Positions 1-64,000 of a stretch of 64,000 bases of DNA are shown here, one piece after another. This DNA is from Candidatus Gastranaerophilales bacterium (lineage in GTDB: Bacteria; Cyanobacteriota; Vampirovibrionia; Gastranaerophilales; Gastranaerophilaceae), in contig CALVAA010000005.1 of the NCBI GenBank assembly GCA_944325315.1, positions 1 to 64,000 of the forward strand. The letters are read 5' to 3'. The first letter of the stretch is position 1. Every line of letters begins with the position of its first letter. A program made the position numbers and the translations under genes. The notes below the pieces were generated by a model. That model made no database searches, was not told the DNA's origin, and saw nothing but the letters and a program-made list of their open reading frames with translations.

Positions 1-160
1 TCCTTTTTTTATATATAGATAAAGTGTTTTTTCGGAGGGTTATTTCAAAAGTATATACTTTTTTTACATTTCTTAATAAAAAGAAAGTAGTTGTTTTGGA
101 TGGTGGCGGTTGTTGTTTTTGTGTTTTGTTGTGTTGTGTGATAGATAAAAAATCTTTCAT
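1..160 (-). CDS. possible partial coding region running off the left edge
   Basis: On the minus strand an ATG at 160-158 opens a frame that stays open to the window edge (53 codons). It begins MKDFLSITQHNKTQKQ, has a Gln/Pro/Thr-rich stretch and then a more ordered segment ending near TLSIYKK. The same frame is open a little further upstream, to a TAA about 50 bases before the ATG, but contains no other usual start codon there, and no Shine-Dalgarno sequence precedes the ATG. The plus strand here is unusually rich in T and G. I do not recognise the product. It may be a real gene, a degraded N-terminus or chance. Confidence 0.25.
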   Translation of the reverse strand, partial: MKDFLSITQHNKTQKQQPPPSKTTTFFLLRNVKKVYTFEITLRKNTLSIYKKR

Positions 161-250
161 GGAGGACGGTTTTTGTTGGTTGGGGTTGGACTTTTGGCCG
201 GAGATTTTTTATTATTTTAAAGATTGAAGCTTTAAAATTTCACTATGTAT

Positions 251-1000
251 TTATAACAATTCAGTCATAATCAAAGGGCCGTCTTCGCTTGCAATTACAG
301 TATGTTCAAAATGAGCGGATGGTTTTTTATCGTCAGTTACAACTGTCCAATTATCAGCAAGAGTGTGAACTTCGTCGCATCCTAAATTAAGCATAGGTTC
401 AATTGCGATTGCACAGTTCTTTTTTATAATTACATTTGAGTTTGTTCTATAGTTAAATAGAAATGGTTCTTCGTGCATATTTTGTCCGACACCGTGGCCG
501 CCATATTGCCTTACTATGCCTAATTTTGCTTCAAGAGCAACATCTTCGATTGCGGCAGACACATTTTCTAAAGGTTTTTCGGGAATCATTTGCTCGATTC
601 CTTTAAAAAGTGCTTTTTTTGTTACATCAAGCAAATTTTGCACTTCAGGAGTGATTTTTCCGACAGGATAAGTCCAAGCGCCATCGCCTACCATACCTCT
701 AAAAGTTGCTCCGACATCAATTGATATAATATCTCCTTCTTTTAAAACAGTATCCTTGGAAGGAATACCATGAACAACCTGTTCATTAATTGAGGCGCAA
801 ATTGAATTAGGGAAACCTGCGTATCCTAAAAAGGTAGGTATTGCTTTATTTTTTTTGATAATATCATACGCAATTTTATCAAGTTCAAAAGTAGAAATAC
901 CGGGTTCAATAACTTTTGCCATTTCTTGATGTACAAGAGCTACGATATTGCCTGCCATACGCATCATTTTTATTTCTTCTCTTGACTTTCTGTGTATCAT
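251..1000 (-). CDS. map: methionine aminopeptidase, type I
   Basis: Removes the initiator methionine from nascent proteins in the cytoplasm, using a two-metal centre. The 249-residue length is normal for the short bacterial type I form without an N-terminal extension. Diagnostic segments are present in order: the HGIPS substrate-pocket region, DVGATFRGMVGD carrying two metal-binding Asp residues, GHGVGQNMHEEP with the catalytic and metal-binding His, and IEPML with a metal-binding Glu. The start has an upstream GGAGC-like site. It is transcribed away from the tandem-GNAT-like gene upstream, which lies on the same strand about 100 bases away. Housekeeping gene; nothing unusual. Confidence 0.97.
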   Translation of the reverse strand: MIHRKSREEIKMMRMAGNIVALVHQEMAKVIEPGISTFELDKIAYDIIKKNKAIPTFLGYAGFPNSICASINEQVVHGIPSKDTVLKEGDIISIDVGATFRGMVGDGAWTYPVGKITPEVQNLLDVTKKALFKGIEQMIPEKPLENVSAAIEDVALEAKLGIVRQYGGHGVGQNMHEEPFLFNYRTNSNVIIKKNCAIAIEPMLNLGCDEVHTLADNWTVVTDDKKPSAHFEHTVIASEDGPLIMTELL

Positions 1001-1100
1001 AATTTGCTCCTTTGATTTTAGAATTATTATAAAACGTCAAAGTTTTTTTACAAATTTATCCGGCATGATACAAAGTTACATTCTGAATAACGTAAAACAG

Positions 1101-1997
1101 CTAAGCAACAGTAGGGTCGTTAAATATAATTTTAGCGTTTCTGAAAAGATTATCTTGCTTGATTTCTCTATAGTAATCTTTAGCAAGAATTTGACCTTTG
1201 GATATAAATTCTGCATTATTTTCTTTTAAAATAGTTAAAATTTCTTTTGAATTCATAAAATAATCTTTGACTTTAATATATAAATTAAAGTTTTTGTTTC
1301 TTTGTTTTAATTTTGTTTGTATAAATTTAATTGCATCTATAAGATAAATATTGTATGCAAAATCTATTGAAAAATTAATATAGTAGTCAATATTATTTTT
1401 CGTTGCAACTTCAAAATACCCCAGGATTTTGTTTTTTTCATCATTATAAAAAACATACTTAAAACAACCGTTAAAGAATTGGTATGGTTGCCTTGAAAAA
1501 AGAAATTTATTAAAAGAGTTTATATTTTCATTATAAAAAGCGCAAATTTCTTTTACATTTTCTTTTTTAAAGGGTTTTAAAAACAAAGGATAACTTGTTG
1601 AAACAGAATTAATCTTATAGAGGTATTCACAGCCGCAGTGTCTGAAATTTAGTTCGTTTTTGAATATATTTAACATGTCGCTTTGATTTTCATCAACTAC
1701 AATATAAAAAGAATTTGCTCCCATTGCTCTGTATCTTGAAATTACATAGTTAACAAGTTGTAAAGCGATTGAAGACGAGTTTTCTTCTAAAATTAATTTT
1801 GTAATTTTAAAGCGGCTAAAGCTTTTTGAATCTTTATTTAAAGTAATTAAACCCTGTTTTTCTTTATTATACAGCGCAACAAAACTTTCATTTGAAAACT
1901 TTAATCTCAAAGGCAGCAGGTAATTTATAAAACACAAAAAACATTTTATACAACCAAGATTATTAGAAGTGAAAACTATGTTTTTAATTTCAATCAT
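1101..1997 (-). CDS. probable tandem GNAT-like acetyltransferase
   Basis: A 298-residue soluble protein without signal peptide. Two halves each look like a degenerate GNAT fold. Residues about 45-130 contain an acyl-CoA-site-like region and a segment ENQSDMLNIFKNELNFRHCG that resembles the C-terminal GNAT strand-helix. Residues about 135-285 repeat this pattern with KILGYFEV and a final KENNAEFISKGQILAK. No canonical Q/RxxGxG/A acetyl-CoA loop is clear, so activity is uncertain. It starts 15 bases after the folE2 stop, so the two are probably co-transcribed, although its own ribosome-binding site is weak. The substrate cannot be predicted. The family call is from pattern only. Confidence 0.45.
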   Translation of the reverse strand: MIEIKNIVFTSNNLGCIKCFLCFINYLLPLRLKFSNESFVALYNKEKQGLITLNKDSKSFSRFKITKLILEENSSSIALQLVNYVISRYRAMGANSFYIVVDENQSDMLNIFKNELNFRHCGCEYLYKINSVSTSYPLFLKPFKKENVKEICAFYNENINSFNKFLFSRQPYQFFNGCFKYVFYNDEKNKILGYFEVATKNNIDYYINFSIDFAYNIYLIDAIKFIQTKLKQRNKNFNLYIKVKDYFMNSKEILTILKENNAEFISKGQILAKDYYREIKQDNLFRNAKIIFNDPTVA

Positions 1998-2012
1998 AAT
2001 TTAATTATTAAA

Positions 2013-2810
2013 CTATTTAATTCTTTTTTGACACGCCCATGCATTATGGTTATGGATTGATTCAAAAGCTTCAATTTCAACTTCATAGTAGTTTATAATT
2101 TCGTTTTTATCAAGTTTTAAAACAACTTCTCTTATAACATCTTCAACAAATTTAGGATTTTTATAAGCTTGTTCTGTTACAAATTTTTCATCCTCTCTTT
2201 TTAAAAGAGGATAAATTTCGCTTGAAGCACAAGATTCAGCCATTTTAACCAAATCTTCTATCCAAATTTGCTTATCATTATCATAACTAATTTTAATTTT
2301 TAATAATGCTCTTTGATTATGTGCACCAAAATCGGAAATTTCTTTTGAACAGGGGCATAAAGTTGTAATAGGAACATATACAATAAGATAAAACTTGTAA
2401 TTGCAATTGTCATCAATTTCTCCTTCAAAAGCACAGTCATAACACATTAAAGATTCAAGTGCACTTTTTGGCGCTTGTTTTTTAATAAAATATTTAAAAC
2501 TTAGTTTTAAATACGCATTTTTAGCATCAAGCCTTTTTTTCATATCAAAAAGAATTTTTTCAATATCAATACAATTCAGGCTTTCTTTTTGATATTCGTG
2601 TAAAACTTCTATAAACCTTGACATATGAGTGCCTTTATAATCCGAAGGCAAACTCACGGACATTTTTGCTTTAGCGTATACAACTTCAAGTTCGCTTTTG
2701 TTGTCGTTTAACTTTCTTTCAATCCTTAAGGGAATTTCAACATCTTTTACACCGACTTTTTGAATTGAAATATTCCTTGAATCTTTTTGGTTTTGTACGT
2801 CTTTAATCAT
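2013..2810 (-). CDS. folE2: GTP cyclohydrolase FolE2 (type IB)
   Basis: Converts GTP to 7,8-dihydroneopterin triphosphate, the first step to folate and also the entry to queuosine-type deazapurines. The 265-residue length fits the FolE2/MptA family. The hallmark CPCSKEISDFGAHNQRA segment (residues about 152-168) holds the metal-binding Cys, and SVSLPSDYKGTHMSRFIE near residue 52 matches the conserved N-terminal region. The family differs from FolE1 in fold details and metal tolerance (known biology). No folate or queuosine partner gene is adjacent, so which pathway it feeds cannot be told. The next gene downstream is the GNAT-like gene. Confidence 0.96.
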   Translation of the reverse strand: MIKDVQNQKDSRNISIQKVGVKDVEIPLRIERKLNDNKSELEVVYAKAKMSVSLPSDYKGTHMSRFIEVLHEYQKESLNCIDIEKILFDMKKRLDAKNAYLKLSFKYFIKKQAPKSALESLMCYDCAFEGEIDDNCNYKFYLIVYVPITTLCPCSKEISDFGAHNQRALLKIKISYDNDKQIWIEDLVKMAESCASSEIYPLLKREDEKFVTEQAYKNPKFVEDVIREVVLKLDKNEIINYYEVEIEAFESIHNHNAWACQKRIK

Positions 2811-2889
2811 TTTTTCCTACAATAAACAGTATAATAAAACACTTAGCAAGTCGGGCTAATTTTTTTATTATACTATATAAATCCTTGCT

Positions 2890-3216
2890 TTAGTCAAAAC
2901 TGTTTTTTTCAAGCGCAAGTAAAAGTTTTAAAGCTGCAACTCTCTGAGTTTTGGGATCGGCCTGACGTAGCATTTCAACCGCCCTAATCATAACAGGATC
3001 ATTATCATACCAACGGTTTCCTTTACCTTGATATTTGGTTACAATGTCATAAATTCTCTCTATGACGTCTTGTGCCACGTCTTCTTGCAATTTAAGCATA
3101 AAGTCTTTTGCTTGTTCTTTTTGGTCATCCGTTGATAATCTTAAAAGTTCAAGTGCTTCTTTTAAAATCGGATCTTTATCATACCAACGTTTGCCGTAAT
3201 TTGCTTTTTCACTCAT
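2890..3216 (-). CDS. small protein with two RWYDxDP repeats
   Basis: A 108-residue soluble protein built almost entirely of two similar units. Unit one (residues about 10-60) starts KRWYDKDPILKEALELLR; unit two (about 70-105) starts NRWYDNDPVMIRAVEMLRQ. Each unit is the RWYD-x-DP motif followed by predicted amphipathic helices rich in Leu, Lys and Glu. No catalytic motif, Cys pair, signal peptide or membrane segment is seen. It has its own upstream site (GGCGGAG, about 7 bases before the ATG) and stands between folE2 on the same strand and a divergent radical SAM gene. I do not recognise a named family; the repeat suggests a helical protein-interaction module. Confidence 0.75.
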   Translation of the reverse strand: MSEKANYGKRWYDKDPILKEALELLRLSTDDQKEQAKDFMLKLQEDVAQDVIERIYDIVTKYQGKGNRWYDNDPVMIRAVEMLRQADPKTQRVAALKLLLALEKNSFD

Positions 3217-3396
3217 TACTCCGCCTTTCTTTTGAGTTTTAGTATAACAAATTTTTTTAAAATTTCAAAGTTGTTTGTTTGATTTTAGGTATAGCTATCT
3301 ATGTAATTCCACAAAATTTTTAATTATACCCATCTGACTAATTTCAATTTAAATTTATAATTCATAAAATAATTTGAAAACAAGGAGATTATATAA

Positions 3397-4263
3397 ATGC
3401 AAAATCAAAAAATTATGTTTATGACTCCTCCCAAAGTGGAGTTAGCGGAATTAGAGAATTTATTTTTTCAATTGTGCACAAAGACCTGTAATTTAAAGTG
3501 TAAACATTGTTATATTGAAAGAAATCCGTACAAAAACGAAGAAGATTTCATTTCTTTGGACAAAATTAAACAGGCTTTAATTTATATCAAAGGAAAAAGA
3601 TTGAATTCCATATACCTTACAGGCGGAGAGCCTTTAATGCATCCTGATTTTAATCAGATTTTAAGAATGTGTCTTAAAGTATCTAATACAACAGTAATGT
3701 CAAACGGCGTTATGATAAATGATAAAAAAGCCCGATTTTTAAGAAAAATTGATGATGAAAGCCAATTTGAAACAATTTATAGAATCAGTCTTGATTCAAT
3801 TGATGAAATAGAAAACGATATTTTAAGAGGCAGAGGAAGCTTTAGAAAAGCCTTGGGTGCTATCATGAGCCTTTTAAAGTATGAATTTAACCCTATAATA
3901 AGTGTAATTAATTATAAAAACAGAACAAGAGAAGAAATTTTCAGCGAGTTTCAGGCATATTTTTATAAAAAAGGATTTAATCTGGAGGATATTAATTTAA
4001 AAATTATTCCTTATTTTTCAAAAAAAGATGAAACCGCCCAGGTTGAATTTGTTAAAAACATTAATATTCAAAAACTCGATTGCCACAATTCAAGAGTAAT
4101 TTCCCAGACGGGAATATACTCTTGTCCAATGCTTGTCGGCGACTACAGAGCTCGTTTAGGTTCATCTTTAGGCAACTATTCCAAAATCAATTATTTAGAT
4201 TGTGAAAAATGTTCTATTTGTACCCATGCTAATCAGAAGGTCCAAGTTAATGATTGGATGTAA
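3397..4263 (+). CDS. radical SAM protein of unknown reaction
   Basis: A 288-residue radical SAM enzyme. The [4Fe-4S]-binding CNLKCKHC motif (Cys31, 35, 38) is followed by the SAM-contacting LTGGEPLMHPDF segment (about residue 75). The C-terminal 70 residues hold further cysteines (LDCHNS, YSCPM, LDCEKCSIC), as in SPASM/twitch-type enzymes that bind an auxiliary cluster. Such enzymes often modify peptides or proteins, but no clear precursor peptide lies beside it; a 58-residue ORF converges on its 3' end from the opposite strand. A good AGGAG site precedes the ATG. The enzyme class is well supported by motifs; the substrate is unknown. Confidence 0.85.
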   Translation: MQNQKIMFMTPPKVELAELENLFFQLCTKTCNLKCKHCYIERNPYKNEEDFISLDKIKQALIYIKGKRLNSIYLTGGEPLMHPDFNQILRMCLKVSNTTVMSNGVMINDKKARFLRKIDDESQFETIYRISLDSIDEIENDILRGRGSFRKALGAIMSLLKYEFNPIISVINYKNRTREEIFSEFQAYFYKKGFNLEDINLKIIPYFSKKDETAQVEFVKNINIQKLDCHNSRVISQTGIYSCPMLVGDYRARLGSSLGNYSKINYLDCEKCSICTHANQKVQVNDWM

Positions 4264-4264
4264 G

Positions 4265-4441
4265 TCAAAAGGTTAAATCATTTTCATTTTGGTTATTTTT
4301 CGATGAATTTTCAGTCCATACATAAGTTTGTTCATAAATCGATTTAAAAGGATTGTATTCATAATTAGACAAAAAAGGATTTGAGGCTTTTTTATCATAA
4401 CGATGCATTTTTTTTAACAGTATACTAAAATATTTAATCAT
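4265..4441 (-). CDS. small ORF, 58 residues, strong ribosome-binding site
   Basis: On the minus strand an ATG at 4441 is preceded, with a 6-base spacer, by a strong GGAGG site (AAAGGAGG, about 4448-4455). The frame encodes 58 residues starting MIKYFSILLKKMHRYDKK and ending NENDLTF, with stop TGA at 4265-4267, one base from the stop of the convergent radical SAM gene. It has a hydrophobic, basic N-terminus and a Tyr/Asn-rich middle (SNYEYNPFKSIYEQTYVW). It resembles no family I know. The strong start signal and the exact fit into the space support a real gene; a precursor peptide for the radical SAM enzyme is possible but it contains no Cys and is transcribed oppositely. Confidence 0.55.
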   Translation of the reverse strand: MIKYFSILLKKMHRYDKKASNPFLSNYEYNPFKSIYEQTYVWTENSSKNNQNENDLTF

Positions 4442-4671
4442 AACAGACCTCCTTTCTAAAAAAAGAAGTTAACTTTATTATCTCAATTTTTAATTTTTTT
4501 AAATTGCCCGATAGTACTAAAGACTCCTTATACTCAAAGATAGTTTGGTTGAATCTACGCAAATAATATGAAAATTTAAAAATTTACTACGTTGTTTGCA
4601 TGATTTTTGTGTTTTTTAAAAAAACTATTATGGTAAAATTAACCGTGTGAATGGGGAAAACGGACTTAGAA

Positions 4672-5823
4672 ATGAAAAAAAATATTTTAATACCATCTAT
4701 TATAATTCTTATATTAATCGGACTTCGTTTCGGGTATACGAAATTTGGTGAATATCAAAGAGCCAAAGCACTTGCTCTCAGTTCAATACCTACCGTCGAG
4801 TTGAATGAAGTAAAAGAAATAGAAATGTATAAATCAATTGAGCTCCAAGGCAGAGTTCAATCTATGAATAAAGTTGATATTGTGGCAAGAATTGACGGGT
4901 ATTTACAAAAGAAGTACTTTAAAGAAGGAGATTTTGTTAAAAAAGGCCAGCTGTTGCTTACAATTGAGCCGACACAATATTTAAATGCTTTAAATAAGGC
5001 AAAAGCAGACTTGCAAAATGCTAAAGCAACTCTTTATAAAGCAAGCAGAGACTATGACAGAGGGGCTGAGCTTGTTAAAAAAGATTTTATTTCTAAATCT
5101 ACTTATGACGGACTCTACGCTGATAAATTGGCAGCTCAGGCTGCGGTTAAATCAGCTTCTGCGCAATTAGCGGAAGCTCAAAGAAATTATGGATATACTT
5201 CGCTAAAATCTCCTGTAGATGGTAAAGTAGGCTCTTTGCAAATTCAGGAAGGAAACTATGTAACGGTTTCATCAGGAACTTTATTAACCGTAGTTAAAAC
5301 AAATCCTATTTATGTAAAATATAGCATTGATTCAAAACAATTTGACGAATTAAGAAATCAAAATTTTATTCCGAAAAAAGGAACGGAATCCGTTAAGGTA
5401 GATGTAATTTTGCCCAGCGGAAAGGTTTACCCTATAAAAGGTGTTCAGGATTTTTGGGATAATCAAATATCAATTTCTACCGGCACGATTGATTTCCGGG
5501 CAACTTTCAACAATGCCGACAATATTTTAATTCCAGGAGATTTTGTTAAAGTCAAAGTATATTCGAACAAGAAAAACAATGTTCTGGTTGTTCCGCAGGA
5601 TATTGTTTTGCAGGATACAAAAGGAAAGTATGTTTATGTTGTATCTAAGGATAATACTGCAGAAGTAAGATATTTCAAAGATAACGGCCAATATGAAAAC
5701 TATTGGATTATAAAGGAAGGCTTAAATAAAGGCGATAAGTTTATTGCAACTAATATCACAAAACTTATGCCAAAAATGCCTGTAAAAATTGCAGGAAATG
5801 ATAAAAATATAAAAACAGATTAG
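4672..5823 (+). CDS. periplasmic adaptor (membrane fusion) subunit of RND efflux pump
   Basis: Links an inner-membrane RND pump to an outer-membrane channel. I place the start at the ATG beginning MKKNILIPSI (383 residues), directly before the N-terminal membrane anchor; an in-frame ATG at 4651 would add 7 residues. The order is anchor (about 5-25), lipoyl half (VDIVARIDGYLQKKYFKEGD), an alpha-helical hairpin of about 70 residues, second lipoyl half (YTSLKSPVDGKVG), beta barrel and membrane-proximal domain. There is no N-terminal lipobox Cys, so it is held by the hydrophobic helix. The RND gene follows 25 bases downstream. Family AcrA/MexA-like; the substrate is unknown. Confidence 0.92.
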   Translation: MKKNILIPSIIILILIGLRFGYTKFGEYQRAKALALSSIPTVELNEVKEIEMYKSIELQGRVQSMNKVDIVARIDGYLQKKYFKEGDFVKKGQLLLTIEPTQYLNALNKAKADLQNAKATLYKASRDYDRGAELVKKDFISKSTYDGLYADKLAAQAAVKSASAQLAEAQRNYGYTSLKSPVDGKVGSLQIQEGNYVTVSSGTLLTVVKTNPIYVKYSIDSKQFDELRNQNFIPKKGTESVKVDVILPSGKVYPIKGVQDFWDNQISISTGTIDFRATFNNADNILIPGDFVKVKVYSNKKNNVLVVPQDIVLQDTKGKYVYVVSKDNTAEVRYFKDNGQYENYWIIKEGLNKGDKFIATNITKLMPKMPVKIAGNDKNIKTD

Positions 5824-5848
5824 AAATTAATAATTTACGGGGAGATAA

Positions 5849-8800
5849 ATGTTTTCATCAAAGTTTTTTATAGAACGTCCGAGATTTGCTTTTGTAATTT
5901 CGATTGTGATAATGCTTGTAGGTTTTATTGCAATGAAAGCATTGCCATTGGAAGAATATCCTACAATCACTCCTCCCCAGGTTATGGTTAGCGCAACTTA
6001 TATGGGTGCGAGTTCGGATGTTATTGAATCAACCGTTGCCGCTCCTATTGAATCTGCCGTAAACGGTGTTGAGCGCATGCTTTATATGGATTCCGATTCA
6101 AAGGACGGTCAGTATAGACTTACGATATATTTTGAAGTTGGTTCTGACCCTGATATGAACGTTGTTAACGTGCAAAATAAAGTTTCACTTGTAACTTCCC
6201 GTCTTCCGTCGGATGTTTCAAGATACGGTCTTACGGTAAAACAAAACACAGGAGGCGGCGGTCTGCTTTATTATGGCATATACTCTCCTGATGATTCGGT
6301 TGATTTAGTTACTTTATCAAACTATGCTGCCATATATCTAAAAGATGAACTTGCACGTATTTATGGAGTTGCGGAAGTTCAGGTATTTGGCGGAAAAGAC
6401 TATTCAATGAGGGTATGGTTGGATAGTGAAAAGCTTGCTGCTCTTAATGTTTCTCCTAATGAAGTCGCAGCTGCAATAACAGCACAAAATGCGCAGGTTT
6501 CTGCCGGGTCTTTAGGTAATGAACCGTTGGTCAAAAAAACAGATATGGCTTTGACTTTAAGAACTCCGGGCAGGCTGAAGACAAAAGAAGAATTTGAAAA
6601 TATTATTATACGCTCGGACATAGGCGGTCAAACAATAAGACTGGCCGATGTAGCTACAATTGAACTTGCGGGCGAAAATTATGTTACAGACGGTAAAATT
6701 GATAACAAATCCGTTGCGGTTATGTCCGTAAATCAGCTATCTTATGCAAATTCAATAGATGTTGCAAATAAGTGTAATAAAAAAATGGAAGAATTATCAA
6801 AATCTTTTCCTAAAGGAATTGCATATTCAGTTTTTTATAATGCAACTGATTCCGTTAAAGATTCTCTTTCCGAGGTTATAGAAGCAATAATTCTTGCTGT
6901 GTTCATAGTTGTTGCGACGGTATATTTATTTTTAGGAGACTGGAGAGCAAGTATTGTGCCTTTTTGCGCAATACCGGTATCATTGATAGGAACTTTTGCC
7001 GCTTTTGCCGCTTTAGGTTTTTCAATTAACACCTTGACTCTTTTTGGCCTTGTATTGGCGGTAGGAACAGTCGTCGATGATGCTATCGTTGTTGTTGAGA
7101 ATGTCCAAAGGCATATAGAACTTGGGCTTAAACCCAAAGAAGCGGCGATTATATCAATGGATGAGGTTTCAAGCGCTGTTATTGCGACTTCTTTGGTTCT
7201 TATGGCGGTATTTGTTCCGGTAGCATTTATTCCGGGAATCACGGGTAAAATGTATCAACAATTCGCTGTAACAATTGCAGTTTCTGTCGGTATTTCGACA
7301 GTAATGGCTCTTACTTTAGCTCCCGCATTATGCGCAATCTTTTTAAGAAGCAAAGAAGATATGCCAAAAAGAAGTTTTTATGAAAAGTATAGAGAATTAT
7401 ACCAAGATTATTGGAAGGATAAAAATGAGCTTAAAGGTTTTGAAAAAATAAAAGCATGGGGAGAATTTCTGGCTTACGGATGGGATGTTTCTTTGAAAAA
7501 GTTTGACAGAGCATTTGACAGAACAAAAAATAACTATCTTGAAGGCTCAAGATATTTTATTGAAGCTCCGAAAAGAACAATTATAACCTATATTGTTCTT
7601 GTTGTCGTACTAATTGCTATGTTTAAACTTATTCCTACAGGCTTTTTGCCTACTGAAGATTCAGGTTCGATATTTACAAATGTTCAATTAAAAGACGGTG
7701 CTTCTTTGGCTAAAACGGGCGAGATGACTTCCAATTTGACAAATGAATTGTTGAATATCCCGGGAGTTCATTCAGTGCTGTCATTAAATGGCTTTCAGGG
7801 CCAAAATACTGCAATTTTAATTACGCATCTTAAAGATTGGGAAGAAAGACTTAAACCCAACCCGATAAAGTATTTGCTTATGTCAAAAGAACAAAAAGCT
7901 AATTCGCACCAATCAGCCGATGAAATTATTGCACGGGCAAATGCTCTTGCTTCAAAATATCCGAATGTTACAATGTTTTCTTTTGTTCCTCCGGCAATTA
8001 CAGGTCTTTCCATGTTTGGCGGATTTGAATATCAGCTTTTGGATAAAGGGGAAAGAACTCCTCAACAATTACATAATGAAGCAAAAAAACTTATCCTTGA
8101 AGCGAATAAAAGTTCAAAATTAACAAGTGTATTTACGCAATATAACTCTGAAACCCCTCAGCTGCTTGTTAATATAGACTACGAAAAAATATTGGCACAA
8201 GGAATTGATATAAATGATGTATATACAGCTCTTTCAAGCCAATTCGGAACATATTATGTCAATGATTTTAATCTGTATGGTCGTGTATTCAGGGTAATGA
8301 TGTCAGCAGCTGAACAGTACCGTTCGACCATTAATTCTATCGATAAGGTTTATGTAAAAACAGCTTCGGGTGCAAGCGCTCCGCTGTCGTCAATTGTTAA
8401 AATAGAACCAACTGTAGGTCCTTATAATATTACAAGATTTAACATGTATAAATCTGTGCAAATTCAAGGAAATCCTGCTAAAGGACAATCATCGGGGGAT
8501 GCAATTAAAGAAATGGAAAAATTGTCTAAAAAAATCCTTCCTTCAGATATGGGCTTTGCATGGTCGGGGACGTCTTTGCAGGAAATTGAATCTTCAGGAC
8601 AAACAACAATTGTTCTTGTAATGTCATTAACATTTGTATATCTGTTTTTAGTTGCTTTGTATGAAAGCTGGATGCTTCCGGTAGGTGTTATGTTGATTGC
8701 CCCGATTGCAATGCTTGGCGCAATTTTATTCCAATATTTGTGGGGTCAATCGTTGGATTTGTATGCTCAAATCGGTCTTATAATGCTTATAGGTTTGGCT

Positions 8801-9154
8801 GCAAAACAAGCGATTTTAATCATAGAATTTGCTAAAACAGAACATGAAAATAACGGTTTAAGCATTGTAGAAGCTGCAATGAAGGCTGCAAATATAAGAT
8901 TTAGAGCTGTTATGATGACGGTTTTGGCTTTTATTTTCGGAATTTTACCGCTGGTTTTTGCCGTAGGTCCGGGAAGTAATTCAAGAAAATCTTTAGGCGT
9001 AACAGTATTCGGCGGTATGACAGCTGCTGCAATCATAGGTACAATACTAGTTCCGGCTTTTTATGTATTGATTCAAAAAATGAGAGAAGATGCAAAAAAA
9101 AGATGTCATAATAGAGTTAAAGAGGATAAAGGGGAGGAAAATGAAAAAAACTAA
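5849..9154 (+). CDS. RND multidrug efflux transporter, HAE1 family
   Basis: Proton-driven inner-membrane exporter of hydrophobic or amphiphilic compounds. It has 1101 residues and begins [18 protein letters not shown], typical of AcrB/MexB proteins. The proton-relay motif [16 protein letters not shown] gives the paired Asp in transmembrane segment 4. [14 protein letters not shown] and [15 protein letters not shown] regions match segments 3 and 10. It is about 50-60 residues longer than common AcrB relatives, mostly because of a charged loop between the two halves (about residues 508-575, rich in Lys, Glu, Tyr). A GGGGAG site lies 6 bases before the ATG. It overlaps the TolC-like gene by 14 bases, so the three genes form one operon. 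Confidence 0.97.
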
Positions 9155-10676
9155 AATTTCATTTATAATTCTTTGTCTTTTGTTAACTAATTTGTTTGCA
9201 TACGCTCAAGATGACAACAACACAAACAAAGACCTTGATAAAGGAAAAAGCATTTTTAAACGTGAAAAAACTAAAAAAATTAAAGTAAAACCAGAAAAAG
9301 CAAAAAAACAGTACAAAATTACAGATAAGGTCAAAAAAGAATACTCTATTCCGACAGATGTTTATATGAATGTCGGTGAAAAGAGCGACAAAACAGTTAA
9401 ACTTCAAGGCGGAATTTCAAAATCAGTCGAGCTTAATTTGGCTGATTGTCTTGAGCTTGCGCTTATTAATAATCCTAAAATTAAATCTGCTTATGCTAAA
9501 TCAGAAATTGCCAAATATCAAAAATGGGAAACACTATCCGGCTATACACCCAGTTTAGATTGGTCAACTTCAATTAATCATACAATGCCTGATTTAAGTA
9601 TGATAAGAAATATGAGAGCCAGTGCTTTTAATAAATATACACTTGGCCAAATAGGAATCAGGCAATTAGTATGGGACTTTGGCTATACACAAAACCAATA
9701 TACAATTGATAAAATAGCTTTTGAAAAATCGAAAACCGAAATAGATAAAACTGTAAATGAAGTGGTTTGTGCCGTAAAAGATGCTTATTATAATCTTTTA
9801 TTTGCTTTTGATAAGAAAAAAGTTGCACTTGAAACTTTAGAAAACTTTACGCAAACTTATCATCAGGCTCTTGCTTTTTGGGAAGTCGGGACTAAAACAA
9901 AAGTTGATGTTTTGTTTGCGCAAACAAACATGGAAGATGCGAGAGCTCAATTGATTTCAGCTCAAAATAATGTTGATATAGCTTATTCGCAATTGAACAA
10001 TGCAATAGGTTTGCCTTTTGTTGATCCTTATATGATTGATACTTCTTTAAAATATGAACCGGTTTCAATAACAATGAGGGAAGCTGTCGAAATTGCAAAT
10101 GAATCAAGACCGGATATTAAAGGCGCAATGCTTAGCGTGGATCAAGCTAACCAAGGAGTTAAACTTTCTTGGAAAACATTCATGCCTTCTTTAGAATTTC
10201 AGGCAAATTTTGCAAAAGGCGGAGTGGACAGTTGGACAGACAGAGATTGGTACAATTATGGCGGATTTTTGACTTTTCCTACAATTAATCCTGTTTTAAT
10301 CAGAAATCAGATTAAAGAGGCTAAATCTGCATATAGTCAGGTGCAGTACGATGCTAAGGCTCAAATAAACGATATTTATTATGAAATTCAGTCTGTTTAT
10401 ACAAGGCTAAAAGATGCTAAGGCAAGAATTCCTGTTTCAAAAACGGCAATGGAAAAAGCACAGGAAAATTTTGATTTAACTTCAGGCAGATATCGTGTGG
10501 GCTATGGCGATGCCATCGAGTTAAAAGATGCTCAGGTAGCTCTTTCTCAGGCAAAATTAAACTATTATCAGACAATTTATGATTATAACAGCGCAAGAGC
10601 GAATCTTGAAAAAGCCATAGGACAAACCCTAAAACCCGAAAGCTCTGAAGTTATTGACAATGCTCAAGATATTTAA
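9141..10676 (+). CDS. TolC-family outer-membrane channel of the RND pump
   Basis: Third part of the tripartite exporter: an outer-membrane beta barrel with a long periplasmic helical tunnel. I take the start at the ATG of [10 protein letters not shown] (511 residues) because a GGGGAGG site lies 3-9 bases before it and a signal peptide (to about AYAQ, residue 23) follows. Residues about 25-90 are a Lys-rich segment ([18 protein letters not shown]) absent from classical TolC. Two outer-membrane efflux domains follow, with repeats [18 protein letters not shown] and [17 protein letters not shown]. It ends one base before the convergent glmS stop, leaving no room for a terminator between. Confidence 0.93.
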
Positions 10677-12524
10677 CTATTCAACAGTTACTGATTTTGC
10701 AAGATTTCTTGGCTGGTCTACATCTTTTCCTAAGTATTCGGCGATATAGTATGCCAATAACTGCAATACAACAATATTAACAGCAGGGCTTAATGTATCC
10801 GATACTTTTGGAATCATAATTAAATCATCAAATAAATCTTTGTCTTTTGGAGCAATATAATCAGCAACTCCAATTAATCTTGCCTGCCTTGCTTTTGCTT
10901 CTTCGCAATTGGATAATACTTTATCGTATACTATTCCTGTGTTTAAAATTGCTAAAACAGGCATGTCGCTGTCAAGCATCGCAATAGGGCCATGTTTTAA
11001 TTCACCTGCGCCATATCCCGTTGCATTAATGTAGCTGATTTCTTTTAGTTTTAGCGCCCCTTCAAGGGCTGAAGGATAGTTTATTCCTCTTGCAATAAAA
11101 ATAAAATCTTTAAAGGAAGAATATTTTTTAGCTATTGTCTTAATGTTTTCCGTGTGTTCCAAAAGTTCTTCAATCTTATTCGGAAGTTTTATAAGTTCTT
11201 GTTTTAAATTAATTATTTCATCTTTATAACAAGAAATTTCTTTAGCTTCCCCTAAAAAGATTGCAAGCAGATAAAGACTTATAAGTTGGGCTATATATGA
11301 TTTTGTTGCCGCAACAGAAACTTCTATTCCTGCGTTTATTGCAAGGAGGCTATCGGCCAGTCTTGCCATGGTTGAATCTGTTCTGTTTGTGATTATTGCA
11401 ATATGCGAGTTGTTTTCTTTGACTTGTTTTATTGCGCTGATTGTATCCGCTGTTTCTCCAGATTGAGAAATGCCTATCACAAGAGTATTTTCATCTGCAA
11501 TTGTATCTCTGTAGATATATTCGCTTGAAGGTTCAACATCGGTTGGAATTTTTGCAAATTTTTCAATAATATATTTTCCGACTAAACCGGCATGCAGACT
11601 TGTTCCGCAGGCAATTATCTGAACTCTTTTTATTTTATTGATTTGTTCCTTTGTAAGTTTGAAATCTTCCAACACTATGGAATCTTTAGGACTTATAAGC
11701 TTTCCTGATAAGATATTTCTTATAACATCTCCTTGCTCGTGAATTTCTTTTAACATAAAGTGTTTATAGCCCATTTTAGAAATTGCAATAGCTTCAAAAG
11801 GAAGAAGCTCGATTTTATTAGAAATTAAAGAATCATTTTCATCGTAAATTTCAATGCTGTCTTTTTTAACAACGCCAACCTGATGATCGGAAAGATATAT
11901 TGCTTTTTTTGTATATTCAATAATGGCCGGAATATCAGAGGCTATAAAGTTTTCATTTTGCCCAACCCCGATAACCAAAGGAGCATTTCTTTTTGCGACA
12001 ACAATCCTATCGGGTTCTTTTTTATGTATAGCGCAAAAAGCAAAAGCGCCCTTGATTTTTTTAACGGCGTTTTGCATTGCTTTTAAGAGATTATTTGTTT
12101 TCCCGTACTCATTTGCAATTAAGTGAGCGGCAACTTCTGTATCGGTTTGGGATTTAAAAATACAGCCTTTGGCTAGTAATTCTTCTTTTAATTCTTGATA
12201 ATTTTCGATAATTCCGTTGTGAACAAGGGTTAAGTTTTTGCAATTACAAGTGTGGGGATGAGCGTTAATTGTTGTCGGAAGTCCGTGGGTTGCCCAGCGG
12301 ATATGACCTATTCCGATTTTAGATTTTTCACATACATCCTGTTTTGTTTTTAGAACTTCAATTAAATTGACGAGTTTGCCTTCGGCTTTATAAATATCAA
12401 TATCTTTTCCATGCATTAAAGCAATGCCTGCAGAATCATATCCTCTGTATTCTAAATGCGACAAACCGGATATTAAAATATCACTTGCCTTTTTATCCCC
12501 GATATAGCCTATTATTCCGCACAT
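10677..12524 (-). CDS. glmS: glutamine-fructose-6-phosphate aminotransferase (isomerizing)
   Basis: Makes glucosamine-6-phosphate from fructose-6-phosphate and glutamine, the entry to peptidoglycan and lipopolysaccharide amino sugars. The 615-residue length is normal. MCGIIGYIG supplies the catalytic Cys2 of the class II glutamine amidotransferase domain (residues 1 to about 235), and RWATHG follows. The isomerase half has two SIS domains with IACGTSLHAGLVGK and SQSGETADT, and the C-terminus ends NLAKSVTVE, the conserved tail that closes the active site. The short upstream region (about 100 bases) shows no recognisable glmS ribozyme. It is single, convergent with the efflux operon. Confidence 0.98.
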   Translation of the reverse strand: MCGIIGYIGDKKASDILISGLSHLEYRGYDSAGIALMHGKDIDIYKAEGKLVNLIEVLKTKQDVCEKSKIGIGHIRWATHGLPTTINAHPHTCNCKNLTLVHNGIIENYQELKEELLAKGCIFKSQTDTEVAAHLIANEYGKTNNLLKAMQNAVKKIKGAFAFCAIHKKEPDRIVVAKRNAPLVIGVGQNENFIASDIPAIIEYTKKAIYLSDHQVGVVKKDSIEIYDENDSLISNKIELLPFEAIAISKMGYKHFMLKEIHEQGDVIRNILSGKLISPKDSIVLEDFKLTKEQINKIKRVQIIACGTSLHAGLVGKYIIEKFAKIPTDVEPSSEYIYRDTIADENTLVIGISQSGETADTISAIKQVKENNSHIAIITNRTDSTMARLADSLLAINAGIEVSVAATKSYIAQLISLYLLAIFLGEAKEISCYKDEIINLKQELIKLPNKIEELLEHTENIKTIAKKYSSFKDFIFIARGINYPSALEGALKLKEISYINATGYGAGELKHGPIAMLDSDMPVLAILNTGIVYDKVLSNCEEAKARQARLIGVADYIAPKDKDLFDDLIMIPKVSDTLSPAVNIVVLQLLAYYIAEYLGKDVDQPRNLAKSVTVE

Positions 12525-12626
12525 AAATTTAGCTCCATTAAATATTATTTAGTAATTTTAATACGTAAATTTTTTTGTTGCAAATAAAGATTTTATAATT
12601 ATAAAAAATTTAAGGAGCAAAGATTA

Positions 12627-12938
12627 TTAAAGTTCGATTTCTTCCCAATCACCCATTGCTTTTAACTGTTTTTGCTTAATATTGTGCACCGTTGCATCTA
12701 CAAGCAAATCAAAAGTTTTAAAATCTTTAATTTTATGAGAGAATTCTTTTATTAAAGTATCCCTTACCATTTTTTCAAGCTTTTCGTTGTCTTTATTTAT
12801 ATCTTTTTCTTCGGGTATAAGATAATCGATATACCTTGATGCAATTTTACAATCTTGAAAATTAGCAAACATTGCCCATTTTAATTTTGGGCTTAGGTTT
12901 TTTAATTTTCTTACAATTTTGAAGTTTTTGAAATTCAT
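12627..12938 (-). CDS. hypothetical protein, 103 residues
   Basis: A small soluble protein rich in Lys, Asp and Glu, with no signal peptide, membrane segment or Cys cluster. It begins MNFKNFKIVRKLKNLSPKLK and has a predicted helical C-terminal half (KEFSHKIKDFKTFDLLVDAT). A GAGGT site 4 bases before the ATG supports the start. It is alone on the minus strand between glmS and the divergent ftsZ, sharing a 290-base intergenic region with the latter. I do not recognise the family and see nothing that fixes a function. Confidence 0.6.
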   Translation of the reverse strand: MNFKNFKIVRKLKNLSPKLKWAMFANFQDCKIASRYIDYLIPEEKDINKDNEKLEKMVRDTLIKEFSHKIKDFKTFDLLVDATVHNIKQKQLKAMGDWEEIEL

Positions 12939-13065
12939 TTTGACCTCGAATAGCTTTTTGTTTTTGTTGATTATTTAAAGTAAGGTGAAAAAATAAAATG
13001 TTAATCAAACAAAAATATGTTTACAAAAGTTTACTTAAATAAAATTATATAGTAATTTTTGCTTT

Positions 13066-13094
13066 TTGAAAAGGGTAAAAATAAATTTTATATA
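13066..13094 (+). promoter_or_regulatory. candidate sigma70-type promoter of ftsZ
   Basis: TTGAAA at 13066-13071 and TATATA at 13089-13094 are separated by 17 bases, upstream of ftsZ. Transcription from here would give a leader of about 130 bases. In AT-rich DNA such matches arise by chance, so this is a candidate only. Confidence 0.4.
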
Positions 13095-13161
13095 CTGTTT
13101 GTTTTAAGTTCTTTTATTTTAAATTTGAATTTATGTTAAATTTAGCGCATACTTGTAATAT

Positions 13162-13184
13162 AAGTTCTTTACATTAAAGAACTT
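13162..13184. repeat. inverted repeat in the ftsZ leader
   Basis: AAGTTCTTT, a 5-base loop (ACATT), then AAAGAACTT: a perfect 9-base inverted repeat 45 bases before the ftsZ start codon. A further copy of AAGTTCTTT lies about 55 bases upstream, near 13106. It could be an operator or an RNA hairpin; it lacks the T-run of a terminator. Confidence 0.5.
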
Positions 13185-13229
13185 TTAAAATATAGTTAAG
13201 AAAAGACAAAAAGTTATGAGGGCTAATAA

Positions 13230-14435
13230 GTGGATAAGTTCAAACTAGATAACTATGACAGACAACCTTCTGAGTATCCGAGATACTCATCTAATGCAAA
13301 TATTAAAGTAGTTGGCGTAGGCGGTGGCGGCGGAAATGCTGTTAACCGTATGATTGCATCGGGTTTGAGCGGTGTTGAATTTTGGGCAATGAATACGGAT
13401 GCTCAGGTTCTGGAGATGTCCAGCGCTCCAAGAAAAGTTCAGTTAGGTACAAAATTAACAAACGGCCTTGGCGCAGGCGGGAATCCTTCTGTTGGTGAAA
13501 AAGCAGCGGAAGAATCAAGAGAAGATATTACAGTTGCACTTGATAGCGCAGATATGGTTTTTGTTACAGCAGGCATGGGCGGCGGAACAGGAACAGGCGC
13601 TGCTCCGGTAGTTGCTAAAATTGCAAAAGAAATGGGAGCTTTGACCATTGGTGTTGTTACAAAACCTTTTAAATTTGAAGGTAAAAAAAGACTTGCACAA
13701 GCGCTTCAAGGTCTTGAAAAGTTAAAAGAAAATGTTGACGCTTTAATTGTTATCCCTAATGATAAATTAATGGAAGTTGTTGAAAGAAGGACAACATTTA
13801 AAGATGCTTTTTCAGTTGTAGATGAAGTTTTATTATGCGGTGTTCAAGGTATATCAGACATCATCCTTGTGGGTGGTTTGATTAACGTTGATTTTGCGGA
13901 TGTTAAAACAATCATGCAGTCTTCCGGTTCTGCTCTTATGGGTATTGGTAAATCATCAGGTGAAGGCAGGGCAATGGAAGCTGCTAAACTTGCAATTGAT
14001 TCTAAATTACTTGAAACATCAATCAACGGTGCTACAGGTATTATTATGAACGTAACAGGCGGCCCTGATATGACATTATTTGAAGTTAATGAAGCAGCAA
14101 ATGTTATCCATGATGCTGTTGCAGACGATGCAGATGTTATATTTGGTGCTGTTGTAGATGATAGAATCCAAGGTGAAATTCAAATTACAATTATTGCAAC
14201 AGGTTTTGAACTCAAAAATGGTGAAGTATCTGCTCCGGCTGCAGCTGATAACAAATTGTCCGCAGCAGGATTGTTCGGCGGTTTTTCTCCTTCGGCAATA
14301 GGTGGTAATTCTTCTGCATTCCCATTTACAATGCCTTCTAATTCGGATGACAGGCCAAGAGAACAATCAGCTCCTTCTCCTTCATCTAATTCATTAGATA
14401 TACCGGAGTTTTTAAATCCGAAAAACAGGTTATAA
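13230..14435 (+). CDS. ftsZ: cell division protein FtsZ
   Basis: Tubulin-like GTPase that forms the division ring. It has 401 residues. The GTP-binding tubulin signature [10 protein letters not shown] is at about residues 117-126, and the nucleotide-binding [17 protein letters not shown] is near the N-terminus. After the globular core (to about 335) comes a Ser/Pro/Ala-rich linker and a C-terminal tail [12 protein letters not shown], which matches the conserved peptide that binds FtsA/ZipA-type partners. The start is GTG, preceded by GAGGG with a 9-base spacer; no in-frame ATG is nearby. It stands alone, without ftsA or ftsQ, with a 290-base leader and a terminator right after it. Confidence 0.98.
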
Positions 14436-14465
14436 CAAATGCCGCCTCCGAGCGGTTTTTTTGTT
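14434..14465 (+). terminator. intrinsic terminator of ftsZ
   Basis: AACAAA, then CCGC, a 6-base loop, GCGG and a T-run that also pairs back with AACAAA (ending TTTGTT). It overlaps the ftsZ stop codon and fits a Rho-independent terminator. Confidence 0.8.
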
Positions 14466-14761
14466 ATTATATTCTTTTATACTGACATAGTATTTTAAAG
14501 AAGACAAAAGAGTGGATATAGATAAAATTAATTCCGTTTTTATGTTTTTTAGAAAAAAGAAGCTGCATATTGTAAAAGCATAAAGTAAACTTTGTGTTTT
14601 TTTGCGAATTTGTTAAGTTTTAAATCATATTTTATATAGACGGTTTTAGTTTGTCTTTTGTCTTAAAGACTTTTTAAAATTTGTGCTGATAGGAAAGATA
14701 AGGTATTAACATCGGATTGTTTTTTGAAAGTGCCGTGAGTTATAAATTATCGGAAATTATA
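14466..14761. other. 296-base stretch with no recognised feature
   Basis: This AT-rich stretch between the ftsZ terminator and the convergent acetyltransferase remnant has only very short frames (for example a 23-codon GTG frame near 14513). I see no RNA gene, repeat or clear promoter in it. Confidence 0.5.
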
Positions 14762-15300
14762 TTAAGGTTTGCCGGTTGCCCTTAAAAATTCTTTCGGGTA
14801 TTCAACCTTAGCATTAAGAATAGAATTTTTGCCGTTTGTAAGGTTTATAGCCATAAAATATTCTTTTAAAGTATCAAAAGGACATAAAATGTTAAATTCA
14901 CTTGCAGGTTTGTAACCGAAACGGGAATAGTATTCAGGATTTCCCAAAAGAATAGAGTATTCAAACCCCATCTTTTTTGCTATTTTATGTCCCGTTTTAA
15001 TTAATGAAGTTCCGATGCCTTGTTTTTGAAATTGCGCTAAAACAGCCAAAGGAGCTAATGCTAATTGCGTGGTTTTGCCTACTTTAACCTTGGTAAACAG
15101 TATAATCCGACTATTTTTTTATTAAATTCGGCAACCAAAGAAAGTTCAGGGATAAATGATTTGCTTTTTCTGAGTCTTTCAACAAGGTTGTGTTCGTCTT
15201 TATTAGAGTATTCTATGTTTTTAAAAGTCTCTTTTATTAAATTATAAACACTTATTCTATCTTTTTTTGTTTCCTGTCTTATTGTAATTGTTTTATTCAT
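14762..15300 (-). pseudogene. GNAT acetyltransferase gene broken by a one-base frameshift
   Basis: The first part (15300 to 15079) reads MNKTITIRQETKKDRISVYN and continues to NKKIVG, then goes out of frame and stops at LPRLK. Shifting by one base near 15101-15108 resumes an uninterrupted frame (ILFTKVKVGKTTQLALAPLA) that continues through FQKQGIGTSLIKTGHKIAKK, the acetyl-CoA binding loop, to the stop at 14762. The two parts together give a complete protein of about 178 residues of the YhbS-like N-acetyltransferase family. The shift is best explained by loss of a single base in GGATTATACTG. It could be a true pseudogene or a sequencing or assembly error. Both halves keep good coding quality, so any inactivation would be recent. 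Confidence 0.8.
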
Positions 15301-15409
15301 ATATAAATATTAATATTAAAACAATATGAAAATTAAGTCAAAATGACTATTAATTAACTTACTTATTGTTGTATAATACAAAAGTGTAGTAGCGCTTTTA
15401 GAGATAATT

Positions 15410-17578
15410 ATGAACAAAAAAATTATTGTTGCAACAAGTTTGTTTTTATTAACAACTTCTTTAGCCTTGGCAGATGTTTCTCAGCAAGATGTGCAAAGAT
15501 ACAGCGCTTATTATTCAAATGGGATGCAGTATCTTAAAAACGGACAGTATTCTTCAAGCATAAGTGAATTTAAAAAAGTCTTAAGGTTTTCTCCATATGA
15601 CGCTACAACACGTGAAGCTTTAGCCAATGCGTATATTGCAAGGGCAGAATATTACAGGCAAACAACAAAAGAATTAAAAAAAGCGTTGGATGATTATAAA
15701 AGCGCATATTTTTATTCAAAATACTGGCAAAATGATTCACAAAGTGCGCCTTTGACTCAGCTTGCCAATAACGCTCAAGGCGAGATAAATTCTATTGAAA
15801 GAAGGCTTCAAATTAAACAAGACCCTGCTTCAAGACTTCAAAATGCTAAAATATTAAAAGCAAAGGGTGAACTTGCTGCGGCAGGGTATGATTTTCAGGC
15901 CCTAAAAAATACCCAGTATAAAGAAATTGCTTATGAAAATCTTGGAAGCATCTATAAACACTTAAACAACGTAGCATCCGCTATGGACTATATGAAAAGT
16001 GCTATAGACATTAATCCTAAAAACCCTAAATTACATTTTCTTTATGGAGTTATGCTTGATGAAGCTAATAATTTTGAAGCAAGCATGGAACAATACAACC
16101 TTGCACTCCAATATGGAGATAAGAGCCCGGAATTATTAGAGATTTTAGAAAATAAATGGACTCAAAATATTGTAAATAATCCTTCTGATGCTCAAGGTTA
16201 TATTAATCTTGGAGCAATTTATCAAAAACAAGGCAATTTCGATGCTGCAAAAAGCCAGTATTTAAAAGCTTCCCAGATGGATAGTTCTGATGATACTGCC
16301 TTATACAATCTTGCTTCTTTGTATGTCCAACAAAAAAACTACCAAAGCGCTATAAATACTTACGATAAATTGTTAGCTAAAAAACCAAATAATATTGAAG
16401 TTTTAAATTATAAAGCATCGGCCCTAAAAGAATTAATGAGATATGACGAAGCTCTTAAACAATACGAAAAGATTTTAGCGCTTGAACCTAATAATAAAGA
16501 TGCTAAAATACAAAGCGAAGATATTATCCTAAATCATTTTTCCGGTCAAAAACTCCAAAACTATCTTGCTCAAAAAGCAAACAATAATCCAAAAAGCTAT
16601 GAAGCGCAATTTAACTACGCATTTGAACTTCACAAGAATAAAAATTATAGCAGCGCAATTCAATACTACCAGAAAGCCTTGAATTTAAACCCGGCTAAAG
16701 AAGAAGTATATTTAAATCTTGCCCAAATTTATTTAGAACAAAAGAATTTTAATAAAGCAAGCGAAATTTGCCAAAGGGGGCTATTGGTTTTGCCGGGAAA
16801 TCCTAAAATAAACCAGTATTTAGCGGATGCCAAAAATTATGCTTCTGCTTCCAAATTCGAACAAGCCACCAAACAGTATGAATTAAAACAGTATTCAAAG
16901 GCTCTTAGTTTGTATATGGAGATTCAACAAAAAACTCCCGAAGTCAATTTAGCCATTGCAAGCTGCTACAGCCAACTAAAAGATTATCAAAATGCAAACA
17001 AATACTATCTTGAAGTGTTATCGAAAGATCCTTCAAATATCGATGCTTTAATAAATAGTGCTTGGGCATATTACGCTATGAATGACTTTTTAAATGCGAA
17101 ATTAACCGCAAATAAAGTTTTAGCTTACGATAAAACAAACAAAGAAGCTAAAGACCTTTTAGATAATATTGAACAAGGGGAATACTCTAATTTATTGCAA
17201 GATGCTATTCAAAAATATGAGCAAGGTGACTATCAAAATGCTCTTAATCTTGTAAATAAAGTTATCGCCTCAAAATCGGATGATGAGTATGCAATTTACT
17301 ACAAGGGTTTAATATTTGATGAACTTAAAAAACCAAAAGATGCAATAAAGCAATATAAACTTTTAATTTCTAAAAATCCGTCTTTTGCAAGCGCATATTA
17401 CTCTTTGGCAGTTGATTTAGATGAAAGCGAGAATTATAATGAGGCGGTTTTAAATTATGAAAAGTTTCTTTCCATCAAGGCTTCCTTAAATGAAAAAGAT
17501 GAAATGACAACATTCAGCGAAAATAGACTATCTGAGCTTAAAAAGTATCTGGATGAAGTAAATGGAAGCAAAAAATAA
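15410..17578 (+). CDS. secreted or periplasmic tetratricopeptide-repeat protein
   Basis: A 722-residue protein with a clear signal peptide (MNKKIIVATSLFLLTTSLALA, cleavage near residue 21) followed by TPR units along nearly all its length. Good repeats include MQYLKNGQYSSSISEFKKVL, LGAIYQKQGNFDAAKSQYLK, ALKELMRYDEALKQYEKILA and SAIQYYQKALNLNPAKEEVY, about 14 or more in all. No catalytic domain is seen, so it is probably a scaffold at the cell envelope. A TATAAT hexamer lies at 15372-15377, about 30 bases before the start. Its last 17 bases overlap the dus gene, which suggests translational coupling. Confidence 0.88.
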   Translation: MNKKIIVATSLFLLTTSLALADVSQQDVQRYSAYYSNGMQYLKNGQYSSSISEFKKVLRFSPYDATTREALANAYIARAEYYRQTTKELKKALDDYKSAYFYSKYWQNDSQSAPLTQLANNAQGEINSIERRLQIKQDPASRLQNAKILKAKGELAAAGYDFQALKNTQYKEIAYENLGSIYKHLNNVASAMDYMKSAIDINPKNPKLHFLYGVMLDEANNFEASMEQYNLALQYGDKSPELLEILENKWTQNIVNNPSDAQGYINLGAIYQKQGNFDAAKSQYLKASQMDSSDDTALYNLASLYVQQKNYQSAINTYDKLLAKKPNNIEVLNYKASALKELMRYDEALKQYEKILALEPNNKDAKIQSEDIILNHFSGQKLQNYLAQKANNNPKSYEAQFNYAFELHKNKNYSSAIQYYQKALNLNPAKEEVYLNLAQIYLEQKNFNKASEICQRGLLVLPGNPKINQYLADAKNYASASKFEQATKQYELKQYSKALSLYMEIQQKTPEVNLAIASCYSQLKDYQNANKYYLEVLSKDPSNIDALINSAWAYYAMNDFLNAKLTANKVLAYDKTNKEAKDLLDNIEQGEYSNLLQDAIQKYEQGDYQNALNLVNKVIASKSDDEYAIYYKGLIFDELKKPKDAIKQYKLLISKNPSFASAYYSLAVDLDESENYNEAVLNYEKFLSIKASLNEKDEMTTFSENRLSELKKYLDEVNGSKK

Positions 17579-18542
17579 GAATATAAACATTGAAGATATA
17601 AAAGTAATACAAGCACCTCTGGCCGGAATATCAGATGTTGTATTTAGAAGTTTAATCAGAAAATATAATTCAAATTGTCTTATGACAACTGAAATGATAT
17701 CTTCTGAAATGCTATGCAATAACCCGAATCCAAGAATTATTGAATTTAACGATTTTGAATATCCGCTTGCTTTTCAGCTTGTCGGACACAAAGTTGATAA
17801 AATGACTAAAGCAGCCCAAATTCTTGAACCATTTGCGTCTATGATAGATATAAACTGCGGGTGTCCGGTTAAAAAAGTTATAGTTTCAGGGGATGGTTCT
17901 GCTATGATGAAAACGCCTGAACTTGCTTTTGACATAATTCAATCTATAAAACAGGCAACAAATCTGCCTGTTAGCGCAAAATTTCGTCTTGGCTGGACAA
18001 AAGATGAAGAAAATTTTATTGAGTTTGGAAAAACGCTTGAAAAAGCAGGAGTTTCATTTGTAACGCTTCATGCCAGAACTCGCTCTCAAATGTATGAAGG
18101 AAAGGCTGATTGGAAAAAAATTAAGCTTTTGGTTGATGAACTTAATATTCCGGTTTTTGCAAACGGAGATATCAAAACAATTAATGATGCTAAAAATTGC
18201 CTGGATTTAACAGGCGCTAAAGGTGTTTCAATAGGAAGAGGCATAATGGGCGATTTTACCTTGCCCTATAGAATTGAAAAATATATTCAGGATAAAATTA
18301 TAATCCCCGAGCCTGATTTTAATCTTAAAATAAATATGTTAAAAGAGCATTTAAGGCTTGAAGTTGAACATATGGGAGAAGCAAACGGTGTAAAATTTAT
18401 GAGAAAATTTTACAGCTATTATATCTCTTCTTTAAGAAACGCTTCAAAATATCGTTCAAGGTTAGTTTTAATGGAAAAAGAAGAAGAAATTTTGGAAGCA
18501 ATTGATGAAATATTATCTATACATAATAGAAACATTGGATGA
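17562..18542 (+). CDS. dus: tRNA-dihydrouridine synthase
   Basis: FMN-dependent enzyme that reduces specific uridines in tRNA to dihydrouridine. It has 326 residues with a TIM barrel and a helical C-terminal domain. Key segments are VIQAPLAGISDVVFR (FMN-binding start of the barrel), INCGCPVKKV with the catalytic Cys, FRLGWT, LHARTRSQMYEGKADW, and FANGDIKT before the phosphate-binding GVSIGRGIMG. It is closest in pattern to the DusB group. It overlaps the TPR gene by 17 bases and the GIY-YIG gene by 38 bases, so the three form a tight plus-strand run. Confidence 0.95.
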   Translation: MEAKNKNINIEDIKVIQAPLAGISDVVFRSLIRKYNSNCLMTTEMISSEMLCNNPNPRIIEFNDFEYPLAFQLVGHKVDKMTKAAQILEPFASMIDINCGCPVKKVIVSGDGSAMMKTPELAFDIIQSIKQATNLPVSAKFRLGWTKDEENFIEFGKTLEKAGVSFVTLHARTRSQMYEGKADWKKIKLLVDELNIPVFANGDIKTINDAKNCLDLTGAKGVSIGRGIMGDFTLPYRIEKYIQDKIIIPEPDFNLKINMLKEHLRLEVEHMGEANGVKFMRKFYSYYISSLRNASKYRSRLVLMEKEEEILEAIDEILSIHNRNIG

Positions 18543-18792
18543 TACTCTTTATTGCGGAACGACAAACGATGTATTTTTGCGTTTTGAGACCCACAAGAAA
18601 GGAAAAGGTGCAAAATATACAAAAGCCCATAAGCCTAAAAAACTTGTTTATGTAGATGTGTTTGATGATAAACCAAAAGCTTTAAGTGAGGAATATAGAA
18701 TCAAAAAAACCCTAAGCCGCAGTCAAAAGCTTGAATTAATTGAGAGAAACAAGGAAAAAACCGAAAAAATTATCGCAACTTTAAAATCTTAA
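18505..18792 (+). CDS. GIY-YIG domain protein (UPF0213/YhbQ-like)
   Basis: A 95-residue single-domain GIY-YIG nuclease-fold protein. The N-terminus MKYYLYIIETLDDTLYCGTT is the GIY-YIG core (YYLYII...YCGTT), followed by the conserved Arg (FLRFETHKKGKGAKYTKAH) and Glu (ALSEEYRIKKTLSR). I use the ATG at 18505; a TTG codon directly before it is also in frame. The first 38 bases lie inside the 3' end of dus, in another frame. Small proteins of this type are widespread; some have nuclease activity on DNA, but the cellular role is mostly unsettled. Confidence 0.9.
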   Translation: MKYYLYIIETLDDTLYCGTTNDVFLRFETHKKGKGAKYTKAHKPKKLVYVDVFDDKPKALSEEYRIKKTLSRSQKLELIERNKEKTEKIIATLKS

Positions 18793-18807
18793 TGATATAA
18801 TTTTTTT

Positions 18808-20082
18808 ATGATTGAAAGATATTCAAGAAAAGAAATATCCAAAATTTGGGAACTTAATCAAAAATTTCAATATTATCTTGATGTTGAACTTGCTGTTGTT
18901 AAAGCTCAAGTCGAACTTGGAAATTTTAACTCTGAAATTTATGAAAATATCAAAAAAACGGCAAAATTTGATGTTAAAAGGATAGATGAGATTGAAAAAA
19001 TAACAAGGCATGATGTTATTGCGTTTTTAGAAAATGTTAATGAAAATGTTCCAAGAGAATATTCCCCTTATATCCACAAAGGGTTAACCAGTTCAGATGT
19101 TATAGATACGGCATTTGCGCTTCAGATAAAAGATGCTTCCGCAATTATAAACAATGATTTAGATAAATTAATTGAAAAAGTAAAAGATTTGGCCTTTAAG
19201 CATAAAAAAACCGTTTGCCTTGGAAGAAGCCACGGAATGGGCGCTGAAGTTATTACATTCGGGTTTAAGCTTTTAAATTTACTTGATATGCTAAAAAGAT
19301 CAAAAGATAGATTTAACTATGCTCTGAATGATGTTTTGGTCGGACAAATTTCAGGACCTTGCGGAACTTATTCTAATATTGACCCGAAAATCGAAATTAA
19401 AACCTGTGAAATTCTGGGTTTAAAACCGGCTAAAATATCAACTCAAGTTATCGCTCGAGACAGACACTGTGCATATATTCAAGCTATTGCTTTAATAGGC
19501 GCAGTAATTGAAGGTTTCTCAATAGAAATTCGTCACCTACAGCGTTTTGAAGTGGCTGAAGTTGAAGAAGGTTTTTCGAGCGGTCAAAAAGGCTCTTCTG
19601 CTATGCCGCATAAGAAAAATCCTATTGCAAGCGAGAATTTATCAGGTTTAGCAAGGATTTTAAGAGGCAACACAATAAGTGCAACGGAAGATATTGCTCT
19701 TTGGCATGAAAGAGATATTTCTCATTCTTCGGTTGAAAGAATAATATTTCCGGACTCCACAATACTGATTGACTATATGTTAAACAGGTTTTTAGGAGTT
19801 ATGGAAAACCTTGTCATTAAAAAAGAATCAATGATTAACAATTTGAATAAATATGGTGGAATAATATATTCACAGAGCTGTTTGTTAAAACTTTTAGAGC
19901 ATAATTTAACAAGAGAAGAAGCTTATAAAATTGTGCAAAAAGAAGCACTTGATGCTTTTAATAATAATGGCAATTTTAAAAACAACATGAAAAAACACCT
20001 TTCAAATGATGAAATAAACTTTTGTTTTAATGAAGAAAAATATCTTTCAAATATTGAAACTATTTTTGAAAGATTTAGTTAA
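18808..20082 (+). CDS. purB: adenylosuccinate lyase
   Basis: Cleaves SAICAR and adenylosuccinate, releasing fumarate, in purine synthesis. It has 424 residues, all-helical, of the fumarase/aspartase superfamily. The signature GSSAMPHKKNP (about residue 262) carries the flexible catalytic loop, TSSDVIDTAFALQ and GRSHGMGAE match the other two conserved regions, and IARDRH is the third active-site segment. It follows the GIY-YIG gene by 15 bases. Its stop codon overlaps that of the convergent exonuclease gene by a shared TTAA. Confidence 0.97.
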   Translation: MIERYSRKEISKIWELNQKFQYYLDVELAVVKAQVELGNFNSEIYENIKKTAKFDVKRIDEIEKITRHDVIAFLENVNENVPREYSPYIHKGLTSSDVIDTAFALQIKDASAIINNDLDKLIEKVKDLAFKHKKTVCLGRSHGMGAEVITFGFKLLNLLDMLKRSKDRFNYALNDVLVGQISGPCGTYSNIDPKIEIKTCEILGLKPAKISTQVIARDRHCAYIQAIALIGAVIEGFSIEIRHLQRFEVAEVEEGFSSGQKGSSAMPHKKNPIASENLSGLARILRGNTISATEDIALWHERDISHSSVERIIFPDSTILIDYMLNRFLGVMENLVIKKESMINNLNKYGGIIYSQSCLLKLLEHNLTREEAYKIVQKEALDAFNNNGNFKNNMKKHLSNDEINFCFNEEKYLSNIETIFERFS

Positions 20083-21017
20083 GCACGTTTGTTTTTATCC
20101 GGTTTTATAACACTAAAAGACTTGTTTTCGCTTATTTCAACTCTTGCTGATTTGATTTTTTCTTTTGCTTCTTCCGAAACCCCGTTGCCTGCTACTAATC
20201 TATCTATAAAAGCATTGTTTAATTTTACTGCTTTTTCAAGAGCACCCATTTCTTCTAAAACATCTTTAATTTGAGAAAAATCGTATGAAAAAGTTTTTTT
20301 ATGATTATACGTTAAAATTTCGCCGGTATTTGATTGAATGTCAGCCCCTCCGCATTCAAAATAGATTTTAAAAATAGAACGTAAATCTTGAATTTCTGAC
20401 TGCATAGTGTTTATTGCAGACTGCAACCTTAAATACCTTTCAAAAAGGTATTCCACATGGTCTATTTGAGACAATTGCCAGTTGTATTTTTGATTGTACA
20501 AAGCCTTTAATTTAGGATAACACTTAGCAAGTGCGAGAGCGTCTCCCATTGCTCTATGGCGGTTTTTATTTGTGCCTTTAAATACTTTTACAAGACAATC
20601 CAGTCCGCAAGATTCATACTGTGGATATACCTCTTTAAACATCATTTGAGTGTCTACATAGTTATTTTCAAGAGGTTTATTGTAGAGTCTTTTTGAGGCA
20701 CGATTCAGAAAAGAGAAATCAAAGATTGCATTATGAGCAACTAGTGTTGCATTTCCTATAAATTCAAATATTTTAGGATAAATTTCTTCTTCACCCGGGG
20801 CATCTGCTAAATCTTCTTCACTTATACCGTGAATTGCCTGTGAAGATTTTCTTATGTGTTGTTTTGCGTTAATTAAAGTTTCGAATTTTTCTTTAATTTT
20901 TCCGTTTACAAGTTTTACTCCTGCAAATTCGATAATTTTTTCACGGGTGTAATCCAGCCCTGTTGTTTCAACATCTATTACAACTTCAACTATTTTTTCT
21001 TTGACTTCTTTTGGCAT
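20079..21017 (-). CDS. DnaQ-like 3'-5' exonuclease
   Basis: A 312-residue protein with an N-terminal DEDDh exonuclease domain (residues about 8-180): VIDVETTGLDY (first Asp and Glu), LVAHNAIFDFSFL (second Asp), and HRAMGDALALAKCY (His and last Asp). This matches the proofreading domain of DNA polymerase III epsilon/PolC. The C-terminal 130 residues (about 180-312) are helical and not recognised. It may be the replicative epsilon subunit or a separate repair nuclease; the sequence alone does not decide. It ends at a stop shared with purB by 4 bases and is followed upstream by the MCE gene on the same strand. Confidence 0.87.
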   Translation of the reverse strand: MPKEVKEKIVEVVIDVETTGLDYTREKIIEFAGVKLVNGKIKEKFETLINAKQHIRKSSQAIHGISEEDLADAPGEEEIYPKIFEFIGNATLVAHNAIFDFSFLNRASKRLYNKPLENNYVDTQMMFKEVYPQYESCGLDCLVKVFKGTNKNRHRAMGDALALAKCYPKLKALYNQKYNWQLSQIDHVEYLFERYLRLQSAINTMQSEIQDLRSIFKIYFECGGADIQSNTGEILTYNHKKTFSYDFSQIKDVLEEMGALEKAVKLNNAFIDRLVAGNGVSEEAKEKIKSARVEISENKSFSVIKPDKNKRA

Positions 21018-21063
21018 TTTTTATCCTTTTAAAAAAATCTTATCATAAACCATATAGATGGTG

Positions 21064-21720
21064 TTATTTTTTTATAAATTTATTAATTTGTTCAACGTTC
21101 TCATTAATTTTATTAATTTTATCCCCCATATCCTTTTGTTTTGCTTTTATATCGACAATTTTAGCCGAAAAATTTTTTTCCATTTTGTTTAGCTCTACTC
21201 CCGCATTTTTAATCTTAGAATCTTTCGCATTTTTTACCGTTTCCAGAATATTTTCCATTGCGGGACGATTTAAACCGTTTACAAACCTTTCAAGTCCTTC
21301 TATAATTTTTACTACACTTATTGCTTCATAAGCAACATCGTTGATTCTTATAGTGTCTCCGGTTAAGATTCCAACATCACAAGAGCCATTTGGAGGCATA
21401 AGCTCAACGGATTTTGAACCTCCCAGTCCGTAGAATTCTACCCTTGCTACCGTTCCGTTCGGTATTTTCATATCTTTTTTTGTAACAATTATTTGGACAT
21501 CAATATGCTTTTCTTTAGGTTTTAGCGTTCTGACATAGCCTACATTCATTCCCATAAATCTTACGGGAGAACCTTTTGTTATGCCGTCAATATCTTTGAA
21601 TTGGATAACATAAATGTTTGGTTCTACAAAAAGCTTTGAGTAGGTAAAAATCAAAGCACAAAAGACCCCGGTAAGAATAAATGCCCAGATTAATATTTCA
21701 ATTAATATCGGTTTTTTCAT
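21064..21720 (-). CDS. MCE/MlaD family lipid-transport protein
   Basis: A 218-residue protein with one N-terminal membrane segment (IEILIWAFILTGVFCALIFT) and a single MCE domain (residues about 38-118: QFKDIDGITKGSPVRFMGMN, VGYVRTLKPK, VEFYGLGGSKSVEL). The C-terminal 90 residues form a charged coiled coil. Such proteins form hexameric rings in the periplasm that carry lipids between membranes (known for MlaD and plant TGD2). The usual ABC partners are not next to it; ilvD precedes it by 3 bases on the same strand, so they are likely co-transcribed without a functional link. Confidence 0.88.
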   Translation of the reverse strand: MKKPILIEILIWAFILTGVFCALIFTYSKLFVEPNIYVIQFKDIDGITKGSPVRFMGMNVGYVRTLKPKEKHIDVQIIVTKKDMKIPNGTVARVEFYGLGGSKSVELMPPNGSCDVGILTGDTIRINDVAYEAISVVKIIEGLERFVNGLNRPAMENILETVKNAKDSKIKNAGVELNKMEKNFSAKIVDIKAKQKDMGDKINKINENVEQINKFIKK

Positions 21721-21723
21721 TTT

Positions 21724-23382
21724 TTATTGAGCAATCGCTCCTTTGTTTGCTTGAGATACACTTTTTTGGTATTTTGACAAATATCCTTTTGGAACTTCAT
21801 TTTGATATGGTTTAAAGTTTTCTTTTCTTCTTTGAAGTTCGGTTTCATCCACTTTTAAATTAATTATTCTTTTATTGATATCAATTTCTATGATATCATT
21901 ATCTTCAATTAAACCAATAACACCGCCTATAGCTGCTTCCGGGCAGATATGTCCGATACAAAGACCTCTTGTCCCGCCCGAGAACCTGCCGTCTGTAATA
22001 AGAGCACATTTTTTGCCTAAGCCTTTTCCTACTAAAAGTGAAGTCGGAGCAAGCATCTCTCTCATTCCGGGGCCTCCTTTCGGACCTTCATAACGGATGA
22101 CAACTACATCTCCTTCTTTTATAACATCATCAACAATTGCTTTCATAGCGTCTTCTTCATGGTTAAATACTTTTGCCCTGCCTTTGAATTCAAAAACATC
22201 TTTATCGACACCGGAAATTTTAACAACAGCCCCTTCGCTTGCAAGATTACCGTGCAAAATTGCAAGTCCAGGATTGTTTGTAATCGGGTTATCCAAAGGT
22301 TTTATAACGGAATTATCTACCCAGGCATTTTGTGCTATTTCTTCTATTGATTCGCCCAGAAGATTTTTAGTGTTTTTAAATTCATTTGTTTTATTATATA
22401 GAGTCTTAAACACGCCGGAAATACCGCCTGCATTGTCTAAATCTGTCATTGTAAGAGTGCTTGAAGGGTCAAGTTTAATAATTTGCGGAATTTTATCCGA
22501 TAAATATTCAAAATCATCTAAAGACAGTTCAATTTCTGCACTTTGAGCTATTGCAAGTAAATGCAGAATTGAATTGGTTGAACCTCCGAGTGCCAAATCT
22601 ACGATAATGGCATTTCTTAGGGCATCTTTTGTCACAATATCCCTTGGAAGGGTTTTATTTTTAATAATATCGCAAATTGCAAGACCGGATTCAAAAGCAA
22701 TTCTTCTTTTTTTGGAAGATACGGCAGCAGCGCTTGCACATCCCGGTAAGCTCATACCCATTACTTCAACAAGACATGCAAGGGTATTTGCCGTATACAG
22801 TCCTTGACAAGAACCTATTGTAGGACAGGCATAATGCACCATTTCATTAAGTTTTTCAAGAGAAATATTGCCCGCGCGATATTTTCCGACAGCTTCAGAC
22901 GAACCCCGTATAAACGTTAAAGTTTCGCCCTTGCAGTGTCCTTCAAGGCTGGGGCCTGCCGTAACTATAATGGAAGGGATATTTAATCTTAAGGCTGCAA
23001 TAAGCATCCCGGGTGTAATTTTATCGCAATTCGTAAGAAGAACCAAACCATCCAATTGATGAGCATTTGCAACTGTTTCAACACAATCTGCTATTAAATC
23101 TCTGCTTGGAAGCGAATATCGCATGCCGCAATGACCCATTGCAATGCCGTCACAAACGGCAGGAACTCCGAAAATAAAAGATTGTCCGCCTCCTGAGTGG
23201 ATTCCTTTTTCGATTTGTCTTTCTAAATCACGCATTCCGATATGACCCGGAACTAAATCCGAAAATGAGCTTGCAATACCAATAAAAGGTTTTTCAATAT
23301 TTTTATCGGAGACTCCTCCTGCATACAATAATGCTCTGTGCGGTGCGTGCTCTACTCCTTGTTTTATGATGTCGCTTCTCAT
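21724..23382 (-). CDS. ilvD: dihydroxy-acid dehydratase
   Basis: Third step of valine and isoleucine synthesis; dehydrates dihydroxy-acids using an iron-sulfur cluster. It has 552 residues from the ATG at 23382; AAGAGGA seven bases upstream fixes this start over an in-frame TTG two codons earlier. Conserved cysteines lie in [27 protein letters not shown] and [29 protein letters not shown] and [11 protein letters not shown] are family signatures. Together with leuA elsewhere in this window it shows branched-chain amino acid synthesis. Confidence 0.97.
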
Positions 23383-23548
23383 CTTCAATTCCTCTTAAAT
23401 AGTGTCTAATACTTTTTATTAAATCATTTTTTTTATTATTCAGCAAGTAAACGGTAATATTTTAGTTTAATTAAATATAATCATTTTATATGTAGAAAAC
23501 TAATTTAGTTTTGTTATAATATACTACATTAGAACAAGGAATTTTTTT

Positions 23549-24796
23549 ATGAGTTTAAAACAGATGTTAAAAAGATTATCAATTTTTATTATGATTTTTG
23601 TGCTTTTTTGCATAACAAACATTTCAAATCCGGCTCTGGCATTAAGTCCGCAGAGTCTTTATGATAAAGCCTGGCGCTTAATAAATACAAAGTATGTTGA
23701 CGATACTCAAAATCAACAAAATTGGGAGCGTTGGCGTCATAAATATGACAATGTTATAGTTGATGAAGAAGATGCCTATGTTGCCATTGCTACTATGGTT
23801 GATTCTTTAGGTGATGTCTATACTAAATTTTTGACTCCAAAAGAATACAAAGAAGAATCAGAAAGCATTCAAGGCTCTCTAAAGGGTATTGGTGTTCAAA
23901 TAGGAGTAAGAGACGGAAAATTGTTAATCATTGCTCCTCTTGAAGACACACCCGGAGAAAGAGCAGGCTTAAAAAGCGAAGATGAGATATTAGAAATAGA
24001 CGGTAAGTCAACAAAAGGGATAACTGTAGAAGCTGCTGCCGATAAAATAAGAGGCCCTGAAGGAACAAGTGTTCAGCTTTTGGTTAAAAGAAAAGGTGCT
24101 GAGCCTAAGCTTTATACAATTCAAAGGGAAAATATTGAATTAAAATCAGTTTCAACAAAAGCTCCTAAAATAGGTAAGGTTGATGATAATCTCGGATATA
24201 TTCGTTTGAGTTCTTTTATATCAAGAAATGCAGCTAATGAATTTCAAACAGCACTTAATCAAATGAAGGATAAAGACGGTATAATAATTGATCTTCGTTC
24301 TAACCCTGGCGGTCTTTTAACAAATGCAATTTATATAGCTGATATGCTTTTAAGCAATAAAGTGATAGTTTCAACCGTAGATAGAGACGGCTATAAAGAA
24401 ACTCAAAATTCTCTTTCGCAGGTATCGACAACCCAACCGATAGTTGTTTTGATTAACGGCGGGTCGGCTTCAGCGTCCGAAATTTTGTCAGGAGCACTAA
24501 AGGACAACCATAGAGCAACTATAGTGGGTAAAAAATCTTTTGGAAAAGGTTTGGTTCAAGAAATAAATAAATTACCGGACGGATCAGCTTTGCATATAAC
24601 AATTCAAAAGTATCTGACTCCATCCGGTGTTGATATTCACAAAAAAGGAATTACCCCTGATTATGTTGTTGATTTAACAGAAGCAGATATTAAAGCAAAC
24701 AAAGACCCTCAACTTGCAAAAGCGTGTGAAATTTTGCAACAAATGGTGGGCAAAAGCACAATCCCTCCGGTTGCGTCAAATTCAACCCAAAATTAA
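23549..24796 (+). CDS. ctpA: carboxy-terminal processing protease (S41 family)
   Basis: A 415-residue serine protease exported by an N-terminal signal (hydrophobic 10-30, ending NPALALS). A PDZ domain (about 110-195, GVQIGVRDGKLLIIAPLEDT, RAGLKSEDEILEIDG) selects substrate C-termini, and the catalytic domain has SNPGG, NGGSASASEILSGAL with the nucleophile Ser, and KKSFGKG with the general-base Lys. The overall pattern is that of cyanobacterial and chloroplast CtpA, which processes D1 in photosynthetic relatives. A photosystem substrate is not expected here. A TATAAT at 23515-23520 and an AAGGAA site precede it; a hairpin follows. Confidence 0.95.
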   Translation: MSLKQMLKRLSIFIMIFVLFCITNISNPALALSPQSLYDKAWRLINTKYVDDTQNQQNWERWRHKYDNVIVDEEDAYVAIATMVDSLGDVYTKFLTPKEYKEESESIQGSLKGIGVQIGVRDGKLLIIAPLEDTPGERAGLKSEDEILEIDGKSTKGITVEAAADKIRGPEGTSVQLLVKRKGAEPKLYTIQRENIELKSVSTKAPKIGKVDDNLGYIRLSSFISRNAANEFQTALNQMKDKDGIIIDLRSNPGGLLTNAIYIADMLLSNKVIVSTVDRDGYKETQNSLSQVSTTQPIVVLINGGSASASEILSGALKDNHRATIVGKKSFGKGLVQEINKLPDGSALHITIQKYLTPSGVDIHKKGITPDYVVDLTEADIKANKDPQLAKACEILQQMVGKSTIPPVASNSTQN

Positions 24797-24800
24797 ACAT

Positions 24801-24858
24801 TTAAAGCAGGGTAGACACCCTGCTTTAATAAAACATTAAAAAATGTTAAGTTTTTTTT
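24801..24858 (+). terminator. strong hairpin and second T-tailed hairpin after ctpA
   Basis: A perfect 12-base stem (TTAAAGCAGGGT, loop AGAC, ACCCTGCTTTAA) lies 4 bases after the ctpA stop but lacks its own T-run. Fifteen bases on, AACATT...AATGTT is followed by eight T. Together they probably end ctpA transcription. Confidence 0.7.
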
Positions 24859-24953
24859 AAAAAATAGTAAAAATTTCCTCTTGTATGTTTTATTTTTATA
24901 GTGTATAGTTATTTTTGCAGATACAAAAGTTACAGATAATTATAAGGGGGACT

Positions 24954-24968
24954 ATGAATTGGCAATAA
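24954..24968 (+). other. four-codon ORF overlapping the speD start region
   Basis: ATG-AAT-TGG-CAA-TAA starts 3 bases after an AAGGGGG site and ends in a TAATG overlap with the second in-frame ATG of speD. Whether it is translated is unknown. Confidence 0.3.
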
Positions 24969-25405
24969 TGACACCTATCGCAAATCTTAAAAGCGAACAG
25001 AAAAAACAACAATACCTTGGAAGGCACATACTGGCTGAATTTTTTGAGTGTGATCCTAATGTTTTAAATAATCCTGAATTGGTTGAAAAATATATGCTGG
25101 AAGCTGCTCTTGAATGCGGTGCTACTATAGTTAATAAATGTTTTCATTTATTTGCTCCGCATGGTGTATCAGGGGTAGTTATAATTTCTGAAAGTCATTT
25201 AGCAATTCATACCTGGCCCGAATTTGGCTATGCGGCAGTTGATTTATTTACTTGCGGAGAGCAGTGCGATCCTAAAGTTTCATATGAATTTTTAAAGAAA
25301 AAATTTAATTCAAAAGATACTAAATATTCTCAATTAAATCGTGGTTTAATGGATTTCGATTCTCATCTTGAACATAAATCTTTTATGGTATCTGAATCAT
25401 TTTAA
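24959..25405 (+). CDS. speD: S-adenosylmethionine decarboxylase proenzyme
   Basis: Makes decarboxylated SAM, the aminopropyl donor for spermidine. It has 148 residues, the short prokaryotic class (SpeH/SpeD of cyanobacteria and archaea). Self-cleavage is expected between Glu78 and Ser79 in IISESHLAIHTWPEFGYAA, where the Ser becomes the pyruvoyl cofactor; His84 and Cys99 (FTCGEQ) match the processing and catalytic residues of the class. I choose the TTG at 24959, 8 bases from AAGGGGG; an ATG three codons later is the alternative. No spermidine synthase gene is in the window. Confidence 0.95.
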   Translation: MAIMTPIANLKSEQKKQQYLGRHILAEFFECDPNVLNNPELVEKYMLEAALECGATIVNKCFHLFAPHGVSGVVIISESHLAIHTWPEFGYAAVDLFTCGEQCDPKVSYEFLKKKFNSKDTKYSQLNRGLMDFDSHLEHKSFMVSESF

Positions 25406-25427
25406 TTTTTTTTGATACTATATAAAT

Positions 25428-25952
25428 ATGGAAGAATTTGAAATTCAAAAAATGACTCATAAGAATCTCGATAATATTCTCGAGATTGAAGAATTGTGCT
25501 ATGGGCCTCATCATTGGTCACGAGAGTCTTTTTTGACAGAGCTTAATAACAAAATTTCTTCCTATTATGTTGTTATAAACAATGAAAACAGATGTATAGG
25601 CTATAGCGGGCTTTGGAAGATTGTTGATGAAGCACATATAACAAACCTTTGCGTGCATCCTAAATATCAGAATAAGAAAATTGCCCACAAGCTGCTTTTA
25701 AATATTATTGAGGAATGTTACAGGGAAAAAATTAAATTTATAACTTTAGAAGTAAGAATTTCCAATAAAAGAGCCATACATCTTTATAAAAAATTTGGCT
25801 TTAAATCTTTAGGGGTAAGAAAAAAATATTATCAAGACAACAATGAAGATGCTCTTATTATGTGGAGTGAAAATATTTTTGATGAAAAATATAAACAATT
25901 GTATGATAAAATTAAAAAAGATTTAATCGGTATAAACAATGTTGATAAATAA
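25428..25952 (+). CDS. rimI: ribosomal-protein-alanine N-acetyltransferase (RimI-like)
   Basis: A 174-residue single-domain GNAT enzyme. It opens IQKMTHKNLDNILEIEELCY as in RimI. The acetyl-CoA-binding motif is HPKYQNKKIAHKLLLNIIEE, and the C-terminal signature NKRAIHLYKKFGFKSLGVRKKYY followed by EDALIMW is typical of RimI. In Escherichia coli RimI acetylates the N-terminal Ala of ribosomal protein bS18; that substrate is inference here. It overlaps the BioY-like gene by 14 bases. Confidence 0.88.
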   Translation: MEEFEIQKMTHKNLDNILEIEELCYGPHHWSRESFLTELNNKISSYYVVINNENRCIGYSGLWKIVDEAHITNLCVHPKYQNKKIAHKLLLNIIEECYREKIKFITLEVRISNKRAIHLYKKFGFKSLGVRKKYYQDNNEDALIMWSENIFDEKYKQLYDKIKKDLIGINNVDK

Positions 25953-26667
25953 AAGATATAAAGATATATTTTCCCAATACATACATAAAGGAGAGCCTGC
26001 GCCGTTAACTATCGGAACTTTGGCAGTGTGTGGTTTTTGTTTTTTGTTATTTATACTTGTAACTTTCAGCCAGTTTAATTTTTCTCATCCATGGTTTGAA
26101 TATATTAAAGGGCAAGGTTTTTCTGTTATTTCAAAGCAGGTTTCATACAATCCTTTAGTTCCTGTTATGATTTTTGTTATTTATATTTTGTCTAAAAATT
26201 ATTCAATTCTTTTATTCATTTTATATCTTTTAATAGGGTTTTTTATCTGGCCGATTTTTGTTTATGGCGGTGGTTTTGAATATATTAAAAATTATCTTTT
26301 CGGATATTTTTTAGGATTTGTTTTTGCCTCTTTTGTAATAGACAATATTTTTAGAAACCAAACGGTTAAATCCAGGCTTTTAGGCGCTTTTTTCGGAGTT
26401 TTAACAATACATTTGTGCGGCCTTTTTTACTGCATTATTCTTGCAATTTTTAAAGTAATTAATTTCAGTTTAATTATTCCTATTGTACATGCTATGAGCG
26501 TCACTAAAATTCTTTATGATATTTTATTCAGCTTTATTTTAATACTTATAGCTCCTTATATTAAAAATGTTTTGTGGGTTTGCATGAAACCTAAAAGCGA
26601 CAGCAAGAAAAATAAAACACCAAAAACTAAAAAATCCCGGCGTATGAAACCAAATAATCTGTTATAA
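25939..26667 (+). CDS. BioY-like membrane protein (probable biotin transporter S component)
   Basis: A 242-residue integral membrane protein with about six hydrophobic segments (residues about 28-48, 70-110, 115-140, 150-175, 195-215). The middle region, VPVMIFVIYILSKNYSILLF, then GGGFEYIKNYLFGYFLGFVF and the ASFVIDNIF...GAFFGVLTIHLCG block, follows the BioY pattern (aromatic-Gly loop before a GY-LGF helix). BioY is the substrate-binding subunit of an ECF biotin importer. It ends in a Lys/Arg-rich tail that overlaps the convergent fliR by 41 bases. Confidence is moderate because the match rests on pattern only. Confidence 0.65.
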   Translation: MLINKRYKDIFSQYIHKGEPAPLTIGTLAVCGFCFLLFILVTFSQFNFSHPWFEYIKGQGFSVISKQVSYNPLVPVMIFVIYILSKNYSILLFILYLLIGFFIWPIFVYGGGFEYIKNYLFGYFLGFVFASFVIDNIFRNQTVKSRLLGAFFGVLTIHLCGLFYCIILAIFKVINFSLIIPIVHAMSVTKILYDILFSFILILIAPYIKNVLWVCMKPKSDSKKNKTPKTKKSRRMKPNNLL

Positions 26668-27406
26668 CATTTATCAGCATAGGCAAAATTACAATTAAAA
26701 TAAAAGCCCCCATGACCGGTTTAAATAGAAAGCTTAGAGAAAAAACATTTACCTGTGGAGCGGTTTTTGATATTATTCCAAGAATAATATCTTGTCCTAA
26801 AGTTGCAAGCAAAACAGGACCTGCTATATGCAGCCCCATAAATAAAACATTTGCCGTAAGTTCACTTAAATATCCTACATTTACAATATTTTCAAAATGA
26901 AAATTGACACTATACATAGGATACAATTCAAAGCTTTTTATAAAAGCATTAAAAAGCCAATATATTCCTCCGGAGTACATAAAAATCAAAAGTGCAAGTA
27001 CTGAAAAAAAGTTTGCCATAACACTTACCTGGGTTTTTGTGCTGGGGTCCATTACCATAGCCGATGATAAGCCCATTTGTGTATTTATCATATCGCCTCC
27101 GGCTAAAATTGCAGCAAGTACGCAGTTTGCAACATACCCTATTATTGCACCAAATATAAAATTTAAAACCATGCAAAGAAAAATAGGCGTACCGTCAGGA
27201 GGCGCTCCGGGATGCAAAACGCCGGCTAAAATTACGGTTGAAATAAGGGCAAAAGAAAGCCTCACCATAGCAGGAATTTCGCTTTTGGATAAAACAGGTG
27301 CAAGTCTCATTAAGCCTATGAGTCTTAAAAAAATCATAATCCCTGCGCCGAGAGCGTTATTCAGCTCGGGAAAGAAAGTTGCAAATTGTTTTAAAATTTC
27401 TTCCAA
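26627..27406 (-). CDS. fliR: flagellar export gate protein FliR
   Basis: Inner-membrane component of the flagellar type III export gate, which packs with FliP and FliQ into a helical pore. It has 259 residues and about six hydrophobic segments. Motifs IMIFLRLIGLMRLAPVLS at the N-terminus, AGGDMINTQMGLSSAMVMDP (the conserved QMGL...DP segment) and the C-terminal LFKPVMGAFILIVILPMLIN fit the family. It is the last gene of a minus-strand flagellar operon, 11 bases after fliQ, and overlaps the convergent BioY-like gene by 41 bases. Confidence 0.95.
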   Translation of the reverse strand: MEEILKQFATFFPELNNALGAGIMIFLRLIGLMRLAPVLSKSEIPAMVRLSFALISTVILAGVLHPGAPPDGTPIFLCMVLNFIFGAIIGYVANCVLAAILAGGDMINTQMGLSSAMVMDPSTKTQVSVMANFFSVLALLIFMYSGGIYWLFNAFIKSFELYPMYSVNFHFENIVNVGYLSELTANVLFMGLHIAGPVLLATLGQDIILGIISKTAPQVNVFSLSFLFKPVMGAFILIVILPMLINVITDYLVSYAGIF

Positions 27407-27417
27407 TTTTTATTTCC

Positions 27418-27912
27418 TTAGTTTCCGTTTTGGATTTTCATTCTTTCAATGAAATTAGCTTCCGACATTGGTGTTTGTTTTGATTTAATGTATACTTGGT
27501 GTCTTGTTGCTTTTTTGTCCCAAGGTATTTGCCCTTTGTTTATGAGAGCCTTATTTAACGAACTATCTTTTTCTATTCTATCTTGCATTTCGGCGCTAAA
27601 AGGCCGTGTATATTTAAAATAGTTTTCAGGCAGTACAAAAGAATCGTTCTTAGGAACAATTTCAAAGGCCAAATGAGTTCCTTCGAAAACAAAATTAGTA
27701 AGAACTTTAATAAAATATCCTCCTAAAATTACTATTGTCAAAAAGACAATAACAATTTTAGGCGCAGCAGCAATTGTTTGTTCCTGAACTTGTGTAACAG
27801 CTTGCAAAATGCCGACAACCAGCCCTACAAGGGCAGCCATAAGTACACATGGCATACTTATTAAAAGCATTACCATAAAACCCTTTGCTAAAAATTCTAC
27901 TAAAACTTCCAT
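27418..27912 (-). CDS. fliQ: flagellar export gate protein FliQ with C-terminal extension
   Basis: FliQ is normally about 90 residues with two membrane helices; both are here (residues about 8-38, MVMLLISMPCVLMAALVGLV; and 50-75, IVIVFLTIVILGGYFIKVL), with the conserved loop QAVTQVQEQTIAAAPKIV between them. This protein continues for about 75 more polar residues (NDSFVLPENYFKYTRPFSAE to IERMKIQNGN), giving 164. The extension resembles nothing I know and its reading frame is intact. It overlaps fliP by one base and sits 11 bases before fliR, so co-expression is clear. Confidence 0.93.
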   Translation of the reverse strand: MEVLVEFLAKGFMVMLLISMPCVLMAALVGLVVGILQAVTQVQEQTIAAAPKIVIVFLTIVILGGYFIKVLTNFVFEGTHLAFEIVPKNDSFVLPENYFKYTRPFSAEMQDRIEKDSSLNKALINKGQIPWDKKATRHQVYIKSKQTPMSEANFIERMKIQNGN

Positions 27913-28553
27913 TAGTTAAAGCTCTCCACAAGTCCTTTTACAATTAAGCTCCAGCCGTCTACCGCTATAAAAATCAGCAGTTTAAAAGGTGTTGAAACAA
28001 TTTGGGGTGATAACATAAACATACCTAATGCAAGTAATATATTTGCAACGATTAAATCCAATACAATAAAAGGTACATATATGATAAAACCTATTTCAAA
28101 TGCTGTTTTAAGTTCAGAGACAATATAAGCCGGAGCCACTTCCCATAAAGTAAGTTCATCCGGGGTTTGCGGGGGAGTTTTTCTTGTTTTTTCGACAAAA
28201 AATGCTAAGTCAGCCTGTCTTGTTTGTTTTAACATATATTCTTTCAATGGTTTAGAACTTGCATTTAATGCTTCAATTACATTTTGGTTTTTCTCATAAG
28301 GAATTTGAAACTCTTTATACATATTGTCAAAAACAGGACTCATTGTGTAAATAGTCAAAATTAAAGATAATCCTATCAAAGTTATTGCAGGAGGAACGGA
28401 GTTTGTACCCATTGCGGTTTTAAGCATTGAAAAAACAACGGTAAATCTTAAAAAGGGAGTCATAGATACAAAAATAAACGGTAATAGCGAAAAGGTTGCC
28501 ATTACAATTAAAAGCTGTATAACCGGATTGATATCTTTTAATAAACTATCCAT
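27912..28553 (-). CDS. fliP: flagellar export gate protein FliP
   Basis: Core of the flagellar type III export gate. It has 213 residues. Signatures: MTPFLRFTVVFSMLKTAMGT (the conserved FxRxxxVxxxL...G block), NSVPPAITLIGLSLILT (the PP-x-x-x-x-GLxLxLT motif), a periplasmic loop, then YVPFIVLDLIVANILLALGMFMLSP (the DLxxxxxLxxxGMxMxxP block) and the C-terminal PFKLLIFIAVDGWSL. No cleavable signal is obvious, unlike many proteobacterial FliP. It overlaps fliO and fliQ by one base at each end. Confidence 0.96.
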   Translation of the reverse strand: MDSLLKDINPVIQLLIVMATFSLLPFIFVSMTPFLRFTVVFSMLKTAMGTNSVPPAITLIGLSLILTIYTMSPVFDNMYKEFQIPYEKNQNVIEALNASSKPLKEYMLKQTRQADLAFFVEKTRKTPPQTPDELTLWEVAPAYIVSELKTAFEIGFIIYVPFIVLDLIVANILLALGMFMLSPQIVSTPFKLLIFIAVDGWSLIVKGLVESFN

Positions 28554-29068
28554 TAAAAACTGCTCCCTTGAGAATTTGCCTTGTTTAAATCCTTCAAAAT
28601 TGCTCTTAGTATTTCTCTTTTATTATCCTTGTAATTAGCTCTGTTTAACGGCTCATCTTTTTGTGCCATTAAAGTCATAAATTGTTCTTGTATTTTTTCA
28701 TTGTGTGTTTTTTGAGTGTCATCGTATCTGATTTCTTGTTTTGGAATTTTTACATTTTGAGCTAAATCGTATTCTTTTCGTGCGGAAATTTCTTTTTCCT
28801 CTGTTTTCTTTTGTGTTTTTTCATCTTCAAGTTTGGATAAAAATGTTGTATGTTCTGCACCTGACGCTATTAAGAATTTTTCATTTCTTACTTTTACAAC
28901 AATAAGAACTTTCTTCGGGGCGATTGCAACACTGTCAAGAATTTTTATCATACCTTTATTGTTGTTTGGGGTGTTAGTTTGTATTTTTTTATAAACAACA
29001 AAACCAACAAGCAAAATTCCAACCATCGCAAGGGTATAAAATATAAAAGCTGTAATATATGTTATCAT
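28553..29068 (-). CDS. fliO: FliO-like flagellar protein
   Basis: A 171-residue protein with one N-terminal membrane segment (ITAFIFYTLAMVGILLVGFV, residues about 4-26), then a short beta-rich domain (residues about 40-82: IKILDSVAIAPKKVLIVVKV, NEKFLIASGAEHTTFLSKL) that matches the conserved FliO cytoplasmic region, and a long Lys/Glu/Gln-rich tail. FliO helps assemble the FliP-FliR core. Position between the C-ring protein gene and fliP supports the call; sequence identity to FliO is low across species generally. Confidence 0.85.
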   Translation of the reverse strand: MITYITAFIFYTLAMVGILLVGFVVYKKIQTNTPNNNKGMIKILDSVAIAPKKVLIVVKVRNEKFLIASGAEHTTFLSKLEDEKTQKKTEEKEISARKEYDLAQNVKIPKQEIRYDDTQKTHNEKIQEQFMTLMAQKDEPLNRANYKDNKREILRAILKDLNKANSQGSSF

Positions 29069-29083
29069 TTTTTGTTTTCCTTT

Positions 29084-30271
29084 TTATTTTTCAAAATCCG
29101 AATAGTCAAATTCTTCATCGTCTGATGCCTGCTGTACTTTTGGGCGTACAGGTTGGCTTTGGGGTTTGGCTGCAGGCTTTGGTGTTGACTGTTGTGGTTT
29201 AGCAGGCTGCGGCGGCGGGGTTTGCGTCTTTTTAGAGGGGGGTGTTTTGTCTTTGGAATCCGAAAGAATTTCATTCAATCTCACCGCATACCTGTCGTTT
29301 ATAATAATAAGCTCTCCTTTTGCGACTTTTTTATCTTCAACAAAAAGTGCTATTTCATTATCAAAAACAGAACCTAAATCAACTACTTGACCTTTAGTAA
29401 TTTGTTTTAGTTCTCCTATTGTCATTTTTACTTTTTCAAATTCCGCATTGATTTCAATTTGTATATCATCCCAAAGGTTTTTTTCCATTGTTACCTCATA
29501 ATATGTATCTTCAGTTTCGTTTTCATTGTTGTCTATATCTACTATAAGCGAGCGGTTTATTTTTACATTGAACTTTTTTTCAAATTCCCCCGATATTAAA
29601 ATTAAATTTGAACTGCTGCTATTTTCCAAAACAACAATATCATCCTTTGCAAGATTTTTTAATTCGCTAAGAGTAATTTTTGTGCTTCCGGCTTTTATTC
29701 TTACGTGCGAATAGGATTTTGTAAAGTCTTCATCCGTAAATGATTCTTTTTTTACAATTGTTTTAAAGTTCATTCTGTCCATTGGAATTGAAATTATAAT
29801 TTTTGAACAAATATTTTCTTTTGATGCAACGAGGAAAATAAGATTAATATTTTTTTCGCTTTTGTCACTTAACTTTACTTCTTTGACAGGAATTAAAACA
29901 TCTTTCAATTTTTTATAAATAAATTCGCAAAAATTGTTCAGTATTTTAATTTCAAGGTTTGTAAGGTCTGTGAGTTTGAAGGGTTTTTTTGTGCAGCTCA
30001 AGGTTGATGATAAAAAAGTATCGCTAAAATCTTTTGAAAGTCTTATTACAACCGGTTTGTGGTTTTGTACTTTAATTTGGCTTGAAAAAAAATCAATATT
30101 AGAAATTAAAGCTTCGTCTCTCAATTCCCTATAGTCATTTATAGCGTATACAGACAGCTTTATATCTTGTTCCCAGAATTTTTCTATAGCTTCTTTTAAC
30201 ACTTCGCAAATTTGCGAAGCAAAAATATTGAAATCAATGTCTTCAAAAATATTTTTCTTTTTGTTTATCAC
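29084..30271 (-). CDS. C-ring switch protein with two SpoA domains (FliM/FliN or SctQ-like)
   Basis: A 395-residue protein. Residues 1-180 have helices and a hydrophobic beta pattern like the FliM/SctQ middle region. Two SpoA domains follow: about 188-248 (VRIKAGSTKITLSELKNLAK, FNVKINRSLIVDI) and about 267-336 (IQIEINAEFEKVKMTIGELK, KVAKGELIIINDRYAVRL), the latter the best FliN match. A Pro/Gln/Lys-rich tail (residues about 340-395) ends DDEEFDYSDFEK. The two-SpoA order resembles SctQ of type III secretion or FliY, more than separate FliM and FliN. The start is GTG. It is the first gene of the operon ending at fliR. Confidence 0.82.
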   Translation of the reverse strand: MINKKKNIFEDIDFNIFASQICEVLKEAIEKFWEQDIKLSVYAINDYRELRDEALISNIDFFSSQIKVQNHKPVVIRLSKDFSDTFLSSTLSCTKKPFKLTDLTNLEIKILNNFCEFIYKKLKDVLIPVKEVKLSDKSEKNINLIFLVASKENICSKIIISIPMDRMNFKTIVKKESFTDEDFTKSYSHVRIKAGSTKITLSELKNLAKDDIVVLENSSSSNLILISGEFEKKFNVKINRSLIVDIDNNENETEDTYYEVTMEKNLWDDIQIEINAEFEKVKMTIGELKQITKGQVVDLGSVFDNEIALFVEDKKVAKGELIIINDRYAVRLNEILSDSKDKTPPSKKTQTPPPQPAKPQQSTPKPAAKPQSQPVRPKVQQASDDEEFDYSDFEK

Positions 30272-30307
30272 TAAAACATCCGTTTTAAGCTACAAATCCC
30301 CACGAAT

Positions 30308-30337
30308 ATTATATAATTTTATATTTTTTAAAGGCAA
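30308..30337 (-). promoter_or_regulatory. candidate promoter of the fliN-to-fliR operon
   Basis: On the minus strand TTGCCT (30337-30332) and TATAAT (30313-30308) are 18 bases apart, 37 bases before the GTG start of the first flagellar gene. Confidence 0.45.
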
Positions 30338-30339
30338 TT

Positions 30340-30390
30340 TATTAAAAAAAATTAATATCAAATGCCCGGTTTTATAGAGGGCATTTGATA
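30340..30390 (-). terminator. terminator of the LysM-like gene
   Basis: TATCAAATGCCC and GGGCATTTGATA form a perfect 12-base stem (30356-30390) with an 11-base loop. On the minus strand a run of eight T follows (near 30343-30350), just before the flagellar promoter. Confidence 0.8.
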
Positions 30391-30405
30391 AGCAATTCTA
30401 TATGT

Positions 30406-31245
30406 CTACATATTTTGAATGTATTTAAAATATTCATCAAAAGTTTCCTCGATTTTATCGAGGTCTATTTGATTGTTTTTAACTTTTATAGTATCACCTG
30501 CATATAAATTGGCTTCGCTCCAATCAATATAGCCTCCGCCTGAATAATTTTTGTCTTCTACGTATTTGTAGCTGATTTCATTATTCTTTTTTATTGCTCC
30601 GTCTTTAATTGCAAACAAGTTTTTAAATGCTTCAACATTAATCCTGTCTACATCCGGACGTATAACAAAATATGTATAGCCGTCTTCTTTATAAACGTCT
30701 GCAACTGAGTTTTGATGCGTTTTAATATTGTTGTATTTATTCAGTTGTTCTTGCTTTTCTTCTCTTTTTTCTTGCGAAATTTTTGAAGAATAAAGGTTGT
30801 CTTGAATATCTTCTATTTTTTCATCCAGAAGGCTGATTTTTCTCGGTACTACAAGTTCTTGGATATTACCTTCGCCATTTTCGTTTATTCCGTTTCGTGC
30901 AGTGATGATATATGAACTTGAATCATACATTTCAGCTATTGTTTCAAGGTTATCATCTTCACTGTCGTATGAAATTGTTACATTATCCGGAGTGTAATTT
31001 TTGACATCTTCATACAAATTGGCTGAAAATATGGCAGCTAAAGCCGTCATAAAACCTGCAATGTATGCGTTTCTAACAGTATGCGCAGGCTTTTTAACTG
31101 CTTTTCTTGTGCTTATAAATTCGTCTTGTTTTTGTTTGTTCCTTACTCTTCCGGGTGTTCCTTGTCTTACAAAAGCCGGTACGTCTATTTCCTGTCTTTT
31201 TTGAAGTCCGGGGTTGTTTTTTCCGATATCATATATTTTAGACAT
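30406..31245 (-). CDS. membrane-anchored protein with LysM-like segment, unknown role
   Basis: A 279-residue protein; I start it at the ATG of MSKIYDIGKNNPGLQKRQEI because AAGGAA lies 8 bases upstream, although the frame is open further. A cytoplasmic basic region (1-55) precedes one membrane segment (AYIAGFMTALAAIFSANLY, about 61-80). Outside the membrane, residues about 90-140 (DNLETIAEMYDSSSYIITAR, NGIN, ELVVP) resemble a LysM repeat with its IA-x-x-Y, N-G and final V/I-P pattern, and the C-terminal YAGDTIKVKNNQ is similar. It may bind peptidoglycan. The identification is by pattern and weak. It ends at a strong terminator. Confidence 0.6.
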   Translation of the reverse strand: MSKIYDIGKNNPGLQKRQEIDVPAFVRQGTPGRVRNKQKQDEFISTRKAVKKPAHTVRNAYIAGFMTALAAIFSANLYEDVKNYTPDNVTISYDSEDDNLETIAEMYDSSSYIITARNGINENGEGNIQELVVPRKISLLDEKIEDIQDNLYSSKISQEKREEKQEQLNKYNNIKTHQNSVADVYKEDGYTYFVIRPDVDRINVEAFKNLFAIKDGAIKKNNEISYKYVEDKNYSGGGYIDWSEANLYAGDTIKVKNNQIDLDKIEETFDEYFKYIQNM

Positions 31246-31388
31246 TTTTAATTCCTTATTTTGCAAATAAAATAAAGTGTGTAAATTTTTATTTTTGATT
31301 ATAAATAAAAATAAATTTACAAAAATTAATAAATTTGATTCTGTTATTGTATAATAAAAATAAAGATAAACAAAGAATCGGGTAATAT

Positions 31389-32195
31389 ATGAAATCACCA
31401 AAAGAAATCAGACTTGAAGAAAAAATTTTAGATAAATTAAAGCATCACAATAACTGTGCACGTCTTGTGAAGTACCTTTTTTTAGACGAAGAATTACAGG
31501 CCATGCAAGATTATGCAAATAACGTTTCAATTAAAAGACTGGGTTTTAATGACCATGGCCCTGTACATATGCGCCAGGTTGCAAATAATGCAATTAAAAT
31601 GCTTAATATATTGCATGCAAACGGAATTCAAACTTCTCTTGAAAGAGAGGAAATTGGAACTTTTGAAGACAGCTTGTGTGCTGTAATTCTGGCAGGTCTA
31701 ATGCACGATTTAGGCATGGCAATAGGCAGATGTGCGCATGAGGAGATGTCTATTGTTTTGTCTATTCCTATAATGGATAGAGCGTTAAGAGAAATTTTTC
31801 CGGATGATACCCAAAAAAGAACAATAATAAAATCATTGGCACTTGAAGCAATTTCCGGACACATGTCTTCAAGAAGAATTCACTCAATTGAAGCAGGCAT
31901 TCTTCTTATAGCGGACGGATGCGATATGACAAAAGGAAGAGCAAGAATTCCTCTTGCAATCAATAATGCCCCAAAAGTAGGAGACATTCACAAATATTCG
32001 GCTAATGCAATTGAGCGTGTTATAATTAAACAAGGGGAGAGAAAGCCTATTAAAATAATTATCGAAATGTCGGGTGATGTCGGGCTTTTTCAAATAGAAG
32101 AAGTTTTATTTACAAAAATCGATTCTTCTCCTGCTAAAGAATATGTAGAATTATATGCGGGAGTAGGCGGACAAGAGTGTAAATGTTATCTGTAA
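31389..32195 (+). CDS. HD-domain phosphohydrolase
   Basis: A 268-residue metal-dependent HD superfamily protein. NDHGPVHMRQV supplies the first His, LMHDLGMAIGR the HD pair, and a later HMSSRRIHSIEAG and IADGCDMTKGRA give the remaining metal ligands. The overall layout is that of predicted nucleotidases or phosphatases of the family seen in cyanobacteria and archaea. A TATAAT at 31350-31355 may be its -10 element. It runs into the MATE gene, 11 bases further on. The substrate is unknown. Confidence 0.85.
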   Translation: MKSPKEIRLEEKILDKLKHHNNCARLVKYLFLDEELQAMQDYANNVSIKRLGFNDHGPVHMRQVANNAIKMLNILHANGIQTSLEREEIGTFEDSLCAVILAGLMHDLGMAIGRCAHEEMSIVLSIPIMDRALREIFPDDTQKRTIIKSLALEAISGHMSSRRIHSIEAGILLIADGCDMTKGRARIPLAINNAPKVGDIHKYSANAIERVIIKQGERKPIKIIIEMSGDVGLFQIEEVLFTKIDSSPAKEYVELYAGVGGQECKCYL

Positions 32196-32206
32196 ATTGA
32201 GTAAAT

Positions 32207-33556
32207 ATGGCCGGAAAAGAATTAACAACAGGAAAACCGTTTGGACTTATTGTATCTTTTATGTTGCCTATATTTTTAGGCAATTTGTTTCAACAGTTTT
32301 ACAACATGGCAGATGCTCTCATAGTAGGAAGGTTTTTAGGAATTAAGGCTCTTGGGGCACTGGGTGCTTGCTCTCCTTTGATATTTTTAATAATAAGCTT
32401 TATATTTGCTTCAACTCAGGGATTCTGTGCGGTTACAGCACAAAGATTCGGTGCAAGGGACTATGAAAATGTCAAAAAATCGCTAAGTGCTTCTTTGATT
32501 TTATCTTTTCTTTTAGTGATTATTTTAACTTTAATTTCAGCTCCTTTTACTTATCAAATGCTGAAACTTCTAAATACTCCTGCTGATATTATAAATCTTT
32601 CTTATGAGTATCTTTTTATAATGTTCATAGGAATTTTTGCAACCGTTTTCTATAATGTTTCATCAAATATAATAAGAGCTTTGGGAGACAGCAAAACACC
32701 TTTGTATTTTCTTATTTTTGCCTCTTTTTTAAATATTGTTCTTGATATTATTTTCATTTCAAAGTTCAATTGGAATGTTAAGGGCGCTGCTTGGGCAACA
32801 GTTATCTCACAGGCTGTTTCGAGTGTAATGTGTATCGTTTTTATGTTTTTAAAATTTCCCATATTAAGACTCAAGCGTAAAGATTGGTTAGTAAGTCGGG
32901 ATTTTCTAATGGAACATTTAAGAATAGGAATACCAATGGGTTTCCAAATGTCTGTTTTGACAATTGGAATTATTGTTTTGCAGTTTGTTTTAAATGGTTT
33001 CGGATCAACTGCCGTTGCTGCATATACCACTGCAATGCGTGTAGATCAGGCGTTTGGACAGACATATTTGGCGTTGGGTGCTACAATGGCGGTTTATGCC
33101 GCACAGAATTATGGAGCTAAGAGGATGTCCAGAATTAAAGAAGGTGCAAAAGCAGGTGTTGTAATTGTTTTAGTTGTTAGTTTAATTTCAATTATAGTGC
33201 TTGGTCTTTTTTCAGCACCTTTGGTTTCAATTTTTATGGATGTACCGGACGAAAACGTTGTCAAACTTGCAGTTTTGTATTTACATATAATAATGATATT
33301 TTATGTTTTTTTGGGGCTTTTAATTTTATATAGAAATATACTTCAAGGTATGGGGAATGTTGGCGCACCTTTGGCTTCCGGCATAGCTGAACTCGTTTTC
33401 AGAAGTGTTTGCGCCATAATTTTAGGAAAATATTTTGGATATTTAGGAATTTGTTTTGCAACGCCTGCTGCCTGGATATCTGCCGCAATTGTTTTATATA
33501 TAGGCTACAAAATGAGTCTTTTAAAAAATATAAAAAAGATTAAAGCTTCCCTGTAA
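32207..33556 (+). CDS. MATE family multidrug exporter
   Basis: A 449-residue membrane protein with about 12 transmembrane segments and the usual two-fold MATE layout. It begins GKPFGLIVSFMLPIFLGNLF, and NMADALIVGRFLGIKALGAL is the conserved first-helix loop (with Asp). AYTTAMRVDQAFGQTYLALG marks the second half. MATE pumps expel cationic drugs or metabolites using sodium or proton gradients. It is probably co-transcribed with the HD gene. The native substrate cannot be read from sequence. Confidence 0.95.
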   Translation: MAGKELTTGKPFGLIVSFMLPIFLGNLFQQFYNMADALIVGRFLGIKALGALGACSPLIFLIISFIFASTQGFCAVTAQRFGARDYENVKKSLSASLILSFLLVIILTLISAPFTYQMLKLLNTPADIINLSYEYLFIMFIGIFATVFYNVSSNIIRALGDSKTPLYFLIFASFLNIVLDIIFISKFNWNVKGAAWATVISQAVSSVMCIVFMFLKFPILRLKRKDWLVSRDFLMEHLRIGIPMGFQMSVLTIGIIVLQFVLNGFGSTAVAAYTTAMRVDQAFGQTYLALGATMAVYAAQNYGAKRMSRIKEGAKAGVVIVLVVSLISIIVLGLFSAPLVSIFMDVPDENVVKLAVLYLHIIMIFYVFLGLLILYRNILQGMGNVGAPLASGIAELVFRSVCAIILGKYFGYLGICFATPAAWISAAIVLYIGYKMSLLKNIKKIKASL

Positions 33557-33567
33557 AAGATACAATA

Positions 33568-34185
33568 CTATATTTTTTCAAAAACACTTTTAGGTTGTTT
33601 ACAGACAGGACATATAAAATCATCTTTTTCTTTTGTTATGTCGCCTTTGTAAATATATCCGCAAACCTTACACTTATATCCTTCGGTTTCTTTTTGTTCA
33701 ATATAAGTTGGGGCATTTTTGGGACTTGTACCTTTTTTAACTTGGTGATAATAAGCATAAGTCATTGGAGTTTCGTTTTTTAGCATTTCTCCTTTTGTAA
33801 TTTTTGCAATAAAAACACTGTGTGTTTCTGTTTCTATAATATCTTTAACTTCTGCAATTAAATATCCTATAGAATTTTTAATTATATCAATTCCTTCAAT
33901 TTTAATCTTTTCCAGATTCAAAAATTTATCAGTGTCTTTTGAGCTTTGAAAACCAAAGACAGGAATGATATTGTCATCAACATTTATCGAAAGTATAGAT
34001 ATTGCAAATTTTTTGTTCATTTTAATACATTTATTTGTATAATTTTTGTGGTTTACAGACAGTGCAATCGTGTCATATGTGACTTGCATTAAACTATTTA
34101 CAATGCAGCCGGTTGAGCGTTTTTCATCAAAACAACTGACAACATAAACCCCGTAAGATATATTTTTTAATACTTCATTATTCAT
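33568..34185 (-). CDS. flavin reductase-rubredoxin fusion (high-molecular-weight rubredoxin)
   Basis: A 205-residue protein with two parts. Residues about 1-145 form an FMN-binding split barrel of the flavin reductase family (YGVYVVSCFDEKRSTGCIVN, VTYDTIALSVNHKNYT). Residues about 165-203 are a rubredoxin: YKCKVCGYIYKGD and FICPVCKQPKSVFE give two Cys-x2-Cys pairs for one iron. In anaerobes such fusions pass electrons from NAD(P)H to oxygen- or nitric-oxide-reducing flavodiiron proteins (known for Moorella). No flavodiiron gene is nearby. It points to an anaerobic host. Confidence 0.9.
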   Translation of the reverse strand: MNNEVLKNISYGVYVVSCFDEKRSTGCIVNSLMQVTYDTIALSVNHKNYTNKCIKMNKKFAISILSINVDDNIIPVFGFQSSKDTDKFLNLEKIKIEGIDIIKNSIGYLIAEVKDIIETETHSVFIAKITKGEMLKNETPMTYAYYHQVKKGTSPKNAPTYIEQKETEGYKCKVCGYIYKGDITKEKDDFICPVCKQPKSVFEKI

Positions 34186-34266
34186 TATATTCTCCTTTTA
34201 ATATATTTATTTTGCCTCATTTTTAAATATTAGACAACATTTTTTGTTTAGGAGTTATAATAATAT

Positions 34267-35559
34267 ATGCCTATGAAAAAGATACTGGTCTTTTTAATTT
34301 GTTTGTTAACAACAACTTCTTCTTTTGCGATAAATGACATTCAGAAAGTATCGCTTGAAGAAGCAATTGATATAGCACTTAAAACAAATCCCCAGATTAA
34401 AATGTTGGGTATAGACACAGATATTGCATTGAATGAAATTAAGGTTGCGGATAAGCTAAAAAATCCTTCGGCTCATTATTTTCAAAACATAGGAAAAGCC
34501 GGTGAGGGAAATCCCCAGCAAATGGGTATCAGCTATGAAATAGATGTTTTGAAACGCTCCAAAAGAAAAAATCTTGCAAGGTCAAATTCTCAAATAGCTT
34601 TTGATATTGAAGAATATTCAAGACACTGCTTGATTTTTGAAGTAAAAAAAGCATATATTGACTTACTTTTAAAAAAAACAAAGCTGAAGATAGTAAATTC
34701 AAGAAAAGAACTTGCGAAAGAATTGTTTGAATACACAACAAAAGAAGCGGATAATAAAAAAATACCTAAAACAGAAGCAATTCAGGCAAAAATTGCCTTA
34801 AATAAGGCAATAATGGATTATAACAATGCGCAAAGTGAATTTATATTTTCACAAAACCGTTTCAATACGGTAATGAACGCAAATAAAATTGACTATGATA
34901 CAAAAGAAGAAACGCTTTCTGATAATTATTCCGAACTTTTAGCGGTTGATCCAAAGTATGATTTTTTCACTCTCGATAGTATTATTAACTTTGCGCTTGA
35001 AAACAGAAAAGATCTTTTAGCGGTAAAAGGAGAGGTGGAAAGTGCGCAAAGCAATTTGAAACTTGTGAAAAGCAACTTGATTCCCGATCTTGAATTTTCC
35101 GGAGGCTATGCATATCAAACAGGCTCAACTTCTGCAAACGGAAATTTTTTATCAGGCGGTTATGTTGGGGCAAGTGTTGTCAATATTCCTCTTATATACC
35201 ATTATAAACCGGAGATTCAAAATGCAAAACTTGCAATTGAAAGAACTCAACTAAAGTATGAGGATGCTAAAATAGACGTAAAAAGAAATGTAACGGATGC
35301 TTGGGAAAAATATACCATAGCAAAAAATACAATTAATTTTTACAATAAAGAAATTTTGTCAGATACAAAAGAGCTGTGGGGGGCATCTATAGAAAGCCAT
35401 GAAAAAAAAGAAATTGATGTTACAAGTTTTATTGTTTCCAAAAAACTTTATTTTGAACTTATGTTGGAATATGAAGAAGCTCTTGCGCAGTATTATATTA
35501 GTTTTGCAGAGCTTTTAAAGGAAATGAATGCACTGATAGCGGATTTGGAAAAACTCTAG
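34267..35559 (+). CDS. TolC-family outer-membrane protein, not linked to a pump
   Basis: A 430-residue protein with a signal peptide (MPMKKILVFLICLLTTTSSFA). Two outer-membrane efflux repeats follow, starting SLEEAIDIALKTNPQIKMLG and, near residue 240, SIINFALENRKDLLAVKGEV, with long coiled-coil helices between. The pattern of helices suits a trimeric channel of CusC/TolC type. Unlike the channel gene at 9.1-10.7 kb it has no adaptor or pump beside it; its neighbours are a flavin reductase and, convergently, a regulator. A GGAG at 34251 precedes the first ATG. It overlaps the regulator gene by a shared CTAG. Confidence 0.88.
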   Translation: MPMKKILVFLICLLTTTSSFAINDIQKVSLEEAIDIALKTNPQIKMLGIDTDIALNEIKVADKLKNPSAHYFQNIGKAGEGNPQQMGISYEIDVLKRSKRKNLARSNSQIAFDIEEYSRHCLIFEVKKAYIDLLLKKTKLKIVNSRKELAKELFEYTTKEADNKKIPKTEAIQAKIALNKAIMDYNNAQSEFIFSQNRFNTVMNANKIDYDTKEETLSDNYSELLAVDPKYDFFTLDSIINFALENRKDLLAVKGEVESAQSNLKLVKSNLIPDLEFSGGYAYQTGSTSANGNFLSGGYVGASVVNIPLIYHYKPEIQNAKLAIERTQLKYEDAKIDVKRNVTDAWEKYTIAKNTINFYNKEILSDTKELWGASIESHEKKEIDVTSFIVSKKLYFELMLEYEEALAQYYISFAELLKEMNALIADLEKL

Positions 35560-36680
35560 TTATTATTAAACTTAACAGCATCAGGATTAAGCGCAAGCCA
35601 TCTGTATGAATCTCCTTCGGGCTCAGGGAGCTCTATTATAAAAATACCTCCGGTTTTTCCTCTTTTAGATACCAAATATCCCCCCCGAAACAAATCGGCT
35701 AAAGCTCTTCTTATTGTGTTGGGGCTAACATTTAGTATTGTTGCAAGTTCTCTTATAGGAGCGATTTTGTCTCCTGTTTCATAGTTTTCCGTGATATATT
35801 TTTTTAAATGGCCCAATGCTTTTTGCCAGGAATAACTGTAGCTTTGAGTTGAATTTAATTTTCTTCTTTCGGAACTTGTATAGTCGGTTTTTTTGTTTTT
35901 ATTTCCCAAATAAATTGTTCCGTACCGGCCTCGTCTTGAAAATATTACTTTTTTTGCATTTAAAACTTTCATTGCATCATTTACTGTTTTAATGCTGACG
36001 TCAAACATAGCTGAAAAAGCAAGATTGGGGAGAATTTTTTCTCCTTGTTTGTATGTTTTTTCTATATAATTTTGAATTTTTTCAACAAGTTGATGAGTGA
36101 GAGTAAAATCTTCGTTTTCAATTCCGTTGTGGATTTCTTCTTTTGTGAGTTCAAATTCTTTTTTATAAATCCAGCAATACTTATTGCCTTTTATGTGAAC
36201 TTTTTCCAAATAACCTTTTTGCGCCAGATGTACAAGAGCAAATCTTATTGTATTTTGAGAGATATCTGTTTTTTTAGATAACTCCGCTATTGAAGGTACG
36301 GCTGTATTGAGTTTTATTCCTTCGTCAATAACAATTTTTTTAATTTTGCATTCCGTAATTGTGCCGTGATATAGTTCATCTTTATTTAAATCTTTCGAAT
36401 AAAAGTCATTAATACTTGTTCCTATGGATTGTTTTGAGCAAAAATAGCCTAAATCCTTTACTTCCCTTATAGAGTTTTGCATTGTTGCACTTGAAACATT
36501 CAAAAATTCCGCAAGCTCTTCTTTTGTCGGAATAAAATCACCAAAGTCTGCAATTCCAAACTCGAGTGAATGTTTAACCCATTCAATGAGCCAATCGGTT
36601 ACCACCTGTCCTTTTGGTTTTTTTAAAACATCAAAATTCGGTTTTGGAATTTTGATATCATCTAAGGTTAAATGTTTCAT
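35556..36680 (-). CDS. regulator composed of four GntR-type winged-helix domains
   Basis: A 374-residue protein containing four successive GntR-like winged helix-turn-helix units and no effector domain. The units lie at about 26-92 (FIPTKEELAEFLNVSSATMQ), 108-173 (AVPSIAELSKKTDISQNTIR), 195-258 (ILPNLAFSAMFDVSIKTVND) and 284-350 (KIAPIRELATILNVSPNTIR). Each shows the recognition-helix pattern and a wing (such as KRGKTGGIFIIE). Units two and four are closest to consensus. Ordinary GntR regulators have one such unit plus a ligand domain. It is divergent, by 114 bases, from a large FKG-motif protein gene that it might regulate. Confidence 0.82.
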   Translation of the reverse strand: MKHLTLDDIKIPKPNFDVLKKPKGQVVTDWLIEWVKHSLEFGIADFGDFIPTKEELAEFLNVSSATMQNSIREVKDLGYFCSKQSIGTSINDFYSKDLNKDELYHGTITECKIKKIVIDEGIKLNTAVPSIAELSKKTDISQNTIRFALVHLAQKGYLEKVHIKGNKYCWIYKKEFELTKEEIHNGIENEDFTLTHQLVEKIQNYIEKTYKQGEKILPNLAFSAMFDVSIKTVNDAMKVLNAKKVIFSRRGRYGTIYLGNKNKKTDYTSSERRKLNSTQSYSYSWQKALGHLKKYITENYETGDKIAPIRELATILNVSPNTIRRALADLFRGGYLVSKRGKTGGIFIIELPEPEGDSYRWLALNPDAVKFNNN

Positions 36681-36794
36681 GGTATTTTTATTAAAACATA
36701 AATATAACTCATTGTGTGCTATATTTTATTTTTTTTAAAAAAAATTAATATTTTAAAACAAAAATTTTTTTTCAAACGTTTTAAACATTTAGAT

Positions 36795-38225
36795 ATGAAT
36801 ATAAAAAATTTTTCCCGAGATAAAAATCAGACATTCAAAGGAAGTGTTTTTGAAAAACCTTTGGGTGTTTTTTATAATCCAAATGCCGTAATTCCTACTT
36901 TGGCCATAGAAGCGGGAGTTACTTTGGGTCGTTCTTTTGAAGCAAATAAAAGAGGCGGTAAAAAAGAAGCAACTGAAAGATTTGTCGAGCAAGGCCTGAG
37001 CGCTGTGATTTGGCTTTGGGGAGTTCAGGCAATTAAAAAAACGAATGATTTTTTGTCTAAAAAACTATTTAAACTTAACAATCAGGATTTTGATATAGGC
37101 TTTGATGAAGTCAGAAATCCCGTTAAAAATAATAATATTTCTAAAAAACTTGTTGCATACAAAACTTCGAACATTCTTTTTTCAACGGCACTTGCAACGT
37201 TTTTTATAGGTTTTATTTTGCCTAAAATAAATCATAAAATTTCATCAAAAGTTAATAAAGAAGAAAGAAAAAAAGACATAAAAACTTTTAATATTCCTTC
37301 TTTTGATGAGTTTAGGAAAAATAAAAAAGGAAAAAATCTTTCTTTTACTTCTGTTTTTTCAAACAAAGCTTATAAACTTGCCCATACTCTTGAAAACAAT
37401 TCTACTGCAAGGCTTTTGATTACAGATACAGGTGTTATATCGGGAAGATATTACAATTCAAGAAATAAATATGAAAAAATCGAAAGTTTGTTTAGAGATA
37501 TTTCTTCTATTTATTTTTATTTATTTTCTGCAAAACACTTTAAAAGGTTGTTAAATAATTTATCAAAAAATACGGATATTAATCCAAAAGCTTTGGAGAA
37601 TACTGTCTTAATGCTCAATAAAAATTTGGGCCAAGCCAAATTATTACCTGATGAATTTTTGGATAGTGCGGTAAAAAACCTTAAAAAGGAAGATTTAAAA
37701 AAGATTGATATGCTTTTTAAAAATAGAAAAACAATAAATTTGGAAGAATTTATAAAAAATTTTCCAATGTATGAAAAAGAAGCGTTAAAAATGTCCGAAT
37801 TACAACCGGTTTTTAACCAAAAGAGAATTTTAACAAAAATGCAGGCTAAAGATATTTTATCTCCGGGGTGGGTGTTTGATGCAGAATTTTTAAATAATGT
37901 TTTTAAAAATGTGACAAATGGTGCTTCGGCAGATAAAAAAAGATTTGTTGCAAACAAGAGTCTTGAAAGTTTAAGAATTTCCATTGAAAAGTTTGCAAAA
38001 CAAATCGCTGATTATTCATTTAAAAATGATGTTTTAGTTGATAAAAAGGTAATTAGAAAGGTTGCAGACAAAAATATAAGAAAAAATTTTATTTATAATA
38101 TATTTGCAACTTTTGTTTCAATTTATGCTTTGGGCATATTGATACCAAAGGTGCAATACTTTATTACAAAAAAATTAACTAACGAAGACAAATTTCCGGG
38201 TGAAGATGATTTTTTGAAAAAATAA
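36795..38225 (+). CDS. orphan 476-residue protein with N-terminal FKG motif
   Basis: I start it at the ATG of MNIKNFSRDKNQTFKGSVFE (476 residues); an open frame upstream has only AT-rich, non-coding-like sequence. The N-terminus has the QTFKGS motif at residues 12-17. Two hydrophobic stretches stand out: near residues 125-150 (ILFSTALATFFIGFILPKIN) and close to the C-terminus (IFATFVSIYALGILIPKVQY), both ending in an (L/I)-P-K motif, so a two-helix membrane topology is likely. The rest is Lys/Asn-rich. No known domain is recognised. Its start faces the quadruple winged-helix regulator, and a palindrome follows its stop. Confidence 0.7.
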   Translation: MNIKNFSRDKNQTFKGSVFEKPLGVFYNPNAVIPTLAIEAGVTLGRSFEANKRGGKKEATERFVEQGLSAVIWLWGVQAIKKTNDFLSKKLFKLNNQDFDIGFDEVRNPVKNNNISKKLVAYKTSNILFSTALATFFIGFILPKINHKISSKVNKEERKKDIKTFNIPSFDEFRKNKKGKNLSFTSVFSNKAYKLAHTLENNSTARLLITDTGVISGRYYNSRNKYEKIESLFRDISSIYFYLFSAKHFKRLLNNLSKNTDINPKALENTVLMLNKNLGQAKLLPDEFLDSAVKNLKKEDLKKIDMLFKNRKTINLEEFIKNFPMYEKEALKMSELQPVFNQKRILTKMQAKDILSPGWVFDAEFLNNVFKNVTNGASADKKRFVANKSLESLRISIEKFAKQIADYSFKNDVLVDKKVIRKVADKNIRKNFIYNIFATFVSIYALGILIPKVQYFITKKLTNEDKFPGEDDFLKK

Positions 38226-38226
38226 T

Positions 38227-38268
38227 ATTTAATTTTTAAAAAAGGCATGCCTTTTTTAAAAATTAAAT
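38227..38268. terminator. perfect 42-base palindrome, likely bidirectional terminator
   Basis: The sequence is perfectly self-complementary about GGCATGCC, flanked by A6/T6 and further AT-rich arms. As RNA it forms a hairpin with a short GC core followed by a T-run, in either direction. It begins one base after the stop of the preceding gene. Confidence 0.65.
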
Positions 38269-38309
38269 TGTATAATTTACAATTGTTTACACCCTAATAA
38301 AAAAATAAA

Positions 38310-38440
38310 ATCCGCTTTTCATGCTCTATGCATGGTTTTGCCATGGGTATAATCATGAAAACCATGGAATACCATGGTTTTTAGCAAGTGCAAAGCTTTG
38401 AAATATAAGCATGGTAAGGCTTATCATGATTGTAAAAACT
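38310..38440. repeat. cluster of CATG-containing inverted repeats
   Basis: Eight CATG tetramers occur within about 115 bases. They make nested hairpins: CATGG-TTTTG-CCATG (38331-38345), AAAACCATGG-AATA-CCATGGTTTT (38358-38381, a perfect 10-base stem), and ATAAGC...GCTTAT with CATG inside and beyond (from about 38404). It has no open frame of useful size. It may be a structured RNA, a protein-binding array or a remnant of a small repeat element. Confidence 0.55.
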
Positions 38441-38463
38441 CGTAATAATTCCCGAAAAATTGC

Positions 38464-38491
38464 TTGATTATTGAAACTGAAAGGATATAAT
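38464..38491 (+). promoter_or_regulatory. candidate promoter of the Cys-rich protein gene
   Basis: TTGATT (38464-38469) and TATAAT (38486-38491) are 16 bases apart. The transcript would begin near 38498, leaving the CATG cluster upstream of the promoter and giving a leader of about 70 bases. Confidence 0.5.
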
Positions 38492-38508
38492 TATATTAAA
38501 GCCAAGGG

Positions 38509-38531
38509 GCACTAGGCAATTAGCCTATTGC
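38509..38531 (+). promoter_or_regulatory. hairpin in the leader of the Cys-rich protein gene
   Basis: GCAC-TAGGC-AATTA-GCCTA-TTGC folds into a stem with one mismatch in the predicted leader, 35 bases before the start codon. It has no T-run, so it is not a terminator. Confidence 0.4.
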
Positions 38532-38566
38532 ATTTTGGAAAAATCAGATTTTGGGAGAGTTTATAA

Positions 38567-38788
38567 GTGATAAAAAGTAGAGACTTTGGGAGAGCTACTG
38601 CAGTTAGAAGATGGACACAAACTGCAATCGAATGTTACAAAAGAGGGTGTAATTGCGAAGGCTGTTTTTATACAGACTTTTTTAACAATTCCAGCCAAAA
38701 ATGCCAAATGAAAGCCTCAGTGCTTGAATTGGTAAGAGTTTTAGGAAAACCTGACATTGAATTAAAACAGGTTCTTACTGATGAATAA
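38567..38788 (+). CDS. small Cys-rich protein of unknown function
   Basis: A 73-residue soluble protein that starts with GTG, preceded by GGGAGAG with about 7 bases of spacing. The N-terminus is basic and conserved-looking (RDFGRATAVRRWTQTAIECY). The centre has Cys in ECYKRGCNCEGCFYTDFF and SSQKCQMKASVLE: five Cys in about 35 residues, in a spacing (C-x5-C-x-C-x2-C...C) suited to zinc or an iron-sulfur cluster. The C-terminus is helical (LELVRVLGKP). The basic region near the N-terminus would suit nucleic-acid binding. I do not know a named family. Confidence 0.75.
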   Translation: MIKSRDFGRATAVRRWTQTAIECYKRGCNCEGCFYTDFFNNSSQKCQMKASVLELVRVLGKPDIELKQVLTDE

Positions 38789-38795
38789 TTGAAAC

Positions 38796-39200
38796 CTATT
38801 CATCAAATTTAAAACCATACGGAAAAATGTCTTCCAGAGTCAAAACGAAGGCATTTTTATTTTTATCTTCCAATATAATTTTTGTATCACTATCGTTGTT
38901 TGAAAATTCGCTTAACCATTGCCTGCAAGCACCACATGGCAGACAATTGGTTTGTTTTGGAGAATATATTGCTATTGCTTTAATTTTTGTTTTTTCTCCG
39001 TTTGCAATGGCACTTGATATAGCATTCCTTTCAGCGCACAATGATAATCCGTAGCTTACGTTTTCAACATTTGCTCCGGTGTATGTTTTTTTGCTTTCAT
39101 AAAGAACACAAGCTCCCACAGGGAAATTTGAATAGGGAGAGTATGAATTTTTAGCTGCTTCTTTAGCTTTTTCCAGTAATTCTATGTATAGCTTTTCCAT
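38796..39200 (-). CDS. cdd: cytidine deaminase
   Basis: Deaminates cytidine and deoxycytidine in pyrimidine salvage. It has 134 residues, the homotetrameric short type. YSNFPVGACVLYESKKTYTG contains the substrate-binding NFPVGA, and the zinc site is formed by CAERNAI (Cys and catalytic Glu) and PCGACRQWLSEF (two Cys). It is a lone gene on the minus strand, converging on the Cys-rich protein gene with 7 bases between. Confidence 0.97.
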   Translation of the reverse strand: MEKLYIELLEKAKEAAKNSYSPYSNFPVGACVLYESKKTYTGANVENVSYGLSLCAERNAISSAIANGEKTKIKAIAIYSPKQTNCLPCGACRQWLSEFSNNDSDTKIILEDKNKNAFVLTLEDIFPYGFKFDE

Positions 39201-39326
39201 TATTTCCTCGACAAAATATTTTGTAGTAGATATTATATATCCAAAATAGTTAAAAATAAACCTTTTGTTATTATTTTCTCTTTTCGGGAACTTATTAAAT
39301 AGAAACTCGAGGGATTGATAACAGCT

Positions 39327-39821
39327 ATGTCTATAAATGCGATAAGTAGTCTTTCATTATATGAATATTATTATCAGATAAATAATGATGATAAAGAGAA
39401 GAAGAAAAATTCTCCTCTTGAAAAAGAAATGCGTGAATACGGCCTTACTCCTACAGATAATGAAGCATTAAATATTGCAATGCTTGAACAGGCTAAAAAT
39501 ATCGAAAGACAAAAAGAAGCAAACGAACAAGAAGAAATCCCGTATTCTCAAAGACCATGGGCAGATTTAATGTATCAATTGGATATTCCTTTTAATCCTG
39601 ATCCTAAAGACGATATTGATGACATTAAAGATGAATTAAAGAAACTGACTGACGGAATGGATGACGAGCAGTTAAGCAAAGAAGTAGCTGATTTAGAAGA
39701 TTACGCAGAAAGAATGTATCTGAATTTCATTAATAACTCTTCTTCGGCTATTAACAACTCAATTACGATTACGGCCCAGTTGAATAATTTGTCGACACTC
39801 AACCGTGCAGCTTTAATGTAA
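39327..39821 (+). CDS. hypothetical acidic helical protein
   Basis: A 164-residue protein from the ATG at 39327 (a TTG at 39315 is an alternative start; GAGGG lies between the two in position and does not decide clearly). It is acidic and helical with many Asp/Glu/Lys/Asn. The motif YSQRPWADLMYQLDIPFNPD (residues about 75-95) is the most distinctive part. There is no signal peptide or membrane segment. A Ser/Asn/Thr-rich C-terminus (NNSSSAINNSITITAQLNNL) resembles coiled or filament-associated proteins. Function unknown. A good terminator follows. Confidence 0.65.
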   Translation: MSINAISSLSLYEYYYQINNDDKEKKKNSPLEKEMREYGLTPTDNEALNIAMLEQAKNIERQKEANEQEEIPYSQRPWADLMYQLDIPFNPDPKDDIDDIKDELKKLTDGMDDEQLSKEVADLEDYAERMYLNFINNSSSAINNSITITAQLNNLSTLNRAALM

Positions 39822-39869
39822 AAAGTTCCATATCTATAATCCCGCCATTTCAGAGTTTTGGTGTTATTT

Positions 39870-39912
39870 AAAGGGGTATCTGCGTCCTTTTAACTTTTCG
39901 CAGCCCCTTTTT
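39870..39912 (+). terminator. intrinsic terminator after the acidic protein gene
   Basis: AAAGGGG with CTGCG, a 14-base loop, CGCAG and CCCCTTTTTATTT form an interrupted stem and T-run. It covers the stop codon of the convergent leuA. Confidence 0.75.
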
Positions 39913-41434
39913 ATTTATACATTTGGTTTAAGGCGTTAAAAATTGCTTTAACATTTGCAACTGCAGTTGAAGTATCTATTGCTCTGCCTATAATTTCATT
40001 ATTATTATCATCCAGCATTGAAATCATGCTCATTGCTTGTGCGCTTGAGCCTTTTTCAGCGCCATCAAGGGAATATTGCTTGTAGTATGAAAGTTTTGTT
40101 TTAAATCCAAGCTCTTTTAAGCCATTCAGGCAAGCATCCAAAGGCCCGTTACCTTTGCCGATAACCGCTTTTCTTTCTCCTTTAAAATTGAAAAACAAAT
40201 CAAATATTCCTTTTTCGATTTGTTTAAAAGAGACAAGTTCAAATGCTCCTTCAATGTTGCAAATTTTGTTGAAGTATAAGTCTAAAATTTCTTTTGGGTT
40301 TAATTCCCCCTTTTGTTCCGCCGATTCTTTTGCTATTGGAGTAAGGTATGCAGATTCCTGAAGCGTAATAGGATATTTTAGAGCTTTTATTATGTCGTAA
40401 ATTGCTGTTTTTCCGCTTTGTGAAGTGAAGCCGATTTTTTCGTCATTTGATCTTCCGATTAAATCAGGATGAATTGGTCTATAAGCGCCAAATTCCATAT
40501 CTTTTGTTTTTATAGCGCCGTCTTGATGTATTCCGCTTCTGTGAGCTAATGCTTCGAGGCCTATCAAAGGAGCTTTTTCATAAATTTTTACATGGGACAT
40601 TTGAGATATTAAAAGTGCTGTTTCATAAATTTTAGAAAGATTTATACCGCAATCTACCCCGCAATTGTGTAATGCTATTACTACCTGGTTAAAGTCCGTA
40701 TTACCCGCACGTTCTCCAAGCCCGTTCAGACAACATTCCAGTTGGTTTGCGCCAATAAAAAATCCTTCAACTGTTGTGGCTGTTGCCATACCTAAATCAT
40801 TATGGTTGTGAAGTGCAATTGTAATATTTTCTGCTAAACTTTTTCTAACTTTTGAAACAAGTTCCAAAAATATACCAGGGCGGTATCTTTCAACGGTATT
40901 TGGAAGATTAATTGTGGTAGCGCCTTTTTTTACAATTTCTTTTAAAACATCGATAACAAAATCTATGTTTTTGGCGCAATCTCCAAAATGTTCCACTGAA
41001 AATTGAACATCGGCATTTTTGTTTTCTTTTATAACGTTGTTATAAGCATATTCAACAGCGTCTATTGCAAGCCGTGCAACATCATCAGGCTTTTTATTCA
41101 AAACATTCTTCATATGAAAAGGAGACAAGGTAATAAATGTATGAATTCTTGGCTTTTTAGCGCAAGATACAGCTTCTATAGCTTTATCAATATCTCCTTT
41201 ATGGGCTCTTGCAAGCACCGACACAACCGTATTTTTGTCTGCTTTTTGAGCTAAAAGACGACAAGAATCGAAGTCCATTTTGCTTGAAGCTGGAAAGCCT
41301 ATTTCAACAGCAGGAATATTAAGTTCAACAATTTTATCAAAAATAAAGAGTTTTTCTTCAAGACTCCACGGTTTTTTAAGTGATTGGTTACCGTCTCTTA
41401 GCGTAATATCATAGAAGAATGGTTTTCTTTGCAT
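39911..41434 (-). CDS. leuA: 2-isopropylmalate synthase
   Basis: Condenses acetyl-CoA with 2-oxoisovalerate in the first committed step of leucine synthesis. It has 507 residues. The catalytic TIM barrel has ITLRDGNQSLKKPWSLEEKL (first metal Asp), AVEIGFPASS, and HNHNDLGMATATTVEG (metal His pair), plus LNGLGERAGN. After a helical linker with HRSGIHQDG, the C-terminal regulatory domain (about 385-507) has GKGNGPLDACLNGL, the leucine-binding type fold. Homologous enzymes such as citramalate synthase share the barrel, but the GNGPLDA regulatory domain favours LeuA. Confidence 0.92.
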   Translation of the reverse strand: MQRKPFFYDITLRDGNQSLKKPWSLEEKLFIFDKIVELNIPAVEIGFPASSKMDFDSCRLLAQKADKNTVVSVLARAHKGDIDKAIEAVSCAKKPRIHTFITLSPFHMKNVLNKKPDDVARLAIDAVEYAYNNVIKENKNADVQFSVEHFGDCAKNIDFVIDVLKEIVKKGATTINLPNTVERYRPGIFLELVSKVRKSLAENITIALHNHNDLGMATATTVEGFFIGANQLECCLNGLGERAGNTDFNQVVIALHNCGVDCGINLSKIYETALLISQMSHVKIYEKAPLIGLEALAHRSGIHQDGAIKTKDMEFGAYRPIHPDLIGRSNDEKIGFTSQSGKTAIYDIIKALKYPITLQESAYLTPIAKESAEQKGELNPKEILDLYFNKICNIEGAFELVSFKQIEKGIFDLFFNFKGERKAVIGKGNGPLDACLNGLKELGFKTKLSYYKQYSLDGAEKGSSAQAMSMISMLDDNNNEIIGRAIDTSTAVANVKAIFNALNQMYK

Positions 41435-41610
41435 AATCTTAATATCCTATGTATTTAAATTTAAAAAAACTTTTGATATAATAAATTTTAGTCTAAAAAC
41501 AAAGACGTGGTCAACGAGGATTTGTAAAAAAATGTAAAATATGCTTGGGGAAACAGCAAGTGTTTTTTTTCACCCTCTTTGTAATTAATGTTTTGGATAA
41601 AAGTGAATTT

Positions 41611-42234
41611 ATGAAAATAAACAGCATTCAACAACAAACTCAAAATAGAAATCAAAATTTTAAGGGCTCTTTTGTAAATTCTGCAACAAATTTTATAGCC
41701 AAACATCCTATGGCAATTGCAGGACTTGCAGGATTTTCCGTTGTTGCCCAAAAAGTTGTGATGTCGGGCTCAGAAGCAACAATCGGTGCTGCTATGGATA
41801 TGGCTGTAGGTAACACTATTGCAAAAGCGGCAAATGAAAAAGACGGAAGGACAAAAGAAAGCTCAAAAGTTCAGGCAGTCAGGACTGCTGCTCAGTCAAT
41901 CGGCGGAACAGCTACCGGAGTTGTAGTTAGAATGGGTTGCATCCTTGCAGCAAGTGCGCTTTTAGGTGCAGCGGGCGCAAAAGCCGGGGAAAAGGGTGCA
42001 TCAAAAATTGCATCTATTGTAAACCCTGAAAAATACAATTCAAAAAAAGATGCATATCTGTTTGACAGGGAAATTAAAAGATGGGGCAAAAGCGTAGGCG
42101 GCGCTGCTGCAATTTGCGTTATGATGGTAACTAATTTTTTACTTGATGTGCCTTTTGTTAATTTCCTAAATAAGAAAATGTCTGATAAACTGCTTAAAAA
42201 TAAGATAAATCAAAATGTTAAGGAGGCTAAATAA
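41611..42234 (+). CDS. FKG-motif membrane protein, first of a two-gene cassette
   Basis: I start it at the ATG of MKINSIQQQTQNRNQNFKGS (207 residues), a typical short polar leader with QNFKGS at residues 15-20. Hydrophobic segments rich in Gly and Ala follow: about 33-50 (PMAIAGLAGFSVVAQKVVMS), 95-130 (GTATGVVVRMGCILAASALL) and 160-180 (GGAAAICVMMVTNFLLDVPF). No known domain is recognised. The stop overlaps the next gene in TAATG and AAGGAGG precedes it, so the two proteins are translationally coupled. Cassette partners may act as a membrane complex. Confidence 0.7.
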   Translation: MKINSIQQQTQNRNQNFKGSFVNSATNFIAKHPMAIAGLAGFSVVAQKVVMSGSEATIGAAMDMAVGNTIAKAANEKDGRTKESSKVQAVRTAAQSIGGTATGVVVRMGCILAASALLGAAGAKAGEKGASKIASIVNPEKYNSKKDAYLFDREIKRWGKSVGGAAAICVMMVTNFLLDVPFVNFLNKKMSDKLLKNKINQNVKEAK

Positions 42235-42938
42235 TGGCATTGAATTTAGCTTCATTAATTAAAAAATTTAATCCCGAACCTGAAAAAGCAGGAAAGATTC
42301 TTTTAATGCTTAATGCTGCAGGGATGGTTTTTGCTGCCGCAAGCAATACGGTTGCTGCTGCAAAAGATAAAAACACATCTGCTGAGGATAAAAAATTTTT
42401 AGTTCCGGCAGGTGCCGTAACCGGCATTGCAAATATCGGTTTATATTATCTTTTTACCGATAAAGTAATCAAAGGGCTTGAAAACGGTGCTGAAAACTAT
42501 ATTAAAAATATGAACAAAGAAAAATTGTCCGATAAAGCTTTAGAATATGCAAATAATTCTATTAAAAAAGCGTCTAAATCTTTATTTAAAAAATCGGATG
42601 AATACATAAGTTCAATGAAAGCAACATTAATTGATAACGGCGGTAAAGCAACGCAAAAGGCAAAGGAAATTTTCGCCCATGATTTAAAAGGCGGTGCAGG
42701 TGTTTTGGGTGCTTTTATCGGCGCCGTTGTTGGTTGTTCTGTTTTAACTCCGATAATCCGTGATGTTAGCGCTTATTTTGTTCAGAAAAAAATGGAAAAA
42801 AATAATCCTGAACTGCAAACAAAGCAATACAGGCCATATTTTGATCCAATTCACATTAGAAAAAACGCAAAGCATAAATATCAACCCTTATCAATGAAAA
42901 GTTATATGGCTTTTACAAACAAAGGAATGAAAGTTTAA
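42234..42938 (+). CDS. membrane-associated protein, second of a two-gene cassette
   Basis: A 234-residue protein with an AAGGAGG site placed inside the end of the previous gene. Hydrophobic segments are at about 22-43 (ILLMLNAAGMVFAAASNTVA), 57-80 (VPAGAVTGIANIGLYYLFTD) and 150-172 (GAGVLGAFIGAVVGCSVLTP). The middle is a charged helix (KASKSLFKKSDEYISSMKAT), and the C-terminus is basic and Tyr-rich (YRPYFDPIHIRKNAKHKYQP). No FKG motif is present. It has no recognised family. It ends convergently with pgeF, sharing TTAA. Confidence 0.7.
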   Translation: MALNLASLIKKFNPEPEKAGKILLMLNAAGMVFAAASNTVAAAKDKNTSAEDKKFLVPAGAVTGIANIGLYYLFTDKVIKGLENGAENYIKNMNKEKLSDKALEYANNSIKKASKSLFKKSDEYISSMKATLIDNGGKATQKAKEIFAHDLKGGAGVLGAFIGAVVGCSVLTPIIRDVSAYFVQKKMEKNNPELQTKQYRPYFDPIHIRKNAKHKYQPLSMKSYMAFTNKGMKV

Positions 42939-43621
42939 AGCTTAATCAAGGCGTTATGTCTTTTTTGGATTTTGTTTTCTTTTCTGTATGAAAAAAATTG
43001 GTCATTGTCTTCCACGGTGCAAAACTGGCAAACATCAATTTTTTTAACTCCGGTTTTTTCAAGCTGGCTTTTGTTAATTCCTTTTAAATCGGCATAATTG
43101 TTTTTAAATAAGCCGTCTATACCCTCAACAGTGCTTTTAAGCTGACAAATAGCTTCTGGTGAAGTTTCAAAGTGTTTAAATGAAATGCAAGGCCCGATTA
43201 AGGCAATGATATTTTCGGGTTTAGAATTAAATATTTTTTGCATTTTAAACACTGTTTTAGCTGCTATTTTTTGTGCCGTACCCCGCCAACCGCCGTGGGC
43301 AATTGAAGCGATATTATTTTTTTCATCATACAGAACTATTGGCGTACAGTCGGCAAAATTAAGATAAATAGCTTTGTTTTTTTGGGTTAAAATTAAAGAA
43401 TCGCAATTATCATAGACTGTTTTTTCGTTCCTGACAATCTCGATATTACAACTATGAGTTTGTTTTGGTTTTATGAGATTATTTGAATCTATTTTTAAAT
43501 ATTTGCATATTAAATCTATATTTTCGTCAATTGGGATTTGTCTTGTTGTAAAAAAATGTTCAACAGGTAAAATATCCGAATAATAAACAGTTTTATTTTC
43601 AATTTTTTTAATTTTAAACAT
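42935..43621 (-). CDS. pgeF: multi-copper-like laccase-domain purine nucleoside phosphorylase (PgeF/YfiH)
   Basis: A 228-residue YfiH/PgeF family protein. The zinc-site residues lie in PKQTHSCNIEIV, FADCTPIVLYD and IAHGGWRGTAQKIAAKTVFK, and ALIGPCISFKHFETSPE is a family signature. Characterised members act as zinc-dependent purine nucleoside phosphorylases or deaminases and have been linked to peptidoglycan maintenance; I infer the same here. The C-terminus keeps FFSYRKENKIQKRHNALIKL. It stands alone on the minus strand. Confidence 0.93.
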   Translation of the reverse strand: MFKIKKIENKTVYYSDILPVEHFFTTRQIPIDENIDLICKYLKIDSNNLIKPKQTHSCNIEIVRNEKTVYDNCDSLILTQKNKAIYLNFADCTPIVLYDEKNNIASIAHGGWRGTAQKIAAKTVFKMQKIFNSKPENIIALIGPCISFKHFETSPEAICQLKSTVEGIDGLFKNNYADLKGINKSQLEKTGVKKIDVCQFCTVEDNDQFFSYRKENKIQKRHNALIKL

Positions 43622-43666
43622 AAAAAATTATACCATGGTAAAATTTTACTATAGCAAGGAGGAATT

Positions 43667-43948
43667 ATGAGTGAAATAGTTGACTTTATCCCCAGGGGGG
43701 TTTGCTCTAAAAGAATGATTGTTGAAATAGAAAACAATAAAATTGTAAATGCTGAATTTATAGGCGGGTGTAATGGCAATTTAAAAGGAATAAGAAGTCT
43801 TGTTATAGGAATGGAAGTTGAAGAAGTCATAAAAAGATTAAAAGGCATTCTGTGCGGTTCAAAACAAACAAGCTGTCCAAATGAATTTGCGCTTTGTCTT
43901 GAAGAATATCTTCAAAAATCAAAAGATAAAAATAAAATTGAAGTTTAA
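43667..43948 (+). CDS. TSCPD-domain protein (TIGR03905-like)
   Basis: A 93-residue protein. The TSCPD-type motif is near the C-terminus: CGSKQTSCPNEFALCLEEYL, with Cys pairs, preceded by FIGGCNGNLKGIRSLVIGME. TSCPD domains occur at the end of ribonucleotide reductases and as free small proteins; the free form has no settled function. AAGGAGG lies a few bases before the ATG. A perfect TACCATGGTA palindrome overlaps the promoter region just upstream. Confidence 0.9.
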   Translation: MSEIVDFIPRGVCSKRMIVEIENNKIVNAEFIGGCNGNLKGIRSLVIGMEVEEVIKRLKGILCGSKQTSCPNEFALCLEEYLQKSKDKNKIEV

Positions 43949-43950
43949 TT

Positions 43951-43974
43951 CAAAAAGCGCACTAACAAGTGCGC
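43951..43974 (-). terminator. terminator of the 57-residue minus-strand ORF
   Basis: GCGCACT-AACA-AGTGCGC (43957-43974) is a perfect 7-base stem with a 4-base loop. A T-run follows on the minus strand only (about 43951-43956), so it serves the gene at 44003-44176. Confidence 0.75.
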
Positions 43975-44002
43975 CGGTGTATATCTTCCTCTATATTAAT
44001 TA

Positions 44003-44176
44003 TTATCTGTTTATTCTGAAATTTATCATTGCTTTGTGATTGAGTGCGATCATTTCCATTGAGTTGAAAATTGTGTTTGCATCGATTGTAGATTTTGTGT
44101 CAAGGTTTACAGTTACTTTAGATGAATAAAGTTCTGCAAGTTTTTGATCAAAATTTTCAGTAATTTGTAGTTTCAT
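44003..44176 (-). CDS. small ORF, 57 residues, with its own terminator
   Basis: The ATG at 44176 is preceded by AAAGG with a 7-base gap. The 57-residue product starts MKLQITENFDQKLAELYSSK and ends NFRINR. The middle half contains NTIFNSMEMIALNHKAMINF, a likely helix with hydrophobic and His residues. It has no signal peptide or Cys. It lies between the TSCPD gene and the flagellar cluster, divergent from the lytic transglycosylase, and ends 28 bases before a hairpin terminator on its own strand. Start signal, terminator and codon use all support a gene, though I do not recognise it. Confidence 0.6.
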   Translation of the reverse strand: MKLQITENFDQKLAELYSSKVTVNLDTKSTIDANTIFNSMEMIALNHKAMINFRINR

Positions 44177-44402
44177 CTTTTTGCCTTTCGTAACTGCTTA
44201 CATATATATAAAGTATATATTGAATACATAATTTCATATTTAAATTTATTTGTTACAATTCTTAATATATAAATTTTTCTTGATATTTTTGAAAAAAACA
44301 TTAATTTTTTAAAGATAGTTCAAATGTATGAAATTTAAAAAATTAATTTAACCGGGAATTTTATCAACCGTTTAATTTACCAAAGGGGATACGGGTAAAA
44401 TT

Positions 44403-45059
44403 ATGTTCAGTCCGCAAATTCAAAGTTATATAGATTCATCTTCGCAAGCCCAGGCGTTTAAGCGTGTGAGCGAAATTAACAACTATATTAATTCGATTTA
44501 TCCCGTACAAAACTCTAATAAAACCCAGCAAGCTTCTGCTTTTGAAGAAATTTTAGCCGAGTCTAAAAAGGAAGATAAATCAGGAATATTTGATTTGGAT
44601 TTGCCCCCAAACATTAAAAAAACTGCCCCTGTGTCTTTCGGCTCTTTGACAAAGGTAACAGCTAAAAAACCGATTTATAATTCCAAAGAAGCAATTTTAG
44701 GCTATGTGAAAGAAGCGAGCGAGAAATACGGGGTTGAAGAAAAACTCATAAAAGCTTTAATAAAACAAGAATCAGGCTTTAATCCAAATGCAGTTTCAAG
44801 TGCAGGTGCAAAAGGTCTAATGCAATTAATGCCTGCAACAGCAAAACATTTAGGCGTAAAAGATGTTTTTAATCCGAAAGAAAATATTGAAGGCGGAGTA
44901 AAATATTTAAGACAAATGCTTGATAAATACAACGGGAATAAAATACTTGCTCTGGCTGCGTATAACGCAGGACCCGGAGCAGTTGATAAGTATGATGGTA
45001 TTCCTCCTTATCGTGAAACTCAAAACTATGTTAAATCCATACTTAAAGATTATCTATAA
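44403..45059 (+). CDS. lytic transglycosylase (flagellar cluster, SLT domain)
   Basis: A 218-residue protein. Residues about 95-218 are a soluble lytic transglycosylase domain: ALIKQESGFNPNAVSSAGAK holds the catalytic Glu, KGLMQLMPATAKHLG and ILALAAYNAGPGAVDKY follow. It cuts peptidoglycan glycan strands with 1,6-anhydro ring formation. The N-terminal 90 residues are low-complexity and lack a clear signal peptide, so export is probably by the flagellar route, as for FlgJ-type enzymes. Position directly before fliE supports a job opening the wall for the rod. Confidence 0.88.
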   Translation: MFSPQIQSYIDSSSQAQAFKRVSEINNYINSIYPVQNSNKTQQASAFEEILAESKKEDKSGIFDLDLPPNIKKTAPVSFGSLTKVTAKKPIYNSKEAILGYVKEASEKYGVEEKLIKALIKQESGFNPNAVSSAGAKGLMQLMPATAKHLGVKDVFNPKENIEGGVKYLRQMLDKYNGNKILALAAYNAGPGAVDKYDGIPPYRETQNYVKSILKDYL

Positions 45060-45070
45060 AGGAATAAAAA

Positions 45071-45385
45071 ATGAACAAATTGAATCCGGTTAACTTTTTT
45101 GAGATGAAAAAAATTGAGCCTATGAATTTGAATGGCTCTATTTCAATTAATACAGAAGAAGTTAATACTAAAAGCTTTAAAGATACAATCGGAGATATGA
45201 TACTCCAATTAAATGAGACAACAAATAAACCACAAGAGCTTGCAAAAGAAGCTATAAAAGGCAATGCAGATATCCATGATGTCATGGCTGCTATTGCCCA
45301 AAGTGAACTTACGGTACAAGCCGCAACAACCGTGACAGGGAAAATCCTGCAAACGTATGAGAAAATAATGCAAATACAGATTTAA
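45071..45385 (+). CDS. fliE: flagellar hook-basal body protein FliE
   Basis: A 104-residue protein that joins the MS ring to the rod. The conserved C-terminus has ELAKEAIKGNADIHDVMAAI, SELTVQAATTVTGKILQTYE and KIMQIQI, matching the FliE helices and terminal motif. The N-terminal 50 residues are variable. An AAAGGAA site 6 bases upstream supports the start. It follows the lytic transglycosylase gene and precedes fliF by 45 bases. Confidence 0.92.
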   Translation: MNKLNPVNFFEMKKIEPMNLNGSISINTEEVNTKSFKDTIGDMILQLNETTNKPQELAKEAIKGNADIHDVMAAIAQSELTVQAATTVTGKILQTYEKIMQIQI

Positions 45386-45430
45386 TATTAACTTTACCCA
45401 ATTATGATAGTATAATTTAACTAGATAAAT

Positions 45431-47137
45431 ATGGAAAAATTTGACCTGAAACAAATACTTGAAAATAAACCTCTTTTGTATACAATAGCTGCCTGTGCAG
45501 GTGTTGTTATTATTATGTTTATAATGATGATTTGTTTTATGGTAAATATACGAAATTCTGCTGCGCCAAGTCAGGACAGTCAAATAAAAGCAGCAGAAAA
45601 AATTATCAAAAACGATCCGGTTACATTATTTACAACGGATAATACCGGAAAAGCCCTTGAAGTGCAGGCACTTTTAGCACGTGAGCAAATTGTTGCAACT
45701 AAAGTAGACAACGGTTCAAAAGTAAGTGTTGTATTAAAAGAATATACTGAAGACCAAAGAGACAGAGCCCTTCTTGCAATAGTTAAAAGCGGACTTTTAG
45801 ACGAACACACCGGTCTTGAAATTTTTGACAAGGGAGATTTTACATCAACAAAAGACGATAAAAAAATTCGTCTTGTAAGAGCAATCAACGGTGAACTTGC
45901 CCGTCTTATAAGAAAAATCCCTCCGATTGAAAATGCTCAGGTATTTATTTCAATACCTGAACAGACATTTTTTGCGCAAAATCAAAAACCAATTACAGCT
46001 ACTGTTCAAATAACAATGCCATCAGGGGAACGTTTGGATAACATGAAAGTAAAAGCAATATCTAATTTGCTTTTAGGTGCAGTCCATGGACTTGAAGCAG
46101 ACAATATTTCAATAACTGACACAAACGGAACAGTCTATAATTCAATTATCGGTGCATCTGACGATGCGATTGCAAAACTTGAAGAAAATGATAAATATAT
46201 GCAATCAAAAGTTAATGCGCAATTAGATAAACTATTGGGTAAAGGAAACTATATTGCAACTGTTTCGACTTTTTTAACACAAGCACCTATTGAAAAGTCA
46301 AGTATACTTTACGATCCCGAACAAAAAACTTCTGTAGCCGAACAGCACTTCAGGGAAAATTTAGGGGATAATCATAATAATTCAGCAACATCCGGAATGA
46401 ATCCCGTTAGCGTATATGTTCCAAGCGGAGTTAAAAGTTCAATTCAACAAGGAACATCTTCCCAAGACAGACAATACTCAAGAACAGCTACAGAAACCCA
46501 ATACGGAGTTTCTAAAACCCAAATAAACGAATATCAGCAAGCAGGTATAATAGAAAAAATTTCAGTTGCAGTTTCAATAGAAGAAAGTGCAATCCCTACC
46601 AATATGAGTTTATATGAACTTAAAAGTCTTATAGCAAGTGCCGCAAGTCCCAAGGTTGATCCTGAGGATGTATCAATTGCTTTTGTGGAATCAAGCAGTC
46701 TTGTGCTTGCTCCCGACAAAGAAAATGAACTTCCTAAACCGGCAGAATCCGGAAACCCTTGGTGGGTTGTTGGCGCTATGCTTTTAGTCGGGCTTATAGC
46801 CGGTTTATCTCATATAGGTAAAAAAGTTAAAGATGAAGCAAGAAAACAAGAAGAAGAACTTGAATATTTAAGACAAATTGCAGCAAGCCAAGAGCAACAA
46901 TTAAAAGATGTTACAAAGCAAGCTTCAAATTTAGTTGCTCAACAAGAACAAATGGCTCAAAATTTTATCGAACAAAAAAACCAATATGCACTTGCTTTGG
47001 AACAAGCTAAATCCATGGCACAGACAGGCCCGAGGCATAATCTGTCCGAAGCGATAAATGAACTTGAATCAGACTTTAATTCTATAGATGAAAATGAAGC
47101 TATAGAAAAAATAAAAAATTGGATTGAAAATGTTTAA
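45431..47137 (+). CDS. fliF: flagellar MS-ring protein FliF
   Basis: Forms the membrane-embedded MS ring. It has 568 residues with two membrane segments (about 18-40, TIAACAGVVIIMFIMMICFM; and 438-458, NPWWVVGAMLLVGLIAGLSH). Between them the ring-building motifs are clear (ALEVQALLAREQIVATKVDN, KIRLVRAINGELARLIRKIP, AQVFISIPEQTFF, and the RBM3 region with SVYVPSGVKSS). The C-terminal tail (about 460-568) is coiled-coil with a final NELESDFNSIDENEAIEKIK segment, where FliG normally binds. It is a little longer than typical in the C-terminal coil. Confidence 0.95.
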   Translation: MEKFDLKQILENKPLLYTIAACAGVVIIMFIMMICFMVNIRNSAAPSQDSQIKAAEKIIKNDPVTLFTTDNTGKALEVQALLAREQIVATKVDNGSKVSVVLKEYTEDQRDRALLAIVKSGLLDEHTGLEIFDKGDFTSTKDDKKIRLVRAINGELARLIRKIPPIENAQVFISIPEQTFFAQNQKPITATVQITMPSGERLDNMKVKAISNLLLGAVHGLEADNISITDTNGTVYNSIIGASDDAIAKLEENDKYMQSKVNAQLDKLLGKGNYIATVSTFLTQAPIEKSSILYDPEQKTSVAEQHFRENLGDNHNNSATSGMNPVSVYVPSGVKSSIQQGTSSQDRQYSRTATETQYGVSKTQINEYQQAGIIEKISVAVSIEESAIPTNMSLYELKSLIASAASPKVDPEDVSIAFVESSSLVLAPDKENELPKPAESGNPWWVVGAMLLVGLIAGLSHIGKKVKDEARKQEEELEYLRQIAASQEQQLKDVTKQASNLVAQQEQMAQNFIEQKNQYALALEQAKSMAQTGPRHNLSEAINELESDFNSIDENEAIEKIKNWIENV

Positions 47138-47158
47138 TTATTGAGGTAATTTATAACC

Positions 47159-48112
47159 ATGGCACAAGGTGATATAAAAACATTTGACTGCGATGCTTTC
47201 GCCAAAGACCTTGCAGGACAAGCAAGCCAGGTTGTGCCTAAAGATATTCAAAAAGAAGACAAAGATTTTGTGGTTGAAATTATTCTTCGTTTTTGCAAAA
47301 TGGCAGGCGATGCTTTAGTCAACGAAGAAAATTCAAAATTAAACGCTCAACAGGCAAGTCTTATTACCCAATTTATAGGCGAGTGGATATTCCATAAGTC
47401 CATAGATATTATACGGGCCGGAATTGAGCCAAAGTTTAGAGAAGGCATTTTACAAAAAGTCGCTTTTACTGTTTTTGATATAGCTAAAAAAGCAGTTGAA
47501 AGAGACATGCCTCAAGAACAGCTTATTACACTTGTTGAAGCACAGGTTAAAAAGTGTTTTACAAAAGCACTCGAAGACCTAAAAGAAAAAGGAATATTAA
47601 ACGAACAAATAACACAAAACGCTCTTGCGCAATCAAATATTGATGCTATGGCAGTCGAGCAGGTAGAAGAAGAAACAGTCAACGAAATTGCCACTATGAG
47701 CGACAGTAAAATTATCAAACTTGCTTCTTTAGCTGTTTTGATTCGTAATTTTCCCCCCGAGAGAATGAAGGGCATTTTGCAAAAATTTAATAAACCTGAA
47801 AGAGATGTGCTTTTAAGATATTTAAAGATGCCTAATTTAGAAGAAAAGCTTGATTTAAAAGCTACAATAAAGTGTTTTGAAGAAATTAAAAACACACTTC
47901 CGGAGGTAGTTGTTGTGAGTTATGATAAAGCATATAAAAAAATGTATAAAATTGTTAAAAATGCGCACAAAAACGAAATTTTGAATATTATAGATAATGA
48001 AAGACCAATGGTAAAAGAATTTGTGTTATCTTGTTATGAGCACAAAAAGAAAAAGCTTCCTGCTTATATTGCAGATACTATATCTAAATATTTAGAAGAA
48101 AATGTTTCATGA
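47159..48112 (+). CDS. FliG-position protein, strongly divergent
   Basis: A 317-residue soluble helical protein in the place of fliG, between fliF and fliH. Residues about 180-250 (SDSKIIKLASLAVLIRNFPP, ERMKGILQKFNKPERDVLLR) and the C-terminal MVKEFVLSCYEHKKKKLPAY with its long helix resemble the helical repeat folds of FliG, but the EHPQR motif and the charged torque helix are not apparent. The N-terminal 170 residues are also helical. The stop overlaps the next start (ATGA), showing coupling. It may be an extreme FliG or a replacement scaffold. Confidence 0.55.
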   Translation: MAQGDIKTFDCDAFAKDLAGQASQVVPKDIQKEDKDFVVEIILRFCKMAGDALVNEENSKLNAQQASLITQFIGEWIFHKSIDIIRAGIEPKFREGILQKVAFTVFDIAKKAVERDMPQEQLITLVEAQVKKCFTKALEDLKEKGILNEQITQNALAQSNIDAMAVEQVEEETVNEIATMSDSKIIKLASLAVLIRNFPPERMKGILQKFNKPERDVLLRYLKMPNLEEKLDLKATIKCFEEIKNTLPEVVVVSYDKAYKKMYKIVKNAHKNEILNIIDNERPMVKEFVLSCYEHKKKKLPAYIADTISKYLEENVS

Positions 48113-48915
48113 TCATAAGAAATAAAAATATTAAAACAAAAAAATCTGAATCATCAAAACAATCCGGTGTTTTCAAAGGAAATGTAATTAAAAAAGAAGA
48201 TTTGATTTTAGACAATGAAAACATCCAAAATACCAATGAAAAAAAAGAACCGGTTTTGCCTTCAAAGATGCCTGAAAACAGCGTAAGCGAATTGGAAGAA
48301 TTTGAAAAAATCGATATTACATCTATTGAATTTAAAGAAAGGGCAGAAAGAAGAAGAGGAGACAGAAGAAGAGGCTATAGAAGAATAGACGAAAGGTCTT
48401 TGGTATCACGTGCCCAAGCGGAAGCACATTCAATAAAAGAATTGGCCGCAAAAGAAGGCTACAAAGAAGGTTTAAAAAAAGCACAGAAGGAAATTGATGA
48501 AATAAAAAGTGCTTTGGTTGAATTTTTAAGCATAAAAGATGAAATGTATAACGATTTTTATCCGCATATTTTAGAAATTTCAATGGAAGTTGCAAAAAAA
48601 ATCATTAAAAAAGAAGTAGAAATGTCGGATGATATACTAAAAAATACGGTTTTATCGGCATTGGAAGAAGTTAATTCAGATGCTGAAAAAATTCAAATAA
48701 AAGTCAACCCTAATGATGAAGAATTTGCCGAAGCATCTTTACCTGATTTAATCAGTGCAAAGAAAATTAATGCAAAGGTAACAATTACTCAAGATTCTAC
48801 GGTTGAAGCGGGAAGTTGCGTTATTATTGCAAATAATGGGGTAATTGATGCTAATTTTTCAACCCAACTTTCAATTTTACAAGCCGCCTTTGGGATTTAT
48901 AAGGGAGGCTTGTAG
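48109..48915 (+). CDS. fliH: flagellar assembly protein FliH
   Basis: Stator-like regulator of the export ATPase FliI. It has 268 residues. An N-terminal variable part (about 1-95) contains an Arg-rich run (RAERRRGDRRRGYRRIDERS) and FKGNVIK at residues 23-29. Then comes a coiled-coil (QAEAHSIKELAAKEGYKEGL, with the GYKEG pattern) and the C-terminal FliH/YscL domain (SMEVAKKIIKKEVEMSDDIL, VTITQDSTVEAGSCVIIANN, and DANFSTQLSILQAAF). It overlaps the previous gene by 4 bases and abuts flhA by one base. fliI is not in the window. Confidence 0.88.
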   Translation: MIIRNKNIKTKKSESSKQSGVFKGNVIKKEDLILDNENIQNTNEKKEPVLPSKMPENSVSELEEFEKIDITSIEFKERAERRRGDRRRGYRRIDERSLVSRAQAEAHSIKELAAKEGYKEGLKKAQKEIDEIKSALVEFLSIKDEMYNDFYPHILEISMEVAKKIIKKEVEMSDDILKNTVLSALEEVNSDAEKIQIKVNPNDEEFAEASLPDLISAKKINAKVTITQDSTVEAGSCVIIANNGVIDANFSTQLSILQAAFGIYKGGL

Positions 48916-50996
48916 TGGCAAATCAAAGACAATCAAATCCTGTATCTGAAATTGCTTTAGCCGGTTTTGTAATAGTCTTAATATTAATCTTGCTTTTAGA
49001 GATGCCTAACTGGGTAATCAATTTTTCAATCAGCTTTAATATTACTCTTGGGATTGTTTTATTAATGATATCTTTATATGTAAACAAGCCCTTAGAGTTG
49101 GCTGCTTTTCCTTCTATTCTTCTTATAGGAACGGTTTTTAGGCTTGTTTTATCAATTGCTTCAACCCGTTTAATTTTAGCCAAAGGAGATGCAGGAGAAG
49201 TAGTTGAAGCATTCGGCCACTTTGTAACCGGCGGAAATATGGTTGTTGGCGGTGTTATATTTTTGATTATTACCGTTGTTCAATTTATGGTAATTACAAA
49301 AGGCGCAGAACGTATAGCTGAAGTTTCAGCTAGATTTGCACTTGATGCTATGCCGGGTAAACAAATGACAATTGATGCGGATTTTAATGCCGGTTTAATT
49401 TCACCGGATGAAGCGGTAAAAAGACGTGAAGATTTACAAAGGGAATCAAGCTTGTATGGTTCTATGGATGGTGCTATGAAGTTTGTAAAGGGTGATACTA
49501 TAGCAGGTATCATTATTACAATTATAAATATCGTAGGCGGTTTAATAATAGGCATTTTATTAAACGGAATGAGTCCTGAGGATGCGATTTCAAAGTATAC
49601 TATTTTAACAATCGGTGATGGTCTTGCCGCTCAAGTTCCCTCATTATTAATGGCTATTTCATCGGGTATAGTAATGACCCGTGCTACGGGCGGGGGTGTT
49701 GCATTGGGTTCTGATTTGGCAGTCCAGATATTGTCTAAGCCGACAAGTTTATTTCTTGCTTCCGGTTTTTTGATTTTAATTGCACTAACTTCAGGTGTAA
49801 CAGGGCTTCCTTGGTTTCCTTTTTTGGTATTTGCGGCAATTTTAATTCTCGGCGGCTTATCAGTTCTTGTAAACCAAGACGTACAACAGCAATTGGGGCA
49901 ATTGGATGCCGTAAAACAAAACATGCAAGATTTAGTTAATCCCAATAAAATGTATGAGCGCCTTGGTGTTGATGTTTTATCCTTGCAGGTCGGAGCAGGG
50001 CTTTTAGTAATAGCAGATCCCGAACAAGACGGCCAACTGTTAGCTAAAATTGCAGCTTTAAGACAAAGAGTAACGGACGATTTAGGCTACATTATTCCAA
50101 ACATTAGAATTATGGATTCAAGTGCCATTGGAGACAACGAATATTTAATTTCAATTCGTGGCAATCCTGTTGCAACGGGAACGGTTTATCCCGGTAAACT
50201 TATGGTAATAGCTGATCAGTATGATGCTTTAGGTAAAAAATTGCCTGAAAATGCTATTGTTTCGGTTGAACCTACTTTCCAATCACAAGCTTATTGGCTA
50301 AACCCTCAGCATATAAGTAAAAGCGACAATATTCAAGCAGTAGATGCTGTTGATGTTATAGTAACACACTTACAAGAGTGTGTCCGTAAGTATGTTGATG
50401 AAGTTATGACAAAAACAGATGTTTTAAAACTTATGGAGCTTGTTAAATCGCAAGACCCGACTCTTGTTAATGACCTTGTTCCTACCATTATATCAACATC
50501 AGATTTAAGAAAGATATTTGTTAATTTAATAAGAGAAAAAGTTTCAATAAAAGATATTATATTTATTTTTGAAAGATTATGTGACTATGCGAGATTTTCA
50601 AAAGAACCGGATATTTTATCAGAGCGCCTAAGGGCCGCACTTGGCCGTCAGATTTGTTTATCAAATGCAAACAAAGATAAAGTCTTATATGCGCTTACAC
50701 TTTCGAGTGAGTGGGAAAAAACACTTGACGACAGTTGCCAAAGAACTGAATTAGGTACGATGTTTTTACTGAATCCGATGCAAGTACAGGAATTAATTGA
50801 ATCGACCGCAAATACACTTATGCATGCTCAAAGCACGGTCGGAGTGCAGCCGGTTATTCTTTGTTCTCCGAGAATTCGCCTTCCTTTGTACCAAATGCTT
50901 GAGCGTCATATACCAACAATTGTTGTAATATCTTATTCTGAGCTTATAACAGACATCCGTGTTGAAGCTATTGATACAATAGGTGAAGACTATTAA
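48915..50996 (+). CDS. flhA: flagellar export gate protein FlhA
   Basis: Largest subunit of the flagellar export gate. It has 693 residues: eight membrane segments (to about 320), the cytoplasmic FHIPEP-type loop (RIAEVSARFALDAMPGKQMT, IDADFNAGLISPDEAVKRRE), and a large C-terminal docking domain (about 350-693) with LSVQVG-like DVLSLQVGAGLLVI, YWLNPQ and RLRAALGRQICLSN. The start is GTG overlapping the fliH stop, with GGGAGG 6 bases upstream. Its stop shares TTAA with the convergent DUF815 gene. Confidence 0.97.
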   Translation: MANQRQSNPVSEIALAGFVIVLILILLLEMPNWVINFSISFNITLGIVLLMISLYVNKPLELAAFPSILLIGTVFRLVLSIASTRLILAKGDAGEVVEAFGHFVTGGNMVVGGVIFLIITVVQFMVITKGAERIAEVSARFALDAMPGKQMTIDADFNAGLISPDEAVKRREDLQRESSLYGSMDGAMKFVKGDTIAGIIITIINIVGGLIIGILLNGMSPEDAISKYTILTIGDGLAAQVPSLLMAISSGIVMTRATGGGVALGSDLAVQILSKPTSLFLASGFLILIALTSGVTGLPWFPFLVFAAILILGGLSVLVNQDVQQQLGQLDAVKQNMQDLVNPNKMYERLGVDVLSLQVGAGLLVIADPEQDGQLLAKIAALRQRVTDDLGYIIPNIRIMDSSAIGDNEYLISIRGNPVATGTVYPGKLMVIADQYDALGKKLPENAIVSVEPTFQSQAYWLNPQHISKSDNIQAVDAVDVIVTHLQECVRKYVDEVMTKTDVLKLMELVKSQDPTLVNDLVPTIISTSDLRKIFVNLIREKVSIKDIIFIFERLCDYARFSKEPDILSERLRAALGRQICLSNANKDKVLYALTLSSEWEKTLDDSCQRTELGTMFLLNPMQVQELIESTANTLMHAQSTVGVQPVILCSPRIRLPLYQMLERHIPTIVVISYSELITDIRVEAIDTIGEDY

Positions 50997-52159
50997 ACGT
51001 CAATATGGGCTAATAAATTATCAATCAATTGTCTTATAATTCTGGGGCTTTTTGAGCCTTTAATAAGGGCAAGTCTTTGTGCTTTTTCAATTAAAAGCTT
51101 TTCTTCTATTTGAATATTGTTATCTTTTGCAAGTTGAATTACAATATCGTTAAATTCATCGTTTGTCGGCTTTGCAAAAAGAATATTTATTCCAAAGCGC
51201 TCGGATAAAGAAGAAATTTCATTAATTGTATCGTTAAGATGAATTTCATCCCCGCATCTTGATTGAAAAGACTCTTTTATAAGATGGCGTCTATTGGAAG
51301 TGGCATAAATTGCTGCGTTTTTAGGGCATTCTATTAAAGAACCTTCGAGAACGGCTTTCATAGTGGAAAGAGTGGGGTCTTGTTCATCGAATGAAATATC
51401 ATCAGCAAAAATTATAAATTTGTGATTGCTGTTTTTCAATTTTTCATACAGCTTATCTAAATTTATAAGGTTGTTTTTAAAAATTTGAACAATTTTTAAT
51501 TCCTTAAATTCTCCCAAAAGCGCCCTTACACTTGAAGATTTTCCGCAGCCTGCATCTCCGTATAAAAGAATATTGTTGACTTTTAAGCCTGATAAAAGAC
51601 TTTTTGTATTATCATATAAAATTCTTTTTTGTTCGACATAACCTTTTAAATCATTAAACCTTAGGTTTTCTTTTAATTCTATCGGTTTAATTTCAAAGTC
51701 GTTGTCGAAAATAAATGCTCTTGAATTTTCAAAAATATCTAATGATTCTTCTTTAATATCGTCAATATTGATACTCGATTTTTCTGTTTCATAAAAAGCA
51801 AGGTATTCAAGAAGTTCGGCCCGGTCTTTAAATTTTTTACAAAGCGCTTCTTTTACGGTGTTGAAATCAATGGAAGCAATATCTGATAATATTTTTAATT
51901 CTTTTTGTGCTTGGTTTTTATCAGATAAGTTTTTTTTGATAAATATTTTTTCTTTTATATAAAGCGAGAAATTTTTTTTGTTTTGACTGTTTAAATTTGA
52001 TACAAAATTTGAATAAGTTTGAATATTTTCTTCGAAACTGTTTGAATTTATGAATCTATCCAAAAAGATAAGGAAACTTTTAATGATTTTATCTTCTTTT
52101 AAAACTTTAAATTCTGTTAAAAAATATGTTTTTAAATATTTTGATTTTATACTATGCAT
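50993..52159 (-). CDS. DUF815-type AAA+ ATPase
   Basis: A 388-residue P-loop ATPase; I start it at the ATG of MHSIKSKYLKTYFLTEFKVL, which overlaps the glgX stop by 8 bases, a sign of coupling. The N-terminal 170 residues are helical and Lys-rich. The ATPase core has NNILLYGDAGCGKSSSVRAL (Walker A), FIIFADDISFD (Walker B), YATSNRRHL (sensor 1) and GSKSPRIIRQLIDNL at the C-terminus. DUF815 proteins are widespread and mostly uncharacterised. The three-gene run with glgX and the DUF1015 gene is worth noting. Confidence 0.9.
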   Translation of the reverse strand: MHSIKSKYLKTYFLTEFKVLKEDKIIKSFLIFLDRFINSNSFEENIQTYSNFVSNLNSQNKKNFSLYIKEKIFIKKNLSDKNQAQKELKILSDIASIDFNTVKEALCKKFKDRAELLEYLAFYETEKSSINIDDIKEESLDIFENSRAFIFDNDFEIKPIELKENLRFNDLKGYVEQKRILYDNTKSLLSGLKVNNILLYGDAGCGKSSSVRALLGEFKELKIVQIFKNNLINLDKLYEKLKNSNHKFIIFADDISFDEQDPTLSTMKAVLEGSLIECPKNAAIYATSNRRHLIKESFQSRCGDEIHLNDTINEISSLSERFGINILFAKPTNDEFNDIVIQLAKDNNIQIEEKLLIEKAQRLALIKGSKSPRIIRQLIDNLLAHIDV

Positions 52160-54281
52160 TTTCACACTCCACAAAAATAGCGGCACTTTGAGGGTTTAGT
52201 ATATAGTCTCTTTCTATGTATTCTTTTATATCAAGAGTGATATTTGCAAAGTTTGAACTGTCAAGACAAATGTGCCAGTTTTTATTTTCAAGATTTTTAG
52301 GCAGGACAATATTTAGTGGCTGTTCACTTTTAGATGATGCAAGATAAATTCTTTTTTGACTTGAATTAATTAAAACTCCAAAGAATAAATCTAAGGGGTT
52401 ATCCCAATAGCCGCCGTTTTCGGGGCTTGCAATTTGTGAGTTATCGTAATGATATGAAAGTGATTTAACAAATTCATCGCTTCTGAAAATCGTATTTTCG
52501 TTTCTAAATTTTATTAAATTTCTAACAAATTCCATTATTCTGTTTTCAAAACTATCTTTTTTAGTTGCCCTGTCCCAACTTAGGTAGTTTGTGTTATCGT
52601 CTTTATTGTAGCTGTTGTTATTGCCGTTTTTTGTATGCATTATAATATCACCTATTTGAATCATAGGAATTCCATAAGAGAAAAATAAAAAAATAAGCTG
52701 TTTTCTAATAGCATTTTCTTGCTCTTTAAGATTGTTTGAATAATCTCCGCATATTTCCCAATCAGAGCCTCCCATTGTAGAAGAGCTTTTTTTATTAAAG
52801 TTATTTAAATCAAAAAGCGTAAAGCCGTCATGGGAAGCTATATAGTTTATTGATTTATTAATTCCTTTAAATTTTGTCGGCGTTCCTTCGATTAAATTTT
52901 TCATTTGTCTTGGGGTGACTTCATTTGGTCTTAGAGTGATTTTTCTTATGGTGTCTCTTGATATATCATTCCACTCAGCCCAAAAAGAAGGAAAATTCCC
53001 AAGTTGATAGCAGTCTTTTCCGCCGCAAGTCCAGGGTTCTGCTATTAATACGATTCCTCTTTGACTTTGGGTAAAATTGTCTATGACATTAATATTTTTT
53101 TCTTTTAATTTTTCTTTTAATTTAGCTGCAAGTGAATTAATGCTGTCATAAATTTCACTGCAATCATAACTGTTTTCAAGTAATGCTGCAGCAAGGTCAA
53201 ACCTAAAGGCGTCAACTCCTTGGTTTGCCCAAAAGGCAATAGAATCTATAATTAAGTTTAAAGCCCCTTCATTGTTTGCATTGAAGTCGTTTCCGCAACC
53301 GGAATTAGACCTGTAATAGCCGTTTTTAAATACTTTATAATAGGAAGAATTATCAATCAGAGCGTACGATAATAAATTGGCATCATCTAAATTATGATTG
53401 ACAAGGCCGCCTTCTCCTGTGTGATTATAGACCATATCAAGGCAAACTTTAATATCGTTTTTATGGAATTCATTTATCATACTTCTAAATTCCCTTAAAA
53501 GGTTTCCTTGAGTTTTATCATAAGCATATCTTCTTGCCAGGCTAAAATATCCTAAAGGCATATAGCCCCAATGGTTTGTTCCGTTTTGTTTGGAATCGTA
53601 TTCATTAACAGGCAAAAATTCTATCATTGTAATGCCTAAGTTTTTTATGCTTTTTGCAAATTTAGCTGCCCCTTTATATGTCCCTGCTTCCGGCATGGAT
53701 ATATTTTGGGTTAAATCTTTAATATGAACCTCTCCTATTATTTCGGAATTAAACGGACGAGGTTTAACTTGAGTAATTTCTATGTCTTCTTTTGGGTGAA
53801 AGACGGATTTAACTGCCCACTTGGCGTTATTTATAAGATGAAAATTACCGCCTGAGCGGAACATATTTAACCCGGGGTTAACATCTGAAGGAAGGTGTGA
53901 CAGCTCTTGAGTATACGGGTCATAAGCAACTTTGTTCGGGTTAAAGCGGTTGTTTTTTTCATCGAATTTTGAAATAAAGCCAATATCGCTTCCGGCTTCA
54001 AAGTTTTCTTTATATTCCCAATTAGGTCCAAAAATTCTAAACCCATAGTATATAGGGCGTTTTTTACAATTTAGAACATAGTCTTTAACTGAAGTAAAAA
54101 AGATGTCTCCTTGTTTTTCCATTTCTAAAACCATGCAAGCGTCTTCGCCTTGAGGTTTTTCAAAAATGCAAAGAAGTACTTTTGTGGCGTTTTTGGAATA
54201 CAGCCTAAATTCGACGCATTTTGTTTCTTCGTTATAAATAGCACCGAGTGAGGTTTTGTCTTTTAATTTAATATTTTCCAT
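52152..54281 (-). CDS. glgX: glycogen debranching enzyme, GlgX/isoamylase type (GH13)
   Basis: Hydrolyses alpha-1,6 branch points in glycogen. It has 709 residues with an N-terminal CBM48-type domain (about 1-150: CVEFRLYSKNATKVLLCIFE) and a GH13 TIM barrel. Catalytic residues are in VDAFRFDLAAALL (nucleophile Asp), VLIAEPW (Glu acid/base) and IASHDGFTLFDL (transition-state Asp). MVYNHTGEGG is the first conserved barrel region. The C-terminal beta domain closes the protein. It lies 20 bases from the DUF1015 gene and 8 overlapping bases from the DUF815 gene. Confidence 0.95.
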   Translation of the reverse strand: MENIKLKDKTSLGAIYNEETKCVEFRLYSKNATKVLLCIFEKPQGEDACMVLEMEKQGDIFFTSVKDYVLNCKKRPIYYGFRIFGPNWEYKENFEAGSDIGFISKFDEKNNRFNPNKVAYDPYTQELSHLPSDVNPGLNMFRSGGNFHLINNAKWAVKSVFHPKEDIEITQVKPRPFNSEIIGEVHIKDLTQNISMPEAGTYKGAAKFAKSIKNLGITMIEFLPVNEYDSKQNGTNHWGYMPLGYFSLARRYAYDKTQGNLLREFRSMINEFHKNDIKVCLDMVYNHTGEGGLVNHNLDDANLLSYALIDNSSYYKVFKNGYYRSNSGCGNDFNANNEGALNLIIDSIAFWANQGVDAFRFDLAAALLENSYDCSEIYDSINSLAAKLKEKLKEKNINVIDNFTQSQRGIVLIAEPWTCGGKDCYQLGNFPSFWAEWNDISRDTIRKITLRPNEVTPRQMKNLIEGTPTKFKGINKSINYIASHDGFTLFDLNNFNKKSSSTMGGSDWEICGDYSNNLKEQENAIRKQLIFLFFSYGIPMIQIGDIIMHTKNGNNNSYNKDDNTNYLSWDRATKKDSFENRIMEFVRNLIKFRNENTIFRSDEFVKSLSYHYDNSQIASPENGGYWDNPLDLFFGVLINSSQKRIYLASSKSEQPLNIVLPKNLENKNWHICLDSSNFANITLDIKEYIERDYILNPQSAAIFVECENA

Positions 54282-54301
54282 TACTTCTCCTAAAAAAGAG
54301 T

Positions 54302-55543
54302 TTATTTAAGAGGGTTAATTACAAGTCCCGACAGTAACTTAGGATAAAAATAAGTTGATTTTTGCGGCATTCTAAGTCCAACTTGAGAAATATTAATAAT
54401 ATCTTGCATTTTTGGATATGCCATTATAAATACGGCACTTGCCCCATTTTTAGTTGAGTCAAATGCAACGTGTTCTTGTTTTTCATATTTGATTCCGTTT
54501 TGACTCATAAGTTCATCTGATGAAAAATTTAGTTCTTTTTTGAGAATAATTTCATGTAAAACGGTCAAATCCAAATTTTGCAGTTCTTTTGGAGTATCAA
54601 TTGTCTCTTTAATACCTTCTTTTAGTTTTAAAATATAGAAATTGTCATCATTTTTAAGAATAAGCCCTGTTGTAATTTGTTTTTGATTTAAGTCTTCAAT
54701 CTTTTCTAAAAATGTGTTTTTATCCTTCAATACTTCAACTTCATAGTATTTAGAAACTTTTTCAAGTATTATTTTTGGGTCGATTTCTTTTTCAATTATT
54801 CTATGGGTAGGATAAATGACAAGATTTTCATCTGCTGCATTTGTAAAATAGCTCATGACATATTTAGCGTATTCATTGTCGCTATGAGCTTTTGAATAGT
54901 TCATGGATGTTTCGTAGCGGTGATGTCCGTCTGCAATCAAAAGAGTTTTATCCTCAAGTGTTTTTTGGATTAGTTCAATATCTTTTGTATCATCAATAAG
55001 ATACACAATGTTTTCTGTTCCCAAATCGTCGACCACATCTATAAAAGGAGTTTGGGACAAGTATTTTTGAGCCATTTTTTCGACTTTTTGTTCTGTATCA
55101 TTGTAAACCATAAAAATTTGCGAAAAAAACGCTCCTGTTGCTTCAACAAGATTTAATCTGTCTTGTTTTGGTCCACCCATTGTGTATTCATGGGGAAGAA
55201 TTTTTTTTGATTCAAAATTTTCGATTTTATTTCTTGCAATAAACCCTTTTCTTTCTATGGTTTTGCCTTTTTCGTTTTTATATTTTTGGATAATATAAAA
55301 AATTGAAGGTTTTTCGGTTTTTATTAATACATTTTCTTTTTGCCATTTTTCAAAAGAATTTTTAGAATCTTCATATCTGTTTTTTTCTTTTGATAAAATT
55401 AGTCTTACAATATTGTATTCACTTCTTTTGTAAAGTTCGTTTCTGTAATTTTCATCAATAACGTCATAAGGGGGTGCTATAACGTCTTTTATGTTAATTT
55501 TATTCTGATTATAAACAATTGCATTTATAGGCAATACTTCCAT
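54302..55543 (-). CDS. DUF1015 family protein
   Basis: A 413-residue soluble protein. The family signature is clear: NIKDVIAPPYDVIDENYRNE near the start, VRLILSKEKNRY, FIARNKIENFESKKILPHEY, ADGHHRYETSMNYSKAH (a metal-site-like HH motif) and ATGAFFSQIFMVYND. Members are common and of unsettled function; some are proposed to have kinase or nucleotide-related roles. AGGAGAC 5 bases before the ATG fixes the start. It heads a three-gene minus-strand run with glgX and the DUF815 ATPase. Confidence 0.92.
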   Translation of the reverse strand: MEVLPINAIVYNQNKINIKDVIAPPYDVIDENYRNELYKRSEYNIVRLILSKEKNRYEDSKNSFEKWQKENVLIKTEKPSIFYIIQKYKNEKGKTIERKGFIARNKIENFESKKILPHEYTMGGPKQDRLNLVEATGAFFSQIFMVYNDTEQKVEKMAQKYLSQTPFIDVVDDLGTENIVYLIDDTKDIELIQKTLEDKTLLIADGHHRYETSMNYSKAHSDNEYAKYVMSYFTNAADENLVIYPTHRIIEKEIDPKIILEKVSKYYEVEVLKDKNTFLEKIEDLNQKQITTGLILKNDDNFYILKLKEGIKETIDTPKELQNLDLTVLHEIILKKELNFSSDELMSQNGIKYEKQEHVAFDSTKNGASAVFIMAYPKMQDIINISQVGLRMPQKSTYFYPKLLSGLVINPLK

Positions 55544-55651
55544 TTTAGTCTCCTTTTTGAATCTATATATATTTTAGAAGAATTTTTAGATAATGTAAAA
55601 CATTAAAACAGTTTTTAACATTTGTTACAAAATAAAATATTCAGTCAATTT

Positions 55652-55678
55652 TTGTTTTTAAAAATACTTTATTATAAT
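55652..55678 (+). promoter_or_regulatory. candidate promoter of the glycine-zipper gene
   Basis: A consensus TATAAT (55673-55678) has TTGTTT 15 bases upstream (55652-55657), a short spacer. The -10 is strong; the -35 is weak. Confidence 0.4.
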
Positions 55679-55705
55679 GTGTAATTTATAAGGTTAGTTA
55701 TTGGT

Positions 55706-56605
55706 ATGGTGGAAAAAATTTCAACCTCACAACAAAATAATATTTTGCCATATAATAACAAGCAAAATATTAAAAATAATACTTCCAGCGAATCTATATT
55801 TTTAGAAAATGCACTACAGGAAGTTAAAAACAATCAGGGGTTTTTAGGAAAATTTTGGAATGGAACAAAAGAGTTTTTCAATGTAGGGCTTAGTGCTTCA
55901 GATTGTGAAAACATGCTTGATAAGTATAATTCCGGAGAAATTTCTTTTAGTGAAGCTCTTGAATGCATAGAAGATTTTAGTCAAAAACAACAAAATATAG
56001 TTGAATTGGAATCAAATATCCTGACAGGAGTAGGGGCGATTGCAATGGCTACGGCAGCAACTGCAGCAGGGCCTATATCTTGGGGATTAGCTATTGCTAA
56101 AGGTGCTCCCATTGGGGCTATTTTAAAATCAGGAATAAAAATGCTGGATAGGGCAACAAACGATACCGAAAATGATACATTTGATGCTAAACAAATAGCA
56201 AAAGATGCTATTTCAGGAGCTATGACAGGTGCTACAAGTGCTGTTTCATCGGGTGTTGGGGTTGGTATTAAAAATGCCGATGCTTCACTATCTATTTTGA
56301 ACGGAGCTAAATGCGGTCTTATATGTGGCGCTGCTTCAGGAACAGGTTCTTATGTAACGGATGTTGCTTTTGGTGACAAGGAATTTGATATGGGTGATTT
56401 TGCGAAAAATACACTGACAAGTTCATTAGTATCAGGAACGGTAGGGGCTGTTGTCGGCGGCGGAATGTATGCAAGTGCAAGCTTAAAGGGTAATATCGGA
56501 AGCCAAACAAGCCAAACTTTGAGCGAGACAATAGTATCGGATTCAACCACAAGTACGGCGAGAAAGGTTCTCGGTCGTGCTGAACAGGATTTAATAACAT
56601 TATAA
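55706..56605 (+). CDS. orphan protein with glycine-zipper membrane region
   Basis: A 299-residue protein. A polar Asn/Gln-rich N-terminus (1-35) leads to a conserved-looking block WNGTKEFFNVGLSASDCENM, then LDKYNSGEISFSEALECIED (residues about 75-95). The second half is a long Gly/Ala/Ser-rich, alternating hydrophobic tract (VGAIAMATAATAAGPISWGL; SGAMTGATSAVSSGVGVGIK; CGLICGAASGTGSYVTDVAF; VSGTVGAVVGGGMYASASLK), a glycine-zipper pattern typical of pore-forming or phage/toxin-carrier proteins. There is no signal peptide. The C-terminus ends without an obvious effector domain. Function unknown; it ends before a strong terminator. Confidence 0.65.
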   Translation: MVEKISTSQQNNILPYNNKQNIKNNTSSESIFLENALQEVKNNQGFLGKFWNGTKEFFNVGLSASDCENMLDKYNSGEISFSEALECIEDFSQKQQNIVELESNILTGVGAIAMATAATAAGPISWGLAIAKGAPIGAILKSGIKMLDRATNDTENDTFDAKQIAKDAISGAMTGATSAVSSGVGVGIKNADASLSILNGAKCGLICGAASGTGSYVTDVAFGDKEFDMGDFAKNTLTSSLVSGTVGAVVGGGMYASASLKGNIGSQTSQTLSETIVSDSTTSTARKVLGRAEQDLITL

Positions 56606-56701
56606 TTTTGAAAGGAATACAATTGTTTAAATTTTTGTTTTTATTAATTACAAGCCAAACAAATTACGCATATTTACCAATAAAGTATTATTGGTAAAAA
56701 T

Positions 56702-56735
56702 AAAGCCCGGCAGTAAAATTTGCCGGGCTCTTTTT
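56702..56735. terminator. bidirectional terminator between the zipper gene and clpB
   Basis: AGCCCGGCA, an 8-base loop, TGCCGGGCT and T-rich tails on both strands. The stem (56704-56729) is perfect. It can serve both converging genes and overlaps the clpB stop. Confidence 0.85.
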
Positions 56736-59313
56736 ATGCTTTTGAAAATTTTATCTCGTCATCTATAAAATCTATTTTTATTGTGTCTCCGTCTTTAAAG
56801 TCTCCTTTTAAAAGTGCTTTTGAAAGAGGGTTTTCAATTAATTGCCTTATGGTTCTTTTTAACGGACGGGCTCCGTACATCGGATTATACCCAACGAGTG
56901 CAAGGTGCTCTTTTGCTTGGGGCGTTATTTCAAGTTCAATTTTTCTTTCATAAAGGAGCTGTTTTAAGTATTGTATTTGAATATCTACAATATGTGATAA
57001 ATTGTCTAAAGTTAGAGCATCAAAGAATATGGTTTCATCTATACGGTTTAAAAATTCGGGTTTAAAGTATTCTCTCAGTTTTGCCATTATTTCTTCTTTT
57101 ATCTGCTCTTTATTGGAAGGGTTTACCATTCCTTTTAAGGCGTTATCCAGAATGATGTTTGAACCTATGTTAGATGTTAAAATTATTATGGTATTTTTAA
57201 AGTCTACGGTTTTGCCCTTAGAATCCGTTAATCTTCCGTCGTCAAATATTTGAAGCATTATGTTAAACACATCAGGGTGAGCTTTTTCAATTTCATCAAA
57301 GAGAATAACACTGTATGGTTTTTTTCTGACAGCTTCAGTTAATTGTCCTCCTTCGTCATATCCGACATATCCCGGAGGAGCTCCTATCAGCCTTGCTACT
57401 GAGTGTTTTTCCATATATTCTGACATATCAATTCTAATTAAGTTATTTTCATCCAAAAACATAAACTTAGCTAATGCTTTAGCCAGTTCTGTTTTACCGA
57501 CTCCGGTCGGTCCTAAGAACAAAAATGTTCCAATGGGGCGTTTAGGGTCAGATAAACCGGAACGAGCCCTTCTTATTGAGTCAGATATAACGTTTACTGC
57601 TTCATCTTGACCTATTACTTGTTTGTGGAGGGTTTGTTCCATATCCAGTAGTTTTTTGCTTTCTTCTTCAACAAGTTTAGATACAGGTACGCCTGTCCAT
57701 TTAGATATAATTTCTGCTATATCTTCTTCATCTATTTCTTCTTTTAAAAGAGTGTTTTTGTGTTCTTGATTTTTGCATTCTTTTAATTGTTCTTCAAGTT
57801 CGGGCAGTTTTCCGTATTGAAGTTTAGCTGCAAGTTCAAGGTTGTATTCTCTTTGAGCACGTTCAATTTCGTGTTTGGTTTTTTCGATTTCTTCTTTTAT
57901 TCCAACTTCACCTTTGATTGAAGATTTTTCTTTTTCCCATAAAGCTTTTAATTCCTGAGCTTTTTTTTCTGTTTCATCCAGAATTTTTTGAACTTTAGCG
58001 ATTTTTTCTTCGTCATTATCGTCTTTTAGACTTTGAAGCTCTATTTTCAATTGAAGCTTTTGTCTTTCTAATTTATCAAGTTCCTCCGGCATGGAATCAA
58101 TTTCAATTCTAACGGCAGAAGACGCTTCATCTACAAGGTCTATTGCTTTATCCGGAAGGTATCTGTCCGTTATGTACCTATTAGAAAGTTTAGCTGCAGC
58201 TACAAGGGCAGAATCTTTTATTCTGATACCGTGGTGAACTTCGTATTTGTCTTTTAAACCTCTTAGAATTGAAATTGTATCTTCAACTGTCGGTTCATTA
58301 ACTAAAATTGGCTGAAAACGACGTTCAAGGGCAGGATCTTTTTCAATGTATTTTCTGTATTCATTAATTGTTGTAGCGCCAAGTGTTCTTATAGAACCTC
58401 TTGCAAGCATTGGCTTTAATAAGTTTCCGGCATCTGAAGTACCTTCAGCTCCGCCTGCCCCTATAATTGTATGAATTTCATCTATAAACATTATAATTTC
58501 GCCGTCTGATTTTTCGACTTCTTTTAAGACTTTTTTCAGCCTTTCTTCAAATTCACCTCTATACTTTGCACCTGCAATTAATGCTCCCATATCAAGAGAT
58601 ATTAAAGTTGTATTTTTAAGGCTTTCAGGTACATCTCCCCTTACTATTCTTTGGGCAAGCCCTTCAATAATTGCGGTTTTTCCGACCCCTGCTTCACCAA
58701 TCAGGCAGGGGTTATTTTTGCTTCTTCTGTTTAAAACTTGTATAATTCTTCTGATTTCATTGTCTCTTCCTATTACAGGGTCAAGTTTTCCTAAACGAGC
58801 CATTTCGGTTAAATCAACAGAATATTTTTCTATAATTTTATAATCTTCATCTGCGTTTTTAGTATCCACTTTTTTGTCTCCCCTAATATTTTTCATTGCA
58901 TTTAAAATTCTTATATTTGTTATTTGATATTTTTCTTTTATTCTTTTTATGTCACTGTCTTCAAGTTCAAACAAAGCTAAAAACAGGTGCTCCGGAGAAG
59001 TGAATTTGTCTTTCAGCTCTTTTGTTTTTTCGCTTGCAATTTCAAACAATTTGAGTGTGTTTTTACTAAAGTATATCCTTTCATTTGGCTCGGTTGTTTT
59101 TGCAAGATTATTTATTTGGTTTTTTACATCCAAATTAAAAAGATTATTGTTTAGTTTTAATTCACTAAGAAGCGCTATTATGCTTTCAGATGTGCTTTGT
59201 GTCATTGAATATAAAATATGCACGGGTTCGATTAAAGTATTATGATTTTCCATTGCAAGATTTTGCGCTTCATAAATTAATTCTTTTGATGAATCGGTAA
59301 AATTGTCAAACAT
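56734..59313 (-). CDS. clpB: ATP-dependent disaggregase ClpB
   Basis: Hsp100 chaperone that pulls proteins out of aggregates with DnaK. It has 859 residues. The N-domain is followed by a first ATPase (GEAGVGKTAIIEGLAQRIVR, FIDEIHTIIGAGGAEGTSDA), the coiled-coil M domain (about 400-525, LERQKLQLKIELQSLKDDND) and a second ATPase (FLGPTGVGKTELAKALAKFM, DEIEKAHPDVFNIMLQIFDD, then LNRIDETIFFD). Presence of the M domain and lack of a zinc finger favour ClpB over ClpA or ClpC. It may be heat-induced, but no heat-shock operator is seen. Confidence 0.96.
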   Translation of the reverse strand: MFDNFTDSSKELIYEAQNLAMENHNTLIEPVHILYSMTQSTSESIIALLSELKLNNNLFNLDVKNQINNLAKTTEPNERIYFSKNTLKLFEIASEKTKELKDKFTSPEHLFLALFELEDSDIKRIKEKYQITNIRILNAMKNIRGDKKVDTKNADEDYKIIEKYSVDLTEMARLGKLDPVIGRDNEIRRIIQVLNRRSKNNPCLIGEAGVGKTAIIEGLAQRIVRGDVPESLKNTTLISLDMGALIAGAKYRGEFEERLKKVLKEVEKSDGEIIMFIDEIHTIIGAGGAEGTSDAGNLLKPMLARGSIRTLGATTINEYRKYIEKDPALERRFQPILVNEPTVEDTISILRGLKDKYEVHHGIRIKDSALVAAAKLSNRYITDRYLPDKAIDLVDEASSAVRIEIDSMPEELDKLERQKLQLKIELQSLKDDNDEEKIAKVQKILDETEKKAQELKALWEKEKSSIKGEVGIKEEIEKTKHEIERAQREYNLELAAKLQYGKLPELEEQLKECKNQEHKNTLLKEEIDEEDIAEIISKWTGVPVSKLVEEESKKLLDMEQTLHKQVIGQDEAVNVISDSIRRARSGLSDPKRPIGTFLFLGPTGVGKTELAKALAKFMFLDENNLIRIDMSEYMEKHSVARLIGAPPGYVGYDEGGQLTEAVRKKPYSVILFDEIEKAHPDVFNIMLQIFDDGRLTDSKGKTVDFKNTIIILTSNIGSNIILDNALKGMVNPSNKEQIKEEIMAKLREYFKPEFLNRIDETIFFDALTLDNLSHIVDIQIQYLKQLLYERKIELEITPQAKEHLALVGYNPMYGARPLKRTIRQLIENPLSKALLKGDFKDGDTIKIDFIDDEIKFSKA

Positions 59314-59399
59314 AATTTATCCCTTCTTATATTTATATTTTATAAGGATTTTTTGGGATTTTTCTAAAATTAATGTTATTTTAATTATTTGAATAAAAA

Positions 59400-60992
59400 C
59401 TATAAAAGCGTTTTTGCAAATTCAAGGCTCTTTTCACTAATTTCTCCGCCGGCAAGTTGGGCTAGAGCATTCAATCTTGAATCATTATTTAAAACCTCTG
59501 CTTTAATATTGGTTTTATCTTTGTGTTCTTTTGAAATCCAGATAAAATTATCAGCCTTAGCGCAAATTATGGGTTGATGCGTTATGCATATAATTTGTGT
59601 GGTTTTTGCAAGCTCAAGCATAGAAGCAGCAACTGCATTTGAAGTTATACCTGATATACCTGTATCTATTTCATCAAACACAACGGTTTGAACGTTATCT
59701 GTGTTTGCAAAAACCGTTTTAAGAGCAAGCATAACTCTTGAAATTTCTCCGCCCGAAGCAATTTTAGACATTGGAGCAAGGCTTTGGTTTTTATTTGTCG
59801 CAATTAAAAATTCAACATTGTTTTGTCCCAGTTCATTTATTTTAGTAGGTGTTATTGATATTTCAAATTGCGCTTGTTTTAATTCAAGATTTTTTAAGTT
59901 TTCTAAAATTAATTTTGAAAGAATTTCTGCATTTTTAATTCTGTATTCTTCAATTTTTTGAGCAAGCATATTAATTGTCTGTTGCAGCTCTTTGTATTTT
60001 TTTTGAACCTCCTCTATACTGTTTTCGGAGTTTGTCAATTCATTCAATCTTTTTTCAATTTCATCTCTTTTTGTGTCTAAATCTTGCCCGTATTTCCTTT
60101 TTAATTTTTGAATTAAAGAAATTCTTTCGTTTAATTCATCCAATCTTTGAGGATTCAATTCAAGATTGTATGAATAATCTTTTAAAAAGTTAGCTGTTTC
60201 TTTAAGATTTTCAAAAGCATCAAAAAGAGTGCTTTCTGATTCTTTTAAATTCTTATCCAATTCGCTTAAAGATGAAATTGTATATTTTATTTTCCCTAAT
60301 GCTTCAACTATGCTTTGATTATCGCCATATAAGGCATAGTAAGCAGAGTATGAACCTTCTTTTAACTCTTGAACATTTGATAGAATATCCAGTTCACTTT
60401 GCAGTTCATCTTCCTCGTTTTCTTTTATACCGGCTTCATCAAGTTCTTTTAGTTGAAAAGTTAAAAAATCAATTTCTTTTTCATTGTTTTGGAAATTCTC
60501 TTTTAGGTCAAGAAGTTTCTTTTCAATGGCTTTTAATTCCAAATAATTAGACTTATATACGCTTAGAAGGTCTGAAAATTCCGGAGTTTTTTTAATTATG
60601 TAATTGTCTAAAAGATTTATGTGGTGTTTTGGTGAAATATATGAATAGGTTTGATGTTGAGAATGTATATCAACAAGAGATTCTCTTATGTCTTTAATTT
60701 CATCTATTGAAGATAAAATTCCGTTTAATCGGAATTTGGATTGGCTTGATAATTCTCTTGAAACTGTTGTTTCAACTCCTCCATTTTCAAAAACCGCTTC
60801 AATTGTGCAGGGTTTAGTTGAATCTAAAATTACTTCTTTTGCCATTTTAGCACCCAAAACGCAATCCAGGGCTTTTATTATAATACTTTTCCCGGCTCCT
60901 GTTTCGCCGCATAAAACATTAAAACCACAAGTAAAATCAAGCGTTACATCTTCTATTAGTATAAAATTTTTAATATTTAGTGATTTGAGCAT
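59400..60992 (-). CDS. recN: DNA repair protein RecN
   Basis: SMC-like ATPase for double-strand break repair. It has 530 residues: N-terminal ATPase half with FNVLCGETGAGKSIIIKALD (Walker A) and LVDIHSQHQTYSY, a long coiled coil (about 150-370), and C-terminal half with MSKIASGGEISRVMLALKTV (signature) and VVFDEIDTGISGITS (Walker B). It overlaps nadK by 23 bases, so the two are translationally coupled, an arrangement known from many bacteria. Confidence 0.97.
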   Translation of the reverse strand: MLKSLNIKNFILIEDVTLDFTCGFNVLCGETGAGKSIIIKALDCVLGAKMAKEVILDSTKPCTIEAVFENGGVETTVSRELSSQSKFRLNGILSSIDEIKDIRESLVDIHSQHQTYSYISPKHHINLLDNYIIKKTPEFSDLLSVYKSNYLELKAIEKKLLDLKENFQNNEKEIDFLTFQLKELDEAGIKENEEDELQSELDILSNVQELKEGSYSAYYALYGDNQSIVEALGKIKYTISSLSELDKNLKESESTLFDAFENLKETANFLKDYSYNLELNPQRLDELNERISLIQKLKRKYGQDLDTKRDEIEKRLNELTNSENSIEEVQKKYKELQQTINMLAQKIEEYRIKNAEILSKLILENLKNLELKQAQFEISITPTKINELGQNNVEFLIATNKNQSLAPMSKIASGGEISRVMLALKTVFANTDNVQTVVFDEIDTGISGITSNAVAASMLELAKTTQIICITHQPIICAKADNFIWISKEHKDKTNIKAEVLNNDSRLNALAQLAGGEISEKSLEFAKTLL

Positions 60993-61785
60993 TTTTCTTA
61001 TTTGACACGGACCAATGTAGTTTTTCTTTTAAGATATCATAAAATCTGTCTTTTTTGGTGTTTAAAATTAAAAGTTTTGCATAATTCTCGTTTTTTTCAA
61101 TTGTTATTTCTTGGCTAAATACAATATCTACTTGCCCGTCAAAAGAAACATTCAATTTTTGATTTTCATGGTTTTTAATTGTTACTTTTTCGTCTTTCGG
61201 TACAATAATAGGTCTTGTATTAAGAGTATGAGGACAAATTGGAATTATCAAAAAGCAATCCAATTCCGGTGAAATTATAGGACCTCCTGCTGAAAGAGAA
61301 TAAGCTGTTGAGCCTGTAGGAGTGGAAATTATAAGACCGTCAGCTATATATGAGCATAAAAGTTTATCATTTATGTATAAATCCAGTGTTGCCGTTCTTG
61401 TGCAGTTTAAACCTTTTACAACAATATCATTTAGGGCGGTATTATTATTTGCTTTTAGCATTAAACGATTTTCAATTTTGTAGTCTTTTTGATGAAGTTT
61501 TTTTACAACTTCTTCAATTTCGTCAATCCCGGCTTGAGCCAGATATCCGAGTCTTCCAAGGTTAAAACCCAGTATCGGTATCTTTTTTTTGCAATACAAT
61601 CTTGAAGTTTTTAAAAAAGACCCGTCTCCTCCGATTACAATAGCTAAATCAATATCAAATAAAGGCTCATCCAAAGAAAAAACTTTAGAATTCTCTATCT
61701 TTTCTTTTATCAAAAGCGCAATACCCTTAGCTTCTTTGATTTCAGGGTTATATATTATTCCTGTTTTTTCAAATTCTTTATGCAT
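60970..61785 (-). CDS. nadK: NAD kinase
   Basis: Phosphorylates NAD to NADP. It has 271 residues. The GGDGSFLKTSRLYCKKKIPI segment contains the GGDG motif, LGFNLGRLGYLAQ is the conserved NxGxLGFL region, and DGLIISTPTGSTAYSLSAGG is the second signature. The C-terminal HTLNTRPIIVP is also conserved. It precedes recN on the same strand, with a 23-base overlap, and is divergent from the GH77 gene. Confidence 0.97.
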   Translation of the reverse strand: MHKEFEKTGIIYNPEIKEAKGIALLIKEKIENSKVFSLDEPLFDIDLAIVIGGDGSFLKTSRLYCKKKIPILGFNLGRLGYLAQAGIDEIEEVVKKLHQKDYKIENRLMLKANNNTALNDIVVKGLNCTRTATLDLYINDKLLCSYIADGLIISTPTGSTAYSLSAGGPIISPELDCFLIIPICPHTLNTRPIIVPKDEKVTIKNHENQKLNVSFDGQVDIVFSQEITIEKNENYAKLLILNTKKDRFYDILKEKLHWSVSNKKNAQITKY

Positions 61786-61872
61786 GACTATATTGTAGCA
61801 AAAAAATATCTTGTATTTTTATATTTTTTTGGTATTATTTTCTATGCTAGATGTTGTTAGGATATATAAGAA

Positions 61873-63849
61873 ATGAAAGTAAGTAATGTTTTTGGGTTTA
61901 ATTGTACTAAACCGGTTAAGAATTTTAACAATGCCAAAAACCTGAGTTTTGAGGCACAATTCAAAAATGACAAAGAAAAACAGGATTACACCGACACAAT
62001 TAATCGTGCAATGGACTATTTAGGTATTCAAAACAGAGCTTTTATTATCCATGGCGCAAGCTTTCCGGCTAAAAAAGGCTCTTTTGACCAACAAGTAGGT
62101 ACTCCATACGGCAACAACGATTTTATTGATTTTGTAAAAACTCACGGTTTTAATTCAATTCAGCTTGGTCCTATGGGAAGGCTTAACAGGGGGGACAGTG
62201 CTCCTTATTCAAGTTCTATTGTTTTAAAAAACCCTCTTTTTATAGATATGCCTTCTTTAACAACTGATAACTATGCAAATCTTTTAACCAAAGAAGACAT
62301 TAAAGCCGTTGTGCCTAAGGCAAAATCAACAAGTAAAAACTATACAAGGGCTGATTTTGAAAAAGCAAGAGAAATTTCATCTGATTTAATTGAAACAGCC
62401 TATGACAATTTCTGTCAAAAACTTGAAGACGGGGATGAAAGAGCAGAAAAATTGTTTGACGAATTTGATGATTATAAAACTTCCCAAGGTGAATTGCTTG
62501 ACTACTACGCTGTTTTAGACCGTATAGCAGAGGAAAATGGAACAGATTATTATCCATATTGGTCAAAAGAAGATGCCGAACTTATTCCTCTTGTAAAAAA
62601 AGGAGATAAAAACGCAATAAACCGATATAATCAAATTATGGCAGAAAACGAACGGGATATTGATGTATTTAAATTTTCCCAATTTTTAATAGATAAACAA
62701 TCAAAAGAACACATTGCAAAAAATGATATTGAGTTTATAGGAGATCTTATTGTAGGGGTCGGAACTTTCGACCAGCTGGTTTTTGATGATGTTTTTTCAA
62801 AAGAATACAATATAGGATGCAAATACGGCGGTCCTTATAATTCTCCTCAAATTTGGGGCTTTCCCCTGGTAGATCCGGATAAAATATTTAATGCAGACGG
62901 CTCACTTGGTGATGGCGGCAAATTTTTAAAAGCAAAACTGGAAAGAGGTCTTTCTGACACAAGAAATACAAGAATAGACCATGTTATGGGTCTTGTAAAT
63001 CCATATGTATATAAAGCTGATACTGTTGTTTATGCCACTAAAAAAGATGAAAATGGAAAAGAAATTCAGTATCCTTTGAGGGATAAACTAAAAGGCGGAT
63101 ATTTAAGCGAAACGGGCCTTGATAAAAACCATAATTATCAAAAAATATTAGAAAGAATTATTCTTCCGACGATGGGAGAATACAATGTTGATCCTGATAA
63201 AGTTGTATGGGAAGATCTCGGTTTTGATGAGACAGGTGTTTTTAATAAAGTATTTAGAGACCAACAACATTTGCATGGTATAACAGGTCTTATTTGGACA
63301 AAAGGAGAAGAAGCAGACAAAGACAACTGGGCATATATAGGCTGTCATGACAATCCGCCTGTCAGAATGATGATAGAGAATAATGAAGTTCAAAATAAAG
63401 AACCATGGAAAGCAGGATATTTATCCAGTTATTTAAGATCTGATCCTTATAAAGCGGATGAAAGAGCTGAATTAAAAGAGCAAATTAAATCTGATCCAAG
63501 AGAGCTTATGAAAGCTAAATTTGCAGATTTATTCCGTTCGAGTAAAAATATTCAAATATCATTTATGGACTTTTTTGGAATAAATCAAAAATACAATACA
63601 CCGGGTACTGTAGGAAATGATAACTGGACTTTGAGGTTGAATCCGAATTATGTTGATACATATCACAAATCATTAGAAAAAGATGATTGGGCACTTAATC
63701 TTCCTGAAATTTTAAAGCTTGCCGTGCAATCAAAATTTGATGAAGATGTGTCTAAAAATCATAAGCCGTATAGGGAAACTCTAAACAGAGTTGCTCCGCT
63801 GATGGACGAATTAACCCATTGGGAAAACGTTCTTAAAGAGGAAGAATAA
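61873..63849 (+). CDS. 4-alpha-glucanotransferase-like protein (GH77), divergent
   Basis: A 658-residue GH77-like enzyme. Catalytic motifs are TRIDHVMGLV (nucleophile Asp), VVWEDLGFDE (general acid/base Glu) and GCHDNPPV (the HD of the transition-state site; the usual form is closer to THDT). Family members such as MalQ move maltodextrin units. The N-terminal leader MKVSNVFGFNCTKPVKNFNN ends in LSFEAQFKND, which recalls the FKG leader of other proteins here. Insertions at about 100-150 and 170-260 make it longer than many MalQ. It fits glycogen use with glgX in the same window. Substrate range is not certain. Confidence 0.85.
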   Translation: MKVSNVFGFNCTKPVKNFNNAKNLSFEAQFKNDKEKQDYTDTINRAMDYLGIQNRAFIIHGASFPAKKGSFDQQVGTPYGNNDFIDFVKTHGFNSIQLGPMGRLNRGDSAPYSSSIVLKNPLFIDMPSLTTDNYANLLTKEDIKAVVPKAKSTSKNYTRADFEKAREISSDLIETAYDNFCQKLEDGDERAEKLFDEFDDYKTSQGELLDYYAVLDRIAEENGTDYYPYWSKEDAELIPLVKKGDKNAINRYNQIMAENERDIDVFKFSQFLIDKQSKEHIAKNDIEFIGDLIVGVGTFDQLVFDDVFSKEYNIGCKYGGPYNSPQIWGFPLVDPDKIFNADGSLGDGGKFLKAKLERGLSDTRNTRIDHVMGLVNPYVYKADTVVYATKKDENGKEIQYPLRDKLKGGYLSETGLDKNHNYQKILERIILPTMGEYNVDPDKVVWEDLGFDETGVFNKVFRDQQHLHGITGLIWTKGEEADKDNWAYIGCHDNPPVRMMIENNEVQNKEPWKAGYLSSYLRSDPYKADERAELKEQIKSDPRELMKAKFADLFRSSKNIQISFMDFFGINQKYNTPGTVGNDNWTLRLNPNYVDTYHKSLEKDDWALNLPEILKLAVQSKFDEDVSKNHKPYRETLNRVAPLMDELTHWENVLKEEE

Positions 63850-63859
63850 TAAAAGGTTG

Positions 63860-63886
63860 AAGCGTGTTTTTGTGATAAACACGCTT
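63860..63886 (+). terminator. hairpin after the GH77 gene
   Basis: AAGCGTGTTT, a 7-base loop and AAACACGCTT form a perfect 10-base stem, 10 bases after the stop codon. The following run is T-rich (ATTTTATTT) rather than a pure T-tract. Confidence 0.7.
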
Positions 63887-63914
63887 TGACATTTTATTTC
63901 TACTGTGATAACAT
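63886..63914 (+). promoter_or_regulatory. promoter of rpsU
   Basis: A consensus TTGACA (63886-63891) and TAACAT (63909-63914) are 17 bases apart, 44 bases before the rpsU ATG. The -35 overlaps the last base of the preceding hairpin. Confidence 0.6.
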
Positions 63915-63957
63915 AAATCTACACAAATAATCTAACTCTTCAAAGGAGGTGAAAACG

Positions 63958-64000
63958 ATGCCAGAAGTAAGAGTTCGTGATAATGAAAGTATTGAATCGG
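63958..64000 (+). CDS. rpsU: 30S ribosomal protein S21 (bS21), partial
   Basis: Only the first 14 codons are in the window: MPEVRVRDNESIES, the conserved N-terminus of bS21. A consensus AAAGGAGGTGA site ends 5 bases before the ATG. The rest of the gene lies beyond the right edge. bS21 sits near the anti-Shine-Dalgarno end of 16S rRNA. Confidence 0.9.
   Translation, partial: MPEVRVRDNESIES

Follow-up and report, generated by a model that had tools for sequence, protein, structure and literature searches.

A protein in the fliG position of a second flagellar-type export gene set in Gastranaerophilales

An unnamed gene occupies the fliG slot of a second flagellar-type operon in the window, i.e. 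the whole 64,000-nucleotide stretch of DNA analysed here, which belongs to contig 5; the draft genome measures 1.81 Mb and is 96.9% complete. These flagellar-type genes form part of a second, divergent export set that runs parallel to the canonical one; this set has its own MS ring protein, FliE, FliH, ATPase, export gate and one SpoA protein, and in most members of the order Gastranaerophilales it is inherited without FliG_C and flagellin. The gene product, here called X, is best read as the adaptor between the MS ring and the cytoplasmic platform of a second, non-motile, flagellum-derived type III export machine, with a probability of roughly 60%. On the basis of structural modelling, X is likely to be homologous to FliG.

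The canonical flagellum is encoded elsewhere in the same genome. A fliF-fliG-fliH-fliI cluster is present on contig 8, a fliP-fliQ-fliR-flhB-flhA cluster on contig 2, and FliM and FliN on contig 22. The contig 8 FliG matches PF01706 (FliG_C) with E=3.1e-40 and scores 346 bits against TIGR00207 (cut-off 227), and it was the only match when the whole genome was searched with PF01706. A preliminary description of this DNA had proposed that FliG was replaced by, or had diverged into, an unrecognisable scaffold, and that a double-SpoA protein in place of separate FliM and FliN pointed to a rebuilt C ring. Given the canonical FliG, X is not a replacement of FliG in this organism, and that part of the proposal is ruled out. 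The double-SpoA protein is real, but separate FliM and FliN have not been lost. The diverged scaffold and rebuilt C ring do not apply to the canonical flagellum; they are supported for the second, parallel system by the presence of X in the fliG slot, the docking-type FliF tail and the single-ORF SpoA protein of 31/31 sampled FliG-less genomes (see below), although the link of X to FliG is structural and weak.

The location of X between fliF and fliH and its ATGA coupling to fliH were correctly described (Table 1). The gene order around X in the window is SLT-fliE-fliF-X-fliH-flhA, and the order fliE-fliF-X-fliH-flhA recurs in 20/20 X regions read, from five families, with X in FliG's own gene slot between fliF and fliH in every one. 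In seven of these regions, two FlgF/G-like genes, flgB, flgC and an SLT gene lie upstream of fliE, and flhA is followed by fliI; G109, the genome behind one of these seven regions, has neither FliG_C nor flagellin. X itself reaches the cut-off of no Pfam model (best E 0.05) and of no NCBIfam model, that of fliG included. It is not a chance ORF, since orthologs occur in 188/192 genomes of the order and the gene order is kept in all 20 regions.

Table 1. Positions of X, its parts and the accompanying second-system genes in the window
Feature	Position	Strand	Evidence or remark
Second FliR	26627-27406	-	PF01311 E 7.5e-50
Second FliQ	27418-27912	-	PF01313 E 1.2e-19
Second FliP	27912-28553	-	PF00813 E 4.6e-66
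Second FliO	28553-29068	-	PF04347 E 9e-10
Double-SpoA platform protein, SctQ/FliN-like	29084-30271	-	PF01052, two stretches
Lytic transglycosylase (SLT)	44403-45059	+	PF01464 E 1.3e-36
Second FliE	45071-45385	+	PF02049 E 1.3e-15
Second FliF	45431-47137	+	PF01514 E 3e-36
Conserved C-terminal helix of second FliF, EAIEKIKNWIENV	about 47096-47134	+	tail comparison
X	47159-48112	+	317 aa; fliG slot of second flagellar-type operon
N-terminal long-helix domain of X	47171-47632	+	residues 5-158, AF2 model; missing in sister family f8
C-terminal core of X	47690-48109	+	residues 178-317; FliG N+M-like by predicted fold, without FliG_C counterpart
Invariant E281-R282	47999-48004	+	two ortholog alignments (27 rows; 45 rows)
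X stop/fliH start overlap, ATGA	48109-48112	+	shared bases
Second FliH	48109-48915	+	PF02108 E 3e-20
Second FlhA	48915-50996	+	PF00771 E 8.5e-217; FlhA tree

Duplication extends to other components of the export apparatus. The genome contains two full-length FlhA proteins, the canonical one and the window copy, and two FlhB proteins, the second on contig 1; a second FliI, encoded on contig 8, shares 77% identity with its counterpart in the X operon of a relative. On the minus strand of the window, the SpoA gene is followed by fliO, fliP, fliQ and fliR, and in the SpoA protein the FliM middle domain is a trace only (E 0.012). In 31/31 FliG-less genomes sampled, SpoA is found in exactly one ORF of 374-469 aa, as in the window; among FliG-less SpoA loci, fliP is close by in 8/8 and fliO in 7/8. 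The second copies score below their canonical counterparts on flagellar models (FlhA 687 vs 849 bits, FliF 112 vs 237, FliP 216 vs 274), and the window FlhA reaches 687 bits on the FlhA model vs 592 on SctV. In an unrooted FlhA tree with long branches and only six flagellar and three injectisome references, 17 second-system sequences group together in a single clade (100/100), separate from both reference groups. The window's genome additionally contains, on contig 21, a 483-aa ORF (L013:13814-15265) that corresponds to the soluble C-terminal part of FlhA only, without the membrane part (PF00771 positions 321-656, E 3e-45).

The distribution of X was compared with those of FliG_C and flagellin in the same 192 genomes, placed in Gastranaerophilales by their record titles. 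X is found in 188, FliG_C in 72 and the flagellin N domain in 74; X and FliG_C occur together in 69 genomes, X without FliG_C in 119, FliG_C without X in three, and neither in one. A flagellin is present in one of the 119, leaving 118 X-bearing genomes in which neither FliG_C nor the flagellin of a filament was found. The rod domain PF00460 was detected in 189/192 genomes, mostly in 1-3 copies in those without FliG and mostly in 5-8 copies in those with it. The flagellar-type MS ring protein and FliE are encoded in the window itself, and the rod genes (FlgB, FlgC, FlgF/G-like) were seen in relatives. In a search of 386 genomes of the phylum, 180 match X, 171 of them in the order and nine in two other families of the class, with no match outside the class among the genomes listed. 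Of 401 relatives of X, 80 were kept; the named records that contain X mostly bear the title Candidatus Gastranaerophilales, and no relative was found in viral contigs. Between two FliG-less congeners, dN is 0.18 and dS 1.21, many other dS values being close to saturation; in lineages without FliG, X evolves under purifying selection and is not decaying. Within the window's genus, two genomes (G089 and G095) are without canonical FliG_C and nine, including the window's genome, have it; one flagellin is still present in G095, and the two genomes apparently represent recent flagellum loss with retention of X. In a different relative in the order (G174), the flagellin N domain is matched 19 times, in many cases by a short ORF (160-191 aa).

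The AlphaFold2 model of X (pLDDT 78, pTM 0.50) consists of two helical domains, and the C-terminal core of about 135 aa was also modelled alone (pLDDT 88, pTM 0.50). That this domain is the conserved core follows from sister family f8 (eight genomes), in which the protein that matches X stands alone, has 126-150 aa and equals the C-terminal domain only (hhalign 96%, E=1.1e-9 against X 182-315); its gene adjoins fliH in 8/8 genomes and fliF in 6/8. The N-terminal domain can stand alone as well, since in family f7 a separate 187-aa protein encoded beside X resembles it (L052:10843-11406, L053:8492-9055). The torque helix and EHPQR motif of FliG had been described as not apparent in X. No torque domain was indeed found, but the statement is qualified by the invariant E281-R282 pair, which may be what is left of the EHPQR loop. 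Family f8 also has an ORF of 248-278 aa between the FlgF/G-like gene and flgB (L220:4689-5444, L216:13299-14120, and in the same place in L217, L218, L221 and L222). The L220 and L216 copies have no Pfam or NCBIfam match, and the product is a candidate exported or cap protein.

The predicted fold of the core provides the main indication of a relationship between X and FliG. A Foldseek comparison with the PDB returned 23 matches (E up to 10), of which 11, including the first-ranked, are FliG entries; these are related to each other and thus count as one signal. Structure prediction had been suggested as a check; with the core modelled alone, FliG is the commonest fold match, but every E is above 1 and no match is significant alone. 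In VIA alignments, residues 4-72 of the core model fit FliG_N as seen in FliF-FliG complexes of H. pylori and T. maritima (5wuj_B, Z 6.1, 4.1 A over 66 residues; 5tdy_B, Z 5.9, 4.2 A over 64 residues) and residues 7-71 fit FliG_M (4fq0_C, Z 6.2, 3.3 A over 62 residues), although chance alone can give helical proteins a Z of about 6. For the second half of the core, the better fit is to an unrelated domain of a viral protein (Z 6.8, 2.5 A over 68). The core aligns to the N and M modules of FliG only, and no Pfam match over cut-off was obtained for the FliG_C torque domain. With the whole model, Foldseek retrieved long-helix proteins, with no FliG among the 50 matches listed; four FliG rows among the best 50 in VIA (Z 5.2-5.8, X 182-317) were set aside because the alignment is too loose (rmsd 12-14 A). 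SctK structures are not among the listed fold matches, which excludes nothing.

Weak sequence matches point to the same part of the protein. Two distant orthologs have sub-threshold Pfam FliG_N matches (185-246 and 185-241, E=0.015 each), one of them also has a FliG_M match (E=2.8e-4), and MgtE_N matches are found in 8/27 aligned X members (best 0.0037). Those weak matches for which positions were seen fall in one common region of X. FliG is described, in the portion of PMC7355467 available, as a distant relative of MgtE. Homology between X and canonical FliG is not significant by profile comparison: hhalign of X against 21 canonical FliG sequences of the order gave at most 8% probability. A PDB sequence search with the X profile likewise yielded nothing significant.

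A putative docking partner for X is suggested by the neighboring gene. The tail of flagellar FliF co-folds with FliG_N according to the available portions of PMC6079021 and PMC7355467, and the second FliF has a conserved helix at its very end, where canonical FliF docks FliG. In the canonical FliF proteins of the order, this helix contains S-Y/F-I/L/V-K/R in 19/20 distinct tails. Second-system tails, typically EAAEKLKNWIE, contain K/R-x-W-I-E/D in 94/96 distinct tails and QSWID in the remaining two, and their tryptophan is found in 0/20 canonical tails. In f8, the six tails have the sequence ASKLQIWLEEG or close variants of it; that of f9 is EIDNWM. The second-system helix is related to the canonical one, yet distinct. 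That the second FliF retains a docking-type helix at its very end speaks for the existence of a partner, and it is X that holds the partner's slot.

In the proposed mechanism, the C-terminal core of X would be a reduced FliG N+M module that clamps the C-terminal helix of the second FliF, much as FliG_N grips the FliF tail in flagella. The short M-like part, with the invariant E281-R282, would face the SpoA platform, so that X would hand on to the double-SpoA protein and to FliH/FliI, and the N-terminal domain missing in f8 may be an added module for assembly or partner binding. The torque domain would be absent because nothing is rotated and the machine has no motor to couple to; proteins would be exported through a rod-bearing basal body that turns no filament. 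An N-terminal export signal ([NTS]FKG, VSFG and similar words) was sought in large uncharacterised proteins and is not convincing. The pattern, chosen post hoc, occurs in 9/212 ORFs of the window's genome vs about three expected; [NTS]FKG occurs in 6/958 ORFs of other genomes vs 2.8 expected, and five of these six belong to one gene family. Three large uncharacterised proteins of the window (36714-38225, 41545-42234 and 61873-63849) carry N-terminal words resembling NFKG, TFKG or LSFEA, a weak and post hoc enrichment.

The alternative with the most weight, a minority possibility at perhaps one chance in four, is that X is no relative of FliG and that the fliF-fliH slot was taken over by an unrelated scaffold of helical structure, either an analogue resembling SctK or a new protein. 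The failed profile comparisons with FliG, the lack of a Pfam or NCBIfam FliG match over cut-off and the weakness of each single fold match all agree with this. It accounts less well for the share of FliG among the fold matches of the core (11/23), for the clustering of weak FliG_N, FliG_M and MgtE_N matches in one stretch, for the constancy of the fliG slot in 20/20 regions, and for a second FliF that keeps a docking-type helix.

The other explanations concern the set as a whole. Incomplete sets were earlier read as remnants of a lost flagellum; Soo et al. 2014 (PMC4040986, in the portion available) took partial sets as non-functional flagella after loss, and filament and FliG are indeed missing in most members of the order. 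Decay of this kind is nevertheless very unlikely here, given that both sets coexist in 69/192 genomes, that X is intact in 188/192 and under purifying selection, that the operon order is kept in 20/20 regions, and that the second-system FlhA proteins form a separate clade. That the second set builds a motile organelle, with a different filament and motor, would fit the retained rod proteins but is equally improbable in view of the 118 X-bearing genomes without flagellin and FliG_C and of the lack of any torque-domain counterpart found in X. Least probable of all, X and its neighbors could be accessory parts of the canonical flagellum, in mixed or alternative basal bodies. The window's genome does hold both sets, but 119/188 X-bearing genomes have no FliG_C, so the set persists without the canonical flagellum, and its distribution has already largely refuted this explanation.

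As an adaptor of a non-motile export machine, X would resemble FliG in its fliF-fliH slot, in its FliF neighbor with a conserved C-terminal helix, and in a core whose best fold matches, each weak, are the FliG N and M modules. It differs from FliG in having no significant sequence match, no detected torque domain and an added N-terminal domain, and in belonging to a system with a double-SpoA protein, whereas FliG works with separate FliM and FliN. With the injectisome and its SctQ/SctK/SctL platform, the second set shares the export gate, ATPase, stator and single double-SpoA protein, for which SctQ is the second-best NCBIfam match. Unlike the injectisome, it has a flagellar-type FliF, FliE and rod proteins, and its FlhA scores higher as FlhA and groups apart from the three injectisome references. 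The secretin-less type III system of Myxococcales, as presented in the available portion of Abby and Rocha 2012 (PMC3459982), has no motility genes, was once called a relic and is kept by a whole clade; it lacks FlgB, FlgC, FliE and FliG. The second set is likewise clade-wide and apparently without motility genes, but differs from that system, as there described, in keeping FlgB, FlgC, FliE and a fliG-slot protein.

Complete or incomplete flagella, and no second system, are reported for Gastranaerophilales and Melainabacteria in the parts available of Soo 2014 (PMC4040986) and Utami 2018, and the published partial sets are probably these second-system genes. No description of the second system was found in the accessible portions of the open-licence literature on flagella and type III secretion in Gastranaerophilales, Melainabacteria and Vampirovibrio, nor in those of PMC5877343, PMC4040986, PMC9029806, PMC3459982, PMC6079021 and PMC7355467. 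A broader reading, tentative and slightly short of an even chance as a whole, is that the class containing Gastranaerophilales harbors a third evolutionary class of type III export system, derived from the flagellum separately from injectisomes. Such a system would keep the MS ring, FliE and rod, combine them with a truncated FliG fused to a new domain and with an SctQ-like platform, serve non-motile gut bacteria in the release or delivery of proteins, and represent a surviving stage between flagellum and injectisome in which FliG is still present.

It seems that a near-universal export machine of a gut-bacterial order has been taken for broken flagella. Should X be a torque-less FliG, the half of FliG that builds the platform has been naturally separated from the half that serves only for turning. 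The second system, if correctly interpreted, would mean that secretion systems arose from the flagellum by a further, independent route besides that of the injectisomes. It also points to the presence in the gut of exported proteins that have not yet been described.
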